The position numbers and the translations under genes are program-made. Shown here piece by piece: positions 1-64,000 of a stretch of DNA of 64,000 nucleotides (the first letter of the stretch is position 1; the number at the start of each line of letters is the position of its first letter). Origin of the DNA: Haliotis asinina (lineage: Eukaryota; Mollusca; Gastropoda; Lepetellida; Haliotidae); contig NC_090290.1 in the NCBI RefSeq assembly GCF_037392515.1, forward strand, positions 58,044,753 to 58,108,752, read 5' to 3'. The notes under the pieces are model-generated. The model worked only from the letters and a program-made list of their open reading frames with translations. It did not search any database and was not told the origin of the DNA.

Positions 1-25
1 CTCGGTATTCTATGATGTGGTAGTG

Positions 26-190
26 CAAGTGAGTGAGTGAGTTTAGTTTTATTCTGCTTTCAGCAATATTCCAGCAATAACATGGCAGGGGACACCAGAA
101 ATGGATTTCACACATTGTGCTCATGTGGTGAATTGAACCTGGGTCTTTGTCATGACGAGAAAACACCTTAACCACTGGGCTTCCACCCTG
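26..190 (+). repeat. Dispersed gagtgagt/agcaatattccagcaa SINE-like repeat
   Basis: The copy starts with agtgagtgagtgagtttag and an agcaatattccagcaa core, then atttcacacattgtgc and a gaacctgggtctttg box, and ends in accttaaccactgggcttcc. The same order recurs near 1615-1785, in part at 3110-3190, in reverse at 3460-3585, and at 15835-15890. The conserved layout and scatter indicate an interspersed element rather than a gene. Confidence 0.6.
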
Positions 191-539
191 CCCTTGCTGT
201 GGTAGAACTGTGTGTGATAAGTCATTTAGATGTTTGCAATGTTAATTATATTAAAAATAAGGTAATTTTCAAGCCTTGTATTATTGTTAATCTCAGATAA
301 AAAGAGATCTGGTTTTGTGACAGGAATGAATTAAGTTTTGCTTATTTTTCCATGGTAGTACGTATCGACCAACTGTTACTGATATCAAGGATGTGGCATG
401 TGGAAGAATGTACAACGTTTCCCTGTCAACTATCCATCAATAGTAATTCTGGCTGAAAATAAGGCCAGTGGTAATTTGGAATTGTGCAGTTGGTGCTGAA
501 CTGTTTTGTATATATCAAGGTATGCAAGACTTTGGCATG

Positions 540-661
540 TAGAGAATCTCACCCAGGTGTCTACTGATATCAGTAATATCAACAAGAGTTGATAAAGTTA
601 CAAAGATCCAAAGCTTGCTGAGTGTTGATGTAAATTATATCAGTAGACATGAGATTCTATG
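540..661. repeat. Foldback (inverted repeat) element
   Basis: The left arm, agaatctcacccaggtgtct followed by actgatatca, is matched by the reverse complement of tatatcagtagacatgagat tct on the right, with about 40 bases of centre. It is a small hairpin-forming element upstream of the first calpain exon. No coding content was seen between 190 and 1065. Confidence 0.5.
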
Positions 662-1065
662 TATCATCCAAAATCATTCTGCATTAGTTTTCAATGAAAC
701 ATCTTTCTTTACCATTAGACTTGTAGTGCAGTGATGTCATACCATTATGACGTCATCAAGTTCATGACGTCATAGCATTGTTAGAGCATTGTACAAAATC
801 TATTGCCAAACCGATATCTCCTAGGAGATACCATTTGATCTCAAACAAGCAATATCTCCTGTGGAGCACAGGTAGGGAGGATAAGTAGTTGGGCTGTTGG
901 AACTTAGGAAATTGTCTCTGTCATCTTGAGCGCAATTCTGCAGTCTTGTCAGTCATGGACACTGTTTGAATTCTGTGTCACTTATGCAGTCTGATGCTAA
1001 TGCAATATGTGTTTATAAAAATATTGCAATTTTGAATTATGACCGCCTGTTTGATGTATTTTCAG

Positions 1066-1182
1066 CTACTTGTGAGGCGAAATTTGGGTCATGGAGGTCG
1101 GGGGTGAATGCAGGAGGTCAGATCTCAAAGAGAGACACTCATCAACTCAATCCCCAATATGTCTTCACCATCCCAGACAGAG
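1066..1182 (+). CDS. Calpain exon: start of domain III
   Basis: The acceptor is tgtattttcag and the donor AG|GTAGAG. The exon encodes TCEAKFGSWRSGVNAGG and then a HQLNPQYVFTIPDR stretch, matching the W-x-x-G-x-x-AGG...NPQ pattern at the start of calpain domain III. It begins with two bases completing a codon and ends with one base of the next. The open frame extends upstream to 966 without a stop, but the acceptor at 1065 gives the better boundary. Reading through the donor would add a short REVTVSL tail and a stop, which fits the family less well. Confidence 0.72.
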
Positions 1183-1319
1183 GTAGAGAAGTGACTGTAT
1201 CTTTGAGGTTGTGAGAGAGGAATTTCTTGAAATACAGGGGGAAAAATTGTTTATATCAGGTTTGGAAAAATGTGTTTTTGAAAGAAAGTATATAATGTTC
1301 CCGTGAAGATCTGTGTTAG

Positions 1320-1515
1320 AACTGGTCAACAGCTATCCATGCATGGTAAGGCAGCTGATGGGATCAGGTGGTCAGGCCTGCTGACTTGGTTGACATGTCA
1401 TCATAACCCAGATGTGTAGATCGATGCTCATTATTTCAAACACAGGATTGTCTGGTCCAGACATGATTATTTACAGACCGCCGCTATATGGTGTAATTCT
1501 GTGTGGCATTCAATT
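1320..1515 (+). repeat. Dispersed SINE of the tggtccagac/gaccgccgc family
   Basis: Shared words are ggtggtcaggc, ctgacttggttgacatgtca, agatcgatgctcat, ggattgtctggtccagac and cagaccgccgctatat. They occur in the same order at 45880-46110 and in reverse at 17340-17500 and 51005-51215. This is the strongest lineage clue in the window, because I associate it with gastropod genomes. It lies in a calpain intron. Confidence 0.6.
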
Positions 1516-1614
1516 CCTAAAATCATTTGTAAGTTATACTCTCCCACTATGCCAGTACCTTCAAACATGGTTGCAATGAATTTAGTGTAATCGTTTCTGC
1601 TAAAAGCAATCTTC

Positions 1615-1785
1615 GTAGTGCGAATGAGTGATTATGATTTTATGCTGCTTATTGCAATATGCTATCAATATCATGATACCAGAAATGGACTTCATGCAAT
1701 GTACCCAGGTAGGGAATCAAACCTTAGACTTCAGTGTGATGATTGAACACTATATCCACTAGACTACCCCACCGCTCCAACATTT
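1615..1785 (+). repeat. Dispersed gagtgagt-type repeat, second copy
   Basis: It contains gaatgagtgattatgatttt, then gctgcttattgcaatatgct, agaaatggacttcatgcaatgt, and an ending of actatatccactagactacc. This is the same order as the copy at 26-190, more diverged. Confidence 0.5.
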
Positions 1786-2029
1786 CACGACAGACTATAT
1801 AATAATGATGTGGGTCATGGTGGGTGAGGTGGCTGAAGTCCCAGGCTATTGATCCAGCAGGTGTGAGGTGATGGGATTGAGCCCACCTGTGACTGGGTGT
1901 GAAAACTTTGCAGACTCTTTCAGTGTTGTCACAACCCCTAGTGTACGGTACACATCCCTGTGCACTTCAAAGAACCCATGAATCTGTTGGTATATGACCA
2001 GATGGTGGCCACATGAATATGTGCATGCA

Positions 2030-2610
2030 CCTAGTTGCGGGTACAACAACGTGCAGCAACTTTGACAAAGTGCTGCAACTATCTGTCCCAGTCCACCCAC
2101 CTGGGAATGGGTACCTCACAAGGATGGGAAAACCACATAAACTCGGTGACTCTAGTAGCTGACTATTGCAACACACTGTATGCCAACATGCCATCCAAAT
2201 CAATTCCGAAACTTCAAAGAATTCAGAATTCAGCAGCCTGAGGTATCTTCCACTGTTCCTGCTATGACCACATCTCTCCTGTGTTTCACTCACTTTACTG
2301 GCTTCCCGTCTCTGCAAGAATCAACTTCAGACTCATTGCCCTCTCTCACGACTGTCTCTACAGTAACTAATTTCATCTGAAAGAAATTATCTCCCCTTAC
2401 TCATCTCAGCAGAATCTCAGATCCTCCAGTGACTCTCTCTTGACGCAACCAAAATCACTAAATGGACTTTACATTAAACATGCCTTCTCTTTGGTCAACC
2501 CACAACTCTGGAATTTACTTCCCCCAAGCCTCAGAAATCCACCCACTACACACGCCTTGAAATCACACCTTATGACTCACTTATTTCTATTTGTGTACCA
2601 GTAGATAAGA
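2030..2610 (+). pseudogene. LINE reverse-transcriptase 3' fragment (CR1/L2-like)
   Basis: Conceptual translation in shifting frames gives, in order, a DYCNTLYANMPSKSIPKLQR block with IQNSAA, a YDHISPVFHSLYWLPV block, and an FSLVNPQLWNLLPPSLRNPP block before THALKSHLMTHLF. This succession is the usual C-terminal end of CR1/L2-type non-LTR retrotransposon ORF2. Frames are broken by stops and indels, so the copy is dead and 5'-truncated. It is followed by TTATTATTATG and an (AAAT)n tail, as expected of a LINE 3' end. Confidence 0.72.
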
Positions 2611-2711
2611 TTCAATCTCTGTTTTACATGTTCCAGTTTTATCACTGTATTATGTGAGTCTGTAAGGTGGACATTAGGTGCTTTACAAATGTATTATTAT
2701 TATGTTGTTAT

Positions 2712-2713
2712 TA

Positions 2714-2760
<47 letters not shown>

Positions 2761-2763
2761 ATA
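2712..2763 (+). repeat. (AAAT)n microsatellite
   Basis: About 12 uninterrupted AAAT copies follow the LINE fragment and probably represent its 3' tail. Confidence 0.9.
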
Positions 2764-2888
2764 TCTACCGTTGAGATGCTCACGCTGTATTGGGAAAGAA
2801 ATTAGTTCATGTTGCAGCAGTGAACATATTTCAAAGTTTCTTTCGATGACATGTTCCTGATTTCCTATGGAAACGTGTGTTGTTCCAG

Positions 2889-2968
2889 GAATGCTGGTTC
2901 CAGTCTTCTTCAACCTCATGCAACCGCAGAAAGAACCAAAGTTCCCCATTGGTCTCCGTGTGTATCCA
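2889..2968 (+). CDS. Calpain exon: domain III middle strands
   Basis: The acceptor is gtgttgttccag and the donor CCA|GTAAGT. The 80-base exon starts with two bases that complete a glycine codon with the previous exon and ends on a full codon. It encodes MLVPVFFNLMQPQKEPKF followed by PIGLRVYP. This corresponds to the family's pair of strands around an LMQ...IGF-type motif. A (AAAT)n tract and a LINE fragment lie just upstream in the intron. Confidence 0.7.
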
Positions 2969-3635
2969 GTAAGTAGAAGGGATCCATTACCATGGCAACA
3001 AGATTCTCTTATTTTGATCCTCCTTGTTCAGTAAATTAGTTTTAAATGGGGTGTTTAGAGAGAGTGTTTGAAAGAGAGTGCTACTTTCTCAGATGTTCTT
3101 GTGACTATAGTGAGTGAGTGAGTGAATGAGTGAGTTTGTTTCTATGTAGCCTTTAGCAACATTCCAGCAAGAATCATCATGCGGGAAAACCTGACGCTAG
3201 TGACTAACTTAAACATATCCAATAATAAAAGGGAAAAGAAGTATGTATATTTTGTTTGAATTCTGTTGTAACATATTTGTATTTAGATGACTGATCAAAG
3301 GTAAAGTGGATAAAATGGACTTGACATAAATTTCAACTTCATATTCATTGAGGCCAACATTTCCATATAGATGGTAGATATTGTCAAGCATCACTTCCTT
3401 GATCAAGGTATTAGCACGTGCTTATCTTCACTTTAAGAGAACAAGTAAATTGCGATTGTGAACAGGGTCAGTGGTGTCGAATGTCGAAGGCCTGTGTTCG
3501 ATACTGCACATGGGCACAATATGAAGTGCATTTCTCTGGTGTTGTTGGAATATTGCTAAAAGCAGCATAAAACTGAACTTACTCATTCATGATTCATGAG
3601 ATTCTAATGGCTACAGATGGGCAGAGATAATATAA

Positions 3636-3774
3636 GTTACCATGTGTTCGTGAGTTTGATATGGAGATATATCATGTGTCCGGGTTAAATATCAAATGAG
3701 AACAAATTTCGAGTTTGATATTTAACTCAGACACATGATAAATCTCCATATCAAACTCATGGACACACTGTAAC
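3636..3774. repeat. Long-arm foldback element
   Basis: Arms of about 58 bases (left: gttaccatgtgttcgtgagt then ttgatatggagat; right: its reverse complement with few mismatches, ending ctcatggacacactgtaac) flank a loop of about 20 bases. The single strand would form a near-perfect hairpin. It lies in the calpain intron between the second and third exons found. Confidence 0.75.
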
Positions 3775-4391
3775 GAATTTAGCATCTTCACTAAATGCTT
3801 TAAATCTTTAAATATGGTGCACTTCTGGCGCTGACCCCTCTTATGTGGAGGTCAACCCGTCTGTCCAACGCTTCACCAAAGTGACACCTTGACAATACTG
3901 TGGCCAAATCCATATCGATTATTGATAATAACAAAAACATAAAGTGGATTTCATGCATAGAGTGAACATTGTACACTGTGGATAGATTGCAACTCTTGCT
4001 TAGTGATGACATGGGTTTCTGGAGAGTATTGCTAAATACTCACCAGACACAAACTCACTCGCTCACTCAGTAGTCACAATACCAAATGGCATCATCATAT
4101 AAAGTTTGTTTACAAACAATGCAAACGAGCGAGATAATTGTTGATGGTATGTTGTTACTAGGACCGTGCATGGTCCAATTTCGCTTACGAAAATACACCT
4201 ATTGCATGTGACCGGTTTTGACCAATGGGCAGCCGACATTGCTGTGCAAGTCGAGATAAGAGTTGTTGCACAAATATAAATTTTACGTTGCTGATATAAT
4301 ATTTTTGAGTGAGTCTGTTGAATTGAGTTGAAACCATAAATTGAAAAATGCATAAAATTGTTATGTTTCCATTTCAACTTCTTGTCTTCAG

Positions 4392-4612
4392 CTGCAGAGG
4401 GAGCCCCCAGTAGATATTGACTACCTCTATGATCAATATGACAACTGTCCAGATCCAGCCGGGGAGAATGGGACCTTCATGATCACTTGGGACTTGAATG
4501 TGAAGTATGTGCTGCCCCCTGGTGACTACCTGGTCCTACTGCACATGGATGATCCATACACGGAGAAGGACTACGCCCTGCTTGTCAGATCTTCTGCACA
4601 CCTCAACATTAG
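4392..4612 (+). CDS. Calpain exon: end of domain III
   Basis: The acceptor is cttgtcttcag and the donor AG|GTGAGT; the exon is 221 bases, phase 0 to 2. It encodes an acidic stretch with DIDYLYDQYDNCPDP and then LPPGDYLVLLHMDDPYTEKD, which resembles the last strands of calpain domain III. The start could move to the ctgcag six bases further in without changing frame. A 52-53-bp tandem array starts about 90 bases beyond the donor. Confidence 0.68.
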
Positions 4613-4699
4613 GTGAGTACTAGAATCATGGAGAGAGATAAAACTTGTTTCTTTCTTCTTTAGTGCCAAGCTCATTCCTCATGTTGCATTAAGTGTACA

Positions 4700-5870
4700 T
4701 CTATTCAGTCAGTCAGTGCTGTACCAGCTTTAGTATGGTTGGTAGTGTTGGGAGTCTGCAACCAATCAGTGCTGTGCAAGCTTTAGTGTGATCAGTATTG
4801 TTAGGAGTCTGCCACCAATCAGTGTTGTGCAGGTTTAGTGCGATCAGTATTGTTAGGAGTCTGCCACCAATCAGTGTTGTGCAGGTTTAGTGTGATCAGT
4901 ATTGTTAGGAGTCTGCCGCCAATCAGTGTTGTGCAGGTTTAGTGTGATCAGTATTGTTAGGAGTCTGCCACCAATCAGTGTTGTGCAGGTTTCGTGTGAG
5001 GTTTCTGACTCCCAACAATACTGATCACACTAAACCTGGCACAACACTGATTGGTTTCTGACTCCCAACAATACTGATCACACTAAACCTGGCACAACAC
5101 TGATTGGTTTCTGACTCCCAACAATACTGATCACACTAAACCTGGCATAACACTGATTGGTTCCTGACTCCCAACAATACTGATCACACTAAACCTGGCA
5201 TAACACTGATTGGTTCCTGACTCCCAACAATACTGATCACAGCAAAAATCTGGCACAACATTAATTGGTGGCTGACTCCCAACTATGCTGATCACACTAA
5301 ACCTGGCACAACACTGATTGGTTTCTGACTCCCAACAATACTGATCACAGCAAAAATCTGGCACAACATTAATTGGTGGCTGACTCCCAACAATACTGAT
5401 CACACTAAACCAGATTTTTGCTATGATCACTATTGTTGGGAATCAGAAACCAATCAGTGTTGTGCCAGGTTTACTATGATCAGTATTGTTGGGAGTCAGC
5501 CATCAATCGGTGCTGTCCTATTTTTAATATGATTGGTAGTTTGGGGAATCAGAAACCAATCAGTGTTGCGCCAGGTTTACTATGATCAGTATTGTTAGGA
5601 GTCAGCCATCAATCGGTGCTGTCCTATTTTTAATATGATTGGTAGTTTGGGGAATCAGAAACCAATCAATGGTGTGCCAGGTTAAGTGTAATCAGTATTG
5701 TTGGGAGTCAGTCACCAATCAGTGTTGTGCCAGGTTTACTATGATCAGTATTGTTGGGAGTCGGAAACCAATCAGTGTTGTGGCAGTTTTCCTATGACTG
5801 GTATTATGTGGAGTCGGAAACCATGCAGTGTTGTGCCAGCTTTAGTATGACTGGTATTGTTGGGAGTCAC
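4700..5870. repeat. 52-53-bp minisatellite with orientation reversals
   Basis: About 20 units of roughly 52 bases (core caatcagtgttgtgcaggtt / tagtgtgatcagtattgtt). Units run in one direction to about 4995. They run as the reverse complement (ctgactcccaacaatactga) from about 5000 to 5410, then return to the first orientation to about 5870. Spacing measured at 4868, 4920 and 4972 is 52 bases. The array lies in a calpain intron. The 99-residue ORF through it (- strand) is periodic and not a gene. Confidence 0.88.
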
Positions 5871-6014
5871 ATCGGAAACTAAATCCACTATTGACTGTGA
5901 GAGGATTTGTGGTGAATGATTATCAGTTATAATAAAAAATATATACATTTTGAATGTATATATTTTTTTAAGGTTTTCCCCCAGGTTTTTACTAATTAGT
6001 AAAATACACCAGTT

Positions 6015-6320
6015 TTTTCTAATCAATGTGTTTACTAAGAAAGTGAAATTCCAAATATAACATCATAGCTTTTGGCCATGGGAGTCATGCCAATTTACAC
6101 TTATCAGAGGGGTACGCAGTCTAGACTACCAGTTGTCCGACTTTCATTTTTGTGGAAGTCGCGGTGGCCGAGCGGGTGCCTTTGTGTGCTGGCGATTAGG
6201 TGCCTGACTCGGATGGTGTGGGTTCGATTCCCACATGGGACTCAACCAAAAAGGTACTAGAATTTGTAGTTTACTAAGAAAGTGAAATCCCAAATATGAC
6301 ATATGTTGCATTTGACCAAT
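6015..6320 (+). mobile_element. tRNA-derived SINE
   Basis: Positions about 6155-6243 resemble a class II tRNA: A box tggccgagcgggtgcc and B box ggttcgattcccac. The acceptor-stem ends do not pair (gtcgcgg against tgggact), so it is not a working tRNA gene. The sequence around it is shared, reversed, with about 44820-45160, which shows a mobile unit. A 40-base direct repeat (tttactaagaaagtgaaatt.. and tttactaagaaagtgaaatc..) flanks it at about 6029 and 6270. Confidence 0.75.
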
Positions 6321-9300
6321 TTATAAATGACATCGTGTAATCAACAAAATTCTTATTAATCAAAAAAATATTATTATAGATAGTTATTTTTAATCTTTAT
6401 TTCGATCAGTGACTCCCTCAGACGAAGGATGTGAGTAACCTCTCTTGCCTATTTCCTTGCAACTGATTGGTCTGCAATATGTCATGAAAATCAAGGGGAG
6501 GTAACTGGAGACCAAAGGAACCATGGGCTCAGGGATGAATGTAGGGCAACAGAAATGTGAGCCCTGGCAAGATATAGGGTCCATTCATACAACATTTAGT
6601 GAATTACTTTATCATAAAAATTTGTATGTTTGGGGGGTTGTTTTTTTACATCACACACAGGGATATTCAAGCTATGTGGCATTGGTCTGTAAATAATTGA
6701 ATTTGAACGATACAGTCTAGTGATCAAGAGCATGAGCATTATCTTCCAAGTAAAACTTTCCAGCATATCACAATTATAATAGGACAAGTGACCTGGGACT
6801 TGCTGTCAGTTTAGTCAAGCTATGGACATAGATGCTTCTCCATGGCAGCAGCCTGTCAAGGGACTCTACTCCTCCTACTCCACGTTTAGGACTGTGCTCA
6901 AGACTTGTCTCTAGCATCATTCCTCCCACTGGACATTTCTCTTTCGGCTGCACTTGCAGCATGGAAAAACACTATACAGTTTGCACATCATCATTACTAA
7001 TTGTCTTAGCCCTAACCCTCATCCTTGGCTGCACATGAAGCATGGAAAGATGCAATACAATTTGAACATCATCGTTACTAATTGTCATAATTACCTTGTC
7101 TTACAGAGGCTACCAGACTGGATAGAGAGTCTACCTCACCTTTGGAAGAGTAAATCAGTCAGACTTTAGTTTCAATAATGTCTTTGACAATCTGACTTGA
7201 AGGAGCAACAGATGGACTACTGTCTATGGCCCACTGCTTCGCCACAGACTGTGCTCTCTTAATAGGGATACAACTGGCTCCAAGGTTGAAGGCAACCTAC
7301 AAGTGTTCTTGCTGACCTCCAGCTGGTATGAGGTTTGAATCCTGTATCTGGACCTAACATCACCTTCAAGCTGCCTAATCTAGCATAGTTTCAGAGGTGT
7401 ATATAATTGCCAATAAACTGACATCGAAAATGTGTTACTTTGCATAGACGTTTGTGCTATGTCTGTTTTCACTACCTCTGGATCTGCAATATCAAAATGA
7501 ATGAGGATGTTTTGGAGTATATTCTTACTCTTTCATCACATTTTCAAAGTTAAACCTTTGTAATATTGATAATCAAACTATTATAACCAATGATGTTTTT
7601 GTTGACCAGTATTGAATTACCTACCATGTCTATGCGACCATGCCAAATATTTTAATACTAACTCGATTTCTATGTCAAAATGTTTTAGACTGTTGTAAAA
7701 TTCATACCCATTCTTATGTTGGCAAATGGACTGTGTTTTCCCGTGTTTAGTGAAGACAATTAAACAGTGTTATAGTTGTTTCAGAACCACAATTCAAATA
7801 CAGAAATTCCTTGAGAGAGAAATATTATGGCAGTATCTGTCCTTTCATGATAGTTCTCAAAGAATATATGGGTACTGACTTCTTACAGCTTGTCCAGCTT
7901 GACCTGATCAAGTGAATACTAATACATTGCATGACAACTGGTTGTGTCTATCATTGTGAAAAGGTGCATCTCTGTCACTTGATTGTTAACATGTCTGAAC
8001 AGCATATGTTGGGGAAATTATCAGCAATGTCTAAACTTTCTTTATGAATGACACTACAGATGGTTTGATGTTTCTGATGTAGGCATGCAAGCAACATTTA
8101 TAACATTCTTGGCTCCCCTGTTTAATGAGGTTAACTTGACCTGCTGTTTGTGCCATTTGACCTCCTGGGTCATGCATATGTAGAGTAGCTCAGATCAAGC
8201 TGAACAAATTGCATTTCACAGTGAGCTTTGCCACTGATAAATCAATCTCTCTAGCTATTGATCTTGTTCATATATCTTTGGGACCGTTCATAGCTTATGA
8301 CTAGGGGTGATGATTTCTATGGATCAGCATATACAATATAAAGGATTCCCCATAAATTATGAACGGTCCCCATCTGTCTGTCTCTTCCTACCCATCAGTC
8401 TTTCAAAATCTGTCTAATCTTCCATCCATATTTTTCTGTTAGAAAGTGCCACTCTCCCCCTCCCTGAAATATTGTTCAACAACCATTGAAACTTGGGTGT
8501 AAATGAAGTCTGCAGCCCTCCTTTCTGATAAAGCTGTATCTGCCCCCGATATGCCAAAACGTAGGGGTTACAGTGCCCCATGAAACTCCAAAACTGTGAG
8601 TCTCCTGTATATACGCTCAATGTTTAATCTCTGTGAATTACAACAGCTCATCTGTTTTTAATATTGCAATATTTTCATAGCTGCAACATCCTTAGATTTT
8701 TCTTTGTTGTTTTTCAGCATGTTTGAGTTGTATTTAACACGGTTACAGGTGATATGTAGCCAGACTTGACATTGTCATGTTTTACACCTTTCATCTGTGA
8801 TACTGATAAAACATTTCTCATAAACTCAACAATTGTTTATGTTCTTGAATTAGTGTTAACAAGATGTACGAGAGTTTGGAAACATGCAGGGTAACTCTGT
8901 CCCACAGTTCTGCTTCATTAATATGGGTGGCGATTCCCATCTAGTGTCCTGAAGGGTGGCGGGGTGGATGGTTAAAGTGTTCACTAGCCTTAAGGAGGAT
9001 CTGGGTTTACTTCCCAAAATGGGTACAGCTTGTGAGGCCCATTTCTGATGTTCCCTACTATGATATTGCTTGAAAATTGCTAAACATGAAGCAAAGGACC
9101 GTTTATACTTCATTGAAAGGGTCAGGGGTGTCACCCATTTTGCTCTTTGAGAATCAACACTGATGTGGGGTGGGCATCAGCAACTGTTTACATTAATATA
9201 TTAAAAAAGTATGGTTAATAATTATATGAAAGGTGGGGTGGGTGGTAGGTTACTGATTTTGTACTTTTTGTACATGACAGGACAGACACATACTTTGTAC

Positions 9301-9451
9301 TTGAGTTTTCAAAGGGGCAGCTGCTATACACATTTTGTATATGCTTCTACATCATCACCCTCCTAGCCATAAATTATGAGCAGTCATTAAGACTTAACTG
9401 ACTCACTCACTCACTCTAGTTTCCTGACATCATTTCCAGTTTTGTTTTTAG
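6321..9451. other. Calpain intron with no recognised gene
   Basis: AT-rich sequence with many stops in all frames. A short duplicated block near 6930-7080 repeats agcatggaaa...aatttg(a/c)acatcatc(a/g)ttactaatt twice. A small hairpin element lies at 8280-8370 and GTAC/TTTTGTA-rich repeats near 9260-9350. I see no exon with support beyond chance splice signals. Confidence 0.55.
8280..8370. repeat. Short MITE-like hairpin with gggaccgttcata termini
   Basis: The 91-base unit begins gggaccgttcata and ends tatgaacggtccc minus one mismatch region, giving about 13-16 base terminal inverted repeats. Related half-sites (aggaccgttta near 9096, ataaattatgagcagtcatt near 9369) suggest a second decayed copy. 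Confidence 0.6.
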
Positions 9452-9623
9452 GTCACTGAGTATGTCAGCTTATTTAGGGAGGAAAGCGCAAAATGATTCA
9501 GAATACAGACATTTACTACCTGGTGAAACAGAAGAGAACGGCATGATGCTCACTTACCCGGAAACACATTCAGGGGAAGTAACCCATGTTGGCAAGAGCC
9601 ACTATGATAACATCATGGTGTAA
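9452..9623 (+). CDS. Calpain terminal coding exon (tail, tentative)
   Basis: The acceptor gttttgtttttag is preceded by a pyrimidine-rich tract. The exon begins with the single base that completes AG from the previous exon to an arginine codon. It encodes about 56 residues (SLSMSAYLGRK ... HYDNIMV) and a TAA stop. The tail is polar and acidic with no EF hand or other domain I can recognise. Phase fit and the open frame support it; similarity does not. No AATAAA lies close downstream (the nearest I saw is near 10457). Confidence 0.5.
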
Positions 9624-10106
9624 CACTCGTCATGACCCATCATACACATACACTCAGTTGGGTTTAGTGATTCTTTGAGCATTATTTCTTGTTGACCTTG
9701 TCAGTTTGATTTATAAGGAGGCCTAAAGTGATGCATGTGTGAGATGTTTATCACTTACGTGAAGCCCATGGGCTGAAAAAGCTTGAAAAGAAAGTGAACA
9801 CAGATTTGAACCAGGATACAACCCAATCCAAGATACACTTACCTATGTCACAATTCATCTGTAGTTCTTGCTTGTTGAAAAATAACACGGAATTAAATCA
9901 GGGTTTATATTTATTGGTATGAACAGTCTTAGACTCATACCAACATGTAGGTTGTTATAGACCAATGACAATCTGAGAACACCAGTGATTGAAGTCAATA
10001 ATTCCCATATCCCAGAAATTCAGACATATCTCAACTGAGTCAACTGTGTTTTCTTGTGTAAAATGTAGTTAGATTTACAGTCATAATAAATAGAATGATA
10101 CCTTAC

Positions 10107-10344
10107 AAGAAAGACACTTCTGAAGTTAGCCATTAACAGGGAACTGCCCTCATAAAACACATGGCCTTCTTGTCGTTTGACTGAGGTGAATTCCAAGGAC
10201 TGTGTTTCTTCATCGGAAACTGGTGTGTAGAGACTTTCCAGCCTGCCCATTAAGAGGCACAAGAGGTTCTGCTTGGTAAGGAACAGCGCCCTCTGTCCGA
10301 GTGTACAACAAAGGGACATAACCAACTCTGCCACTTGACCAAAC
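10107..10344 (-). CDS. Unrecognised exon candidate
   Basis: On the - strand an acceptor (gatgttgacag) is followed by 79 uninterrupted codons and a donor (CTT|GTAAGG). The product begins FGQVAELVMSLCCTLGQRAL and includes LLCLLMGRLESLYTPVSDEE. The N-terminal half is hydrophobic and could be helical-repeat-like. I do not recognise the family. Codon content looks coding and both splice sites are good, but no neighbouring exon was identified. It lies just left of a DIRS-like element that may have disrupted the rest. It could be a relic exon. Confidence 0.4.
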
Positions 10345-10475
10345 CTGTCAACATCAATTTCATATCTGATGTAAAACTATCCACACAAAATGGAATTACA
10401 CAGAATGATACTAGTGATAGACTAAGTTAAGTTGTGAGAAACATGTAATTTTCTGAATAAAATTGATATTGTATA

Positions 10476-13400
10476 CTTATCTTGACTCATACTTATTTGC
10501 TTGTCTCCCTCTTCCTGACTCTTGCTTATTTGCTTGTAATATCTGACGGAACAAGTTTTGGGTCATGACACTTCATGGATAATTCATGCAAAACATCCTG
10601 AACATCCCCCAGGGAACTATGATGGCACTGTAATTCTCTTGTGTCTATTTCCCAATTCTGACTAGTTCGTTTGCTAAGCTACAACCCATATTATCTAACT
10701 ATGTACAAGGTTTATGCCACCTTCCACCCTCCCTATCTCTTTCCGTTCTAGTTCTGATTTTTGTAGGTCGACTAACCATCCTAACTGAGTTAGTATTTTG
10801 ATTGAGAAGTCCAGCTGTAGTCTGAGTTGACTGACTTCTTCTTGCACCTGAATCCCACTGTCCAGCTATAATGTATTGCACAGCATAGTGAATTTACTAT
10901 AGGCCTTGTTATCTGCTTAAACCATTAAGGGGACGGTTCAACTTTATTTCCTTGATTGCGTTCTTGTCTTATAGAGACATCTAGTAATGGCTTTTTCCAA
11001 TACCTGGGTTTGATTTGCCACATAACGGAACATCTGTGGTGTACTGGTAAATTGCGAGGTAACCTTTAGTTGTACCTTGTATCCTCAAAGTGTCTGGGAT
11101 ACGAAGTCATCTTGTAATATTCCCAAATGTTTCCAGTACCTCTGTAGTCTTCCACCCATGGTAGACAGTTGTACGGGAATGAAGGCGGCAACGTGACTAT
11201 CTGCCACGCCTTGGGGCATGGCCTCCACTGGAGGTGGTTCACTTAATACTCTTGTACTATGCAAAGAGCCACGACCTCCTCTATTGTTGGAATATTTCTT
11301 GTCTCGAGCCTTCTGGATACCTGAGAACTTTGATTTGCTGCGAAGTCTGACTAATAACAGTAGCTAAAGTATCGACAGACATGATCATCATCACCTCCCT
11401 GGATTCCTGTGAGACTGATCTAGCAACTTCCTCAATTCCTCCACCGAGGATGGTAGGCACAAACCAAGGGGCTCTAAGTAAGGGTTTGGTGAATCTATCA
11501 TTCCAGTTGCAAGATGATAATTGTCCTTTTCTTCTTAACAGAGTTAATCCTGTTGAAGTGGATGCAAGGTGCTCTGATACAAATCGTTGACCTCTTTCCT
11601 GTGTTCTCTTCTGAACTGTCCTCTTCTGAACTTGAATTCTTGGATCTGGATATCAATGCTTCATTATTAGCTCTTGATAAAGCTAAACCATAAAAAGTAC
11701 GAGGAGCAGTGGTGTCTAGCTGAGCTAGCTTCTTGTCACCCACTTTGTACTATTTATCCTGTGCATCGTTAATGAGTTTAGTCTTTATCAATGTCCGGAG
11801 CCTTCATGAAGGGTTCCATATGATATAGAGGAAATCTGTTTGCATTGAAGAATGGTATATGTTAACTTTAATGTCTTGTGGCGTTATTGAAAGCTGTGCT
11901 GAGACTGTCCGTAACCTTTGAAATAGGATCTATGGGAGACACTGTAAGTTGATCATTCTATAGGTGAACACATCATTATATGCCTTCGACGGAGAATCTA
12001 AAGTCAATCCATCAGCTAATCACCAAGTTACTTCCACATCAGAAAATATAATGTGCGTTACTTCATCCGAAAATCTATCTTAGGAGTCATGATGATGAGT
12101 TTGCTTGCCTGACTCCCTGCACGGGGGTGCATAATCATAACTAACGTCCCTTCGTGCAAGTTCCATATGTGATTCCTTTCATGAACCCTCCATTAGTAGT
12201 TCCTTACGTTCGTCTTCTATATACTTTTCCCTTCGTGCACTATTCTTCTATCCTTCCTGGACGAATCTTCAAATCGATAATCCTTGTGCATATACGGCAA
12301 AGGCTTCCTATATCTGTGTGAAGACTGGCCCCTTGTTTAGAAATCCTCCTGCAGCGAAGGGTACCTGCACACAGGTGTACATGAATCCAGATCAGAAGGT
12401 GACAATGACACACACTGTTGTCGTTGATGACAAGGGGATTTTCTGTGCGGAGAATCCTTTCTATGATGTTAAAAGTTGTTAGAATCTCCTCCTGGTACAA
12501 TTACTGTTGAGCCAACATTTGTGAATGTATCTGACTCAGTGATGCTGAGGTTATCGATGGGGATGATCCATGAGAAGGTAAATGTTCATGCATGTCTCCT
12601 TCAACATTCAAGAGGGTTTGAGAATAAGATGTGTTTTCTTGCACGCAAGCATTAGTCACAGGTGCCTTCGTGGCAGGTCTCTCTTCCACGAAGTGTCCCT
12701 CCATGGAGAACATCATGTGTAGCGTGAACTGTTCCATGAAGAGCCAGCAATCAAAGTCCTGTGCTCCGCGTGTAGGTCTTTGTGAAGGGGAGTATTCATT
12801 AGAGAATAATGATGCCTCTTCTGACCTACCATGTACGTCTGCTGTACTGGCAGACCTGCCAGCCTTCATCGAAATGGCTGCACCAAAGGTAAGTCATGTA
12901 GCACTGAAAGTAAATCATCTGCTGAGATATTTTGCGTAGCAGTTGCAGTAGCAGTCCTTGCCTTCGCAGGTACGGGTGACAGGTACTTCTGGTAGAAGTA
13001 TAGGGGGTCATCAAAAACTTACGCTTCACCCAGAGGCACAATATCCTGCATGGAGGAACGACCCTTCGTAGTAGTTGATGAAAACGTCTTCTGCAGTTTA
13101 GATCGCTTACACTGTGATACAGAAGATTCCCTCAACACAGATCTCTTCTTAGCCGGTACAGCGTCTTTCACCAAAAGTCACACTCCTGAGATACGACTGA
13201 CATTTCCCTAGTACTTTAGTTGCAGCAATCAGTAAACAGTTCTTAGGGCAATCATTTGCCGTACCCGACATAACTAATGGATACTGTCTCACTATGTCCC
13301 TACACGTCTTAGAATATTAAATAGATATTGATTAAATTCTTCAGACGATGTTTGACCACAAAGTTTGACCACAAAATTTGGATTAAAGACTAAAATAGAC

Positions 13401-13652
13401 AAGAGAAATGTGCGGTATAGGGACCCCAAGTCGCCCACATAACCTTCCTCATGGGTGAAGAAGGAGGCAGTGGCAAATATGGCTGGTCATGTCACCAGTA
13501 TTGGTGCCAAATATGGAGGAAAGGGAGGGTACTCATGGGTGAGTATGATTTTACATCCTCTTTTGAAGAAGGGAACTTAAAGGGATTTAAAATTTCCACT
13601 AAAACTTCGGATAGTAGAGGGAGACAAGCAAATAAGCATGAGGCAGGATAAG
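10476..13652 (-). mobile_element. DIRS-like retroelement, family A copy 1 (decayed)
   Basis: The ends are inverted repeats: 10476-10511 (cttatcttgactcatactta then tttgcttgtctccct) matches the reverse complement of 13616-13652 (agacaagcaaataagcatga then ggcaggataag). Inside on the - strand are a short RT-region remnant near 10780-10870 (words shared with 41400-41480), the end of ORF1 near 11160 (gacagttgtacgggaatg, shared with 42090 and 53970), and Gag-like fragments to 12870. Inverted termini and gene order fit DIRS-type elements. Deletions and frameshifts make it non-functional. Confidence 0.68.
11498..12869 (-). pseudogene. Gag-like ORF1 remnants of DIRS-like copy 1
   Basis: Two - strand fragments are homologous to ORF1 of the copy at 53.9-55.8 kb. 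At 11498-11743, DKKLAQLDTTAPRTFYGLAL parallels DKRLAQLDITMRRTFFGLAQ there. At 12501-12869, MEQFTLHMMFSMEGHFVEER parallels MQQFTTEMMTVMEQRLEEER. The region between is frameshifted. Confidence 0.65.
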
Positions 13653-13889
13653 GAAAACTAAAGATCATTGTTTGATAGAGTGAGACTTGTATTGACTTAC
13701 AATAGTTAGTAGGGCCCCCTGGTCGAAATTGGGCTTGAAGCTGAGGCAGTGAGCAAGTTCACCATCTTGTCCTCTCACCAGTCCACTGCAAAAACCATAG
13801 ACAACAAAGTCAATAGTGATTGTGCCCTTACCGAATGTGAGGGTAGTGTGAAGACAAAGACAGTGTCTTTATGTACCATGGTAGAATCT

Positions 13890-15510
13890 CCAAAACCAGG
13901 TACATGTGTTGTGATACCTGCACTGACAGAATGTGAAAGTAGTGTGTGAGTTGTGATACCTGCACTGACAGAATGTGAAAGTAGTGTGTGATTTCCCTGA
14001 CAGACTTTATGTACCATGGTAGAATCTCCATAACCAGGTACATGTGTTGTGATACCTGCACTGACAGAATGTAAAAGTAGTGTGTGAGTTGTGATACCTG
14101 CACTGACAGAATGTGAAAGTAGTGTGTGATTTCCCTGACAGACTTCATGTACCATGGTAGGATCTCCATAACAGGGTGTGTGAGTTGTGATACCTGCACT
14201 GACAGAATGTGAAAGTAGTGTGTGATTTCCCTGACAGACTTTATGTACCATGGTAGGATCTCCATAACGGGGTGTGTGAGTTGTGATACCTGCACTGACA
14301 GAATGTGAAAGTAGTGTGTGATTTCCCTGACAGACTTTATGTACCATGGTAGAATCTCCATAACCAGGTACATGTGTTGTGATACCTGCACTGACAGAAT
14401 GTGAAAGTAGTGTGTGAGTTGTGATACCTGCACTGACAGAATGTGAAAGTAGTGTGTGATTTCCCTGACAGACTTCATGTACCATGGTAGGATCTCCATA
14501 ACAGGGTGTGTGAGTTGTGATACCTGCACTGACAGAATGTGAAAGTAGTGTGTGATTTCCCTGACAGACTTCATGTACCATGGTAGGATCTCCATAACAG
14601 GGTGTGTGAGTTGTGATACCTGCACTGACAGAATGTGAAAGTAGTGTGTGATTTCCCTGACAGACTTTATGTACCATGGTAGAATCTCCATAACCAGGTA
14701 CATGTGTTGTGATACCTGCACTGACAGAATGTGAAAGTAGTGTGTGAGTTGTGATACCTGCACTGACAGAATGTGAAAGTAGTGTGTGATTTCCCTGACA
14801 GACTTCATGTACCATGGTAGGATCTCCATAACAGGGTGTGTGAGTTGTGATACCTGCACTGACAGAATGTGAAAGTAGTGTGTGATTTCCCTGACAGACT
14901 TCATGTACCATGGTAGGATCTCCATAACAGGGTGTGTGAGTTGTGATACCTGCACTGACAGAATGTGAAAGTAGTGTGTGATTTCCCTGACAGACTTCAT
15001 GTACCATGGTAGGATCTCCATAACAGGGTGTGTGAGTTGTGATACCTGCACTGACAGAATGTGAAAGTAGTGTGTGATTTCCCTGACAGACTTCATGTAC
15101 CATGGTAGGATCTCCATAACAGGGTGTGTGAGTTGTGATACCTGCACTGACAGAATGTGAAAGTAGTGTGTGATTTCCCTGACAGACTTCATGTACCATG
15201 GTAGGATCTCCATAACGGGGTGTGTGAGTTGTGATACCTGCACTGACAGAATGTGAAAGTAGTGTGTGATTTCCCTGACAGACTTTATGTACCATGGTAG
15301 AATCTGCAAAACCGGGTGTGTGAGTTGTGATACCTGCACTGACAGAATGTGAAAGTAGTGTGTGATTTCCCTGACAGACTTTATGTACCATGGTAGGATC
15401 TCCATAACCAGGTGCACGTTTTGTGATACCTGCACTGACAAAATGTGAAAGTAGTGTGTGATTACCCTGACAAAGATATTACGTACCATGGTAGGATCTC
15501 CATAACCGGG
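13890..15510. repeat. 96-bp tandem array with 42-bp insert variant
   Basis: About 16 units contain gacttcatgtaccatggtag, gatctccataacagggtgtg, tgagttgtgatacctgcact and gacagaatgtgaaagtagtg. Start-to-start distances are 96 (14141 to 14237 to 14333) or 138 bases (14333 to 14471), where a 42-base part is doubled. Both lengths are multiples of three, so two - strand frames stay open for 538 and 572 codons. Both give the same peptide period of 32 residues and neither resembles a protein. I read it as non-coding. Confidence 0.9.
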
Positions 15511-15879
15511 TGTGTAATGGTTTTGAATACAGCAACATAAGAACACGCTTTGTTGTCATGCCCTGTTGATAGAAAATATTGAGAACAAAAATGATCCTTC
15601 TGGCAATAAACACGTACAAGACAAAATATCATTCATGTCATCTTCTTGGTATTGCATACAGAACATTACTGGACTGCTTGCCCGGTGTCAGGTGAAGGAG
15701 AACCTCAATATACGTGGTTAAGTTATATTTTTGTTACCACTCACAAAAGACAGCAATTTATTTAATAGATGTTCTTATGATCCAATCATCATGTACAGGG
15801 TAACTTCACTACTAAAATACTAAATTCTGAGATGAACTGAGTGAATGAGTGAGTTTAGTTTATGCCACACTCAGCAATA

Positions 15880-17330
15880 TTCGAACAAACCTGTAGAGGT
15901 TGCAGATTGTTTGAATAGAGTTCTCCTTGGGGTACTTATATGCATTAAAACGTTCTTTTAATTCTGACCACAGTGGTAACCATATTTTGAATAAAAAATA
16001 TGTACAAAACAAAAAACAAGATTGGGTGCCAATTTGCAACCCCCCCTCCCCTTGCCTTTTATTGTACAAAACGGGAGCCAGGACAGGCAACTGACACAAT
16101 TCAGAGAACACTCTGGCACTGGCCAAGGTGCTAGGGAAGTCTCAAAACAGTCTAGACCAAAAAAAACCTGCCACCATAATAGAACCCACCACCGGGATAA
16201 AAGCTGGAAAGTATATGGTAAAAACCACCACCAGTCTGATTGCTTCAGCTATCTCGTCAATGATCTCTTACCAGTTGCGAGGTCAGGCTCAATCACCAAG
16301 AGAGTTCGAACCTTGCCCACTGGTGAGAACTGACTGGCCATACCGAGCATAGTCTGTTCAACTGGTAATGACGGATGAATGTGCTCGTCTGGCTCCATAT
16401 AGCCACGGAGCAGATCTCTTCAATGGGCAGGGCTGCCGCTTATGCCTTAGACGTCGCCACTGCCCTAACCGAATGAACCTTAAAACCTTCAGGGGGTGTA
16501 CGACCTTTCGAGGTGTATCCCATACAAATGACTGAGACAAGCCACCTAGAGATGGTCTGCTTGTTCGCTGGAAGGCCAGTCTTACCACCACCATAGCAGC
16601 AGAACAACTGATCATTCTTCCGAATGTCCTTTGTTCGTTTGATATAAGCATTAAGGGTCTTACAAACATCTAAGACGTGAGCACGTCAAAGAGAGCTGTA
16701 AAAGCAGCGTGAAAGCAGCTGGATAGCTGGACGGATCCTGTCCACACCTGCTAGAAAACGCTGAACTAGAGGGTGCTGCCCCAACAATGCACAGTCAACA
16801 GGTATATGGAAGGCAGAAATTGCTGTGGAGTATCCCCCGCAAAAAGACTTACTGTAGCACATGGTAAACAATTTGGCGGGAAAAAATTCCCATCCTCTAT
16901 CTTGACAGGCCACATGGCAGGCAGGTGGGGACAAGAAATAGTTACATGTCTAGACAAATAGCACTGTAAAAACAATTTCTAGAGCACCCATGCGTCTAAT
17001 ATAGAAACGATACATATAGTTTGAGTCTCAGCGCTACTCGTCTTGAACAAGAATGAACTTCAGTGAAGCTTGGAAGAACACAATCTGAACAGGTCCGTAC
17101 TGACGAGCGACAGATAAGGAAGTGTTTGGTTTGAGGTTATTGCTTTGGAGTTACCTGCTCTTGTCTGTCACGGGTCTGGGGGTGGTCTCACAAGACAAAA
17201 ATGTTTTTTGTTTTGTGCATATTTTTTATTCAAAATATGGTTACAGCTGTGTCAAGAATTAAAAGAACATTTTAATGCTTATAAGTACGCCAAGGATGAT
17301 CTCTATGAAAAAGAATCCAGCTATATGGCA
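15880..17330 (-). mobile_element. Compact DIRS-like element, family B (recombinase only)
   Basis: Inverted termini of about 130 bases: 15885-16022 (words ccttggggtacttatatgca, ccatattttgaataaaaaat) is repeated in reverse at 17190-17320 (attttttattcaaaatatgg, tgcttataagtacgccaagg). Between them on the - strand are tyrosine-recombinase remnants: a core-binding part at about 16690-16980 (ISAFHIPVDCALLGQHPLVQ) and a catalytic part at 16358-16680. RT and RNase H are absent. The same organisation is found at 47785-49535. Confidence 0.68.
16358..16980 (-). pseudogene. Tyrosine recombinase remnant (family B)
   Basis: The - strand segment carries a degenerate recombinase: the N-terminal SAFHIPVDCALLGQHPLVQR with FLAGVDRIRP, then a catalytic-domain stretch aligned at DNA level with 48660-48950 (shared ctcttcaatgggcag, actgccctaaccga). 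Frameshifts separate the parts. In DIRS elements this enzyme inserts circular cDNA by site-specific recombination. Confidence 0.6.
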
Positions 17331-17339
17331 GCGGTTCGT

Positions 17340-17500
17340 AATTAATCAAATCTGGACCAGACAATCTAGTGATCAACAGCATGACCATTGAGCTGTGAAA
17401 TTGGGAACCGATGTCATGTCAACCAAGTCAGTAAGCCTGACCACCCAATCCCGTTAGTCATAGTCGCCTTTTATGGCAAGCATGGGTTTCTAAAGACTAT
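17340..17500 (-). repeat. Dispersed tggtccagac/gaccgccgc SINE, reverse copy
   Basis: Reverse-complement order of the 1320-1515 copy: atatggcagcggttcgtaat, ctggaccagacaatctagtg, atgtcaaccaagtcagtaag and cctgaccacccaatcc. It sits directly beside the family B element. Confidence 0.55.
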
Positions 17501-18569
17501 TCTACCCAGGATCCTCAGGGTAGGATTTTTTAAATGATGCATTTCCGCAATATGGGGTAGTTTTAGCCGTTATATGAATTTTATGTCATGTGGACTGTAA
17601 CCATGGTAACCTGTTGTTTAAGCACTCAGGTGAACAACAGAGACACGGAACTATGGCGAGTCTGATTTGCTTTAAGTGTTACAGACACTACAACATTGCA
17701 GCTAGACATTTTCTCAGGAATGCAAAATGCTATTTTGTTTTTTGCCACAGACAAACTGAAAGGGCATCAAATTTCTTCCACTTGTACCTAGTGGTGTGAC
17801 GATGCATTAATATGCATTGATGCATCAATCCATGGGCCGCCAATACAGTGAATCAAGACAAAGTCTTTTATATCCTGATATGATAACTAACATATGCAAT
17901 GATACACCAATGCAGGGGTTTAAATATTTGCCATGGGGCAAATGACTTTAAGAAAGTGACTTGTCCTGACGAATTTTTCACTTGCCCTGATTTTTATGAC
18001 ATAATCATGATGCTGAAATAATGAAAGAAGAAATCCACATGGTATTTGATGTTAATGTTTACTGGACTATTTATCAAAAAGTAATAAATAGCAAGAAAGA
18101 TAACCCTACCTTAATAACATTGTGAAATTTAACAGCTACATTTTGAACAGATATGAAATGAAATCTTAGTTTATTTGCAGATTGAATCACTAAGCACAAA
18201 TTATCCAGTAGCCCATGGACATGTAAGATACCATTATATGACTGCACATATATGTCCTGATAAAATTGCCACTATACTGGCTGATTTTCTTAATAAGCAT
18301 CATAATTAACATTGGACAGTCAGCTGGTACAGCATGACATACAAATTTGCTTGCCTGACAGAAAAAGACATTATGCCCTGTCAGTGCAAAATACTTTGGC
18401 AATAATTCATTGTGACTAAAATTTTAGCATTGTGATGTATTGTATCGCAGGTTGTATGCCAATACCAGCACTACTTGTAACACTAGAAGTCTTGAGTGTA
18501 GAACATTCACACTGATAGAAAATATGTACAGGCAGATGCTTAAAACATCTATAAAATTCACCACCATAC
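17501..18569. other. Region downstream of the last AAAS exon found; no exon recognised
   Basis: The remaining AAAS C-terminal exons were expected here on the - strand, but none could be recognised. The stretch is AT-rich. It includes a short + strand ORF at 17590-17799 with no recognisable domain and a low-complexity cttgccctga / cttgtcctga repeat near 17960-18000. The missing exons may be farther left, diverged or lost. Confidence 0.4.
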
Positions 18570-18825
18570 CTCTAAACAATATGGCGAGACGTTCACCAGT
18601 TGAATCCCACTCCATTGCATGAACCGAACCTCCGATCTTAACCACATCTCCAGTGACTGTCTGCATGTCTACCTCGGACACGTCTGTCACAGCGAGGGCC
18701 TTGTTTGACACGCTGATGTGGCTTCCATCATGTGACTGTCCCGCACTGAATTTGATTGAGTAGATGATTGGATCGTTTTCCATGGCGAAGAGAAGAATAC
18801 TTCCGTCTGAACTCCAGCATGATGC
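18570..18825 (-). CDS. AAAS: AAAS exon: WD-repeat blade near the C-terminus
   Basis: The acceptor is gattttcccacag and the donor TTTAGAG|GTATGG; the 256-base exon starts on a full codon. It encodes ASCWSSDGSILLFAMEND, PIIYSIKF, a polar loop, and then GGSVHAMEWDSTGERLAILF. The paired ACWSPDGS...YS and W-D-x-x-GERLA motifs are those of aladin's last two WD blades. It is the most downstream exon I can place. Confidence 0.9.
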
Positions 18826-20214
18826 CTGTGGGAAAATCATTGATTACACTGAAACCTTACTGTGAAATTCTTCTCAAAGAACAAATCTGTACATGAATAT
18901 GAATACATCTACCAATTACAGTATCACCTTTTGCCTTCTGCGTGTAGGCCTGGATGATACACAAAGCCATTATGAGACACATTAAGGCAGTGAGTATAGG
19001 TTTATGTTGCTTTTAACATTAACCCAGTAAAATCACCATGGAGAGAGAGAGAAGACAGAAGAAAAAGGCTTTACGCAATGAACCCATACAGGGAATTGGG
19101 CCCTGGTGTTACTAGGCTACCATGCTCCGCCACATGTAATCAAGGTTACTACTGGTTAATTGCTGGCTGCTTGTGGTATAATTTCAGCAGCAATGGTGGA
19201 CTTGGCCATTAACCACCCGGTGCAACCCATGGACATGGGTGTGGCGCAGTCAAGCCAGGCACATAATCCAGGTCAATAACCGCTGCCGTCATGACATGTA
19301 ATAAACACTCACAAGCATTGGACTATCCAATCAACTGGTCATACAAGGCCAACAGTTTGCTGGTGACAATTACTAAGCCTTGATAATTGTCTGGAGTGCA
19401 GAAACATTGACATGAACTTTTTGGTGTCATGAAATCTCAAACTGACTGTTTCTAGACAGTACAAAGTGAGGGGAGACTGATGACATGAAACTATATCTAG
19501 GGTTATTTTTTTAGTCAAACCAAAGACCAAGTGGTGAACATTCTTTGTTGTTAGTGTTTAATTTTGCACTTGGCAATATTCCATCTGTACTTGTGGCCTC
19601 AAGACAAACGACCCGGGAGCAGCATGTTCATCTACTCATTCTTTGGCAAGGATTTCAGCTGTTGTGTAATGACAAGCACTCAACCATAGTGCTTTGGGCA
19701 GTAAAACCTGCCTAAACCAGCACTCCCTACCACTGAAATGAAATGCCAGTTTGGACAGAGTGATGGATTAGACAGTGACTACCATTTTCCAACATGGCTT
19801 TGAGCTTCTAGTCAATAAAACCACTGCCTGTTGATTTACTCTCTGACAGTGACATATCACTCACTTAACAGTTAATCCAATAGTGTATTAAGTGACCTTG
19901 ATTGTACTGCTCATACCTATGCTGGCTTAGAGTGTTTGATTCACAGCACAATCACTGCTTCCTGATTATCTAGGGTGCCGAGAGGATTAATAAAATGTAT
20001 TGCATTTTTCGTCCTTGATTGGACTGTTCATGCCCACGCCAGTTTAGACAGTGTTATATGGAATAGACACATGCTTTATTAGACAATGTTTTGATGATCA
20101 TAATATCCTTGTAAAATGGCATGACTATAATTTTATGCCGATTTTGAAAAGGTGCCAGATTAGACAAGTGATGGCAGGTTTCATTGTACATGAATAGATA
20201 GAGACTAAAATTAC
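18826..20214 (-). other. AAAS intron with decayed dispersed repeats
   Basis: Contains degenerate copies of the gagtgagt-type repeat (around 18990-19290 and 19550-19750). They are recognisable by gtttatgttgcttttaacat and by gaattgggccctggtgttac followed by taccatgctccgccac. No exon was recognised. Confidence 0.5.
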
Positions 20215-20275
20215 CACACAACGAGATGACAAGCGAGACCAGGTTTCACAGCTCCAATTCTTTGTTTCCCACACT
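20215..20275 (-). CDS. AAAS: AAAS micro-exon (61 bp)
   Basis: The acceptor is gtggtattttcag and the donor GTG|GTAATT. It starts with one base that completes an arginine codon and ends on a full codon. It encodes VWETKNWSCETWSRLSSRC plus V, matching the aladin block of type VWE..-W-C-E-W..LSGRCQ. The exon is too short for ORF scans; phase on both sides confirms it. Confidence 0.88.
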
Positions 20276-20431
20276 CTGAAAATACCACAAAGTCAGATCA
20301 GCCCTCGTTATCCACAGTATCAATCTTGCTGTAGGTTAATCTGCTTGATATGATTCCTTAATGCATGAAGATTTGATGACATGTACATTCTCAAAAATCA
20401 GCACATATGAAGCCATGCACTATCAACCTAC

Positions 20432-20556
20432 CTGAACAGTGGTGAGGGGGTCACAGCTAACACCTTGGTTCCATCGGGGGACCACCTCAAAGCTGACACG
20501 CCTCCCCCACCCCCGCGACGCAGTGTCACACAAACCTCCATAGGAACATTCCATGC
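20432..20556 (-). CDS. AAAS: AAAS exon: central WD blade
   Basis: The acceptor is gtctacccacag and the donor TTCAG|GTAGGT; the exon is 125 bases. It encodes AWNVPMEVCVTLRRGGGGGV followed by SALRWSPDGTKVLAVTPSPLFR. The glycine run followed by LRWSPDG and TPS-x-x-FR is specific to aladin. The codons for the glycines are a G-rich run (cgcgggggtgggggaggc), opposite the C-rich stretch near 20500 on the + strand. Confidence 0.92.
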
Positions 20557-21367
20557 CTGTGGGTAGACACGACATTGTGGGATTTACCTTGTATTCCGAC
20601 CTTGGAGAACAAACTGGATGGAGATGTTGTTATGCTTCTTGCAAAGCTCTTTAGTTTATGTTCACAAATATTTCAGCTTGCTGCTGAATATTCAAGTAAG
20701 TATTAAATTTTGTTTGTCTGTTTGTTGTTTAACACCACACTCAGCTATATTCAAGACTTTTTCCATAGACTGGATCAGGTTTTAATACATCCCTGAACAC
20801 TCTCCAAAGTTTCCATAACATAATAAAGCAAGTGATTGGCCAAACTTGGAGCCTGTCACTTGGGGGGAATTTGAGGGGGAAACATCATTTGCGACAGTGA
20901 TAGTCTTTTGCAACAGACTACTGCAATAGTGAGCTCCTTCTTGAACTGTCTCACCTCAGGTCATTTCCCAAATGAATGTACAGTCTATGTGAAATAAAAA
21001 CAACCTGAAGCAGTTTTAGTTTCTTTTAATAACAGAGAAGAAACTTGCAACCCTGATCAAACAAACAGTTAAGGACTCAATGAAGCTGCAAGTCTGCACC
21101 CAAAAAAATATAAAACAAAATACTGAACATAAATGTTTGTCAACGGAAGTCAGTTACTAAATTATCAATAGTCACACATACTATTGATGCATCGGTAAGT
21201 TTTTGTTTCTCCCGTCCATCAATTGCTTTGGGACGCTCAACACTTGCAATCTATTGACAGTCTGTTGCATCGTTACAGCGCTACCCATTACTCGTGTAAC
21301 ATTCAATGTCTTGTCCTAACCTGAGGAAGATGTACCAAAAACCTGATGATGTGTGCATGAGTCTCAC

Positions 21368-21488
21368 CATGATGCCAGTGTCTGTTGGGGCAGCAGACAA
21401 CAGGATGCTGCCATCAGGGTGCCAGGCTAGGCTGGTCACTGGGGTGTGGCCTGAATGCTGTAGCACTTGAACTGAGCTAGCTGATGGT
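21368..21488 (-). CDS. AAAS: AAAS exon: WD blade ([10 protein letters not shown])
   Basis: The acceptor is cctacttgcag and the donor ATG|GTGAGA; the exon is 121 bases. The first base completes the arginine codon split across the 17.6-kb intron. It encodes [20 protein letters not shown], then [20 protein letters not shown]. This is one of the most conserved parts of aladin. It lies at the downstream end of the giant minisatellite intron, about 65 bases from the first recognisable repeat units. Confidence 0.93.
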
Positions 21489-21552
21489 CTGCAAGTAGGA
21501 GCATAAGCAAAGGAATTAGTGTCCAGATTTTACACAGATGTAAGTCAACAAA

Positions 21553-22440
21553 CCTGACAAGGGCTTTAACACACTAACTGACCTACCTGACAACAAAGGC
21601 TTTAACACACTGACTGACCTACCTGACAACAAGGGCTTTAACACACTGACTGACCTACCTGACAACAAGGGCATTAACACACTGACTGACCTACCTGACA
21701 ACAAGGGCTTTTAACACACTGACTGACCTACCTGACAACAAGGGCTTTTAACACACTGACTGACCTACCTGACAACAAGGGCTTTTAACACACTGACTGA
21801 AGTACCTGACAACCAGGGCTTTTAACACACTGACTGACCTACCTGACAACAAGGGCTTTAACACACTGACTGACCTACTTGACAACAAGGGCTTTAACAC
21901 ACTGACTGACCTACCTGACAACAAGGGCTTTTAACACACTGACTGAAGTACCTGACAACCAGGGCTTTTATGACACTTGACTGACGTACCTTCTAAAAAG
22001 GATGTTATCAAGCTGACACACCTGCTAACAAGGATGTTAAGAAGCTGACTAACACACCTGCTAACAAGGATGTTAAGAAGCTGACTGCCATTCCTGCTTA
22101 CAAGGTTGTTCACTTGGTGACACACTTGCTAACAAGGATGTTAAGAAGCTGACTGACACACTTACTAACAAGGATGTTAAGAAGCAGATTGACATACCTG
22201 CTTTGAAGGATGTTAAGAGGCTGACTGACACACTTGCTAACAAGGATGTTAAAAAAACAGAATGACCCAGCTGCTAACAAGGATGTTAAAAAGCAGATTG
22301 ATTAATATTGATTAATGTTAATAAGGATGTTAACACGCAAACTGACTACATGTGAACAAGTTAACTGGAATACATGCTAACATGGACGTTAACCTGCACA
22401 CTGGCGTACAAGCTAATATGGATGTTAACCAGCTGACTGA
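21553..22440. repeat. Diverged 36-bp minisatellite at the acceptor side of the intron
   Basis: The units (cctgacaacaagggctttaa then cacactgactgacctac) are about 36-37 bases. They align with the main array unit: ctgactgac-TACCTG-aca/gta-ac-aagg-gctttaa. From about 22000 the units grade into aacaaggatgttaagaagct forms and then the regular array. This is the oldest-looking or most divergent flank. Confidence 0.8.
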
Positions 22441-25400
22441 CGTACATGGTAATAAGGATGTTAACTAGCTGACTGACATACCTGATATCGAAGGATGTTA
22501 ACCAGCTGACTGACGTACATGCTAATAAGGATGTTAACTAGCTGACTGACATACCTGATATCTAAGGATGTTAACCAGCTGACTGACGTACATGCTAATA
22601 AGGATGTTAACTAGCTGACTGACATACCTGATATCTAAGGATGTTAACCAGCTGACTGACGTACATGCTAATAAGGATGTTGACTAGCTGACTGACGTAC
22701 ATGCTAATAAGGATGTTAACCAGCTGACTGACGTACATGCTAATAAGGATGTTAACCAGCTGACTGACGTACATGCTAATAAGGATGTTAACTAGCTGAC
22801 TGACATACCTGATATCTAAGGATGTTAACCAGCTGACTGACGTACATGCTAATAAGGATGTTAACTAGCTGACTGACATACCTGATATCTAAGGATGTTA
22901 ACTAGCTGACTGACGTACCTGCTAATAAGGACGTTAACCAGCTGACTGACATACCTGATATCTAAGGATGTTAACCAGCTGACTGACGTACATGCTAATA
23001 AGGATGTTAACTAGCTGACTGACGTACATGCTAATAAGGACGTTAACTAGCTGACTGACATACCTGATATCAAAGGATGTTAACTAGCTGACTGACGTAC
23101 CTGCTAATAAGGACGTCAACCAGCTGACTGACATACCTGATATCTAAGGCTGTTAACCAGCTGACTGACGTACATGCTAATAAGGATGTTAACTAGCTGA
23201 CTGACATACCTGATATCTAAGGATGTTAACCAGCTGACTGACGTACATGCTAATAAGGATGTTGACTAGCTGACTGACGTACATGCTAATAAGGATGTTA
23301 ACTAGCTGACTGACATACCTGATATCTAAGGACGTTAACCAGCTGACTGACATACCTGATATCTAAGGATGTTAACTAGCTGACTGACGTACATGCTAAT
23401 AAGGATGTTAACTAGCTGACTGACATAGCTGATATCTAAGGATGTTAACCAGCTGACTGACGTACATGCTAATAAGGATGTTGACTAGCTGACTGACGTA
23501 CATGCTAATAAGGATGTTAACTAGCTGACTGACATACCTGATATCTAAGGCTGTTAACCAGCTGACTGACGTACATGCTAATAAGGATGTTGACTAGCTG
23601 ACTGACATACCTGATATCTAAGGATGTTAACTAGCTGACTGACGTACCTGCTAATAAGGACGTTAACCAGCTGACTGACATACCTGATATCTAAGGCTGT
23701 TAACCAGCTGACTGACGTACATGCTAATAAGGATGTTAACTAGCTGACTGACATACCTGATATCTAAGGATGTTAACTAGCTGACTGACGTACCTGCTAA
23801 TAAGGACGTTAACCAGCTGACTGACATACCTGATATCTAAGGACGTTAACCAGCTGACTGACGTACATGAAACTAGGGCGTTAACCGGCTGACTGACATA
23901 CCTGGTAGCTAAGCATGTTAACCAGCTGACTGACATACCTGGTAGCTAAGCATGTTAACCAGCTGACTGACGTACATGCTAATAAGGACGTTAACCAGCT
24001 CACTGACGTACATGCTAATAAAGATGTTAACCAGCTGACTGACGTACATGCTAATAAGGACGTTAACCAGCTGACTGACATACCTGGTAGCTAAGCATGT
24101 TAACCAGCTGACTGACGTACATGCTAACAAGGACGTTAACCAGCTGACTGACGTACATGCTAATAAGGACGTTAACCAGCTGACTGACATACCTGATATC
24201 TAAGGACGTTAACCAGCTGACTGACATACCTGATATCTAAGGACGTTAACCAGCTGACTGACGTACCTGATATCTAAGGATGTTAACCAGCTGACTGACG
24301 TACATGCTAATAAGGATGTTAACTAGCTGACTGACGTACATGCTAATAAGGACGTTAACCAGCTGACTGACATACCTGGTATCTAAGGACGTTAACCAGC
24401 TGACTGATGTACATGCTAATAAGGATGTTAACCAGCTGACTGACATACATGCTAATAAGGACGTTAACCAGCTGAGTGACATACCTGGTAGCTAAGCATG
24501 TTAACCAGCTGACTGACATACATGCTAATAAGGACGTTAACCAGCTGACTGACGTACATGCTAATAAGGATGTTAACCAGCTGACTGACATACATGCTAA
24601 TAAGGACGTTAACCAGCTGACTGACGTACATGCTAATAAGGACGTTAACCAGCTGACTGACGTACATGCTAATAAGGACGTTAACCAGCTGACTGACGTA
24701 CATGCTAATAAGGATGTTAACTAGCTGACTGACGTACATGCTAATAAGGACGTTAACCAGCTGACTGACATACCTGGTATCAAAGGACGTTAACCAGCTG
24801 ACTGACATACCTGGTAGCTAAGCATGTTAACCAGCTGACTGACGTACATGCTAATAAGGACGTTAACCAGCTGACTGACATACCTGGTAGCTAAGCATGT
24901 TAACCAGCTGACTGACGTACATGCTAATAAGGATGTTAACTAGCTGACTGATGTACATGCTAATAAGAACGTTAACCAGCTGACTGACATACCTGGTAGC
25001 TAAGCATGTTAACCAGCTGACTGATGTACATGCTAATAAGGATGTTAACCAGCTGACTGACGTACATGCTAATAAGGACGTTAACCAGCTGACTGACATA
25101 CCTGGTAGCTAAGGATGTTAACCAGCTGACTGACATACATGCTAATAAGGACGTTAACCAGCTGACTGACGTACATGCTAATAAGCATGTTAACCAGCTG
25201 ACTGATGTACATGCTAATAAGGACGTTAACCAGCTGACTGACGTACATGCTAATAAGGATGTTAACTAGCTAACTGATGTACATGCTAATAAGGACGTTA
25301 ACCAGCTGACTGACATACATGCTAATAAGGATGTTAACCAGCTGACTGACGTACCTGGTAGCTAAGCATGTTAACCAGCTGACTGACGTACATGCTAATA

Positions 25401-27036
25401 AGGACGTTAACCAGCTGACTGACGTACATGCTAATAAGGACGTTAACCAGCTGACTGACATACCTGGTAGCTAAGCATGTTAACCAGCTGACTGACGTAC
25501 ATGCTAATAAGGATGTTAACCAGCTGACTGACGTACATGCTAATAAGGATGTTAACTAGCTGACTGACGTACATGCTAATAAGGACATTAACCAGCTGAC
25601 TGACGTACATGCTAATAAGGATGTTAACTAGCTGACTGACGTACATACTAATAAGGACGTTAACCAGCTGACTGACATACCTGGTAGCTAAGCATGTTAA
25701 CCAGCTGACTGACGTACATGCTAATAAGGACGTTAACCAGCTGACTGACGTACATGCTAATAAGGACGTTAACCAGCTGACTGACATACCTGGTATCTAA
25801 GGACGTTAACCAGCTGACTGACGTACCTGGTAGCTAAGCATGTTAACCAGCTGACTGACGTACATGCTAATAAGGACGTTAACCAGCTGACTGACGTACA
25901 TGCTAATAAGGATGTTAACCAGCTGACTGACGTACATGCTAATAAGGACGTTAACCAGCTGACTGACATACATGCTAATAAGGATGTTAACCAGCTGACT
26001 GACGTACCTGGTAGCTAAGCATGTTAACCAGCTGACTGACGTACATGCTAATAAGGACGTTAACCAGCTGACTGACGTACATGCTAATAAGGACGTTAAC
26101 CAGCTGACTGACATACCTGGTAGCTAAGCATGTTAACCAGCTGACTGACGTACATGCTAATAAGGATGTTAACCAGCTGACTGACGTACATGCTAATAGG
26201 ACGTTAACCAGCTGACTGACGTACATGCTAATAAGGATGTTAACTAGCTGACTGACGTACATGCTAATAAGGACGTTAACCAGCTGACTGACGTACATGC
26301 TAATAAGGATGTTAACTAGCTGACTGACGTACATGCTAATAAGGACGTTAACTAGCTGACTGACATACCTGGTAGCTAAGCATGTTAACCAGCTGACTGA
26401 CATACCTGGTAGCTAAGCATGTTAACCAGCTGACTGACGTACATGCTAATAAGGATGTTAACTAGCTGACTGACGTACATGCTAATAAGGACATTAACCA
26501 GCTGACTGACGTACATGCTAATAAGGATGTTAACTAGCTGACTGACGTACATGCTAATAAGGACGTTAACCAGCTGACTGACATACCTGGTAGCTAAGCA
26601 TGTTAACCAGCTGACTGACGTACATGCTAATAAGGATGTTAACCAGCTGACTGACGTACATGCTAATAAGGACGTTAACCAGCTGACTGACATACCTGGT
26701 ATCTAAGGACGTTAACCAGCTGACTGACGTACCTGGTAGCTAAGCATGTTAACCAGCTGACTGACGTACATGCTAATAAGGACGTTAACCAGCTGACAGA
26801 CGTACATGCTAATAAGGATGTTAACCAGCTGATTGACGTACATGCTAATAGGACGTTAACCAGCTGACTGACGTACATGCTAATAAGGATGTTAACTAGC
26901 TGACTGACGTACATGCTAATAAGGACGTTAACCAGCTGACTGACATACCCGGTAGCTAAGCATGTTAACCAGCTGACTGACGTACATGCTAATAAGGACG
27001 TTAACCAGCTGACTGACGTACATGCTAATAAGGACG

Positions 27037-30000
27037 TTAACCAGCTGACTGACATACCTGGTATCTAAGGACGTTAACCAGCTGACTGACGTACCTGGTA
27101 GCTAAGCATGTTAACCAGCTGACTGACGTACATGCTAATAAGGACGTTAACCAGCAGACTGACGTACATGCTAATAAGGATGTTAACCAGCTGACTGACG
27201 TACATGCTAATAAGGACGTTAACCAGCTGACTGACATACATGCTAATAAGGATGTTAACCAGCTGACTGACATACATGCTAATAAGGATGTTAACCAGCT
27301 GATTGACGTACATGCTAATAGGACGTTAACCAGCTGACTGACGTACATGCTAATAAGGATGTTAACTAGCTGACTGACGTACATGCTAATAAGGACGTTA
27401 ACCAGCTGACTGACATACCTGGTATCTAAGGACGTTAACCAGCTGACTGATGTACATGCTAATAAGGATGTTAACCAGCTGACTGACATACATGCTAATA
27501 AGGACGTTAACCAGCTGACTGACATACCTGGTAGCTAAGCATGTTAACCAGCTGACTGACGTACATGCTAATAAGGACGTTAACCAGCTGACTGACGTAC
27601 ATGCTAATAAGGATGTTAACCAGCTGACTGACGTACATGCTAATAAGGACGTTAACCAGCTGACTGACGTACATGCTAATAAGGATGTTAACTAGCTGAC
27701 TGACGTACATGCTAATAAGGATGTTAACCAGCTGACTGACATACCTGGTATCTAAGGACGTTAACCAGCTGACTGACATACCTGGTAGCTAAGCATGTTA
27801 ACCAGCTGACTGACGTACATGCTAATAAGGACGTTAAACAGCTGACTGACGTACATGCTAATAAGGATGTTAACCAGCTGACTGACATACATGTTAATAA
27901 GGACGTTAACCAGCTGACTGACATACCTGGTAGCTAAGCATGTTAAGCAGCTGACTGACATACCTGGTAGCTAAGCATGTTAACCAGCTGACTGACGTAC
28001 ATGCTAATAAGGATGTTAACTAGCTGACTGACGTACCTGCTAATAAGGATGTTAACCAGCTGACTGACGTACATCCTAATAAGGACGTTAACCAGCTGAC
28101 TGACATACCTGATATCTAAGGACGTTAACCAGCTGACTGACATACCTGATATCTAAGGACGTTAACCAGCTGACTGACGTACATGCTAATAAGGATGTTA
28201 ACTAGCTGACTGACGTACCTGCTAATAAGGATGTTAACCAGCTGACTGACGTACATGCTAATAAGGACGTTAACCAGCTGACTGACATACCTGATATCTA
28301 AGGACGTTAACCAGCTGACTGACATACCTGATATCTAAGGACGTTAACCAGCTGACTGACGTACCTGATATCTAAGGATGTTAACCAGCTGACTGACGTA
28401 CATGATATCTAAGGATGTTAACCAGCTGACTCACGTACATGCTAATAAGGACGTTAACCAGCTGACTGACATACCTGATGTCTAAGGACGTTAACAGGCT
28501 GACTGACATACCTGATATCTAAGGATGTTAACCAGCTGACTGACGTACATGGTAGCTAAGCATGTTAACCAGCTGACTGACATACCTGATATCAAAGGAT
28601 GTTAACCAGCTGACTGATGTACATGCTAATAAGGACGTTAACCAGCTGACTGACGTACATGCTAATAAGGATGTTAACTAGCTGACTGACGTACATGCTA
28701 ATAAGGATGTTAACTAGCTGACTGACATACCTGGTAGCTAAGCATGTTAACCAGCTGACTGACATACCTGGTAGCTAAGCATGTTAACCAGCTGACTGAC
28801 GTACATGCTAATAAGGACGTTAACCAGCTGACTGACGTACATGCTAATAAGGATGTTAACCAGCTGACTGACATACATGCTAATAAGGACGTTAACCAGC
28901 TGACTGACATACCTGGTAGCTAAGCATGTTAACCAGCTGACTGACATACCTGGTAGCTAAGCATGTTAACCAGCTGACTGACGTACATGCTAATAAGGAT
29001 GTTAACCAGCTGACTGACGTACATGCTAATAAGGATGTTAACCAGCTGACTGACATACCTGGTTGCTAAGGATGTTAACCAGCTGACTGACATACCTGGT
29101 AGCTAAGCATGTTAACCAGCTGACTGACGTACATGCTAATAAGGATGTTAACCAGCTGACTGACGTACATGCTAATAAGGATGTTAACCAGCTGACTGAT
29201 GTACATGCTAATAAGGATGTTAACCAGCTGACTGACATACATGTTAATAAGGACGTTAACCAGCTGACTGACGTACATGCTAATAAGGATGTTAACCAGC
29301 TGACTGACGTACATGCTAATAAGGACGTTAACCAGCTGACTGACGTACATGCTAATAAGGATGTTAACTAGCTGACTGACGTACATGCTAATAAGGATGT
29401 TAACCAGCTGACTGACATACCTGGTTGCTAAGGATGTTAACCAGCTGACTGACGTACATGCTAATAAGGACGTTAACCAGCTGACTGACGTACATGCTAA
29501 TAAGGATGTTAACCAGCTGACTGACATACCTGATATCTAAGCATGTTAACCAGCTGACTGACATACCTGGTAGCTAAGCATGTTAACCAGCTGACTGACA
29601 TACATGCTAATAAGGATGTTAACCAGCTGACTGACGTACATGCTAATAAGGACGTTAACCAGCTGACTGACGTACATGCTAATAAGGACGTTAACCAGCT
29701 GACTGACATACCTGGTATCTAAGGACGTTAACCAGCTGACTGACGTACCTGGTAGCTAAGCATGTTAACCAGCTGACTGACGTACATGCTAATAAGGACG
29801 TTAACCAGCAGACTGACGTACATGCTAATAAGGATGTTAACCAGCTGACTGACGTACATGCTAATAAGGACGTTAACCAGCTGACTGACATACATGCTAA
29901 TAAGGATGTTAACCAGCTGACTGACATACATGCTAATAAGGATGTTAACCAGCTGATTGACGTACATGCTAATAGGACGTTAACCAGCTGACTGACGTAC

Positions 30001-32344
30001 ATGCTAATAAGCATGTTAACTAGCTGACTGACGTACATGCTAATAAGGACGTTAACCAGCTGACTGACATACCTGGTATCTAAGGACGTTAACCAGCTGA
30101 CTGATGTACATGCTAATAAGGATGTTAACCAGCTGACTGACATACATGCTAATAAGGACGTTAACCAGCTGACTGACATACCTGGTAGCTAAGCATGTTA
30201 ACCAGCTGACTGACGTACATGCTAATAAGGACGTTAACCAGCTGACTGATGTACATGCTAATAAGGATGTTAACCAGCTGACTGACGTACATGCTAATAA
30301 GGACGTTAACCAGCTGACTGACGTACATGCTAATAAGGATGTTAACTAGCTGACTGACGTACATGCTAATAAGGATGTTAACCAGCTGACTGACATACCT
30401 GGTATCTAAGGACGTTAACCAGCTGACTGACATACCTGGTAGCTAAGCATGTTAACCAGCTGACTGACGTACATGCTAATAAGGACGTTAAACAGCTGAC
30501 TGACGTACATGCTAATAAGGATGTTAACCAGCTGACTGACATACATGTTAATAAGGACGTTAACCAGCTGACTGACATACCTGGTAGCTAAGCATGTTAA
30601 GCAGCTGACTGACATACCTGGTAGCTAAGCATGTTAACCAGCTGACTGACGTACATGCTAATAAGGATGTTAACTAGCTGACTGACGTACCTGCTAATAA
30701 GGATGTTAACCAGCTGACTGACGTACATCCTAATAAGGACGTTAACCAGCTGACTGACATACCTGATATCTAAGGACGTTAACCAGCTGACTGACATACC
30801 TGATATCTAAGGACGTTAACCAGCTGACTGACGTACATGCTAATAAGGATGTTAACTAGCTGACTGACGTACCTGCTAATAAGGATGTTAACCAGCTGAC
30901 TGACGTACATGCTAATAAGGACGTTAACCAGCTGACTGACATACCTGATATCTAAGGACGTTAACCAGCTGACTGACATACCTGATATCTAAGGACGTTA
31001 ACCAGCTGACTGACGTACCTGATATCTAAGGATGTTAACCAGCTGACTGACGTACATGATATCTAAGGATGTTAACCAGCTGACTCACGTACATGCTAAT
31101 AAGGACGTTAACCAGCTGACTGACATACCTGATGTCTAAGGACGTTAACAGGCTGACTGACATACCTGATATCTAAGGATGTTAACCAGCTGACTGACGT
31201 ACATGGTAGCTAAGCATGTTAACCAGCTGACTGACATACCTGATATCAAAGGATGTTAACCAGCTGACTGATGTACATGCTAATAAGGACGTTAACCAGC
31301 TGACTGACGTACATGCTAATAAGGATGTTAACTAGCTGACTGACGTACATGCTAATAAGGATGTTAACTAGCTGACTGACATACCTGGTAGCTAAGCATG
31401 TTAACCAGCTGACTGACATACCTGGTAGCTAAGCATGTTAACCAGCTGACTGACGTACATGCTAATAAGGACGTTAACCAGCTGACTGACGTACATGCTA
31501 ATAAGGATGTTAACCAGCTGACTGACATACATGCTAATAAGGACGTTAACCAGCTGACTGACATACCTGGTAGCTAAGCATGTTAACCAGCTGACTGACA
31601 TACCTGGTAGCTAAGCATGTTAACCAGCTGACTGACGTACATGCTAATAAGGATGTTAACCAGCTGACTGACGTACATGCTAATAAGGATGTTAACCAGC
31701 TGACTGACATACCTGGTTGCTAAGGATGTTAACCAGCTGACTGACATACCTGGTAGCTAAGCATGTTAACCAGCTGACTGACGTACATGCTAATAAGGAT
31801 GTTAACCAGCTGACTGACGTACATGCTAATAAGGATGTTAACCAGCTGACTGATGTACATGCTAATAAGGATGTTAACCAGCTGACTGACATACATGTTA
31901 ATAAGGACGTTAACCAGCTGACTGACGTACATGCTAATAAGGATGTTAACCAGCTGACTGACGTACATGCTAATAAGGACGTTAACCAGCTGACTGACGT
32001 ACATGCTAATAAGGATGTTAACTAGCTGACTGACGTACATGCTAATAAGGATGTTAACCAGCTGACTGACATACCTGGTTGCTAAGGATGTTAACCAGCT
32101 GACTGACGTACATGCTAATAAGGACGTTAACCAGCTGACTGACGTACATGCTAATAAGGATGTTAACCAGCTGACTGACATACCTGATATCTAAGCATGT
32201 TAACCAGCTGACTGACATACCTGGTAGCTAAGCATGTTAACCAGCTGACTGACATACATGCTAATAAGGATGTTAACCAGCTGACTGACGTACATGCTAA
32301 TAAGGACGTTAACCAGCTGACTGACGTACCTGATATCTAAGGAC
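27037..32344. repeat. Higher-order tandem duplication, 2654-bp period
   Basis: The pattern of unit variants from about 27037 to 29690 recurs from 29691 to about 32344 with an exact offset of 2654 bases. Marker pairs are 27074/29728, 27507/30161, 28710/31364 and 29038/31692. The copies share rare marks such as the units ending cagcagactgacg, gctaatagg (one base short) and acatcctaataagg. They differ by a few substitutions. Confidence 0.85.
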
Positions 32345-35300
32345 GTTAACAGGCTGACATATATCTGATATCTAAGGATGTTAACTAGCTGACTGACGTA
32401 CCTGCTAATAAGGACGTTAACCAGCTGACTGAAATATCTGATGTCTAAGGACGTTAACAGGCTGACTGACATACCTGATATCTAAGGATGTTAACTAGCT
32501 GACTGACGTACATGCTAATAAGGATGTTAACCAGCTGACTGACGTACATGCTAATAAGGATGTTAACCAGCTGATTGACGTACATGCTAATAGGACGTTA
32601 ACCAGCTGACTGACGTACATGCTAATAAGGATGTTAACTAGCTGACTGACGTACATGCTAATAAGGACGTTAACCAGCTGACTGACATACCTGGTATCTA
32701 AGGACGTTAACCAGCTGACTGATGTACATGCTAATAAGGATGTTAACCAGCTGACTGACATACATGCTAATAAGGACGTTAACCAGCTGACTGACATACC
32801 TGGTAGCTAAGCATGTTAACCAGCTGACTGACGTACATGCTAATAAGGACGTTAACCAGCTGACTGACGTACATGCTAATAAGGATGTTAACCAGCTGAC
32901 TGACGTACATGCTAATAAGGACGTTAACCAGCTGACTGACGTACATGCTAATAAGGATGTTAACTAGCTGACTGACGTACATGCTAATAAGGACGTTAAC
33001 CAGCTGACTGACATACCTGGTATCTAAGGACGTTAACCAGCTGACTGACATACCTGGTAGCTAAGCATGTTAACCAGCTGACTGACGTACATGCTAATAA
33101 GGACGTTAAACAGCTGACTGACGTACATGCTAATAAGGATGTTAACCAGCTGACTGACATACATGTTAATAAGGACGTTAACCAGCTGACTGACATACCT
33201 GGTAGCTAAGCATGTTAAGCAGCTGACTGACATACCTGGTAGCTAAGCATGTTAACCAGCTGACTGACGTACATGCTAATAAGGATGTTAACTAGCTGAC
33301 TGACGTACCTGCTAATAAGGATGTTAACCAGCTGACTGACGTACATGCTAATAAGGACGTTAACCAGCTGACTGACATACCTGATATCTAAGGACGTTAA
33401 CCAGCTGACTGACATACCTGATATCTAAGGACGTGAACCAGCTGACTGACGTACATGCTAATAAGGATGTTAACTAGCTGACTGACGTACCTGCTAATAA
33501 GGATGTTAACCAGCTGACTGACGTACATGCTAATAAGGACGTTAACCAGCTGACTGACATACCTGATATCTAAGGACGTTAACCAGCTGACTGACATACC
33601 TGATATCTAAGGACGTTAACCAGCTGACTGACGTACCTGATATCTAAGGATGTTAACCAGCTGACTGACGTACATGATATCTAAGGATGTTAACCAGCTG
33701 ACTGACGTACATGCTAATAAGGACGTTAACCAGCTGACTGACATACCTGATGTCTAAGGACGTTAACAGGCTGACTGACATACCTGATATCTAAGGATGT
33801 TAACCAGCTGACTGACGTACATGGTAGCTAAGCATGTTAACCAGCTGACTGACATACCTGATATCAAAGGATGTTAACCAGCTGACTGACGTACATGCTA
33901 ATAAGGACGTTAACCAGCTGACTGACGTACATGCTAATAAGGATGTTAACTAGCTGACTGACGTACATGCTAATAAGGATGTTAACTAGCTGACTGACAT
34001 ACCTGGTAGCTAAGCATGTTAACCAGCTGACTGACATACCTGGTAGCTAAGCATGTTAACCAGCTGACTGACGTACATGCTAATAAGGATGTTAACCAGC
34101 TGACTGACGTACATGCTAATAAGGATGTTAACCAGCTGACTGACATACCTGGTTGCTAAGGATGTTAACCAGCTGACTGACATACCTGGTAGCTAAGCAT
34201 GTTAACCAGCTGACTGACGTACATGCTAATAAGGATGTTAACCAGCTGACTGACGTACATGCTAATAAGGATGTTAACCAGCTGACTGATCTACATGCTA
34301 ATAAGGATGTTAACCAGCTGACTGACATACATGTTAATAAGGACGTTAACCAGCTGACTGACGTACATGCTAATAAGGATGTTAACCAGCTGACTGACGT
34401 ACATGCTAATAAGGACGTTAACCAGCTGACTGACGTACATGCTAATAAGGATGTTAACTAGCTGACTGACGTACATGCTAATAAGGATGTTAACCAGCTG
34501 ACTGACATACCTGGTTGCTAAGGATGTTAACCAGCTGACTGACGTACATGCTAATAAGGACGTTAACCAGCTGACTGACGTACATGCTAATAAGGATGTT
34601 AACCAGCTGACTGACATACCTGATATCTAAGCATGTTAACCAGCTGACTGACATACCTGGTAGCAAAGCATGTTAACCAGCTGACTGACATACATGCTAA
34701 TAAGAATGTTAACCAGCTGACTGACGTACATGCTAATAAGGACGTTAACCAGCTGACTGACGTACCTGATATCTAAGGACGTTAACAGGCTGACATATAT
34801 CTGATATCTAAGGATGTTAACTAGCTGACTGACGTACCTGCTAATAAGGACGTTAACCAGCTGACTGAAATATCTGATGTCTAAGGACGTTAACAGGCTG
34901 ACTGACATACCTGATATCTAAGGATGTTAACTAGCTGACTGACGTACATGCTAATAAGGATGTTAACCAGCTGACTGACGTACATGCTAATAAGGATGTT
35001 AACCAGCTGATTGACGTACATGCTAATAGGACGTTAACCAGCTGACTGACGTACATGCTAATAAGGATGTTAACTAGCTGACTGACGTACATGCTAATAA
35101 GGACGTTAACCAGCTGACTGACATACCTGGTATCTAAGGACGTTAACCAGCTGACTGATGTACATGCTAATAAGGATGTTAACCAGCTGACTGACATACA
35201 TGCTAATAAGGACGTTAACCAGCTGACTGACATACCTGGTAGCTAAGCATGTTAACCAGCTGACTGACGTACATGCTAATAAGGACGTTAACCAGCTGAC

Positions 35301-37000
35301 TGACGTACATGCTAATAAGGATGTTAACCAGCTGACTGATGTACATGCTAATAAGGATGTTAACCAGCTGACTGACATACATGTTAATAAGGACGTTAAC
35401 CAGCTGACTGACGTACATGCTAATAAGGATGTTAACCAGCTGACTGACGTACATGCTAATAAGGATGTTAACCAGCTGATTGACGTACATGCTAATAGGA
35501 CGTTAACCAGCTGACTGACGTACATGCTAATAAGGATGTTAACTAGCTGACTGACGTACATGCTAATAAGGACGTTAACCAGCTGACTGACATACCTGGT
35601 ATCTAAGGATGTTAACCAGCTGACTGATGTACATGCTAATAAGGATGTTAACCAGCTGACTGACATACATGCTAATAAGGACGTTAACCAGCTGACTGAC
35701 ATACCTGGTAGCTAAGCATGTTAACCAGCTGACTGACGTACATGCTAATAAGGACGTTAACCAGCTGACTGACGTACATGCTAATAAGGATGTTAACCAG
35801 CTGACTGATGTACATGCTAATAAGGATGTTAACCAGCTGACTGACATACATGTTAATAAGGACGTTAACCAGCTGACTGACGTACATGCTAATAAGGATG
35901 TTAACCAGCTGACTGACGTACATGCTAATAAGGACGTTAACCAGCTGACTGACGTACATGCTAATAAGGATGTTAACTAGCTGACTGACGTACATGCTAA
36001 TAAGGATGTTAACCAGCTGACTGACATACCTGGTTGCTAAGGATGTTAACCAGCTGACTGACGTACATGCTAATAAGGACGTTAACCAGCTGACTGACGT
36101 ACATGCTAATAAGGATGTTAACCAGCTGACTGACATACCTGATATCTAAGCATGTTAACCAGCTGACTGACATACCTGGTAGCTAAGCATGTTAACCAGC
36201 TGACTGACATACATGCTAATAAGGATGTTAACCAGCTGACTGACGTACATGCTAATAAGGACGTTAACCAGCTGACTGACGTACCTGATATCTAAGGACG
36301 TTAACAGGCTGACATATATCTGATATCTAAGGATGTTAACTAGCTGACTGACGTACCTGCTAATAAGGACGTTAACCAGCTGACTGAAATATCTGATGTC
36401 TAAGGACGTTAACAGGCTGACTGACATACCTGATATCTAAGGATGTTAACTAGCTGACTGACGTACATGCTAATAAGGATGTTAACCAGCTGACTGACGT
36501 ACATGCTAATAAGGATGTTAACCAGCTGATTGACGTACATGCTAATAGGACGTTAACCAGCTGACTGACGTACATGCTAATAAGGATGTTAACTAGCTGA
36601 CTGACGTACATGCTAATAAGGACGTTAACCAGCTGACTGACATACCTGGTATCTAAGGACGTTAACCAGCTGACTGATGTACATGCTAATAAGGATGTTA
36701 ACCAGCTGACTGACATACATGCTAATAAGGACGTTAACCAGCTGACTGACATACCTGGTAGCTAAGCATGTTAACCAGCTGACTGACGTACATGCTAATA
36801 AGGACGTTAACCAGCTGACTGACGTACATGCTAATAAGGATGTTAACCAGCTGACTGACGTACATGCTAATAAGGACGTTAACCAGCTGACTGACGTACA
36901 TGCTAATAAGGATGTTAACTAGCTGACTGACGTACATGCTAATAAGGACGTTAACCAGCTGACTGACATACATGCTAATAAGGACGTTAACCAGCTGACT
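32200..37000. repeat. Further higher-order blocks (2436- and 1519-bp offsets)
   Basis: A marker block with the irregular segment caggctgacatatatctgat recurs near 32350, 34790, 36305 and 38855. Offsets between matching blocks are 2436 (32495 to 34931) and 1519 (34931 to 36450), and 33215 to 37169 is 3954. These offsets show repeated unequal exchange of multi-kilobase segments rather than only unit-by-unit slippage. Confidence 0.8.
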
Positions 37001-39121
37001 GACATACCTGGTAGCTAAGCATGTTAACCAGCTGACTGACGTACATGCTAATAAGGACGTTAAACAGCTGACTGACGTACATGCTAATAAGGATGTTAAC
37101 CAGCTGACTGACATACATGTTAATAAGGACGTTAACCAGCTGACTGACATACCTGGTAGCTAAGCATGTTAAGCAGCTGACTGACATACCTGGTAGCTAA
37201 GCATGTTAACCAGCTGACTGACGTACATGCTAATAAGGATGTTAACTAGCTGACTGACGTACCTGCTAATAAGGATGTTAACCAGCTGACTGACGTACAT
37301 GCTAATAAGGACGTTAACCAGCTGACTGACATACCTGATATCTAAGGACGTTAACCAGCTGACTGACATACCTGATATCTAAGGACGTGAACCAGCTGAC
37401 TGACGTACATGCTAATAAGGATGTTAACTAGCTGACTGACGTACCTGCTAATAAGGATGTTAACCAGCTGACTGACGTACATGCTAATAAGGACGTTAAC
37501 CAGCTGACTGATATACCTGACATCTAAGGACGTTAACCAGCTGACTGACATACCTGATATCTAAGGACGTTAACCAGCTGACTGACGTACCTGATATCTA
37601 AGGATGTTAACCAGCTGACTGACGTACATGATATCTAAGGATGTTAACCAGCTGACTCACGTACATGCTAATAAGGACGTTAACCAGCTGACTGACATAC
37701 CTGATGTCTAAGGACGTTAACAGGCTGACTGACATACCTGATATCTAAGGATGTTAACCAGCTGACTGACGTACATGGTAGCTAAGCATGTTAACCAGCT
37801 GACTGACATACCTGATATCAAAGGATGTTAACCAGCTGACTGACGTACATGCTAATAAGGACGTTAACCAGCTGACTGACGTACATGCTAATAAGGATGT
37901 TAACTAGCTGACTGACGTACATGCTAATAAGGATGTTAACTAGCTGACTGACATACCTGGTAGCTAAGCATGTTAACCAGCTGACTGACATACCTGGTAG
38001 CTAAGCATGTTAACCAGCTGACTGACGTACATGCTAATAAGGACGTTAACCAGCTGACTGACGTACATGCTAATAAGGATGTTAACCAGCTGACTGACAT
38101 ACATGCTAATAAGGACGTTAACCAGCTGACTGACATACCTGGTAGCTAAGCATGTTAACCAGCTGACTGACATACCTGGTAGCTAAGCATGTTAACCAGC
38201 TGACTGACGTACATGCTAATAAGGATGTTAACCAGCTGACTGACGTACATGCTAATAAGCATGTTAACCAGCTGACTGACATACCTGGTTGCTAAGGATG
38301 TTAACCAGCTGACTGACATACCTGGTAGCTAAGCATGTTAACCAGCTGACTGACGTACATGCTAATAAGGATGTTAACCAGCTGACTGACGTACATGCTA
38401 ATAAGGATGTTAACCAGCTGACTGACATACCTGGTTGCTAAGGATGTTAACCAGCTGACTGACGTACATGCTAATAAGGACGTTAACCAGCTGACTGACG
38501 TACATGCTAATAAGGATGTTAACCAGCTGACTGACGTACATGCTAATAAGGATGTTAACCAGCTGACTGACATACCTGGTTGCTAAGGATGTTAACCAGC
38601 TGACTGACGTACATGCTAATAAGGACGTTAACCAGCTGACTGACGTACATGCTAATAAGGATGTTAACCAGCTGACTGACATACCTGATATCTAAGCATG
38701 TTAACCAGCTGACTGACATACCTGGTAGCTAAGCATGTTAACCAGCTGACTGACATACATGCTAATAAGGATGTTAACCAGCTGACTGACGTACATGCTA
38801 ATAAGGACGTTAACCAGCTGACTGACGTACCTGATATCTAAGGACGTTAACAGGCTGACATATATCTGATATCTAAGGATGTTAACTAGCTGACTGACGT
38901 ACATGCTAATAAGGACGTTAACCAGCTGACTGACATATCTGATGTCTAAGGACGTTAACAGGCTGACTGACATACCTGATATCTAAGGATGTTAACTAGC
39001 TGACTGACGTACATGCTAATAAGGATGTTGACTAGCTGACTGACATACATGCTAATAAGGACGTTAACCAGCTGACTGACATACCTGGTTGCTAAGGATG
39101 TTAACCAGCTGACTTACATAC

Positions 39122-39205
39122 CTGGTTGCTAAGGATGTTGGCTCCACATGCCAGATGAGGATACAAGACTGACAGGCCACGGCCAATACCGACGCTGAAT
39201 TAGGC
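39122..39205 (-). CDS. AAAS: AAAS exon: WD blade ([16 protein letters not shown])
   Basis: The acceptor is tgtctactctag and the donor ACCAG|GTATGTAAGT; the exon is 84 bases. It encodes [18 protein letters not shown] followed by [10 protein letters not shown]. Together with the preceding exon it gives [17 protein letters not shown], a hallmark of aladin. The last codons (ACA TCC TTA GCA ACC AG) and the first intron bases are the template-like first unit of the giant array, which begins with no gap at the splice site. Confidence 0.93.
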
Positions 39206-40599
39206 CTAGAGTAGACACAAACATATACATGAAGAAAGCCATCCACAACACACTAACACTATGTATCTTGTATGACAAAATGGAGAACATACTTGAGAAG
39301 CATCCTTGATAATTTCAAGGGCATATATAAACTATAAATCTCCATTATGCCCTGGATGCAGCTATGGCTTGCCTCGATTTTCTTACCTGCCTTGGCTGGC
39401 TTTTTCTCCAATCAGGTGTCTACGCTAGGAAGTTGAGCATACCAATCACAACTCACTTTCACTTCGTAAATTAACTAACCTATTAAACTTGGCAACACAA
39501 ATGATGCAGAGGTACTCTGAAAGATGTAGAAGGAGTTCTTGCAAATATTTTGTAAACATCCAGACCTGTCAATTTGTTTCTATGATTTCCCCCAAATCTG
39601 AGCCGCACTGCAAACAGACCACCGTGGCTGCGATCACTGTCTTTGTTGACATCGGTTGTAATTGGCTACTGTGAAAATGTGGAGCCAGTAAAGGAGGTAA
39701 TAACATTATCAGGCTGTGTCATAGATGCATCTAGGGTATAGTGGAGATTTATCGTAACGTATACCCTGTAGACTATCAGGGATGCTTAACAAGTGAAGTA
39801 AACAGTCATTAGTTACATAAGATTAATCAACTGGATGGAAGATTCTGATTAAACTGAAACAAAACTATAATGTAATTTTCTGAATAAAATTGATATTTCT
39901 CCTGACTCACTCTCATTATAATTTTCTCCTTGAACACTTGAAATCCGTTTGAGTGTTCCCTTCTTGAAGAGGTAGTACAATTACACTTACTTTGGAATCC
40001 TTTTGCCCTTGAGCCCCTTATTGGTCACATGACCTGCCATGTTTGTCACTCTCTCCGACTTCAAGTCCGACACATGATATAAACGTGCAATAAGTAGGGC
40101 AGTTGGGAGGCTTAGCAGCATGAGTCAAAATAAGTACAAAATATCAATTCTACTCTGAAAATTACACATTTATTCTTATCCTGACTCATGCTTATCATGT
40201 TTTCACAATCTGTCGGAACCTGTGATGGGTCAAGCTGACTTTGAAGTATTGATCCCGTTCTTCCAAAATTCATCCCTTACTCAAGAGTCCACATCATGTC
40301 AGACGTGTCTTCGTTTGAAGTGACTGCTGACGTGTCTGTGTGGATATACAGATTGACTGCATCCTGCTAGTGTCTAATGCAGCTTTCCTTCAAGATTTCC
40401 ATAATCAAGATAAGTTGTGACCATTCTCATGTGCAAGTATCTCCTTTTCAAGTACAGGGACATAATCACTCATGCTAGCCTGTTCGAGATGTACGTATGG
40501 CCTCTCAATCATTTTACTCTGTGTAGTGTCTTGGTCTCTACAAGTCATGAAAGGGTGAGTGTAAGTCAGTGCCCTTGTGGCACCATCAGTCGTTGTGCT

Positions 40600-40960
40600 A
40601 CAAGAAGTGACCCAAACTGGTGAATGTCAGTCCTCTGTGGCCATATCTCTGAGGTAGTGATTGGCAAATACCGTAATTGATTCCCAAAAACAGCCCTCCA
40701 TTACTGTTGCATGCAAGCAATTTCCATGTAGATGCCAGGGCTCTCACTTCGTGAGGATTTGAGGTTCACAAAGGTTCAAGTCCCACTGCTTTATAGGCCC
40801 TGAGTTTAATGACTCTCACTCTCACTGAGATCATATTCTGTGATATTTCCGTAGGTGTCTCAGTAGATAAGGGGATGAATAGGGAGCTTGACTGATGTGA
40901 AGGATGCATGCCTTGCTTGTTCAGCTCCCAGCTGCAACCTCGTTGTCAAGGTGATCTCCC
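40600..40960 (-). pseudogene. Tyrosine recombinase remnant, family A copy 2
   Basis: Aligned at DNA level with 52180-52560: shared words include gtggccatatctctgaggta/gtggctatgtctcgcagata, caattgattcccaaaa and gctttata(g/t)g(c/a)cctgag. It lacks a continuous frame. Confidence 0.55.
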
Positions 40961-41208
40961 CCATCCTTGTGGTGATGCATCTACATAGAGATGAGTCTTG
41001 TAGTCCGGCTGTGTCAAATAAGTTTCTGTGTAAATGTTCAATCTGTGAGTTCACCATAGCAGATATGGTTTCAGTGTGTCCAGTAGGGCTATCAGGTGAG
41101 AATTCAGGAACCATTGTAATGGGTGTAACTCAGGGTCATATCCGGAGCTGAGGTGAGAAAAATCCTGAATCTTGGTCAGAAGATTCTCCAGGACTACAAA
41201 GTGATTCA

Positions 41209-41335
41209 GTGGAGTGGGTTAACCTAACCCTAACCCAGTGGAGTGGGTTAACCTAACCCTAACCCAGTGGAGTGGGTTGACCTAACCCTAACCCAGTGGA
41301 GTGGGTTAACCTAACCCTAACCCAGTGGAGTGAGG
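41209..41335 (+). repeat. 29-bp minisatellite with telomere-like core
   Basis: About 4.5 copies of gtggagtgggttaacctaac + cctaaccca, with starts at 41209, 41238 and 41267 (29-base period). Each carries two to three CCTAAC(C) hexamers, that is (TTAGGG)-like on the other strand. Confidence 0.85.
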
Positions 41336-41406
41336 AATCGAATCCCTAGGAATTGTAGATCCTGTTCAGGATCAGGCTCCAGCTCTGATTTTAGTAGATT
41401 TCCAGG

Positions 41407-41769
41407 TCATCTGAGCTGTTTGAGCAGTCTGATGGTGAAGTCCAGCTGCAGTCTCAGTTGGCTTACCATATGATGTACTTGAATGCTTTCGTCCACATAA
41501 AAAGCACTTCGTAGCCCTTGACAATATAGGTAGGTCATGATGGGTTTGGTTACCTGAACAAACAACCAAGGGGCTGATGATATTCCAAATGGTAGGACAA
41601 TGACCTGGAAGTGATGACCGTTGAATAAGAAGCGCAGATACTTCCTGGATTCAGGATGTATCCGGATGTACAGGTAGATCAATGTTTGCGAGGTAATCCG
41701 CCAGGTGAATGAGATGTTGGAACTGTGGTAGGTGGATGATCTTGAACCTTTCTGGTTGGAGTAGATCAT
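41407..41769 (-). pseudogene. DIRS-like reverse transcriptase fragment
   Basis: The - strand frame encodes HPESRKYLRFLFNGHHFQVI, then VLPFGISSAPWLFVQVTKP and a YVDES motif. The LPFG-x-S-x-AP...F...TKP order followed by Y-x-D-D is RT motifs 4 and 5. Here the second catalytic aspartate is replaced (VDE instead of an x-DD), so the enzyme would be dead even if complete. Only about 120 residues remain. Confidence 0.75.
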
Positions 41770-41924
41770 CCTTGTTGAATTCCTTCATACTGTAGATGAG
41801 CCTGAACCTTTCCTTGGAATTTTTCTTGGTACAAGAAAAATTGGGGAGAAGAATCCGGCCATGAGATTCTGCAGATCTAATTCCTTGACTGCTCCTTTTT
41901 CGTGTAAGAACAATATGATGTCGG

Positions 41925-42639
41925 CTAATTTATCCACTCAATCCTGTGCATACACGAAGAGGGCTGTGTCTCTTGTAAGAGGCTGTGTAGTTGGATCCTG
42001 TACCATGTCTTTAGTATCTTAGAGACGTATTCGTCGTGGAGGATGCTCAATTTTTGCAGAAGCACTGCAGACATCCACCCATTTGTGACAGTTGTACAGG
42101 AATGTGAACCTTTCCAAACCCGATCTTCAGCATTTCCTCGCTTTTGCACTCCTGGAAGGGCATCCTTTCCCAAGGGAGCTCTTGTTCCAGAATACTTCTT
42201 GTCCCTGACTTTCTGAACTCTGGAATGTTTTGATTTGTTGGAGTAGTGCTGAGACGTCTTTTGTATGACGATGACCAAAGTATCAATGGACTGGATCATC
42301 ATGACTTCCCGAGAGTTGTGAGTAACTGTCTTGGCGATGTCCTCACTCCCTCCACCAAAGACTGTCGATGATGACCAAGGGACCTGTAGTAGCGGCTTGA
42401 TAAACACACCATTCTAAGACGATGCCGGACTTCATTGAACGTGAGCGTTCATCCAGTGCTTCCTCTTCCTCTGAGAGTGCAATTACTAATGAAGGTCCTG
42501 CACACAAGGCTACTGTTATCACTGATGACTGTAGTTTCCCCTCCTCTGATATGTGGCGCTCCATGGTGTTCATCATAGGCTCCGTGAACTGCTGCATGAA
42601 AAGCCCTGTGTCGCAAGTCACATCCATTGAGTGAAGCAC
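41925..42639 (-). pseudogene. Gag-like ORF1 remnants, family A copy 2
   Basis: Overlapping - strand frames contain MQQFTEPMMNTMERHISEEG (42343-42639), VPWSSSTVFGGGSEDIAKTV and NSREVMMIQSIDTL (41925-42407). All are homologous to ORF1 in the 53.9-55.8 kb copy. A frameshift near 42350 and a deletion separate them. Confidence 0.68.
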
Positions 42640-43739
42640 AGGTCCGGTGACAGTTACTGAAGGTCTAGAAGCTTAGACCACTGAGAATGAGATGCCTTAC
42701 TGATGACTGGTACTTCAGGAAGCGGTAAGAGGAGGCTCATCACATGTCGATCTCATCCAGTGGGCGATCTCCTCACCGAAGGGCCTCAATGTAGAGCTGG
42801 CACATGCCTTCAAAAAAGTTCTAGAGACTGAAGACTTCATCGTGGATGGCTTCAGCTTCTTAAAATTGTGATGACCCTAAGTCCGCGGATGGCCTCTTGG
42901 CTGCTACCTGTATAGTGTCATGACTCTGCCCCTGTGGTATGCCAGACTAGAAACTTATAGATCAGCAGCAGTTAGCACATGGTAACTAGATGCATTATCA
43001 ACTGTTTTACCTGAAATGATGTGAGAGTACCTTCTTATTTTGTCCTTTGTACATCTATCAACAGAAAACAAGTATAGACTAAATTTAGTATCAGACAAAT
43101 TCTTAAACAGCAAACACTGGAAGAACTTACAACTGTGCAAGATGGACATGACTAATGAGGATCAGCCACAGACAGCAGGTACCTACACTGGGAGCACGAT
43201 TTCACTGAATGAAAATAAAGTTTCACATGATGAAACACATGTCCAAAAACATGTAAAATACATAAATATAGCACTAATTCCATAACATATTGATAAGAAA
43301 TACCCACAAAATGCTATTTACAGTGAAATTTTAATTAGGGATTAAAATATAAAAGGATATAAATGCTGTATAGGGACACCAAGACGCCTCCAACTGTCTT
43401 GCAGGGCAATGGAGGAGTGAGTGCAAGTATGGCAGGTCATGTGACTGATAAGGGCGCCAAGGGCAAATGGGAGGCTACTTGTGTACATCTTCAAGAAGGG
43501 AACTGCAAAGGGATTTCAGGTGTTCCACTGTCCTTGCATAGAGGGAAGAGATCAGCATAAAACGCATGAGTCAGGATAAGGAAAACTAAACACTATTACA
43601 TAACCAGTTGACCTTCAACAGTTGCACACAGGTCAAGTATAACTATCACAGCAACATGGAACGACTTCCACTTGGGTTTGTTAGACTACGTTGGTTAACA
43701 ATTAATACTGAGCCTATGTGTTTTTAGATGGCAAGAAAC

Positions 43740-44380
43740 AGAAATTGACCCAAATGGAACAAGGACATGGACACAACAGAACAAGGAGATGGACACAATG
43801 GAACACTAAACAAGGAGATGGACACAATGGAAAAAGGAGAAGGACACAATGGAACACTAAACAAGGAGATGGACACAATGGAACAAGGAGAAGGACACAA
43901 TGGGACAAGAAACATGGAGATGGACATGACAGAACAAGCAACAAGGAGATGGGCACAATGGAACAATAGAGACAAGGACACAATGGAACAAGAAAGATGG
44001 AGACTGACACCACAGAACAAGCAACAAGGAGATGGACACAATGGAAATCTAAACAAGGAGATGGACACAATGGAACAAGGAGAAGGACAAAATGGAACAA
44101 GAAACAAAGAGATGAACACAATTAAACAAGACACAAGGAGATGGACACAATGGACCAAGGAGGACATAATGAAACAAGAAACATGGAGATGGACACGACA
44201 AAACAAGCGACAAGGAGATGGACACGACAAAACAAGCGACAAGGAGATGGACACAAAGGAACAAAAGAGACAAGGACACAATGGAACAAGAAAGATGGAG
44301 ATTGACACCACAGAACAAGCAACAAGGAGATGGACACAATGGAAAACTAAACATGGAGATGGACAAAACAGAACATGATA
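43740..44380. repeat. GA-rich minisatellite beside the AAAS exon 6 donor
   Basis: Imperfect 20-33-base units (acaaggagatggacacaatg, gaacaaggagaaggacacaa, gaaacatggagatggacatg) run to within about 10 bases of the donor at 44387. Strand composition is strongly skewed (purine-rich + strand). Open frames on both strands (for example 203 codons +, 219 codons -) are products of the repeat and are not genes. A higher-order doubling is visible: gacaaaacaagcgacaagga occurs twice near 44197 and 44225. Confidence 0.85.
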
Positions 44381-44387
44381 CACTCAC

Positions 44388-44546
44388 TGCCATGCTAAGT
44401 CTGCTACATTCTTCTGTAGTTTGTGCTTGAGGATGGGCATGAGGTTGTTGCTGCCAGTATGCACTCTGATGGAGTCGTCCTGCAAGGAGTATGCCACTTT
44501 GATGCTGTGGGGGTGCCAGGCAAATGCCCGCACTGGACTGCACTGC
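44388..44546 (-). CDS. AAAS: AAAS exon: first WD blade (FAWHPH)
   Basis: The acceptor is tgtttgctgtag and the donor TGGCA|GTGAGT; the exon is 159 bases. It encodes QCSPVRAFAWHPHSIKVAYS, then LQDDSIRVHTGS and LKHKLQKNVADLAW. This matches aladin's RVFAWHPH...DDS-x-RVY...LKH-x-LQ-x-NVA-x-LAW. The one base at each side completes W and Q codons with its neighbours. Confidence 0.93.
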
Positions 44547-44744
44547 CTACAGCAAACACTAACTGTGTGAGCTTCCCAGGAAAAACACACACACAAAAGT
44601 TGTTTTCAAAATATTGATTGCTCTTCTAGTATGTATCCAAAATATAATTGCAATACTTTCAATCCAGGCATTATAAACATTATTCTTATTATTGGTAATT
44701 AGGTACACATATCTACCACACAAACTTGCAAACATGTCACTTAC

Positions 44745-44791
44745 CAATCAGCGACTGACGTATAGCTGGATACAAGGTCCTCATTGGATAA
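44745..44791 (-). CDS. AAAS: AAAS micro-exon (47 bp)
   Basis: The acceptor is aactgtcggcag-type (ctgtcggcag) and the donor GATTG|GTAAGT. It encodes LSNEDLVSSYTSVAD and two bases of a tryptophan codon. It fits aladin's LR-x-EDLI...F...T-NW segment between LFPHLS and the first WD blade. Phase 0 on entry and 2 on exit agree with both neighbours. Confidence 0.88.
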
Positions 44792-44819
44792 CTGCCGACA
44801 GAAATGTCCATTACTTTTA

Positions 44820-45160
44820 TACTTAACAACATTCCACTTGCAACATATGTCATATTTGGAATTTCACTTTCTCAGTAAAGTACAAATTCTAGCACCTTTT
44901 TTGGTTGAGTCCCATCCGGGAATCGAACCCGCACCCACAGAGTCAGGCACCTTATCGCCAGCACACAAAGTCAGACACCTAGCCCGCTCAGCCACCGCGA
45001 CTTCCACAAAATGAAAGTCGGACAACTAGTAGTCTAGACTGCATACTTTGTGTACCCCTCTGATAAGTGTGAATTGGCACGGCTCCCACGGCTGAAAGCT
45101 ATGATTACACGAAGCCATTTAGAAAGTGGTCAAATGCAACACTTGTTTAATGCCAAGCAT
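44820..45160 (-). mobile_element. tRNA-derived SINE, reverse copy
   Basis: Reverse complement of the SINE at 6015-6320: B box complement gggaatcgaacccgcac, A box complement cccgctcagccaccgcgact, and the shared flanks cttccacaaaatgaaagtcg and gtacccctctgataagtgtg. A third partial copy of its end (cacatgtcatatatggcatt, cactttctcagta) lies near 60980-61015. It is in an AAAS intron directly upstream of the 47-bp exon. Confidence 0.75.
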
Positions 45161-45879
45161 ACAAATATTCTCGCTATAATGACAAAAGGGGGGTGTAATA
45201 CAAAACAGTGACATCAAAGTATGTATTGGCACTGATGGGGTCTGTCGACAATTTATAAAGAAAGAGATGTAACATAGTCAACTCATACTTTCAATCCACA
45301 ACATAATATCAGTCAAGGCCACAGATTTACCTACAAAATAGCAACAGACATAGATGATAAAAATCAAAGCTGTTACCAGTAACATATCTGCAATGATAAC
45401 TTCATGTTACATCAGAAGTAGTGCCTAATCTCCCTTTAATATTTCGTAAGTATGCACAAAGTGAATGTATGAACAAGTGTGGCATCCTTGTCTAATGTCT
45501 ACAAATCTACAAATACAAATCTGTAAAGGTTTTGAATTCTTTGAAGAATGTTCTTGGGGTACATATAAACATGTCCATTTCAAAATACCATGACAGTTAC
45601 TTCAATTTTACAAAACGAAAAACTTGTTTTTGGGTTGTGAGACTACCGCTACAGAACCCTGCCAGAACCCCCTACAGCCAAGAATGGTAACTCCAGCTGC
45701 CTACTTTGAACCTCACTTTTCACGCTGAATGTATCAGACAGAATGTGGGGAGATAGGTGATCTTACGCAAAAGGCGAACATTCTTCAAAGAACTCATAAA
45801 CTCTACAGGCTTGTATAACTCTTCTTCAGAAGAAGACCACCTTGGGTACATACACGCAGACCCGTGAAGGTCCTGGGAT

Positions 45880-46110
45880 AGAACAGGCCTTCAGCAACCC
45901 ATGCTTGCCATAAAAGGCGACTATGCTTGTCGTAACAGGTGACTAAAGTGATCAGATGGTCAGAATAGCTGACTTGGTTGACACATGTCATCGGTTCCCA
46001 ATTGCGCAGATCGATGCTCATATTGTTGATCACTGGATTGTCTGGTCCAGACTAGATTATTTTGCAGACCGCCGCCATATAGCTGGAATATTGCTAAGTG
46101 CGATGTAAAA
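45880..46110 (+). repeat. Dispersed tggtccagac/gaccgccgc SINE
   Basis: The best-preserved copy in the window: ggtgactaaagtgatcagat, ggtcagaatagctgacttgg, tgacacatgtcatcggttcc, then attgtctggtccagac, cagaccgccgccatatagct and ggaatattgctaagtgcgat. Confidence 0.65.
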
Positions 46111-46639
46111 CTGAACTCACTGACATGCAAGCATAAGACAGACTCCCTATGATTTGAGAATCGGGAGAGACATTCTGTCTGACTAACGTACACTTCTCCA
46201 ATCAAAGCCGAGAGACAGAAACACTCTTACCTAGTCACCTGACACCTGATGCCAATCAGGCAAGGGCATGGCAATGAGGGGTGAAAGGAGCCATGCTCAT
46301 ATATCACTGGCAAATTAACAATGACTAACGTAAGTCCCATCCCCAATCATCCAATGGAAAGAATGTATGCATTCAGTGTGAAATATTTCACTCGTAATCC
46401 CAAACCAGTGAAGCGTGGATCAGGGAGGAAAACAGTGGCTATAGAGTAGATTGATGGTATAGCCAATAAGCAGGGAAAAAAACACCACCAATATTAATAC
46501 CAGTACCCGATAACCACTGCGGAATGTCACCATAACACACCAACAGGAAGTAAAAATCAATCGTGACCTCGAAAGCTCATTCCGATAGAGTCATGAGTCT
46601 CAAGAGTATTGTCTGGCCAAATTGAGCATGTTCACATTA

Positions 46640-47288
46640 GTGTTTGTGCAGCTGATGGTGGCGGAAGACCAAACTCAGTTGGCTCCTAACAGCCGCTGAG
46701 CAGATCTCCTCAATGGGCAGTGCCACGGCATATGCCTTTGATGAAGCTACTGCCCTAACCAAATGAGCCTTTAACCTCTAAGGAATGGTTAACCCTTCGT
46801 CAGTGTAACTCATACAAATGGCAGAGACAAGCAGTCTAGCTATAGTCTGCTTGTTCACTGGAAGACCAGCCTTACCTCTGCCATAACAGCAGAACAGCTG
46901 CTTATCCTACTTGATAGCAGCAGTGCATTTGATATAAGTTTTAACAGCATTTATGGACATCTAAGACGTGAGCACTTCAAAGATAGGTACCGGACGATGG
47001 AGGCTGAAGGAAAGCTGGCAGTTCAATAGGCACCATTATGTGAAAGAAATCCACAATCTTATGGTTGGTAAAAGTCTGGCAACTGAGTGTCTCTGACTCT
47101 GACTACTGACTCTGTCCCTGGAGTAGCCCCTGATAGCAGACATGGCTAAAAGTGGCTTCCAACCACGACTGTAAGAACTCCAGCACTTCAACTACAGTTG
47201 AAGAATAGGGATTGACAATTCCTCTGCTGATACACCAGTGTGTATAACAAGCCCATATATCTTCATATTCAATGCATTTCGAATCCAT
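46640..47288 (-). pseudogene. Tyrosine recombinase remnant, family B
   Basis: The N-terminal part (47103-47288) reads EDIWACYTHWCISRGIVNPY and VEVLEFLQSWLEATF, the usual W..Y..WC..RG.......EVLEFL of DIRS recombinase N-termini. The catalytic part (about 46640-46990) aligns at DNA level with the clearer copy at 48549-49019. Stops and a gap separate them. Confidence 0.62.
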
Positions 47289-47448
47289 TCATGTAGCCAG
47301 AATTGTGTTTGGAGCAGCAGCAGAAATCCCTCTTGCTTGGAGGACGCTGGAGCCTCGCTGGTTCGTCACCCCAGAGGCAAATTGATCTACCTGGAACAAC
47401 CAGAAACAACTGGGATATAATCCTGAATATCCCCCAATCTAGCATCTA

Positions 47449-47790
47449 CTAGGAAGGGGCTAGAATACGCCGCTTTGACAGAGCAACAACAGAGTTGTCT
47501 ACCCCTGGAAGATAAACAAGCAACACCCAAAGTGGAACTGGCTGCAAGACAGAAGAAACTGCCATGCTTCCTGCAGGAGTGACGGAGATTCTGTGCTGCC
47601 TTGCTTGATGATTTACATCATAGCCATCTGGTTGTCCACTTCTAGATGCACCACACAACCACGAGCAAACTCCATAATGCTTTCGGACACCTGGCAGACT
47701 GCTCTCCATCCTAATACATTGATGTGCAGGCTGACTTCCCGCTCTGACCAAAGGCCTGAGAACAATGTTTACCTTAGGCCTAAAACTTAG
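47449..47790 (-). pseudogene. RNase H tail fragment, family B
   Basis: The - strand frame contains PAGSMAVSSVLQPVPLWVLL, then VYLPGVDNSVVALSKR. The YLPG-x-x-N-x-x-A-x-x-LSR pattern is the end of the DIRS/LTR-type RNase H domain just before the recombinase. The upstream part of this ORF, to 47943, is read from the terminal repeat of the neighbouring element. Confidence 0.6.
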
Positions 47791-49535
47791 ACAAACCTGT
47801 AGAGGTTTCCAATTCTTTGAAGAGAATCGTCCTTGGGGTACATATATGCATTTTCTGCTGCCGGAAAATGTCACGTGACAGTTGTAACAATGTTTTAATA
47901 AAATATTGTACAATAAACAAAAGTCTATACTGCCCCTCACCATGTGGAGTCACCCCTCTGCCGTGCATGCGCAGGCAACCAGGTAAGCATCCCAAACCGT
48001 ATCATCATTCCTTCTGCTGATATATAAATCAGGGAACAGAATTGCGGGTAGGTGGGTGGCCCTACCCCAAGGACGATTGTCTTCAAAGAATTGGAAACCC
48101 CTACAGGTTTGTCTAATTCTTTTTCATAGAGATCATCCTTGGGGTACATATATGCATAAGCTCAGACTCCCAAAGACTGGAGGCTAGGGAGGAGGGAATT
48201 CTGGTACAGTACTCAGTTAGAGCGAGAGAAGTCATGAAAATAACTTACACAAAAAATGCTCACCTGTCAACTCCAGAGTAGCATCCGCGAGAGGCATGTG
48301 GAAGGGGAACAACAAGGAGCAACCGCACCAAGACCAACCTCAAAGCTAAGCATGCTAAACATAGCACTGTCAATAGTGCACAGAAAACCCCGCCCACATC
48401 CTGATGTCATAGAGAGCACTGTAAGGGGGAAAACCCAGCAAAAACTGACAATAAATCAATCTAGATCGCAGTCGTGGGATATGATCGCAGTGGAGATATG
48501 AACTTATACTCAGTATGTCATCAGCGTCACCTGTCAATGAACCAAGCCTCACTCGGTCAGGGTGGCAGAACACTGTCCACTGGAGAGAACAGTATGGCCA
48601 AACCTTGCACACTCACGGGAATGTGTATCAAGCTGATAATGTTTCATAAATGTGCTAGGCCTCCTCCAAATAGCAGCGGAGCAAATCTCTTCAATGGGCA
48701 GTGCCGATGCGAATGCTTTCGAAGCAGCTACTGCCCTGACCGAGTGAGCCTTCAACCCCTCAGGGGGAGGCTTGCCCTTAGCCTGATACGCCGCACATAT
48801 CACAGAAACTAGCCAGCGAGATAGCGTCTGTTTGCTAGCCGGCAACCCAGCCTTCCCGCCACCATAACAGCAGAACAGATGGGTACCCATACGTATCCCT
48901 AGTGTTCGTTTGATATAGACCTGGAGGGTTTTACGGATATCCAGCGGATGAGTGCTCGTTGCAGAGGTCCCTGATGTAGAAGGCTGGGTGAGAGTAGGAA
49001 GTTCGATAGGAGCTGTCACATGGAAACCGTGATCGATCTTCGGATGGTAAGTATCCGGGAGTCGAATCCTACCTCAAAGCCAGAATTGTGTCTGCAACTG
49101 CCACAGGAATTCCGCATGCCTCATGGTTAGACATGACAGAGACCAAGCATTTCACTGAATCCGTGGATTGGGGTGTGGTGCGCCGTTCTGGGTGAGAATG
49201 TCCGGTCGCAAAGGTAATAGAACAGGAGGCTGAGCCAGAAACCTGAGAATTACCGGAAACCAGCTCTGTGACGGCCAAAGTGGTGCCAGTAACACAAGCA
49301 GCCGAGCTGGTTGGGTGGACAGCTGGGAGAAGACACGGGGAATCAGGGGAAGTGGCGGAAACGCCCACAGAACCCATCCCGTCCAATCCAGCAATCCATA
49401 TAATGAACAAAAAAGACTTTTGTTTATTGTACAATATTTTATTAAAACATTGTTACAACTGTCACGTGACATTTTCTGGCAGCAGAAAATGCCTATATGT
49501 ACCTAAAGGTACCTCTATGAAAAAGAATTTATCAT
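47785..49535 (-). mobile_element. Compact DIRS-like element, family B, second recombinase-only copy
   Basis: The left terminus at 47790-47945 (acctgtagaggtttccaatt, ccttggggtacatatatgca, gtcacgtgacagttgtaaca) recurs in reverse at 49395-49530 (gttacaactgtcacgtgaca, gcagaaaatgcctatatgta). A further terminus-like block (48070-48165) sits inside. The only protein remnant is the recombinase catalytic domain at 48549-49060. It lies between two broken larger family B copies. The layout equals that of 15880-17330. Confidence 0.68.
48549..49019 (-). pseudogene. Tyrosine recombinase catalytic domain, family B (best preserved)
   Basis: An open - strand frame of 156 codons. It encodes HPLDIRKTLQVYIKRTLGIR, TLSRWLVSVICAAYQAKGK, then LKAHSVRAVAASKAFASALP with IEEICSAAIWRRPSTFMKHY. 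The HxVR box (H-S-V-R), the AA-x-W...P-STF and the final HY tyrosine are the catalytic signatures of DIRS-type tyrosine recombinases. The N-terminal core-binding domain is missing from this frame. The catalytic arginine and tyrosine are still present. Confidence 0.78.
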
Positions 49536-49856
49536 TCTGACTCCATGGTTTCATGACTGGGAGTCATTGGCATGTATTGGGGAGTCTGCTTTAATTTCCC
49601 CATGTTTCCCCATGGCATATAACGTTAGCAGTCATCATGACTCACTGGCGCCATGAGAGGGAGTCATGGACATGATTTGGGGAGACTAAAATGCAGGTTT
49701 TCTGCGTCCTGGGAAACACTACCTGAGACTGAGTGGTTGCCTAGGACCCATCCACAACTTGTGAGAGAGGCATCCATTTCAGTTGAGAGAAATGGTGTCC
49801 CCCTGGATAAATGCCTGAAACCAAGAAGCTCAACAGGTTCGGTGACATGAAAGGGA

Positions 49857-50710
49857 CTATACTAACCCTTTCTTTGTGAAAGTTAGTGGTGGGTCAGCTG
49901 TGATTGCATGAACGTCACCTACCCACCTGCCAGAGGTTACCGCCACAAGAAAGGCAGCCTTCCATGTCAACAGCCAATCTGACTGGAGACTGGACAGCCA
50001 ATCAAGCACTACTGACAAGTGCCACGGCAGACTAATCCACCAGACAGACTGACGGATTCTGTCCACACCTGTTAAGAAGCACTGAAAAAGAAGGTGCTGC
50101 CCCAAGAGTGCACTGACAACAGGAATGTGGAATGCAGAAATAACCATAGAATATCCTCGAACAGCTGATGTAGGATAACAGTACAGTACAGAAGGCTCAC
50201 CCAGAAACCTGAGTAGTACCAGAAACCAGCTTTGAGCTGACAAAAGAGTACAAGTAGTGAAGCTAGTTGGGTGGCAAGCTGCAAGAGGACTTTGGGAATC
50301 AGGGATAGTGACGCGAACTCCCAAAGAACTATGTCTGTCCAATCGAACTGGAAAGTGTCTGAGGCTATGGTCCTCAGATTCGGAATCCGAGTGCAAAACA
50401 CCATAATCTGCTTCGTCCCTTTAAGCGGTAAACAGATCCAACTGGAATGACCACCTGGAATGACCCTAACTGGGAGACAATCCCAAATAGCTCCTGATTG
50501 AACATCCACTTGTGTGGGGCTAAAATGTGTCTGCTCGAATGCTGCCTACCGCATGGAGATAAACCAGCATCACCTGTATGTTGAACTGGTCGTACCAAAG
50601 CAGAAACTGCCATGTTTCCAACAAGGGCTCATGAGGAATTATGATAAGCGGATGCAAGTACCGTGGGCGGTGCACAAGGTGAGTGAGGCTGTTCCAGTAA
50701 GGGTGTAGAG
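49857..50710 (-). pseudogene. DIRS-like RNase H end and recombinase N-terminus, family B
   Basis: From right to left on the - strand: an RNase H tail (QVMLVYLHAVGSIRADTF near 50520-50610), a linker HKWMFNQELFGIVSQLGS (50374-50510), then the recombinase core-binding part at 49857-50200 with VISAFHIPVVSALLGQHLLF, GVDRIRQ, WKAAFLVAVTSGRWVGDVHA. The catalytic domain is absent; the compact element at 47785-49535 lies where it would continue. Confidence 0.65.
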
Positions 50711-51004
50711 TCCTTAAAGATTGATATAACCACCATGGATTCCCGGATACTGTGGCTGCACTGTGGAACAGGGTGGTCGCATCTTGTAGTGGCAACACCA
50801 GTAGTGCCAGTTGCGTGGCGGGAGAGTAGTGTGTAACAGAAAGCCAAAGATGCAGAGTCCCTTGATTGCCAACATCATTTGGCACGCCAGCAACCTGATA
50901 GTGTCGCGTGCCAGATGTCACTGGACTGGACTCAACTGCTTTGCCAAGGCAGAGGAAGACACATCTTCCCCTACCCTGAACACATCCATCAGCTGCCTCT
51001 GTAG

Positions 51005-51215
51005 TTTTACACCACACAATATTCCAGCTATATGGCGGTCGTCTGTAAACAATCGAGTCTGGACCAGACAATCCAGTGATCAACAGCATAGGCATCGATC
51101 TGCACAAGTGGGAACTGATGACGTGTCAACCACATCAGCAAGCCTGACCACCCGATCCTGTTAGTGGCCTCTTGTGATAAGCATAGTTGCCTTTTTATGG
51201 CAAACATGGGTTACT
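51005..51215 (-). repeat. Dispersed tggtccagac/gaccgccgc SINE, reverse copy
   Basis: Reverse order: ccacacaatattccagctat, atggcggtcgtctgtaaaca, gtctggaccagacaatccag, gcatcgatctgcacaag, cagcaagcctgaccacccga. It is clearly homologous to 45880-46110. Confidence 0.62.
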
Positions 51216-52107
51216 GAAGACCTCTTCTACCGCAGACGTTCACAGGTCGCAAAACAGAAATATAAGCTGAGCGAATGGTTACCTTAAGGTACTGCACCAC
51301 ATTGATCCTCAAAGAAACGGTAAGCTGACTTTAGTGCCAAGGCATTGGCAGTAAATGGCTACAGAGGGAGCTACTTACTGATGCATGGACACCGATGCAT
51401 GGACCACGTCTGCTATCCTCCTCCATAGCAACAACCGACCCGAGACTCGAGTTTAGGTGGTGAGACGATGGGGAAGAGTCTGGCACGGCATTCACCAAAG
51501 GCAGACAGGATGGGACATACACCTAATAGCCTGGTGGAGCCGGTGCAAGCTGTAAAACCATCTGCAAAGTAGCCATGATATCAGCACTGCCCATCAACCC
51601 AAACCCAGAGCTGAGGCTCAGACCCGCAGTGGACATAGCAGCAGAGGGATGGTTGGCAACTGAGAGTGCACAATCCAGACAGATATCCCAACACCAGATA
51701 CAGAATCTGACGGAAACGGTGGTGGGTCAGACCATGCCGGATTCTGCTGTCTGTTCCAAATTACGTCCAATAATTTCCCCTCTAACGGGAACTTGTAACG
51801 GCAATAACTTAGTCCTATTCTTCTCATATCTATTGTAGATTTTGGGGAGAATCACATCCAGTCGAACTTGTCTTCCATAAAAGGCTTTGTTTACTGGCAC
51901 ATGATGACACCAAAAATAGCTAGCGTCCTGCTAGTTTCTGATGCAACTAAATGTCAAGATACAGCAATCGAGACTAGTTGCGACCTTTTTTCATGTTCAA
52001 ATATCTTCATAATGAATACAAGGTCCTAATCACTCATGCTAGTCTGTTCAAGACGTGCGCATAGACTTTCCACCAATATACTCCGCAGAGCGTCTGGCTT
52101 CCACAAA

Positions 52108-52620
52108 TCACGTGATAAATCGGGTGAGTTGAGTCAGCGTTGTCGGGGAACTGTTAGTTGCTGAGCAACGACAAGTGGCCCAAACTGATGAATGCCAATG
52201 ACGTCCTCCGTGGCTATGTCTCGCAGATAATGGTTGGCAAACACCGTGATTTGACTTCCCAAAACTGCCTTGCATAACAGTAGATAGCGAGCAGTTTCCA
52301 TGTAGCGCTAGTGTAGAGGCTAGGGCTCTGACTTCATGCGGGTTAGAAGCTCGTGGCGGGTCTAATCCTGCTGCTTTATATGCTCTAAGTATAACAGCTC
52401 TAATCCACACTGAGATAGTGTTGCGGGATACTTCCGTGGGTGTCTCAGTAGATACAGGGATAAATAGGTGCTTGAACCATTGTCTTCTAGACTTGGTACG
52501 TGCAATGTATGTTTTCAATGCTCTGACTGGACATAATGATAAATCTTGTGTATCATCAGGTCCTAAGATTGAAGACAAGGCCGGTATACAGAACTGTCTA
52601 TCCAGCTGATCTGCTATTCT
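52108..52620 (-). pseudogene. Tyrosine recombinase C-terminal part, family A copy 3
   Basis: The frame 52578-52108 encodes DLSLCPVRALKTYIARTKSR, HLFIPVSTETPTEVSRNTIS and a PHEVRALASTLAL box. CPVRAL-x-x-Y and H-x-VRA-x-AS are recombinase features. After the HEVR box the frame degrades: the normal W...F..HYL segment is read as another frame. It is cut from its N-terminal part by the element at 52847-53727. Confidence 0.65.
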
Positions 52621-52846
52621 TTTGACTCAGTTGATTCTTTGCTACGAAATCCCATCTTAGACCCAAATAAGCTGTTTCTTGGTGACTTGTATCAATCTTC
52701 ATTGGATTTAAGACTAGAGCATGAATTTCTGACATTCTTGCAAAGTAGCCTAGGCAAGTAAAAATAGCGTCTTTTGAGTCAACATTTCAACTGAAGTCCG
52801 ATCAAGTGGTTCATACGCATCACTTGTAAGATGTTGGAGTACAATA

Positions 52847-53727
52847 CAGTAGAATACTTTTATAACGAACACGGATATAACGAACTGACGGCTATAGCGA
52901 ACTGTTTTAAAAGTCCCGAATAAACCACTATATGTTAACATATAAAAAAGTCGTGAACTTACCAGCTATAGCGAACTGATATGCAATGCCCATGCTTCCC
53001 AGGTAAGACTAATTAACCGTGTGAATAACGAACTGAGCGAACTCAATCAGTGTCATTGCCAGTTAATGATGCTCACTTTGAAATCCTCGATAGTTCCAGT
53101 TAACACTAATTAATGGTGTGAATAGTCAATTGAGCAAACTCAATCAGTGTCAATTAGCGGCGCTCACTTTGAAATCTGACCAATAAGTTAGACGTTAATG
53201 GCTAACACTTTCGTGTACAAAACACACTCCAGTTTTTACACCCATGTGAAGTTGTAGTTGGCATTATTAACCAATCAGATTGCTGGAGGCCGTAAAGTCC
53301 GTTGCTGATGACCTAGTTTTGTATACTTCCGGCACGGCAACTCAGTCTTTGGTGATTTAATGGAAAACGACAAGTGCATCCCCTCAAATGGCCCGTGTGT
53401 ATGCCTCCCCTTCACATCAGAAATGTGGACAGAAGCTTTTGATACTCGTGAGACTTTTAAAATATGATATATTCAATGACGAGTGCGTAGTATCGAGTGA
53501 CCTGTATAAGATTACTGACTTTGTAATGGAAAGAACGTAATATGAATGAATGTACGAATAAACTGAGTAGGAATGTGTTGTACTGTATAGTGTGTTGTAC
53601 TGTATAGTGTGTTGTACTGTATAGTGTGTTTACTGTTCTTTCAATGGATTTTCGTGAATAGCGAACTACGGATATAACGAACTAATTTCAGTGGTCCCCT
53701 GTAGTTTGTTATAAAAGTATTTTACTG
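52847..53727. mobile_element. 881-bp terminal-inverted-repeat element, TA target (pogo/Tc1-like, non-autonomous)
   Basis: The left end CAGTAGAATACTTTTATAAC and right end GTTATAAAAGTATTTTACTG form 20-base inverted repeats with one mismatch, flanked on both sides by TA (52845-52846 and 53728-53729). Subterminal cggatataacgaactga-type motifs also occur at both ends. Inside are a roughly 105-bp imperfect duplication (53010-53180) and three copies of ttgtactgtatagtgtg (about 53575-53630), but no transposase. The TA duplication and CAGT termini suggest a Tc1/mariner/pogo-type MITE-like element. Confidence 0.85.
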
Positions 53728-53729
53728 TA

Positions 53730-53960
53730 TTTAGGTCCCACGCTGGAGCTCTAAATCTGTGTTGTTGATCTTCTAACTTGAACGAACATGGTAAGACAAG
53801 AAGCTCTGGTGCTTTAGTCAGCTTGGTCCCTGTTCCCATGGTGATGACTAAGCTGAGAGCTGGTAAGTATGTAGATAACGTAGAACCTTTCAGACCCTTA
53901 GATTGAGCTAGCCTAGCGTATGCCTCACTTGTCGTCATAAGGTGTGCGAGTGGATTTCCC
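53730..53960 (-). pseudogene. Recombinase N-terminal fragment, family A copy 3
   Basis: The frame 53962-53730 reads SEAYARLAQSKGLKGSTLST and YLPALSLVITMG, then RFRAPAWDLNTV. This is the GL-x-x-STL-x-TYL-x-AL and R..P.WDLN pattern of the recombinase core-binding domain. It overlaps the end of ORF1 on a different frame. Confidence 0.6.
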
Positions 53961-55808
53961 ACTTGAGACAGTTGTACGGGAATGGCTGGGGTGGAATCTG
54001 ATCTTCAGATCTTCCCCTCCACTGCCCCTAGATGATCTTCCTGACGTCTGAGAGCATTTATTTCCTCCATAGGGGTGACGAAATGAAGAAGACGATTTCT
54101 CCCCTCGAGCGTTGAATTTCTTCTCCCTCACACTTTGAACCCTGGAGAACTTGGACTTGCTAGTGTAATGCTGATTTGTCTGTTTAAGGACTGAAGTCAA
54201 AGTGTCGATGGATTTGATCATCATGACTTCCCTTGAATCTTGAGTAACCGATCTTGCTACCTCTTCAATCCTTCTGTCAAACACAGTAGGTGCAGACCAT
54301 GGGACTTGATACAAAAGCATTGTGAAGTTCTCACTCCATGACGCAGCAGACAGGAGGCCCTGTGTCTGAAGTAGATTAATACCTGCAACAGTAGTGGCTA
54401 GATGTTCTGACATAAACTGTTGATCCTTCCTTTGTGTAAAAAGCGCAGACAGGATCATCCTCTCTTCCTCATTGACAGGATTACTGAATTTTGTGATGAC
54501 AGTCTCATTGATGGCTCTAGATTGAGCTAGTCCAAAGAAAGTTCGCCTCATAGTAATGTCAAGTTGCGCCAATCTCTTGTCTTCTACTTTGAAAAATCTG
54601 CTGCGAGCTGAGTTGATAACTTTATAACCTTCGTCTACATCAGGTGCTCTGATGAATGGCTCCGTGTGATGAAGAGGGAAACGACATGGGTTAAATGGTG
54701 GCACATGTTGCTGTTGAAACTTGGTTGCTGACCTAAATGCTGTAGACAAAGTCTCAGGGATCGTAGATACAGGAGCTATCAGTGGGAACGTTAACGTATC
54801 AATGTCATCATTCTTCATTTAATATGTGCAGAATTCATTGGTGTCCTTAGATGGTGAAACAAGGCTTAAGTCATCTGTGATCCATGATGTGACTTCTGAA
54901 TCCGAAAATAGGGCTTCCTCTGGTGACAAATCACGATGGTGTCTAACATTGTTCTTCCTAGAGTAAGACGAATTCATAGATCGCCGCCGATCCCGACTGT
55001 GTGAGTCTAAGTCCAAAGGGGAGGATGACTGCATATGGTGTCTTCTATGAATAGGGGAGACTGAAGGAGACCTTCTCCGTTGACGAGTCCATCCACGAGT
55101 GCACTCACGTGAGCGTGTGACATCACTCACCCGAGTATAACTACTCATGTGAGTGCACTCACTCAGGGTGGGTGTATCCTCCTCTGTACTGTGGCACGAT
55201 GACCGGCACCTGGATCTTCTGGAATGTGTGCGTGCATGCACCTTTTCTTCATCACCTGAGTGCAGGTCTAGATGAATGCTCTCGCTGATTTGCAGTCGAC
55301 ATCGTTGACGAGTGCAGTCGTCTTTCCTCTTCCAACCGTTGCTCCATAACAGTCATCATCTCTGTTGTGAATTGTTGCATGAAGGTGCCTGCGTCGAATG
55401 CATGCGGTGCGTACGTTGACGACTGAGTTGAAGAGTTGTCTACGATGCCCAAGGTTGCATCTGCGATGTCTGTTGTAGATGAAAAGGGTTCTGAGGAGTT
55501 CATGACGCTGTCGGTGTTGATCTAGTTGCAGATGTCCATTGACTGATGTCTTCACTCTGTATCATCAATGGAGACTCGTCAAAAAATTGATGTTCTTCTA
55601 AGGAGACGATCTCTTCCCCGAACGATTTCTTCATCAAAGAGGGCTGATTCTGTGATGACCTTACAGACGAAGACTTTGACGTCGATGACTTAGATTTCTT
55701 GGGCTGTGACGGCCCTGCCTCAACAGACGGTCTCTTCTGAGTCTTGGGAGCGGACTCGCCCGACCCTGGACTAAACCTCGGAGATACCACTGGAATGAAT
55801 CTCAGCAT
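53925..55808 (-). pseudogene. Gag-like ORF1 of DIRS-like element, family A copy 3
   Basis: Four successive - strand frames (55808-55500, 55503-55252, 55241-54819, 54818-53925) cover one ORF1-like protein with one stop and two frameshifts. N-terminal part: basic and serine-rich, then MQQFTTEMMTVMEQRLEEER (likely coiled coil). Middle: Arg/Ser-rich. C-terminal 297 residues: LAQLDITMRRTFFGLAQSRA, QVPWSAPTVFDRRIEEVARS, DSREVMMIKSIDTLTSVL. I name it Gag-like from position and conservation across three copies, not from a recognised capsid motif. Confidence 0.68.
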
Positions 55809-56799
55809 TAATAATTAAACGGTTACCCGATTTTATTCCACAAGTGAATAGACCGTAAATATAATAAGAATTGTGCTTCAGACAAATTAATACAAAATTT
55901 ACGAGTATGAGCAGAACATAAAGGTCTAAGTAAATGTGGGTCAACCGACGACAGCCGTGACCTCCACTGAAAACACGATTTCATCAAATGAGAATAAGTC
56001 TCAGTTGATGGAATATGTGTTACAAAAAGGCACAATAATCACAAACTTGTATAATAATAATATAGATACAAGTCAAAAACCGCATACAACACAAATTTAG
56101 TTACAAAAACCAAAAGGATGAAAGACTTATCGCTGTATACGGGACCCCGGGTGACTCCAGCCGCCCTCGTAGGGCGATAGGGAGAGTGAAGTATCATTGC
56201 CAATCAGCTGACCATGTGCATAAGGGATTTCAGGTGTTCCACTAACTTCGCCAGGAAGAGGAGATAAGCAATTAAGCATGAGTCAGGATAAGGAAAAATT
56301 CCAAAAATGGACTTTTAATGCTTATAAGTACCCCAATTTAATTTTATAGCATTGACTTAAAAAAATAAATCATAGCTGTACTGAGAGAGCTCTAAATATT
56401 ATGACTTTGAGATTCCGAGTGGGAATCCCTCCTGAATACAACAAACTTACCACATTTCTTCTTATTTAACATTCATGTAAATGCCATGAACCAAATGATA
56501 ACGATCTGATGTCATCATACATACAAGGATGCAGTACTTATAGGTACTAAATCCAATAAGGCAACTAAACATCTGTTTTGATGTATCGCCATTTGATATA
56601 AATTGTGGTAAATCATAAATCAAACATTAATTCAGTGTAGGCCTATTATCATCATGGAAATACGATTCACAGAGTATCCCAGTGGGAATAGGGATTAATG
56701 TACACTCTTTACCTATGCTTATCAAGACATATTTCCAGACAGGATAAGCCTTCAGCTAAAACAGTACCCCAGTATTCTCAGTCTGTGCAGGTGACTTAC

Positions 56800-56891
56800 T
56801 GACAAATGAGGAAAAAGAGAACCATTCAGAGAGTTTGCCCATCGCAGAAAGGCTAAGGTTGTCATGGCGACAGATGCAATCCATGGTGGCA
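56800..56891 (-). CDS. AAAS: AAAS exon: RWANSLNGSLFPHLS
   Basis: The acceptor is gtatactttcag and the donor TTGTCA|GTAAGT; the exon is 92 bases. It starts with two bases completing the previous codon and encodes PPWIASVAMTTLAFLRWANS followed by LNGSLFPHLS. RWA-x-SL-x-GSLFPHLS is invariant in aladin. A 57-bp minisatellite begins about 55 bases upstream of its acceptor. Confidence 0.92.
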
Positions 56892-56944
56892 CTGAAAGTA
56901 TACAAAAATTCTTTGAAGTTCTGAGTCTTGATCCAGGCTGACAC

Positions 56945-58455
56945 TGAAGCACATGAAATAGTTGGTAGGGGGGACTATTGAGGTTTGACACTGAAACACA
57001 TGTAGTAGTTGGTAGGGGGGACTATTGAGGTTTGATCTAGCCTGACACTGAAACACATGTAGTAGTTGGTAGGGGGGACTATTGAGGTTTGATCCAGCCT
57101 GACACTGAAGCACATGAAGTAGTTGGTAGGGGGGGACTATTGAGGTTTGATCTAGCCTGACACTGAAACACATGGAGTAGCTGGTAGGGGGGACTAGTGA
57201 GGTTTGATCCAGCCTGACACTGAAACACATGTAGTAGTTGGTAGGGGGGACTATTGAGGTTTGATCCAGCCTGACACTGAAGCACATGAAGTAGTTGGTA
57301 GGGGGGGACTATTGAGGTTTGATCTAGCCTGACACTGAAACACATGGAGTAGCTGGTAGGGGGGACTATTGAGGTTTGATCCAGCCTGACACTGAAACAC
57401 ATGTAGTAGTTGGTAGGGGGGACTATTGAGGTTTGATCCAGCCTGACACTGAAGCACATGAAGTAGTTGGTAGGGGGGGACTATTGAGGTTTGATCTAGC
57501 CTGACACTGAAACACATGAAGTAGTTGGTAGGGGGGACTATTGAGGTTTGATCCAGCCTGACACTGAAACACATGGAGTAGCTGGTAGGGGGGGACTATT
57601 GAGGTTTGATCCAGCCTGACACTGAAACACATGTAGTAGTTGGTAGGGGGGACTATTGAGGTTTGATCCAGCCTGACACTGAAACACATGAAGTAGTTGG
57701 TAGGGGGACTATTGAGGTTTGATCCAGCCTGATACTGAAACACATGAAGTAGCTGGTAGGGGGGGACTATTGAGGTTTGATCCAGCCTGACACTCAAACA
57801 CATGTAGTAGTTGGTAGGGGGACTATTGAGGTTTGATCTAGCCTGACACTGAAACACATGAAGTAGTTGGTAGGGGGGCTATTGAGGTTTGATCCAGCCT
57901 GACACTGAAACACATGGAGTAGTTGGTAGGGGGGACTATTGAGGTTTGATCCAGCCTGATACTGAAACACATGGAGTAGTTGGTAGGGGGGACTATTGAG
58001 GTTTGATCTAGCCTGACACTGAAACACATGAAGTAGTTGGTAGGGGGGACTATTGAGGTTTGATCCAGCCTGACACTGAAACACATGAAGTAGTTGGTAG
58101 GGGGACTATTGAGGTTTGATCCAGCCTGATACTGAAACACATGGAGTAGCTGGTAGGGGGGACTATTGAGGTTTGATCCAGCCTGACACTGAAACACATG
58201 TAGTAGTTGGTAGGGGGACTATTGAGGTTTGATCTAGCCTGACACTGAAACACATGAAGTAGTTGGTAGGGGGACTATTGAGGTTTGATCCAGCCTGACA
58301 CTGAAACACATGGAGTAGCTGGTAGGGGGGGACTATTGAGGTTTGATCTAGCCTGACACTGAAACACATGAAGTAGTTGGTAGGGGGACTATTGAGGTTT
58401 GATCCAGCCTGATACTGAAACACATGAAGTAGCTGGTAGGGGGGACTATTGAGGG
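56945..58455. repeat. 57-bp minisatellite upstream of an AAAS acceptor
   Basis: About 26 units of 56-58 bases (ttgatccagcctgacactga, aacacatgaagtagttggta, ggggggactattgagg), varying in the length of the G-run (4-7) and in tctagcc/tccagcc. Higher-order doubling is visible: the 57075-57250 block recurs from 57255 with an offset of 172. ORFs on the - strand with QCQAGSNLNSPPYQLLHVF periods are artefacts of the repeat. Confidence 0.9.
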
Positions 58456-58459
58456 GGAA

Positions 58460-59094
58460 ACATCTACTGCAATAGCAATAGTCTATTCCAACATGTTGTT
58501 GTCATAATAATAGTGTTTTCCACTTGAATTGTCTCATGTGAAGTCATTTCCCAAATGAATGTATAGTTTATATAAAGTAAAAACAAGCAGAAGTAGTTCT
58601 GGGTTTTTTAATAAATGACAAGAAAATTGAACCCAGATAAAGTAAACAGCCAAAACATGAAAGTGAGAAAATCTGGTACTTTCAGTATTTTATGCTGCAC
58701 AACGGAAGTCAATCAGTGAACTATCAAAAGTCACACATGCTTTTGATGAGTTGACAGTTGTTTGTACCTTCCATTAACTGCTATAGGAGACTCAACAATT
58801 TGATGCATCGTTAGTTGTAGTAGTTGGCAAGTGTGTTTGTTCATGACGTGTATCCAGATGTGACTAAACACACATCCACTGACCTCTGTAATAACAACAC
58901 AGACCCATGAGCATTCATTTGCTACATGGGATCTGTACATCATATATGCACTTCTCATCATGACCAAGGTGCGGACTAACCAACCCTTTCGAAAAATAAT
59001 ACAGTCACATTCAACATGTCAAAAAAGAAAAATCGCCAAAAGATTCAAGTCTTAGATGTTCATCCATAATCCTGCGAATGAAAAATTACTTTAC
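58460..59094. other. AAAS intron; duplicated intron-end sequence, no gene
   Basis: The block after the array (ggggaaacatctactgcaat, gtctcatgtgaagtcatttc, ccaaatgaatgtatagttta) resembles 20870-20990 in another AAAS intron (gggggaaacatcatttgcga, gtctcacctcaggtcatttc, ccaaatgaatgtacagtcta). The similarity continues to 58730 against 21170, so a dispersed element or internal duplication is shared. No exon was recognised. Confidence 0.55.
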
Positions 59095-59180
59095 TGACTG
59101 ACGTGTAGTCATCTTTATCATCACCTTCATCTTTGCTGTTGACTACTTCCTCGAATGTTCCTGTCATACCATGTTCATAC
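59095..59180 (-). CDS. AAAS: AAAS exon: linker before RWANSL exon
   Basis: The acceptor is cctttcacag and the donor GTCA|GTAAAG; the exon is 86 bases. It encodes YEHGMTGTFEEVVNSKDEGD and DKDDYTSV. It corresponds to the weakly conserved GL-x-G-x-L-x-E-x-x-NSEEE region of aladin. Its one-base tail completes ATG with the next exon. Similarity alone would be weak; position, phase and the NS-acidic pattern support it. Confidence 0.7.
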
Positions 59181-61452
59181 CTGTGAAAGGAAACAAAGGT
59201 AATGCATGAAACTGTCTTTTTTAATTGTTGCAAAACATTAGTTTTTCAGCACATTTACTAAATCCAAAAGACTCCTGTTACTCAGAGCATTTGCTATGTT
59301 GGCAGGTAGAGCCTTTAACAGCATATTATCTTAGGCTTTATGCTAAGATGGTAAGCCCTTTAACATTTTAACAAACACCTGTAATCTTCAGAAATGTAAC
59401 AAACACTTTTAGCATCATTATGTTCAGTAACAATGGCAACCTCACCAGGAATGCAATGCTCTTTTCCATACAGTCTCATCATGAGGCAAAAATGCTGACT
59501 TGGCACTTTCTCTTTGTGTAAGGTTCCTCGACAGTTCTTTGGCAACTGTTATTACTGGGTAGGCTGGAAGCTGTGACAAAGCATGCACAAGCTTTATAGA
59601 ATTGGGATTTATCTAGTATTCTAAACCAAGTGCTTTTGGTGGGCATATTGTGAAAATATTGTGATATCATGCAAAATATACTATTAATGTTGAATTTTTT
59701 AAAAATTTGAAATAATGGATGACCTAAATATTTTGTCCTTCATTCACCATATTCAGCAAAACCAAAAAATCCTCTGGGCAACACTCAGTTCACAAAATAC
59801 TGTGAATACTGTGAATATATTTCAGCTGCATGACGGCAGTCTGTAAACATTAGAGTTTGGACTGAACAATACAGAGACTGACAAACAGACATGGGCATGG
59901 AAACTCAGATCATGTTTTATATGCTAGCTTTTGCCTTTTGCAGGCATACTGGCTATCGACCAGCTAGCACCATTTATATGTGGTTTTAACGATTTGCCCT
60001 ACTGTTTCTTAACATAATAAAACAAATTGTATCTTGATGATTGATGTAATAGCCATTCACCGACGTTTCCTCTTGTTTACCGTTGCTGAGTGTGTTTCCC
60101 TGAATCGCAGTCAGCAGGAAGCGACGTAGTGTATGATGTGCTTTCTCAACAAAAATCAGATTCTGATTCCAGCGTCCCGTGAGCAACTGTCAGTTGGATA
60201 CTAAGCACTATATAATTATTATTATTATTGTGATAACAAACAAGACCAGTTATCGCCATTTCTGAATTTTTTTATGCTAACCAAATGTGACATAAATTTG
60301 GCAATAAAATTATTGTTTAAAACCTTGACATACTGAATAAATTTCATAATTGGATTTTGTTTCAAAAAGAAAAGAAATTTAAAAGAACAAAACTGGCTCT
60401 CATTGTGAATGTTGACGAATGCTGATATGAGCTGATGGAAATATGGATATGTTGCCACATGATTGAACTTATCAAAGTTGACTTTCTGAGTAGATATTTG
60501 CAATTTTGGTAATGTTTGATTTCTCATGGGAAAAAAGTAGAGAATAAGGTGAAAATGTCCCCTCTGGTTATATTTTGTCTGTATCATATGTATTCTGTCT
60601 GTCAAGTACATGAAACAGAGATGAAAATTCAGGTCAATTCAAAGTTTATTGATTGAATTTTGGCATTATGGGTATGTTTAGACAAATTAAAATCTACAAT
60701 TTTTATGGAGTGAACTGTAATATGTCATAGATACACAACACAACCAGGATGATATTCACTCAATCCTCATCATTTATGAAATTTCATGTCAACACACTAA
60801 TGGTCACAAGACATCCCCCTGACGTGTTTGGGTCTAGTCTTCCCAGGGGATTCATATTCGTAATGTCGACAATGTAAAATCAGGGTCCGAAATTAATGCT
60901 TTGAGGTAGCAAATTTGCTATTTAAAATCTGTTTTGCTACCTTAAAGGAAAACACAGTAGCAACAACTTGCTACCTTTTGCAACACATGTCATATATGGC
61001 ATTACACTTTCTCAGTACCTGCTACCTTTTATTGTTTCGTCAAACCACTAGTGAACAGGTGGTGGGGGAATGGAGACAGAATGAGGAGACCTATACAGTT
61101 CCATATGGTCAAAGACAGATTAACAGCAATAGGAAAGAATGCCGTTACGAGGTAAGGGATTTTGTTACCTTTTTTAAAACCAGGTCGCAAGTACTTGCTA
61201 CAAACTAAAAAGGTTCATTTCGAACTCTGAAAATATTTACTGTGATTTTAAGTCGTGTAGCCTTTCGCCTTTTTGTTGTGTAAATACTACTGAAGTACTA
61301 GTCAAGCTGTCTGCGCAAGGGCTACAGACAGGTGTAAATGATAATGGGTACAAAGTGATAACTGGTCCCTAGCAAGTAGTATTTGTGCTTGCTGTTCTTG
61401 GGTTCAAATAAGACACCAAAACATGCCACAAAAACTTGCAAATCAACATTAC
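59181..61452. other. AAAS first intron(s); one linker exon not located
   Basis: Aladin needs one more exon here (between residue 40 and the linker), entering in phase 0 and leaving with TG of a tryptophan codon. No - strand segment met all conditions. The AT-rich stretch contains a gctacctt-type dispersed repeat and a SINE end at 60890-61030. Confidence 0.5.
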
Positions 61453-61572
61453 CATTCCAGTACTCCCAGTGGAATCAGTCACTGGCACCGACACAAACTC
61501 TCCATGTTTCTCAGCAACAGTCATGTGACCTCTGCCAGGAGGAAGAGGGAAATGCTCAAAGATACTGCTCAT
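61453..61572 (-). CDS. AAAS: AAAS first coding exon
   Basis: The ATG at 61572 opens MSSIFEHFPLPPGRGHMTVA followed by EKHGEFVSV. This fits the aladin start of type M-x-S-x-x-x-FPPPP-x-RG-x-VT...E-x-x-x-L. I place the donor at GGAATG|GTAATG (40 codons). This donor is only moderate, so the 3' boundary is less certain than the start. Upstream sequence is the likely promoter. Confidence 0.82.
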
Positions 61573-61904
61573 TCTACCCTGTTATGGAGAAGAGGAAAAG
61601 GACAGTTCATGAAACCAATGAAGGAAGGACCCAATATTAGGCCTCTAGGCACAAAACAACACTGGGAAGAAATGAAGACTCAAAAAATGGACCTTCTGAT
61701 TCAAACTTAGACGTCTTTTTCACAAGATCAATGATTTTAATCAAGTCAGCATGGTCACTAAGCTGTCAAAGAAAGGATGTCATCTGTTAGCAAAGAATCT
61801 ACGACCTGCAGCACACTAAGTCATCAACACAGTGCATATAGTGTACTGAGACTCGATCCAAACTGTGAATCTTGAGATACTAAACCATGGAACTTCTGAA
61901 TCGA

Positions 61905-62530
61905 AGTCAGTCTAAGTAAACTTAGTCTCAGTGTATTTCGTTACTCTCCACCACTGAGTCTAACAAAACCTAGTAGAAGGTCGTTTCACGTAACCTTTGA
62001 GCGACCAATGACCGTCTAATCAAACGCGAGACAGTTAAATAGATTTAACCAATCAGACAACAGCTTCTATTCAGGGATCGGGGGGACTTTCAAAATATTC
62101 AGTTCACTGACACAGATCTCTCTACAAACAAAAATCTGCATGTAACACAGTTATTTGACTTGCAGTATATATGCTTTGGGCTTTCTGTTGACATGGTTAC
62201 CATTAACAAACATTTCCGAAAGATAACATCCTTGTATATTGCACAAAACACTATTTTCAGCGACTGTTTACTCACCGTTGTCATGGTTGTATGTACGCCC
62301 TGTGCATCACCCGGAAGCGAATGTACGCTAGATAGAATCGTTCGGGTATGAACCTTTTCGAGATAAAAAGTTCAAAAGGTATGTGCAAATGTGCACTTCC
62401 ACAATTTGGTAAGCTGTGTTCTGATTGGTCAATCTCAAAGGTTACCTGATGCGACCTCCCATAAGGCTTTGTTAGACTCAGTAGTGGAGTGTAACAAAAT
62501 GTACTGAGGATAAGTTTACTAAGACTAGAA
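61905..62530. mobile_element. MITE-like element with long inverted arms
   Basis: The left arm about 61911-62070 (tctaagtaaacttagtctca, ccactgagtctaacaaaacc, cgtaacctttgagcgaccaa) is the imperfect reverse complement of 62395-62525 (attggtcaatctcaaaggtt, ggctttgttagactcagtag, tgaggataagtttactaaga). The centre is about 325 bases without an ORF of note. It lies about 330 bases upstream of the AAAS start. Confidence 0.68.
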
Positions 62531-62634
62531 TCGAAGTCAGATGCCTTGACCACTGAAAAGATTTCCCCCCTGTAACTCCCATTTATTTATAATCATTCTA
62601 TGTCTAGTAATAGATGGTTGTATAAAAAGCATAC

Positions 62635-62910
62635 ACAAAACCTAACCCTAATCCTAACCCTAAAGCTTAACAATGTTAAATCTAAACCCTAACCTTTGGA
62701 AAAAATAACCATAGTTAGAATGCAGTTTGCAAGGCGCAGCATCTTCACGATACTTAGGGTTAGGATTAAGGGTTAGGATTAAGGGTTAATTTCGGGTTAG
62801 GGTTGGGACCCTTTACGATCCTTATGGTTAGGGTCCCTTTATGATCCTTAGGGATCTGGGTTAGGCACCCTTTACGATCTCTAGGGTTTGGGGTTAGGGT
62901 TAGGGGCGGA
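62635..62910. repeat. Degenerate telomere-like (TTAGGG) tract, both orientations
   Basis: The tract starts with cctaaccctaatcctaaccc on one strand and, after about 100 bases, continues as ttagggttaggattaagggt and ggttagggttgggaccctt in the other. The words gggtccctttatgatcctta and ggcaccctttacgatctcta also repeat. This is an interstitial, decayed tract with an inversion, not a chromosome end. Confidence 0.7.
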
Positions 62911-63240
62911 GCAGTAATTAATCTGAAAAAGTGCGCTCCTTAAAATACAGTACTCCCATAACCATAATACAGAGAGGGTTAGGATAATGTTAACCATGAC
63001 TAACCCAGACATAGATGTCTTTTGCACGAGATCAACCATACAATCATTTCAAGTGAGGGTTACGGGTGGAACCTTCGCCGACTGGATGATCTATACATGT
63101 CCACATCTTGACAAAGTGACATGGGCCCTACAGTCAACAAATGATGGATTACAAATTTGACATTTCATCTGGTCGAGACTGATAAGGCGTTCAGATTATG
63201 GTTTACACAGAAAATGTAAACAAGTAATTGCACATCAAAT

Positions 63241-63320
63241 GTCGACCTAGTTCAGCTAGCTAACCGTCGGTGTGTGCCTTGGCAGGAACACGACGTTTAG
63301 CTAGCTGAACTAATGTGGAC
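63241..63320. repeat. Foldback hairpin with tagttcagctagctaa arms
   Basis: Arms gtcgacctagttcagctagc taac.gtcg and the reverse complement cgacgtttagctagctgaac taatgtggac include a perfect 16-base match and a tgccttggca centre that is itself nearly palindromic. The whole 80 bases can fold into one cruciform. Confidence 0.72.
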
Positions 63321-63733
63321 CAGACACAGTACTCATAGATGGCTTACCGGCTTTGACAGACAGGCTCATCAGCTGTTGATAAATCACTTTCGTCGTGTAC
63401 CATAACCTTCGTGCAGGTGCTTGAAATCTCGCGCTTCCGTCATCGATAATATTATTGCGCTTGTTTTCGTCAACTAATCATTTACTTGGCGGTGTCATGC
63501 TAGTATTCTGTTTCAGCTGCGTACCCCTACTTATAATATAACTACTTATATACATTTCGCATGGATTCTCATTGTCAAGTCAGGTCTTACATGTCACACA
63601 CATAAGAACTATATTTTTCACTGGGTTGAAGCTGACCGAGGAATAACAATAATACTATTTCCGGTGCGTTATTCGTTTCGTTTCTGTTCCAGCTCATCAC
63701 ACCCGTCAGATTGTAGAGGAACCGTCTGCTAAC

Positions 63734-63805
63734 ATGTTAGCGTTTCTGATATTTGCAGCAACATTTGTGGTTGGACTGATAATTGCCGTTATTTATATAT
63801 CTCCG
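63734..63805 (+). CDS. First coding exon of an unrecognised membrane or secreted protein
   Basis: The ATG at 63734 (context aacATGt) opens 24 codons (MLAFLIFAATFVVGLIIAVI plus YISP), followed by a strong donor, CCG|GTAAGT. The segment is uniformly hydrophobic without a charged start or a signal-cleavage motif, more like an N-terminal membrane anchor than a cleaved signal peptide. An upstream in-frame stop and a G/C-richer 60 bases (ccggtgcgttattcgtttcg) suggest a 5' UTR. The rest of the gene lies beyond the window. The family is not recognised. Confidence 0.55.
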
Positions 63806-64000
63806 GTAAGTGATATGCACAGTTGCGATTTAGTTGCCAAAACATGAAACGTGTTTTTTTCACCCTGGAATGCTCAGGTGACGTTTATCAAGTTACTCCT
63901 CTCATTTATCTCATGTGTGCACGCACAACTTAGCTATTAGGTATGGTCTTACTGATTTACTGTGCTTAATCATGTTATTTACTAGGCTGGTTGTCCGAGT

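Follow-up and report, generated by a model that had tools for sequence, protein, structure and literature searches.

An AAAS intron of Haliotis asinina composed almost entirely of tandem copies of its own exon end and 5' splice site

The window analysed here is a 64,000-nucleotide stretch of the Haliotis asinina genome (1.14 Gb), located at positions 58,044,753–58,108,752 of 58,626,679 on contig C11, and carries the AAAS (aladin) gene on its minus strand. The exons were mapped with a human aladin sequence as the query. AAAS was found at a single locus in the genome, with two exon matches that both belong to the gene in the window. An 84-nt AAAS exon (39122–39205, minus strand) ends at the 5' splice site CAG|GTATGTAA (39114–39124, minus strand), and the sequence of the exon end and donor reads as the earlier note had given it. 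The exon is preceded by an intron of about 5.2 kb (44386–39206) and followed by an intron of 17,633 nt in phase 2 (39121–21489). A minisatellite starts right at the donor of the downstream intron and occupies all of it except the final 65 bases. The non-repeated intron end (21489–21553, minus strand) contains the acceptor TTGCAG and borders the following AAAS exon (21368–21488, minus strand). The protein joined at 39122/21488 forms gap-free alignments with aladin from Xenopus (7wkk_O, E 3e-31) and human (7r5j, E 9.9e-25), which run through the junction T-S-L-[A/S]-T-R|P-S. The exon end is therefore fixed independently of the array.

The array consists of 484 units stretching from 39121 to 21554, which confirms the proposal that the intron is a minisatellite of an exon end and its 5' splice site. 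The apparent founding unit is composed of the last 18 bases of the exon (39139–39122) and the first 19 bases of the intron; as in a junction-spanning VNTR of the CBS type, the tandem unit includes the exon end and the donor. The final 18 exon bases, AACATCCTTAGCAACCAG, recur exactly within the array stretch 39000–38000 (local score 18; best of 300 shuffles 11), so that the likeness of the exon-proximal bases to the array, on which the proposal depended, lies far beyond that of shuffled sequences. The 24-mer AACATCCTTAGCAACCAGGTATGT, formed by the 18 exon bases and GTATGT, has 12 copies in the 1.14-Gb genome, all within the window and one of them at the exon junction; this genome-wide uniqueness refers to the class A 24-mer, matched exactly, for which no copies at unrelated loci were seen of the kind that an introner or mobile repeat would leave.

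Division of the sequence with the consensus sequences of six classes yielded 488 segments, 293 of them 36 nt and 171 of them 37 nt long; the 484 units remained once the first segment, a piece of the exon, and the final three, belonging to the intron end, had been removed. TRF describes the array as a 36-bp unit in 461.1 copies. The first unit is 37 nt long and is formed by GTATGTAAGTCAGCTGGTT followed by the exon-ending 18 bases. The main array (22446–39121, minus strand) is homogeneous and contains 459 units, most of them 36 or 37 nt long, whereas the remaining 25 units form a diverged 3' end (21554–22445, minus strand). Units of class A keep the exonic bases exactly or nearly so. Class D (CTTAGATATCAG) has the donor CAG|GTATGT in common with class A, and class M (CTTATTAGCAT) carries CAT|GTACGT. 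The G and W units, located at the 3' end of the array, are more diverged. The proposed kinship of class A with classes M, G, and W is based on a common phase, period, and partial identity, as the non-A classes do not closely resemble the exon. The 484 units represent 96 distinct sequences. Identity between units peaks at lags of 73 units (21% identical), 109 units (21%), and 181 units (18%), which suggests that blocks of about 2.7, 4, and 6.6 kb were copied.

The dinucleotide GT is kept at 470 of the 484 donor positions, and CAG|GT at 179, the true donor included. The classes CAG|GTATGT (137 sites with the true one), CAT|GTATGT (35), and CAG|GTACGT (30), which the earlier note had named, are all present, but the commonest class is CAT|GTACGT (226 of 484). 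The accompanying statement that the intron offers many sites like the true donor stands for 136 decoys, identical to it at all nine positions from −3 to +6, and does not extend to the 226 weak CAT|GTACGT sites. The CAG|GT decoys nearest to the exon are positioned 37, 146, and 291 nt downstream of the true donor. Counted from unit starts, the base at +7 is C in 473 units, G in seven, T in three, and A in the true donor only. A strict uniqueness of this A was rejected, as the MAFFT alignment places A in the +7 column of four more units, each of which has a deletion and lacks GT.

No special conservation marks the donor columns, consistent with neutral growth of the array. The mean entropy of columns +1 to +6 is 0.54, compared with 0.64 in the remaining columns, and 15 of the 31 six-column runs, the donor run counted, are equally or more conserved. 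Selection for donor motifs found no support, since the donor columns are not distinctive among the 96 distinct unit rows; seven of 35 private single-step changes fall within +1 to +6.

For 468 of the 469 GT decoys, an exon prolonged to the decoy acquires a stop codon. The remaining decoy (39084) leaves the frame open and shifts it by 37 nt. The idea that alternative donors could add 12 codons in frame at each step is thus contradicted, and the first decoy shifts the frame because the first unit has 37 bases. The polyadenylation signals AATAAA and ATTAAA are absent from the 17,565 nt of the array on its RNA strand, compared with 44 occurrences in 46,282 nt elsewhere on the same strand. A role of the array as a guard against premature polyadenylation was discarded, as low complexity can account for the absence of signals and the array holds none to protect.

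The U1 genes of the genome have the standard 5' end ATACTTACCTG in all three read, of 42 matches. Donor strengths are given as duplex energies with U1 in kcal/mol, which are distinct from a trained splice-site score. The computed energy of the true donor is −9.9, compared with −8.3 for CAG|GTATGTCA, the strongest of the common classes in the main array, −7.9 for CAG|GTACGTCA, and −1.3 for CAT|GTACGTCA, the value of nearly all CAT|GTACGT sites. Stronger computed pairing than that of the true donor is limited to eight units with CAG|GTAGGT at 21914–21586 (CAG|GTAGGTCA, −11.8), with none in the intron's first 17 kb. The eight strongest computed sites are decoys close to the 3' end of the array. 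The decoy nearest to the exon, 37 nt away, is a good donor too. Among the nine AAAS donors that were scored, energies lie between −5.1 and −11.8, and seven of these donors pair less well than the CAG|GTATGTCA decoys.

The true donor is unremarkable in its local accessibility, with 178 or 211 of the 484 sites more open, depending on window size, and RNA structure as a mask over the decoys was accordingly rejected. In an equilibrium model that includes accessibility, the true donor would receive about 0.6% of U1, or 9–15% if only the main array is considered, while sites below 21950 would take 94–96%. In these calculations, computed affinity alone does not explain the correct choice of donor, and therefore position, through exon definition, probably selects it. 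In the available part of a study of human splicing (PMC9225289), the upstream 5' splice site is favored when flanking introns are long and site strengths similar; a preference of about 60% for the downstream site is given for strengths that are not equalized, and the dominant site is the stronger one in 86% of events. Those events, however, concern single pairs of sites, whereas the strong AAAS decoys are 17 kb away from the true donor. With one exon, one upstream acceptor, and 136 nine-base donor copies downstream, the AAAS locus is a natural test of donor choice.

The anatomy, the exon bases found again in the array, the conserved protein, the blocks of units, the coding effects of the decoys, and the computed U1 ranking are observed and are best read as neutral growth of the intron from its own donor junction, a reading to which we assign a probability of about 0.78; the order of events, the neutrality, and the actual donor choice are what we infer. 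A segment of 18 exon and 19 intron bases may have been duplicated in tandem within a once-short AAAS intron. The upstream copy would have remained the exon end, leaving the protein unchanged, and the additional copies would have become intron. Unequal exchange or slippage could have raised their number to 484, with later growth in large blocks, and the array would have drifted neutrally into classes. The exon-proximal donor would still be in use, as it is closest to the upstream acceptor (84 nt) and belongs to an exon flanked by two long introns, a setting for exon definition; its computed pairing with U1 also surpasses that of all decoys over the intron's initial 17 kb. Splicing to a decoy would cause a frameshift or a stop, and the erroneous transcripts would be expected to be degraded.

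The AAAS intron is a genuine case of a kind already described, and an extreme one. Its closest precedent is the 31-bp VNTR of human CBS, c.1444_1467+7(16_21), with 24 exon and seven intron bases per unit as described in the available portion of PMC2630376. Every unit of the CBS repeat, like that of the AAAS array, contains the exon end and the intron start. According to the same portion, CBS has 16 to 21 units, invariably of 31 bp with single-base substitutions, in contrast to 484 AAAS units in diverged 36- and 37-nt classes; CBS is documented by population and activity data, whereas the AAAS array is known here from the sequence of one genome. Internal tandem repeats with units of about 30 bp at exon–intron boundaries are reported from human segmental duplications (PMC2812944, as far as its accessible text goes). 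These minisatellites have the location in common with the AAAS array; however, they average about four units and 160 bp and altered gene structure, whereas the AAAS protein is apparently unchanged and its intron almost all array. The AGGT model of intron gain by tandem duplication, presented in the accessible sections of PMC4974935, which cite 24-bp multi-copy cases in fission yeasts, likewise involves duplication over a splice signal with the additional copy becoming intron. A new intron arises in the AGGT model, whereas an existing intron was apparently enlarged in AAAS. In the part of the literature that was covered, no array of comparable size built from an exon end and its donor came up, a result that speaks only weakly for its absence.

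By analogy with the CBS repeat, decoy use could regulate AAAS, with stops leading to degradation and array length tuning output. The 136 decoys that repeat the nine true-donor bases and, at −8.3, out-pair seven of nine scored AAAS donors would suit such a role, as would the stops brought by 468 of 469 GT decoys and the lower CBS activity reported with higher repeat number in the available text of PMC5188458. We nevertheless regard regulation as unlikely, since no decoy of the main array matches the computed strength of the true donor, which is also closest to the acceptor, and the commonest decoy class is weak. Less probable still is assistance by downstream U1 sites, in which U1 bound 37 nt away and further would reinforce the true exon end. 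The first CAG|GT decoys, at 37, 146, and 291 nt, are suitably placed, and precedents in the accessible parts of PMC5933811 and PMC4289686 are U1 bound downstream of exon 11 in PAH and, for SMN2, exon-specific U1 RNAs. However, the donor columns lack special conservation, and the donor next after the first decoy is a weaker CAT|GTATGT. We consider it highly improbable that CAG|GT units, chiefly of the W class (CCCTTGTTGTCAG|GTAGGT), serve as acceptor–donor ratchet points for stepwise removal of the intron: W units do combine CAG and a stretch rich in pyrimidines with the donors computed to be the strongest in the intron, but no clear pyrimidine tract was seen by eye in main-array units, and W units are about 500 nt or less from the true acceptor, leaving little to gain. 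That the array is older and gave the exon end its sequence is the least credible alternative, for the 18 common bases are directionless in themselves, but the exon encodes T-S-L-A-T-R, which corresponds to a conserved T-S-L-S-T-R in the aladin of frog and human.

A second AAAS intron likewise consists mostly of repeated copies of the exon end and donor where it begins. The AAAS exon ending ...PVMEILPC (15487–15562, minus strand; frame ...HDNKACSYVAVFKTITHPVMEILPC) has its final 29 nt inside the unit of an array with a 96-bp unit and other spacings (13867–15486, minus strand; TRF span 13867–15515), and reads on as GLVRG... in the downstream exon (13701–13785, minus strand; GLVRGQDGELAHCLSFKPNFDQGALLTI). 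The protein of the two exons joined aligns without gaps to frog (E 1.1e-8) and human (E 3.5e-8) aladin. Among the last 29 exon bases, 28 match the array at 15350–13900 (score 26.5; best of 300 shuffles 12), and the array takes up the intron (15486–13786, 1,701 nt) but for about 81 nt. For the true donor, ATG|GTACGTAA, the U1 energy is −6.5. All 15 decoy junctions read ATG|GTACAT, having lost the G at +5 of the true ATG|GTACGT, and the 14 scored reach −4.1 each. The unit also contains a donor-like CAG|GTATCA in 19 copies, which at −7.2 is stronger than the true donor, and weaker decoys therefore do not fully account for the second intron.

The other two large arrays of the gene have no convincing exon match. 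The 57-bp array (56986–58454) was rejected as an acceptor-junction array, since the score of the exon start alone was reached by 295 of 300 shuffles and that of acceptor plus exon start by 11 of 300; the 29-bp array (43757–44365) was rejected as an exon-end copy (297 of 300). When four seeds of unit size were placed at random in the gene, at least two crossed a junction in 0.085% of trials, in a post hoc test that used approximate edges of nine exons from an incomplete exon list and omitted the smaller arrays of the gene.

A scan for further cases covered 53 loci (L017–L048 and L079–L099), of which L017 and L018 are AAAS itself. In a kinase gene (L046, contig C4), an upstream 65-bp array has a unit that includes an acceptor-like sequence as well as the opening 32 bases of an exon, the start of which was inferred from the open frame and the acceptor. 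The array unit matches 28 of these 32 bases (score 22; best of 500 shuffles 13), and the array is probably the acceptor-side mirror of the AAAS case. The first 55 residues of this exon gave no kinase match among solved chains, the best being ankyrin at E 0.06. Small arrays by kinase exons in L081, L082, and L083 contained no exon sequence by eye. One case in 51 is no estimate of frequency, since the kinase loci include many that are tandem paralogs or carry long open frames.

A junction-spanning array is already known in kind; the scale and recurrence seen here are unusual. We tentatively speculate, at odds well below even, that splice junctions are favored birthplaces of minisatellites in this genome, and that introns grow by repeating their own edges until nearly all of them are junction copies. 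Splicing would hide a junction-spanning duplication from the protein, and growth could proceed from the donor side, as in the two AAAS introns, or from the acceptor side, as probably in the kinase gene. The recurrence in AAAS, probably together with the kinase acceptor, would point to a simple route to longer introns with the protein unchanged. Six loci of five arrays with tandem CAGGTAAGT patterns, four with their upstream sequence, were also inspected and are not used as evidence; genome-wide, such patterns number 290, compared with 56 for the reversed control, and overlapping matches of a few large arrays dominate the matches listed.

In a second intron of AAAS, the minus-strand aladin gene, an array (13867-15515, 96-bp unit) repeats the end of the preceding exon together with the donor at which that intron starts. 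The G at position +5 is lost from all 15 decoys, the donor-like copies of the exon-intron junction within this array. The repeat unit also contains a second donor-like motif, CAG|GTATCA, which is present in 19 copies and has stronger computed pairing with the 5' end of U1 than the true, exon-proximal donor. In the 17,633-nt AAAS intron, the strongest computed U1 pairing is located at 21586-21914, immediately 5' of the acceptor. U1 snRNA genes form a tandem array on contig C13 of the same genome (43,860,295-43,885,421), spaced mostly by 635 bp.

An array in a kinase gene on contig C4 (locus L046, 1034-1404) probably lies at an acceptor. Its unit contains an acceptor-like stretch and the first 32 bases of a predicted exon, whose start a search of solved protein structures did not confirm.

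Two further arrays lie beside AAAS exons. The 57-bp array at 56986-58454 ends approximately 100 nt upstream of an exon; its resemblance to that exon's acceptor is weak, and derivation from it was not accepted. The short-unit array at 43757-44365, with TRF periods of 22 to 112, starts 21 nt past the donor at 44386, and a search of it for exon sequence found none. At 4713-5869, neighboring arrays have TRF consensus units that, judged by eye, resemble each other's reverse complement.
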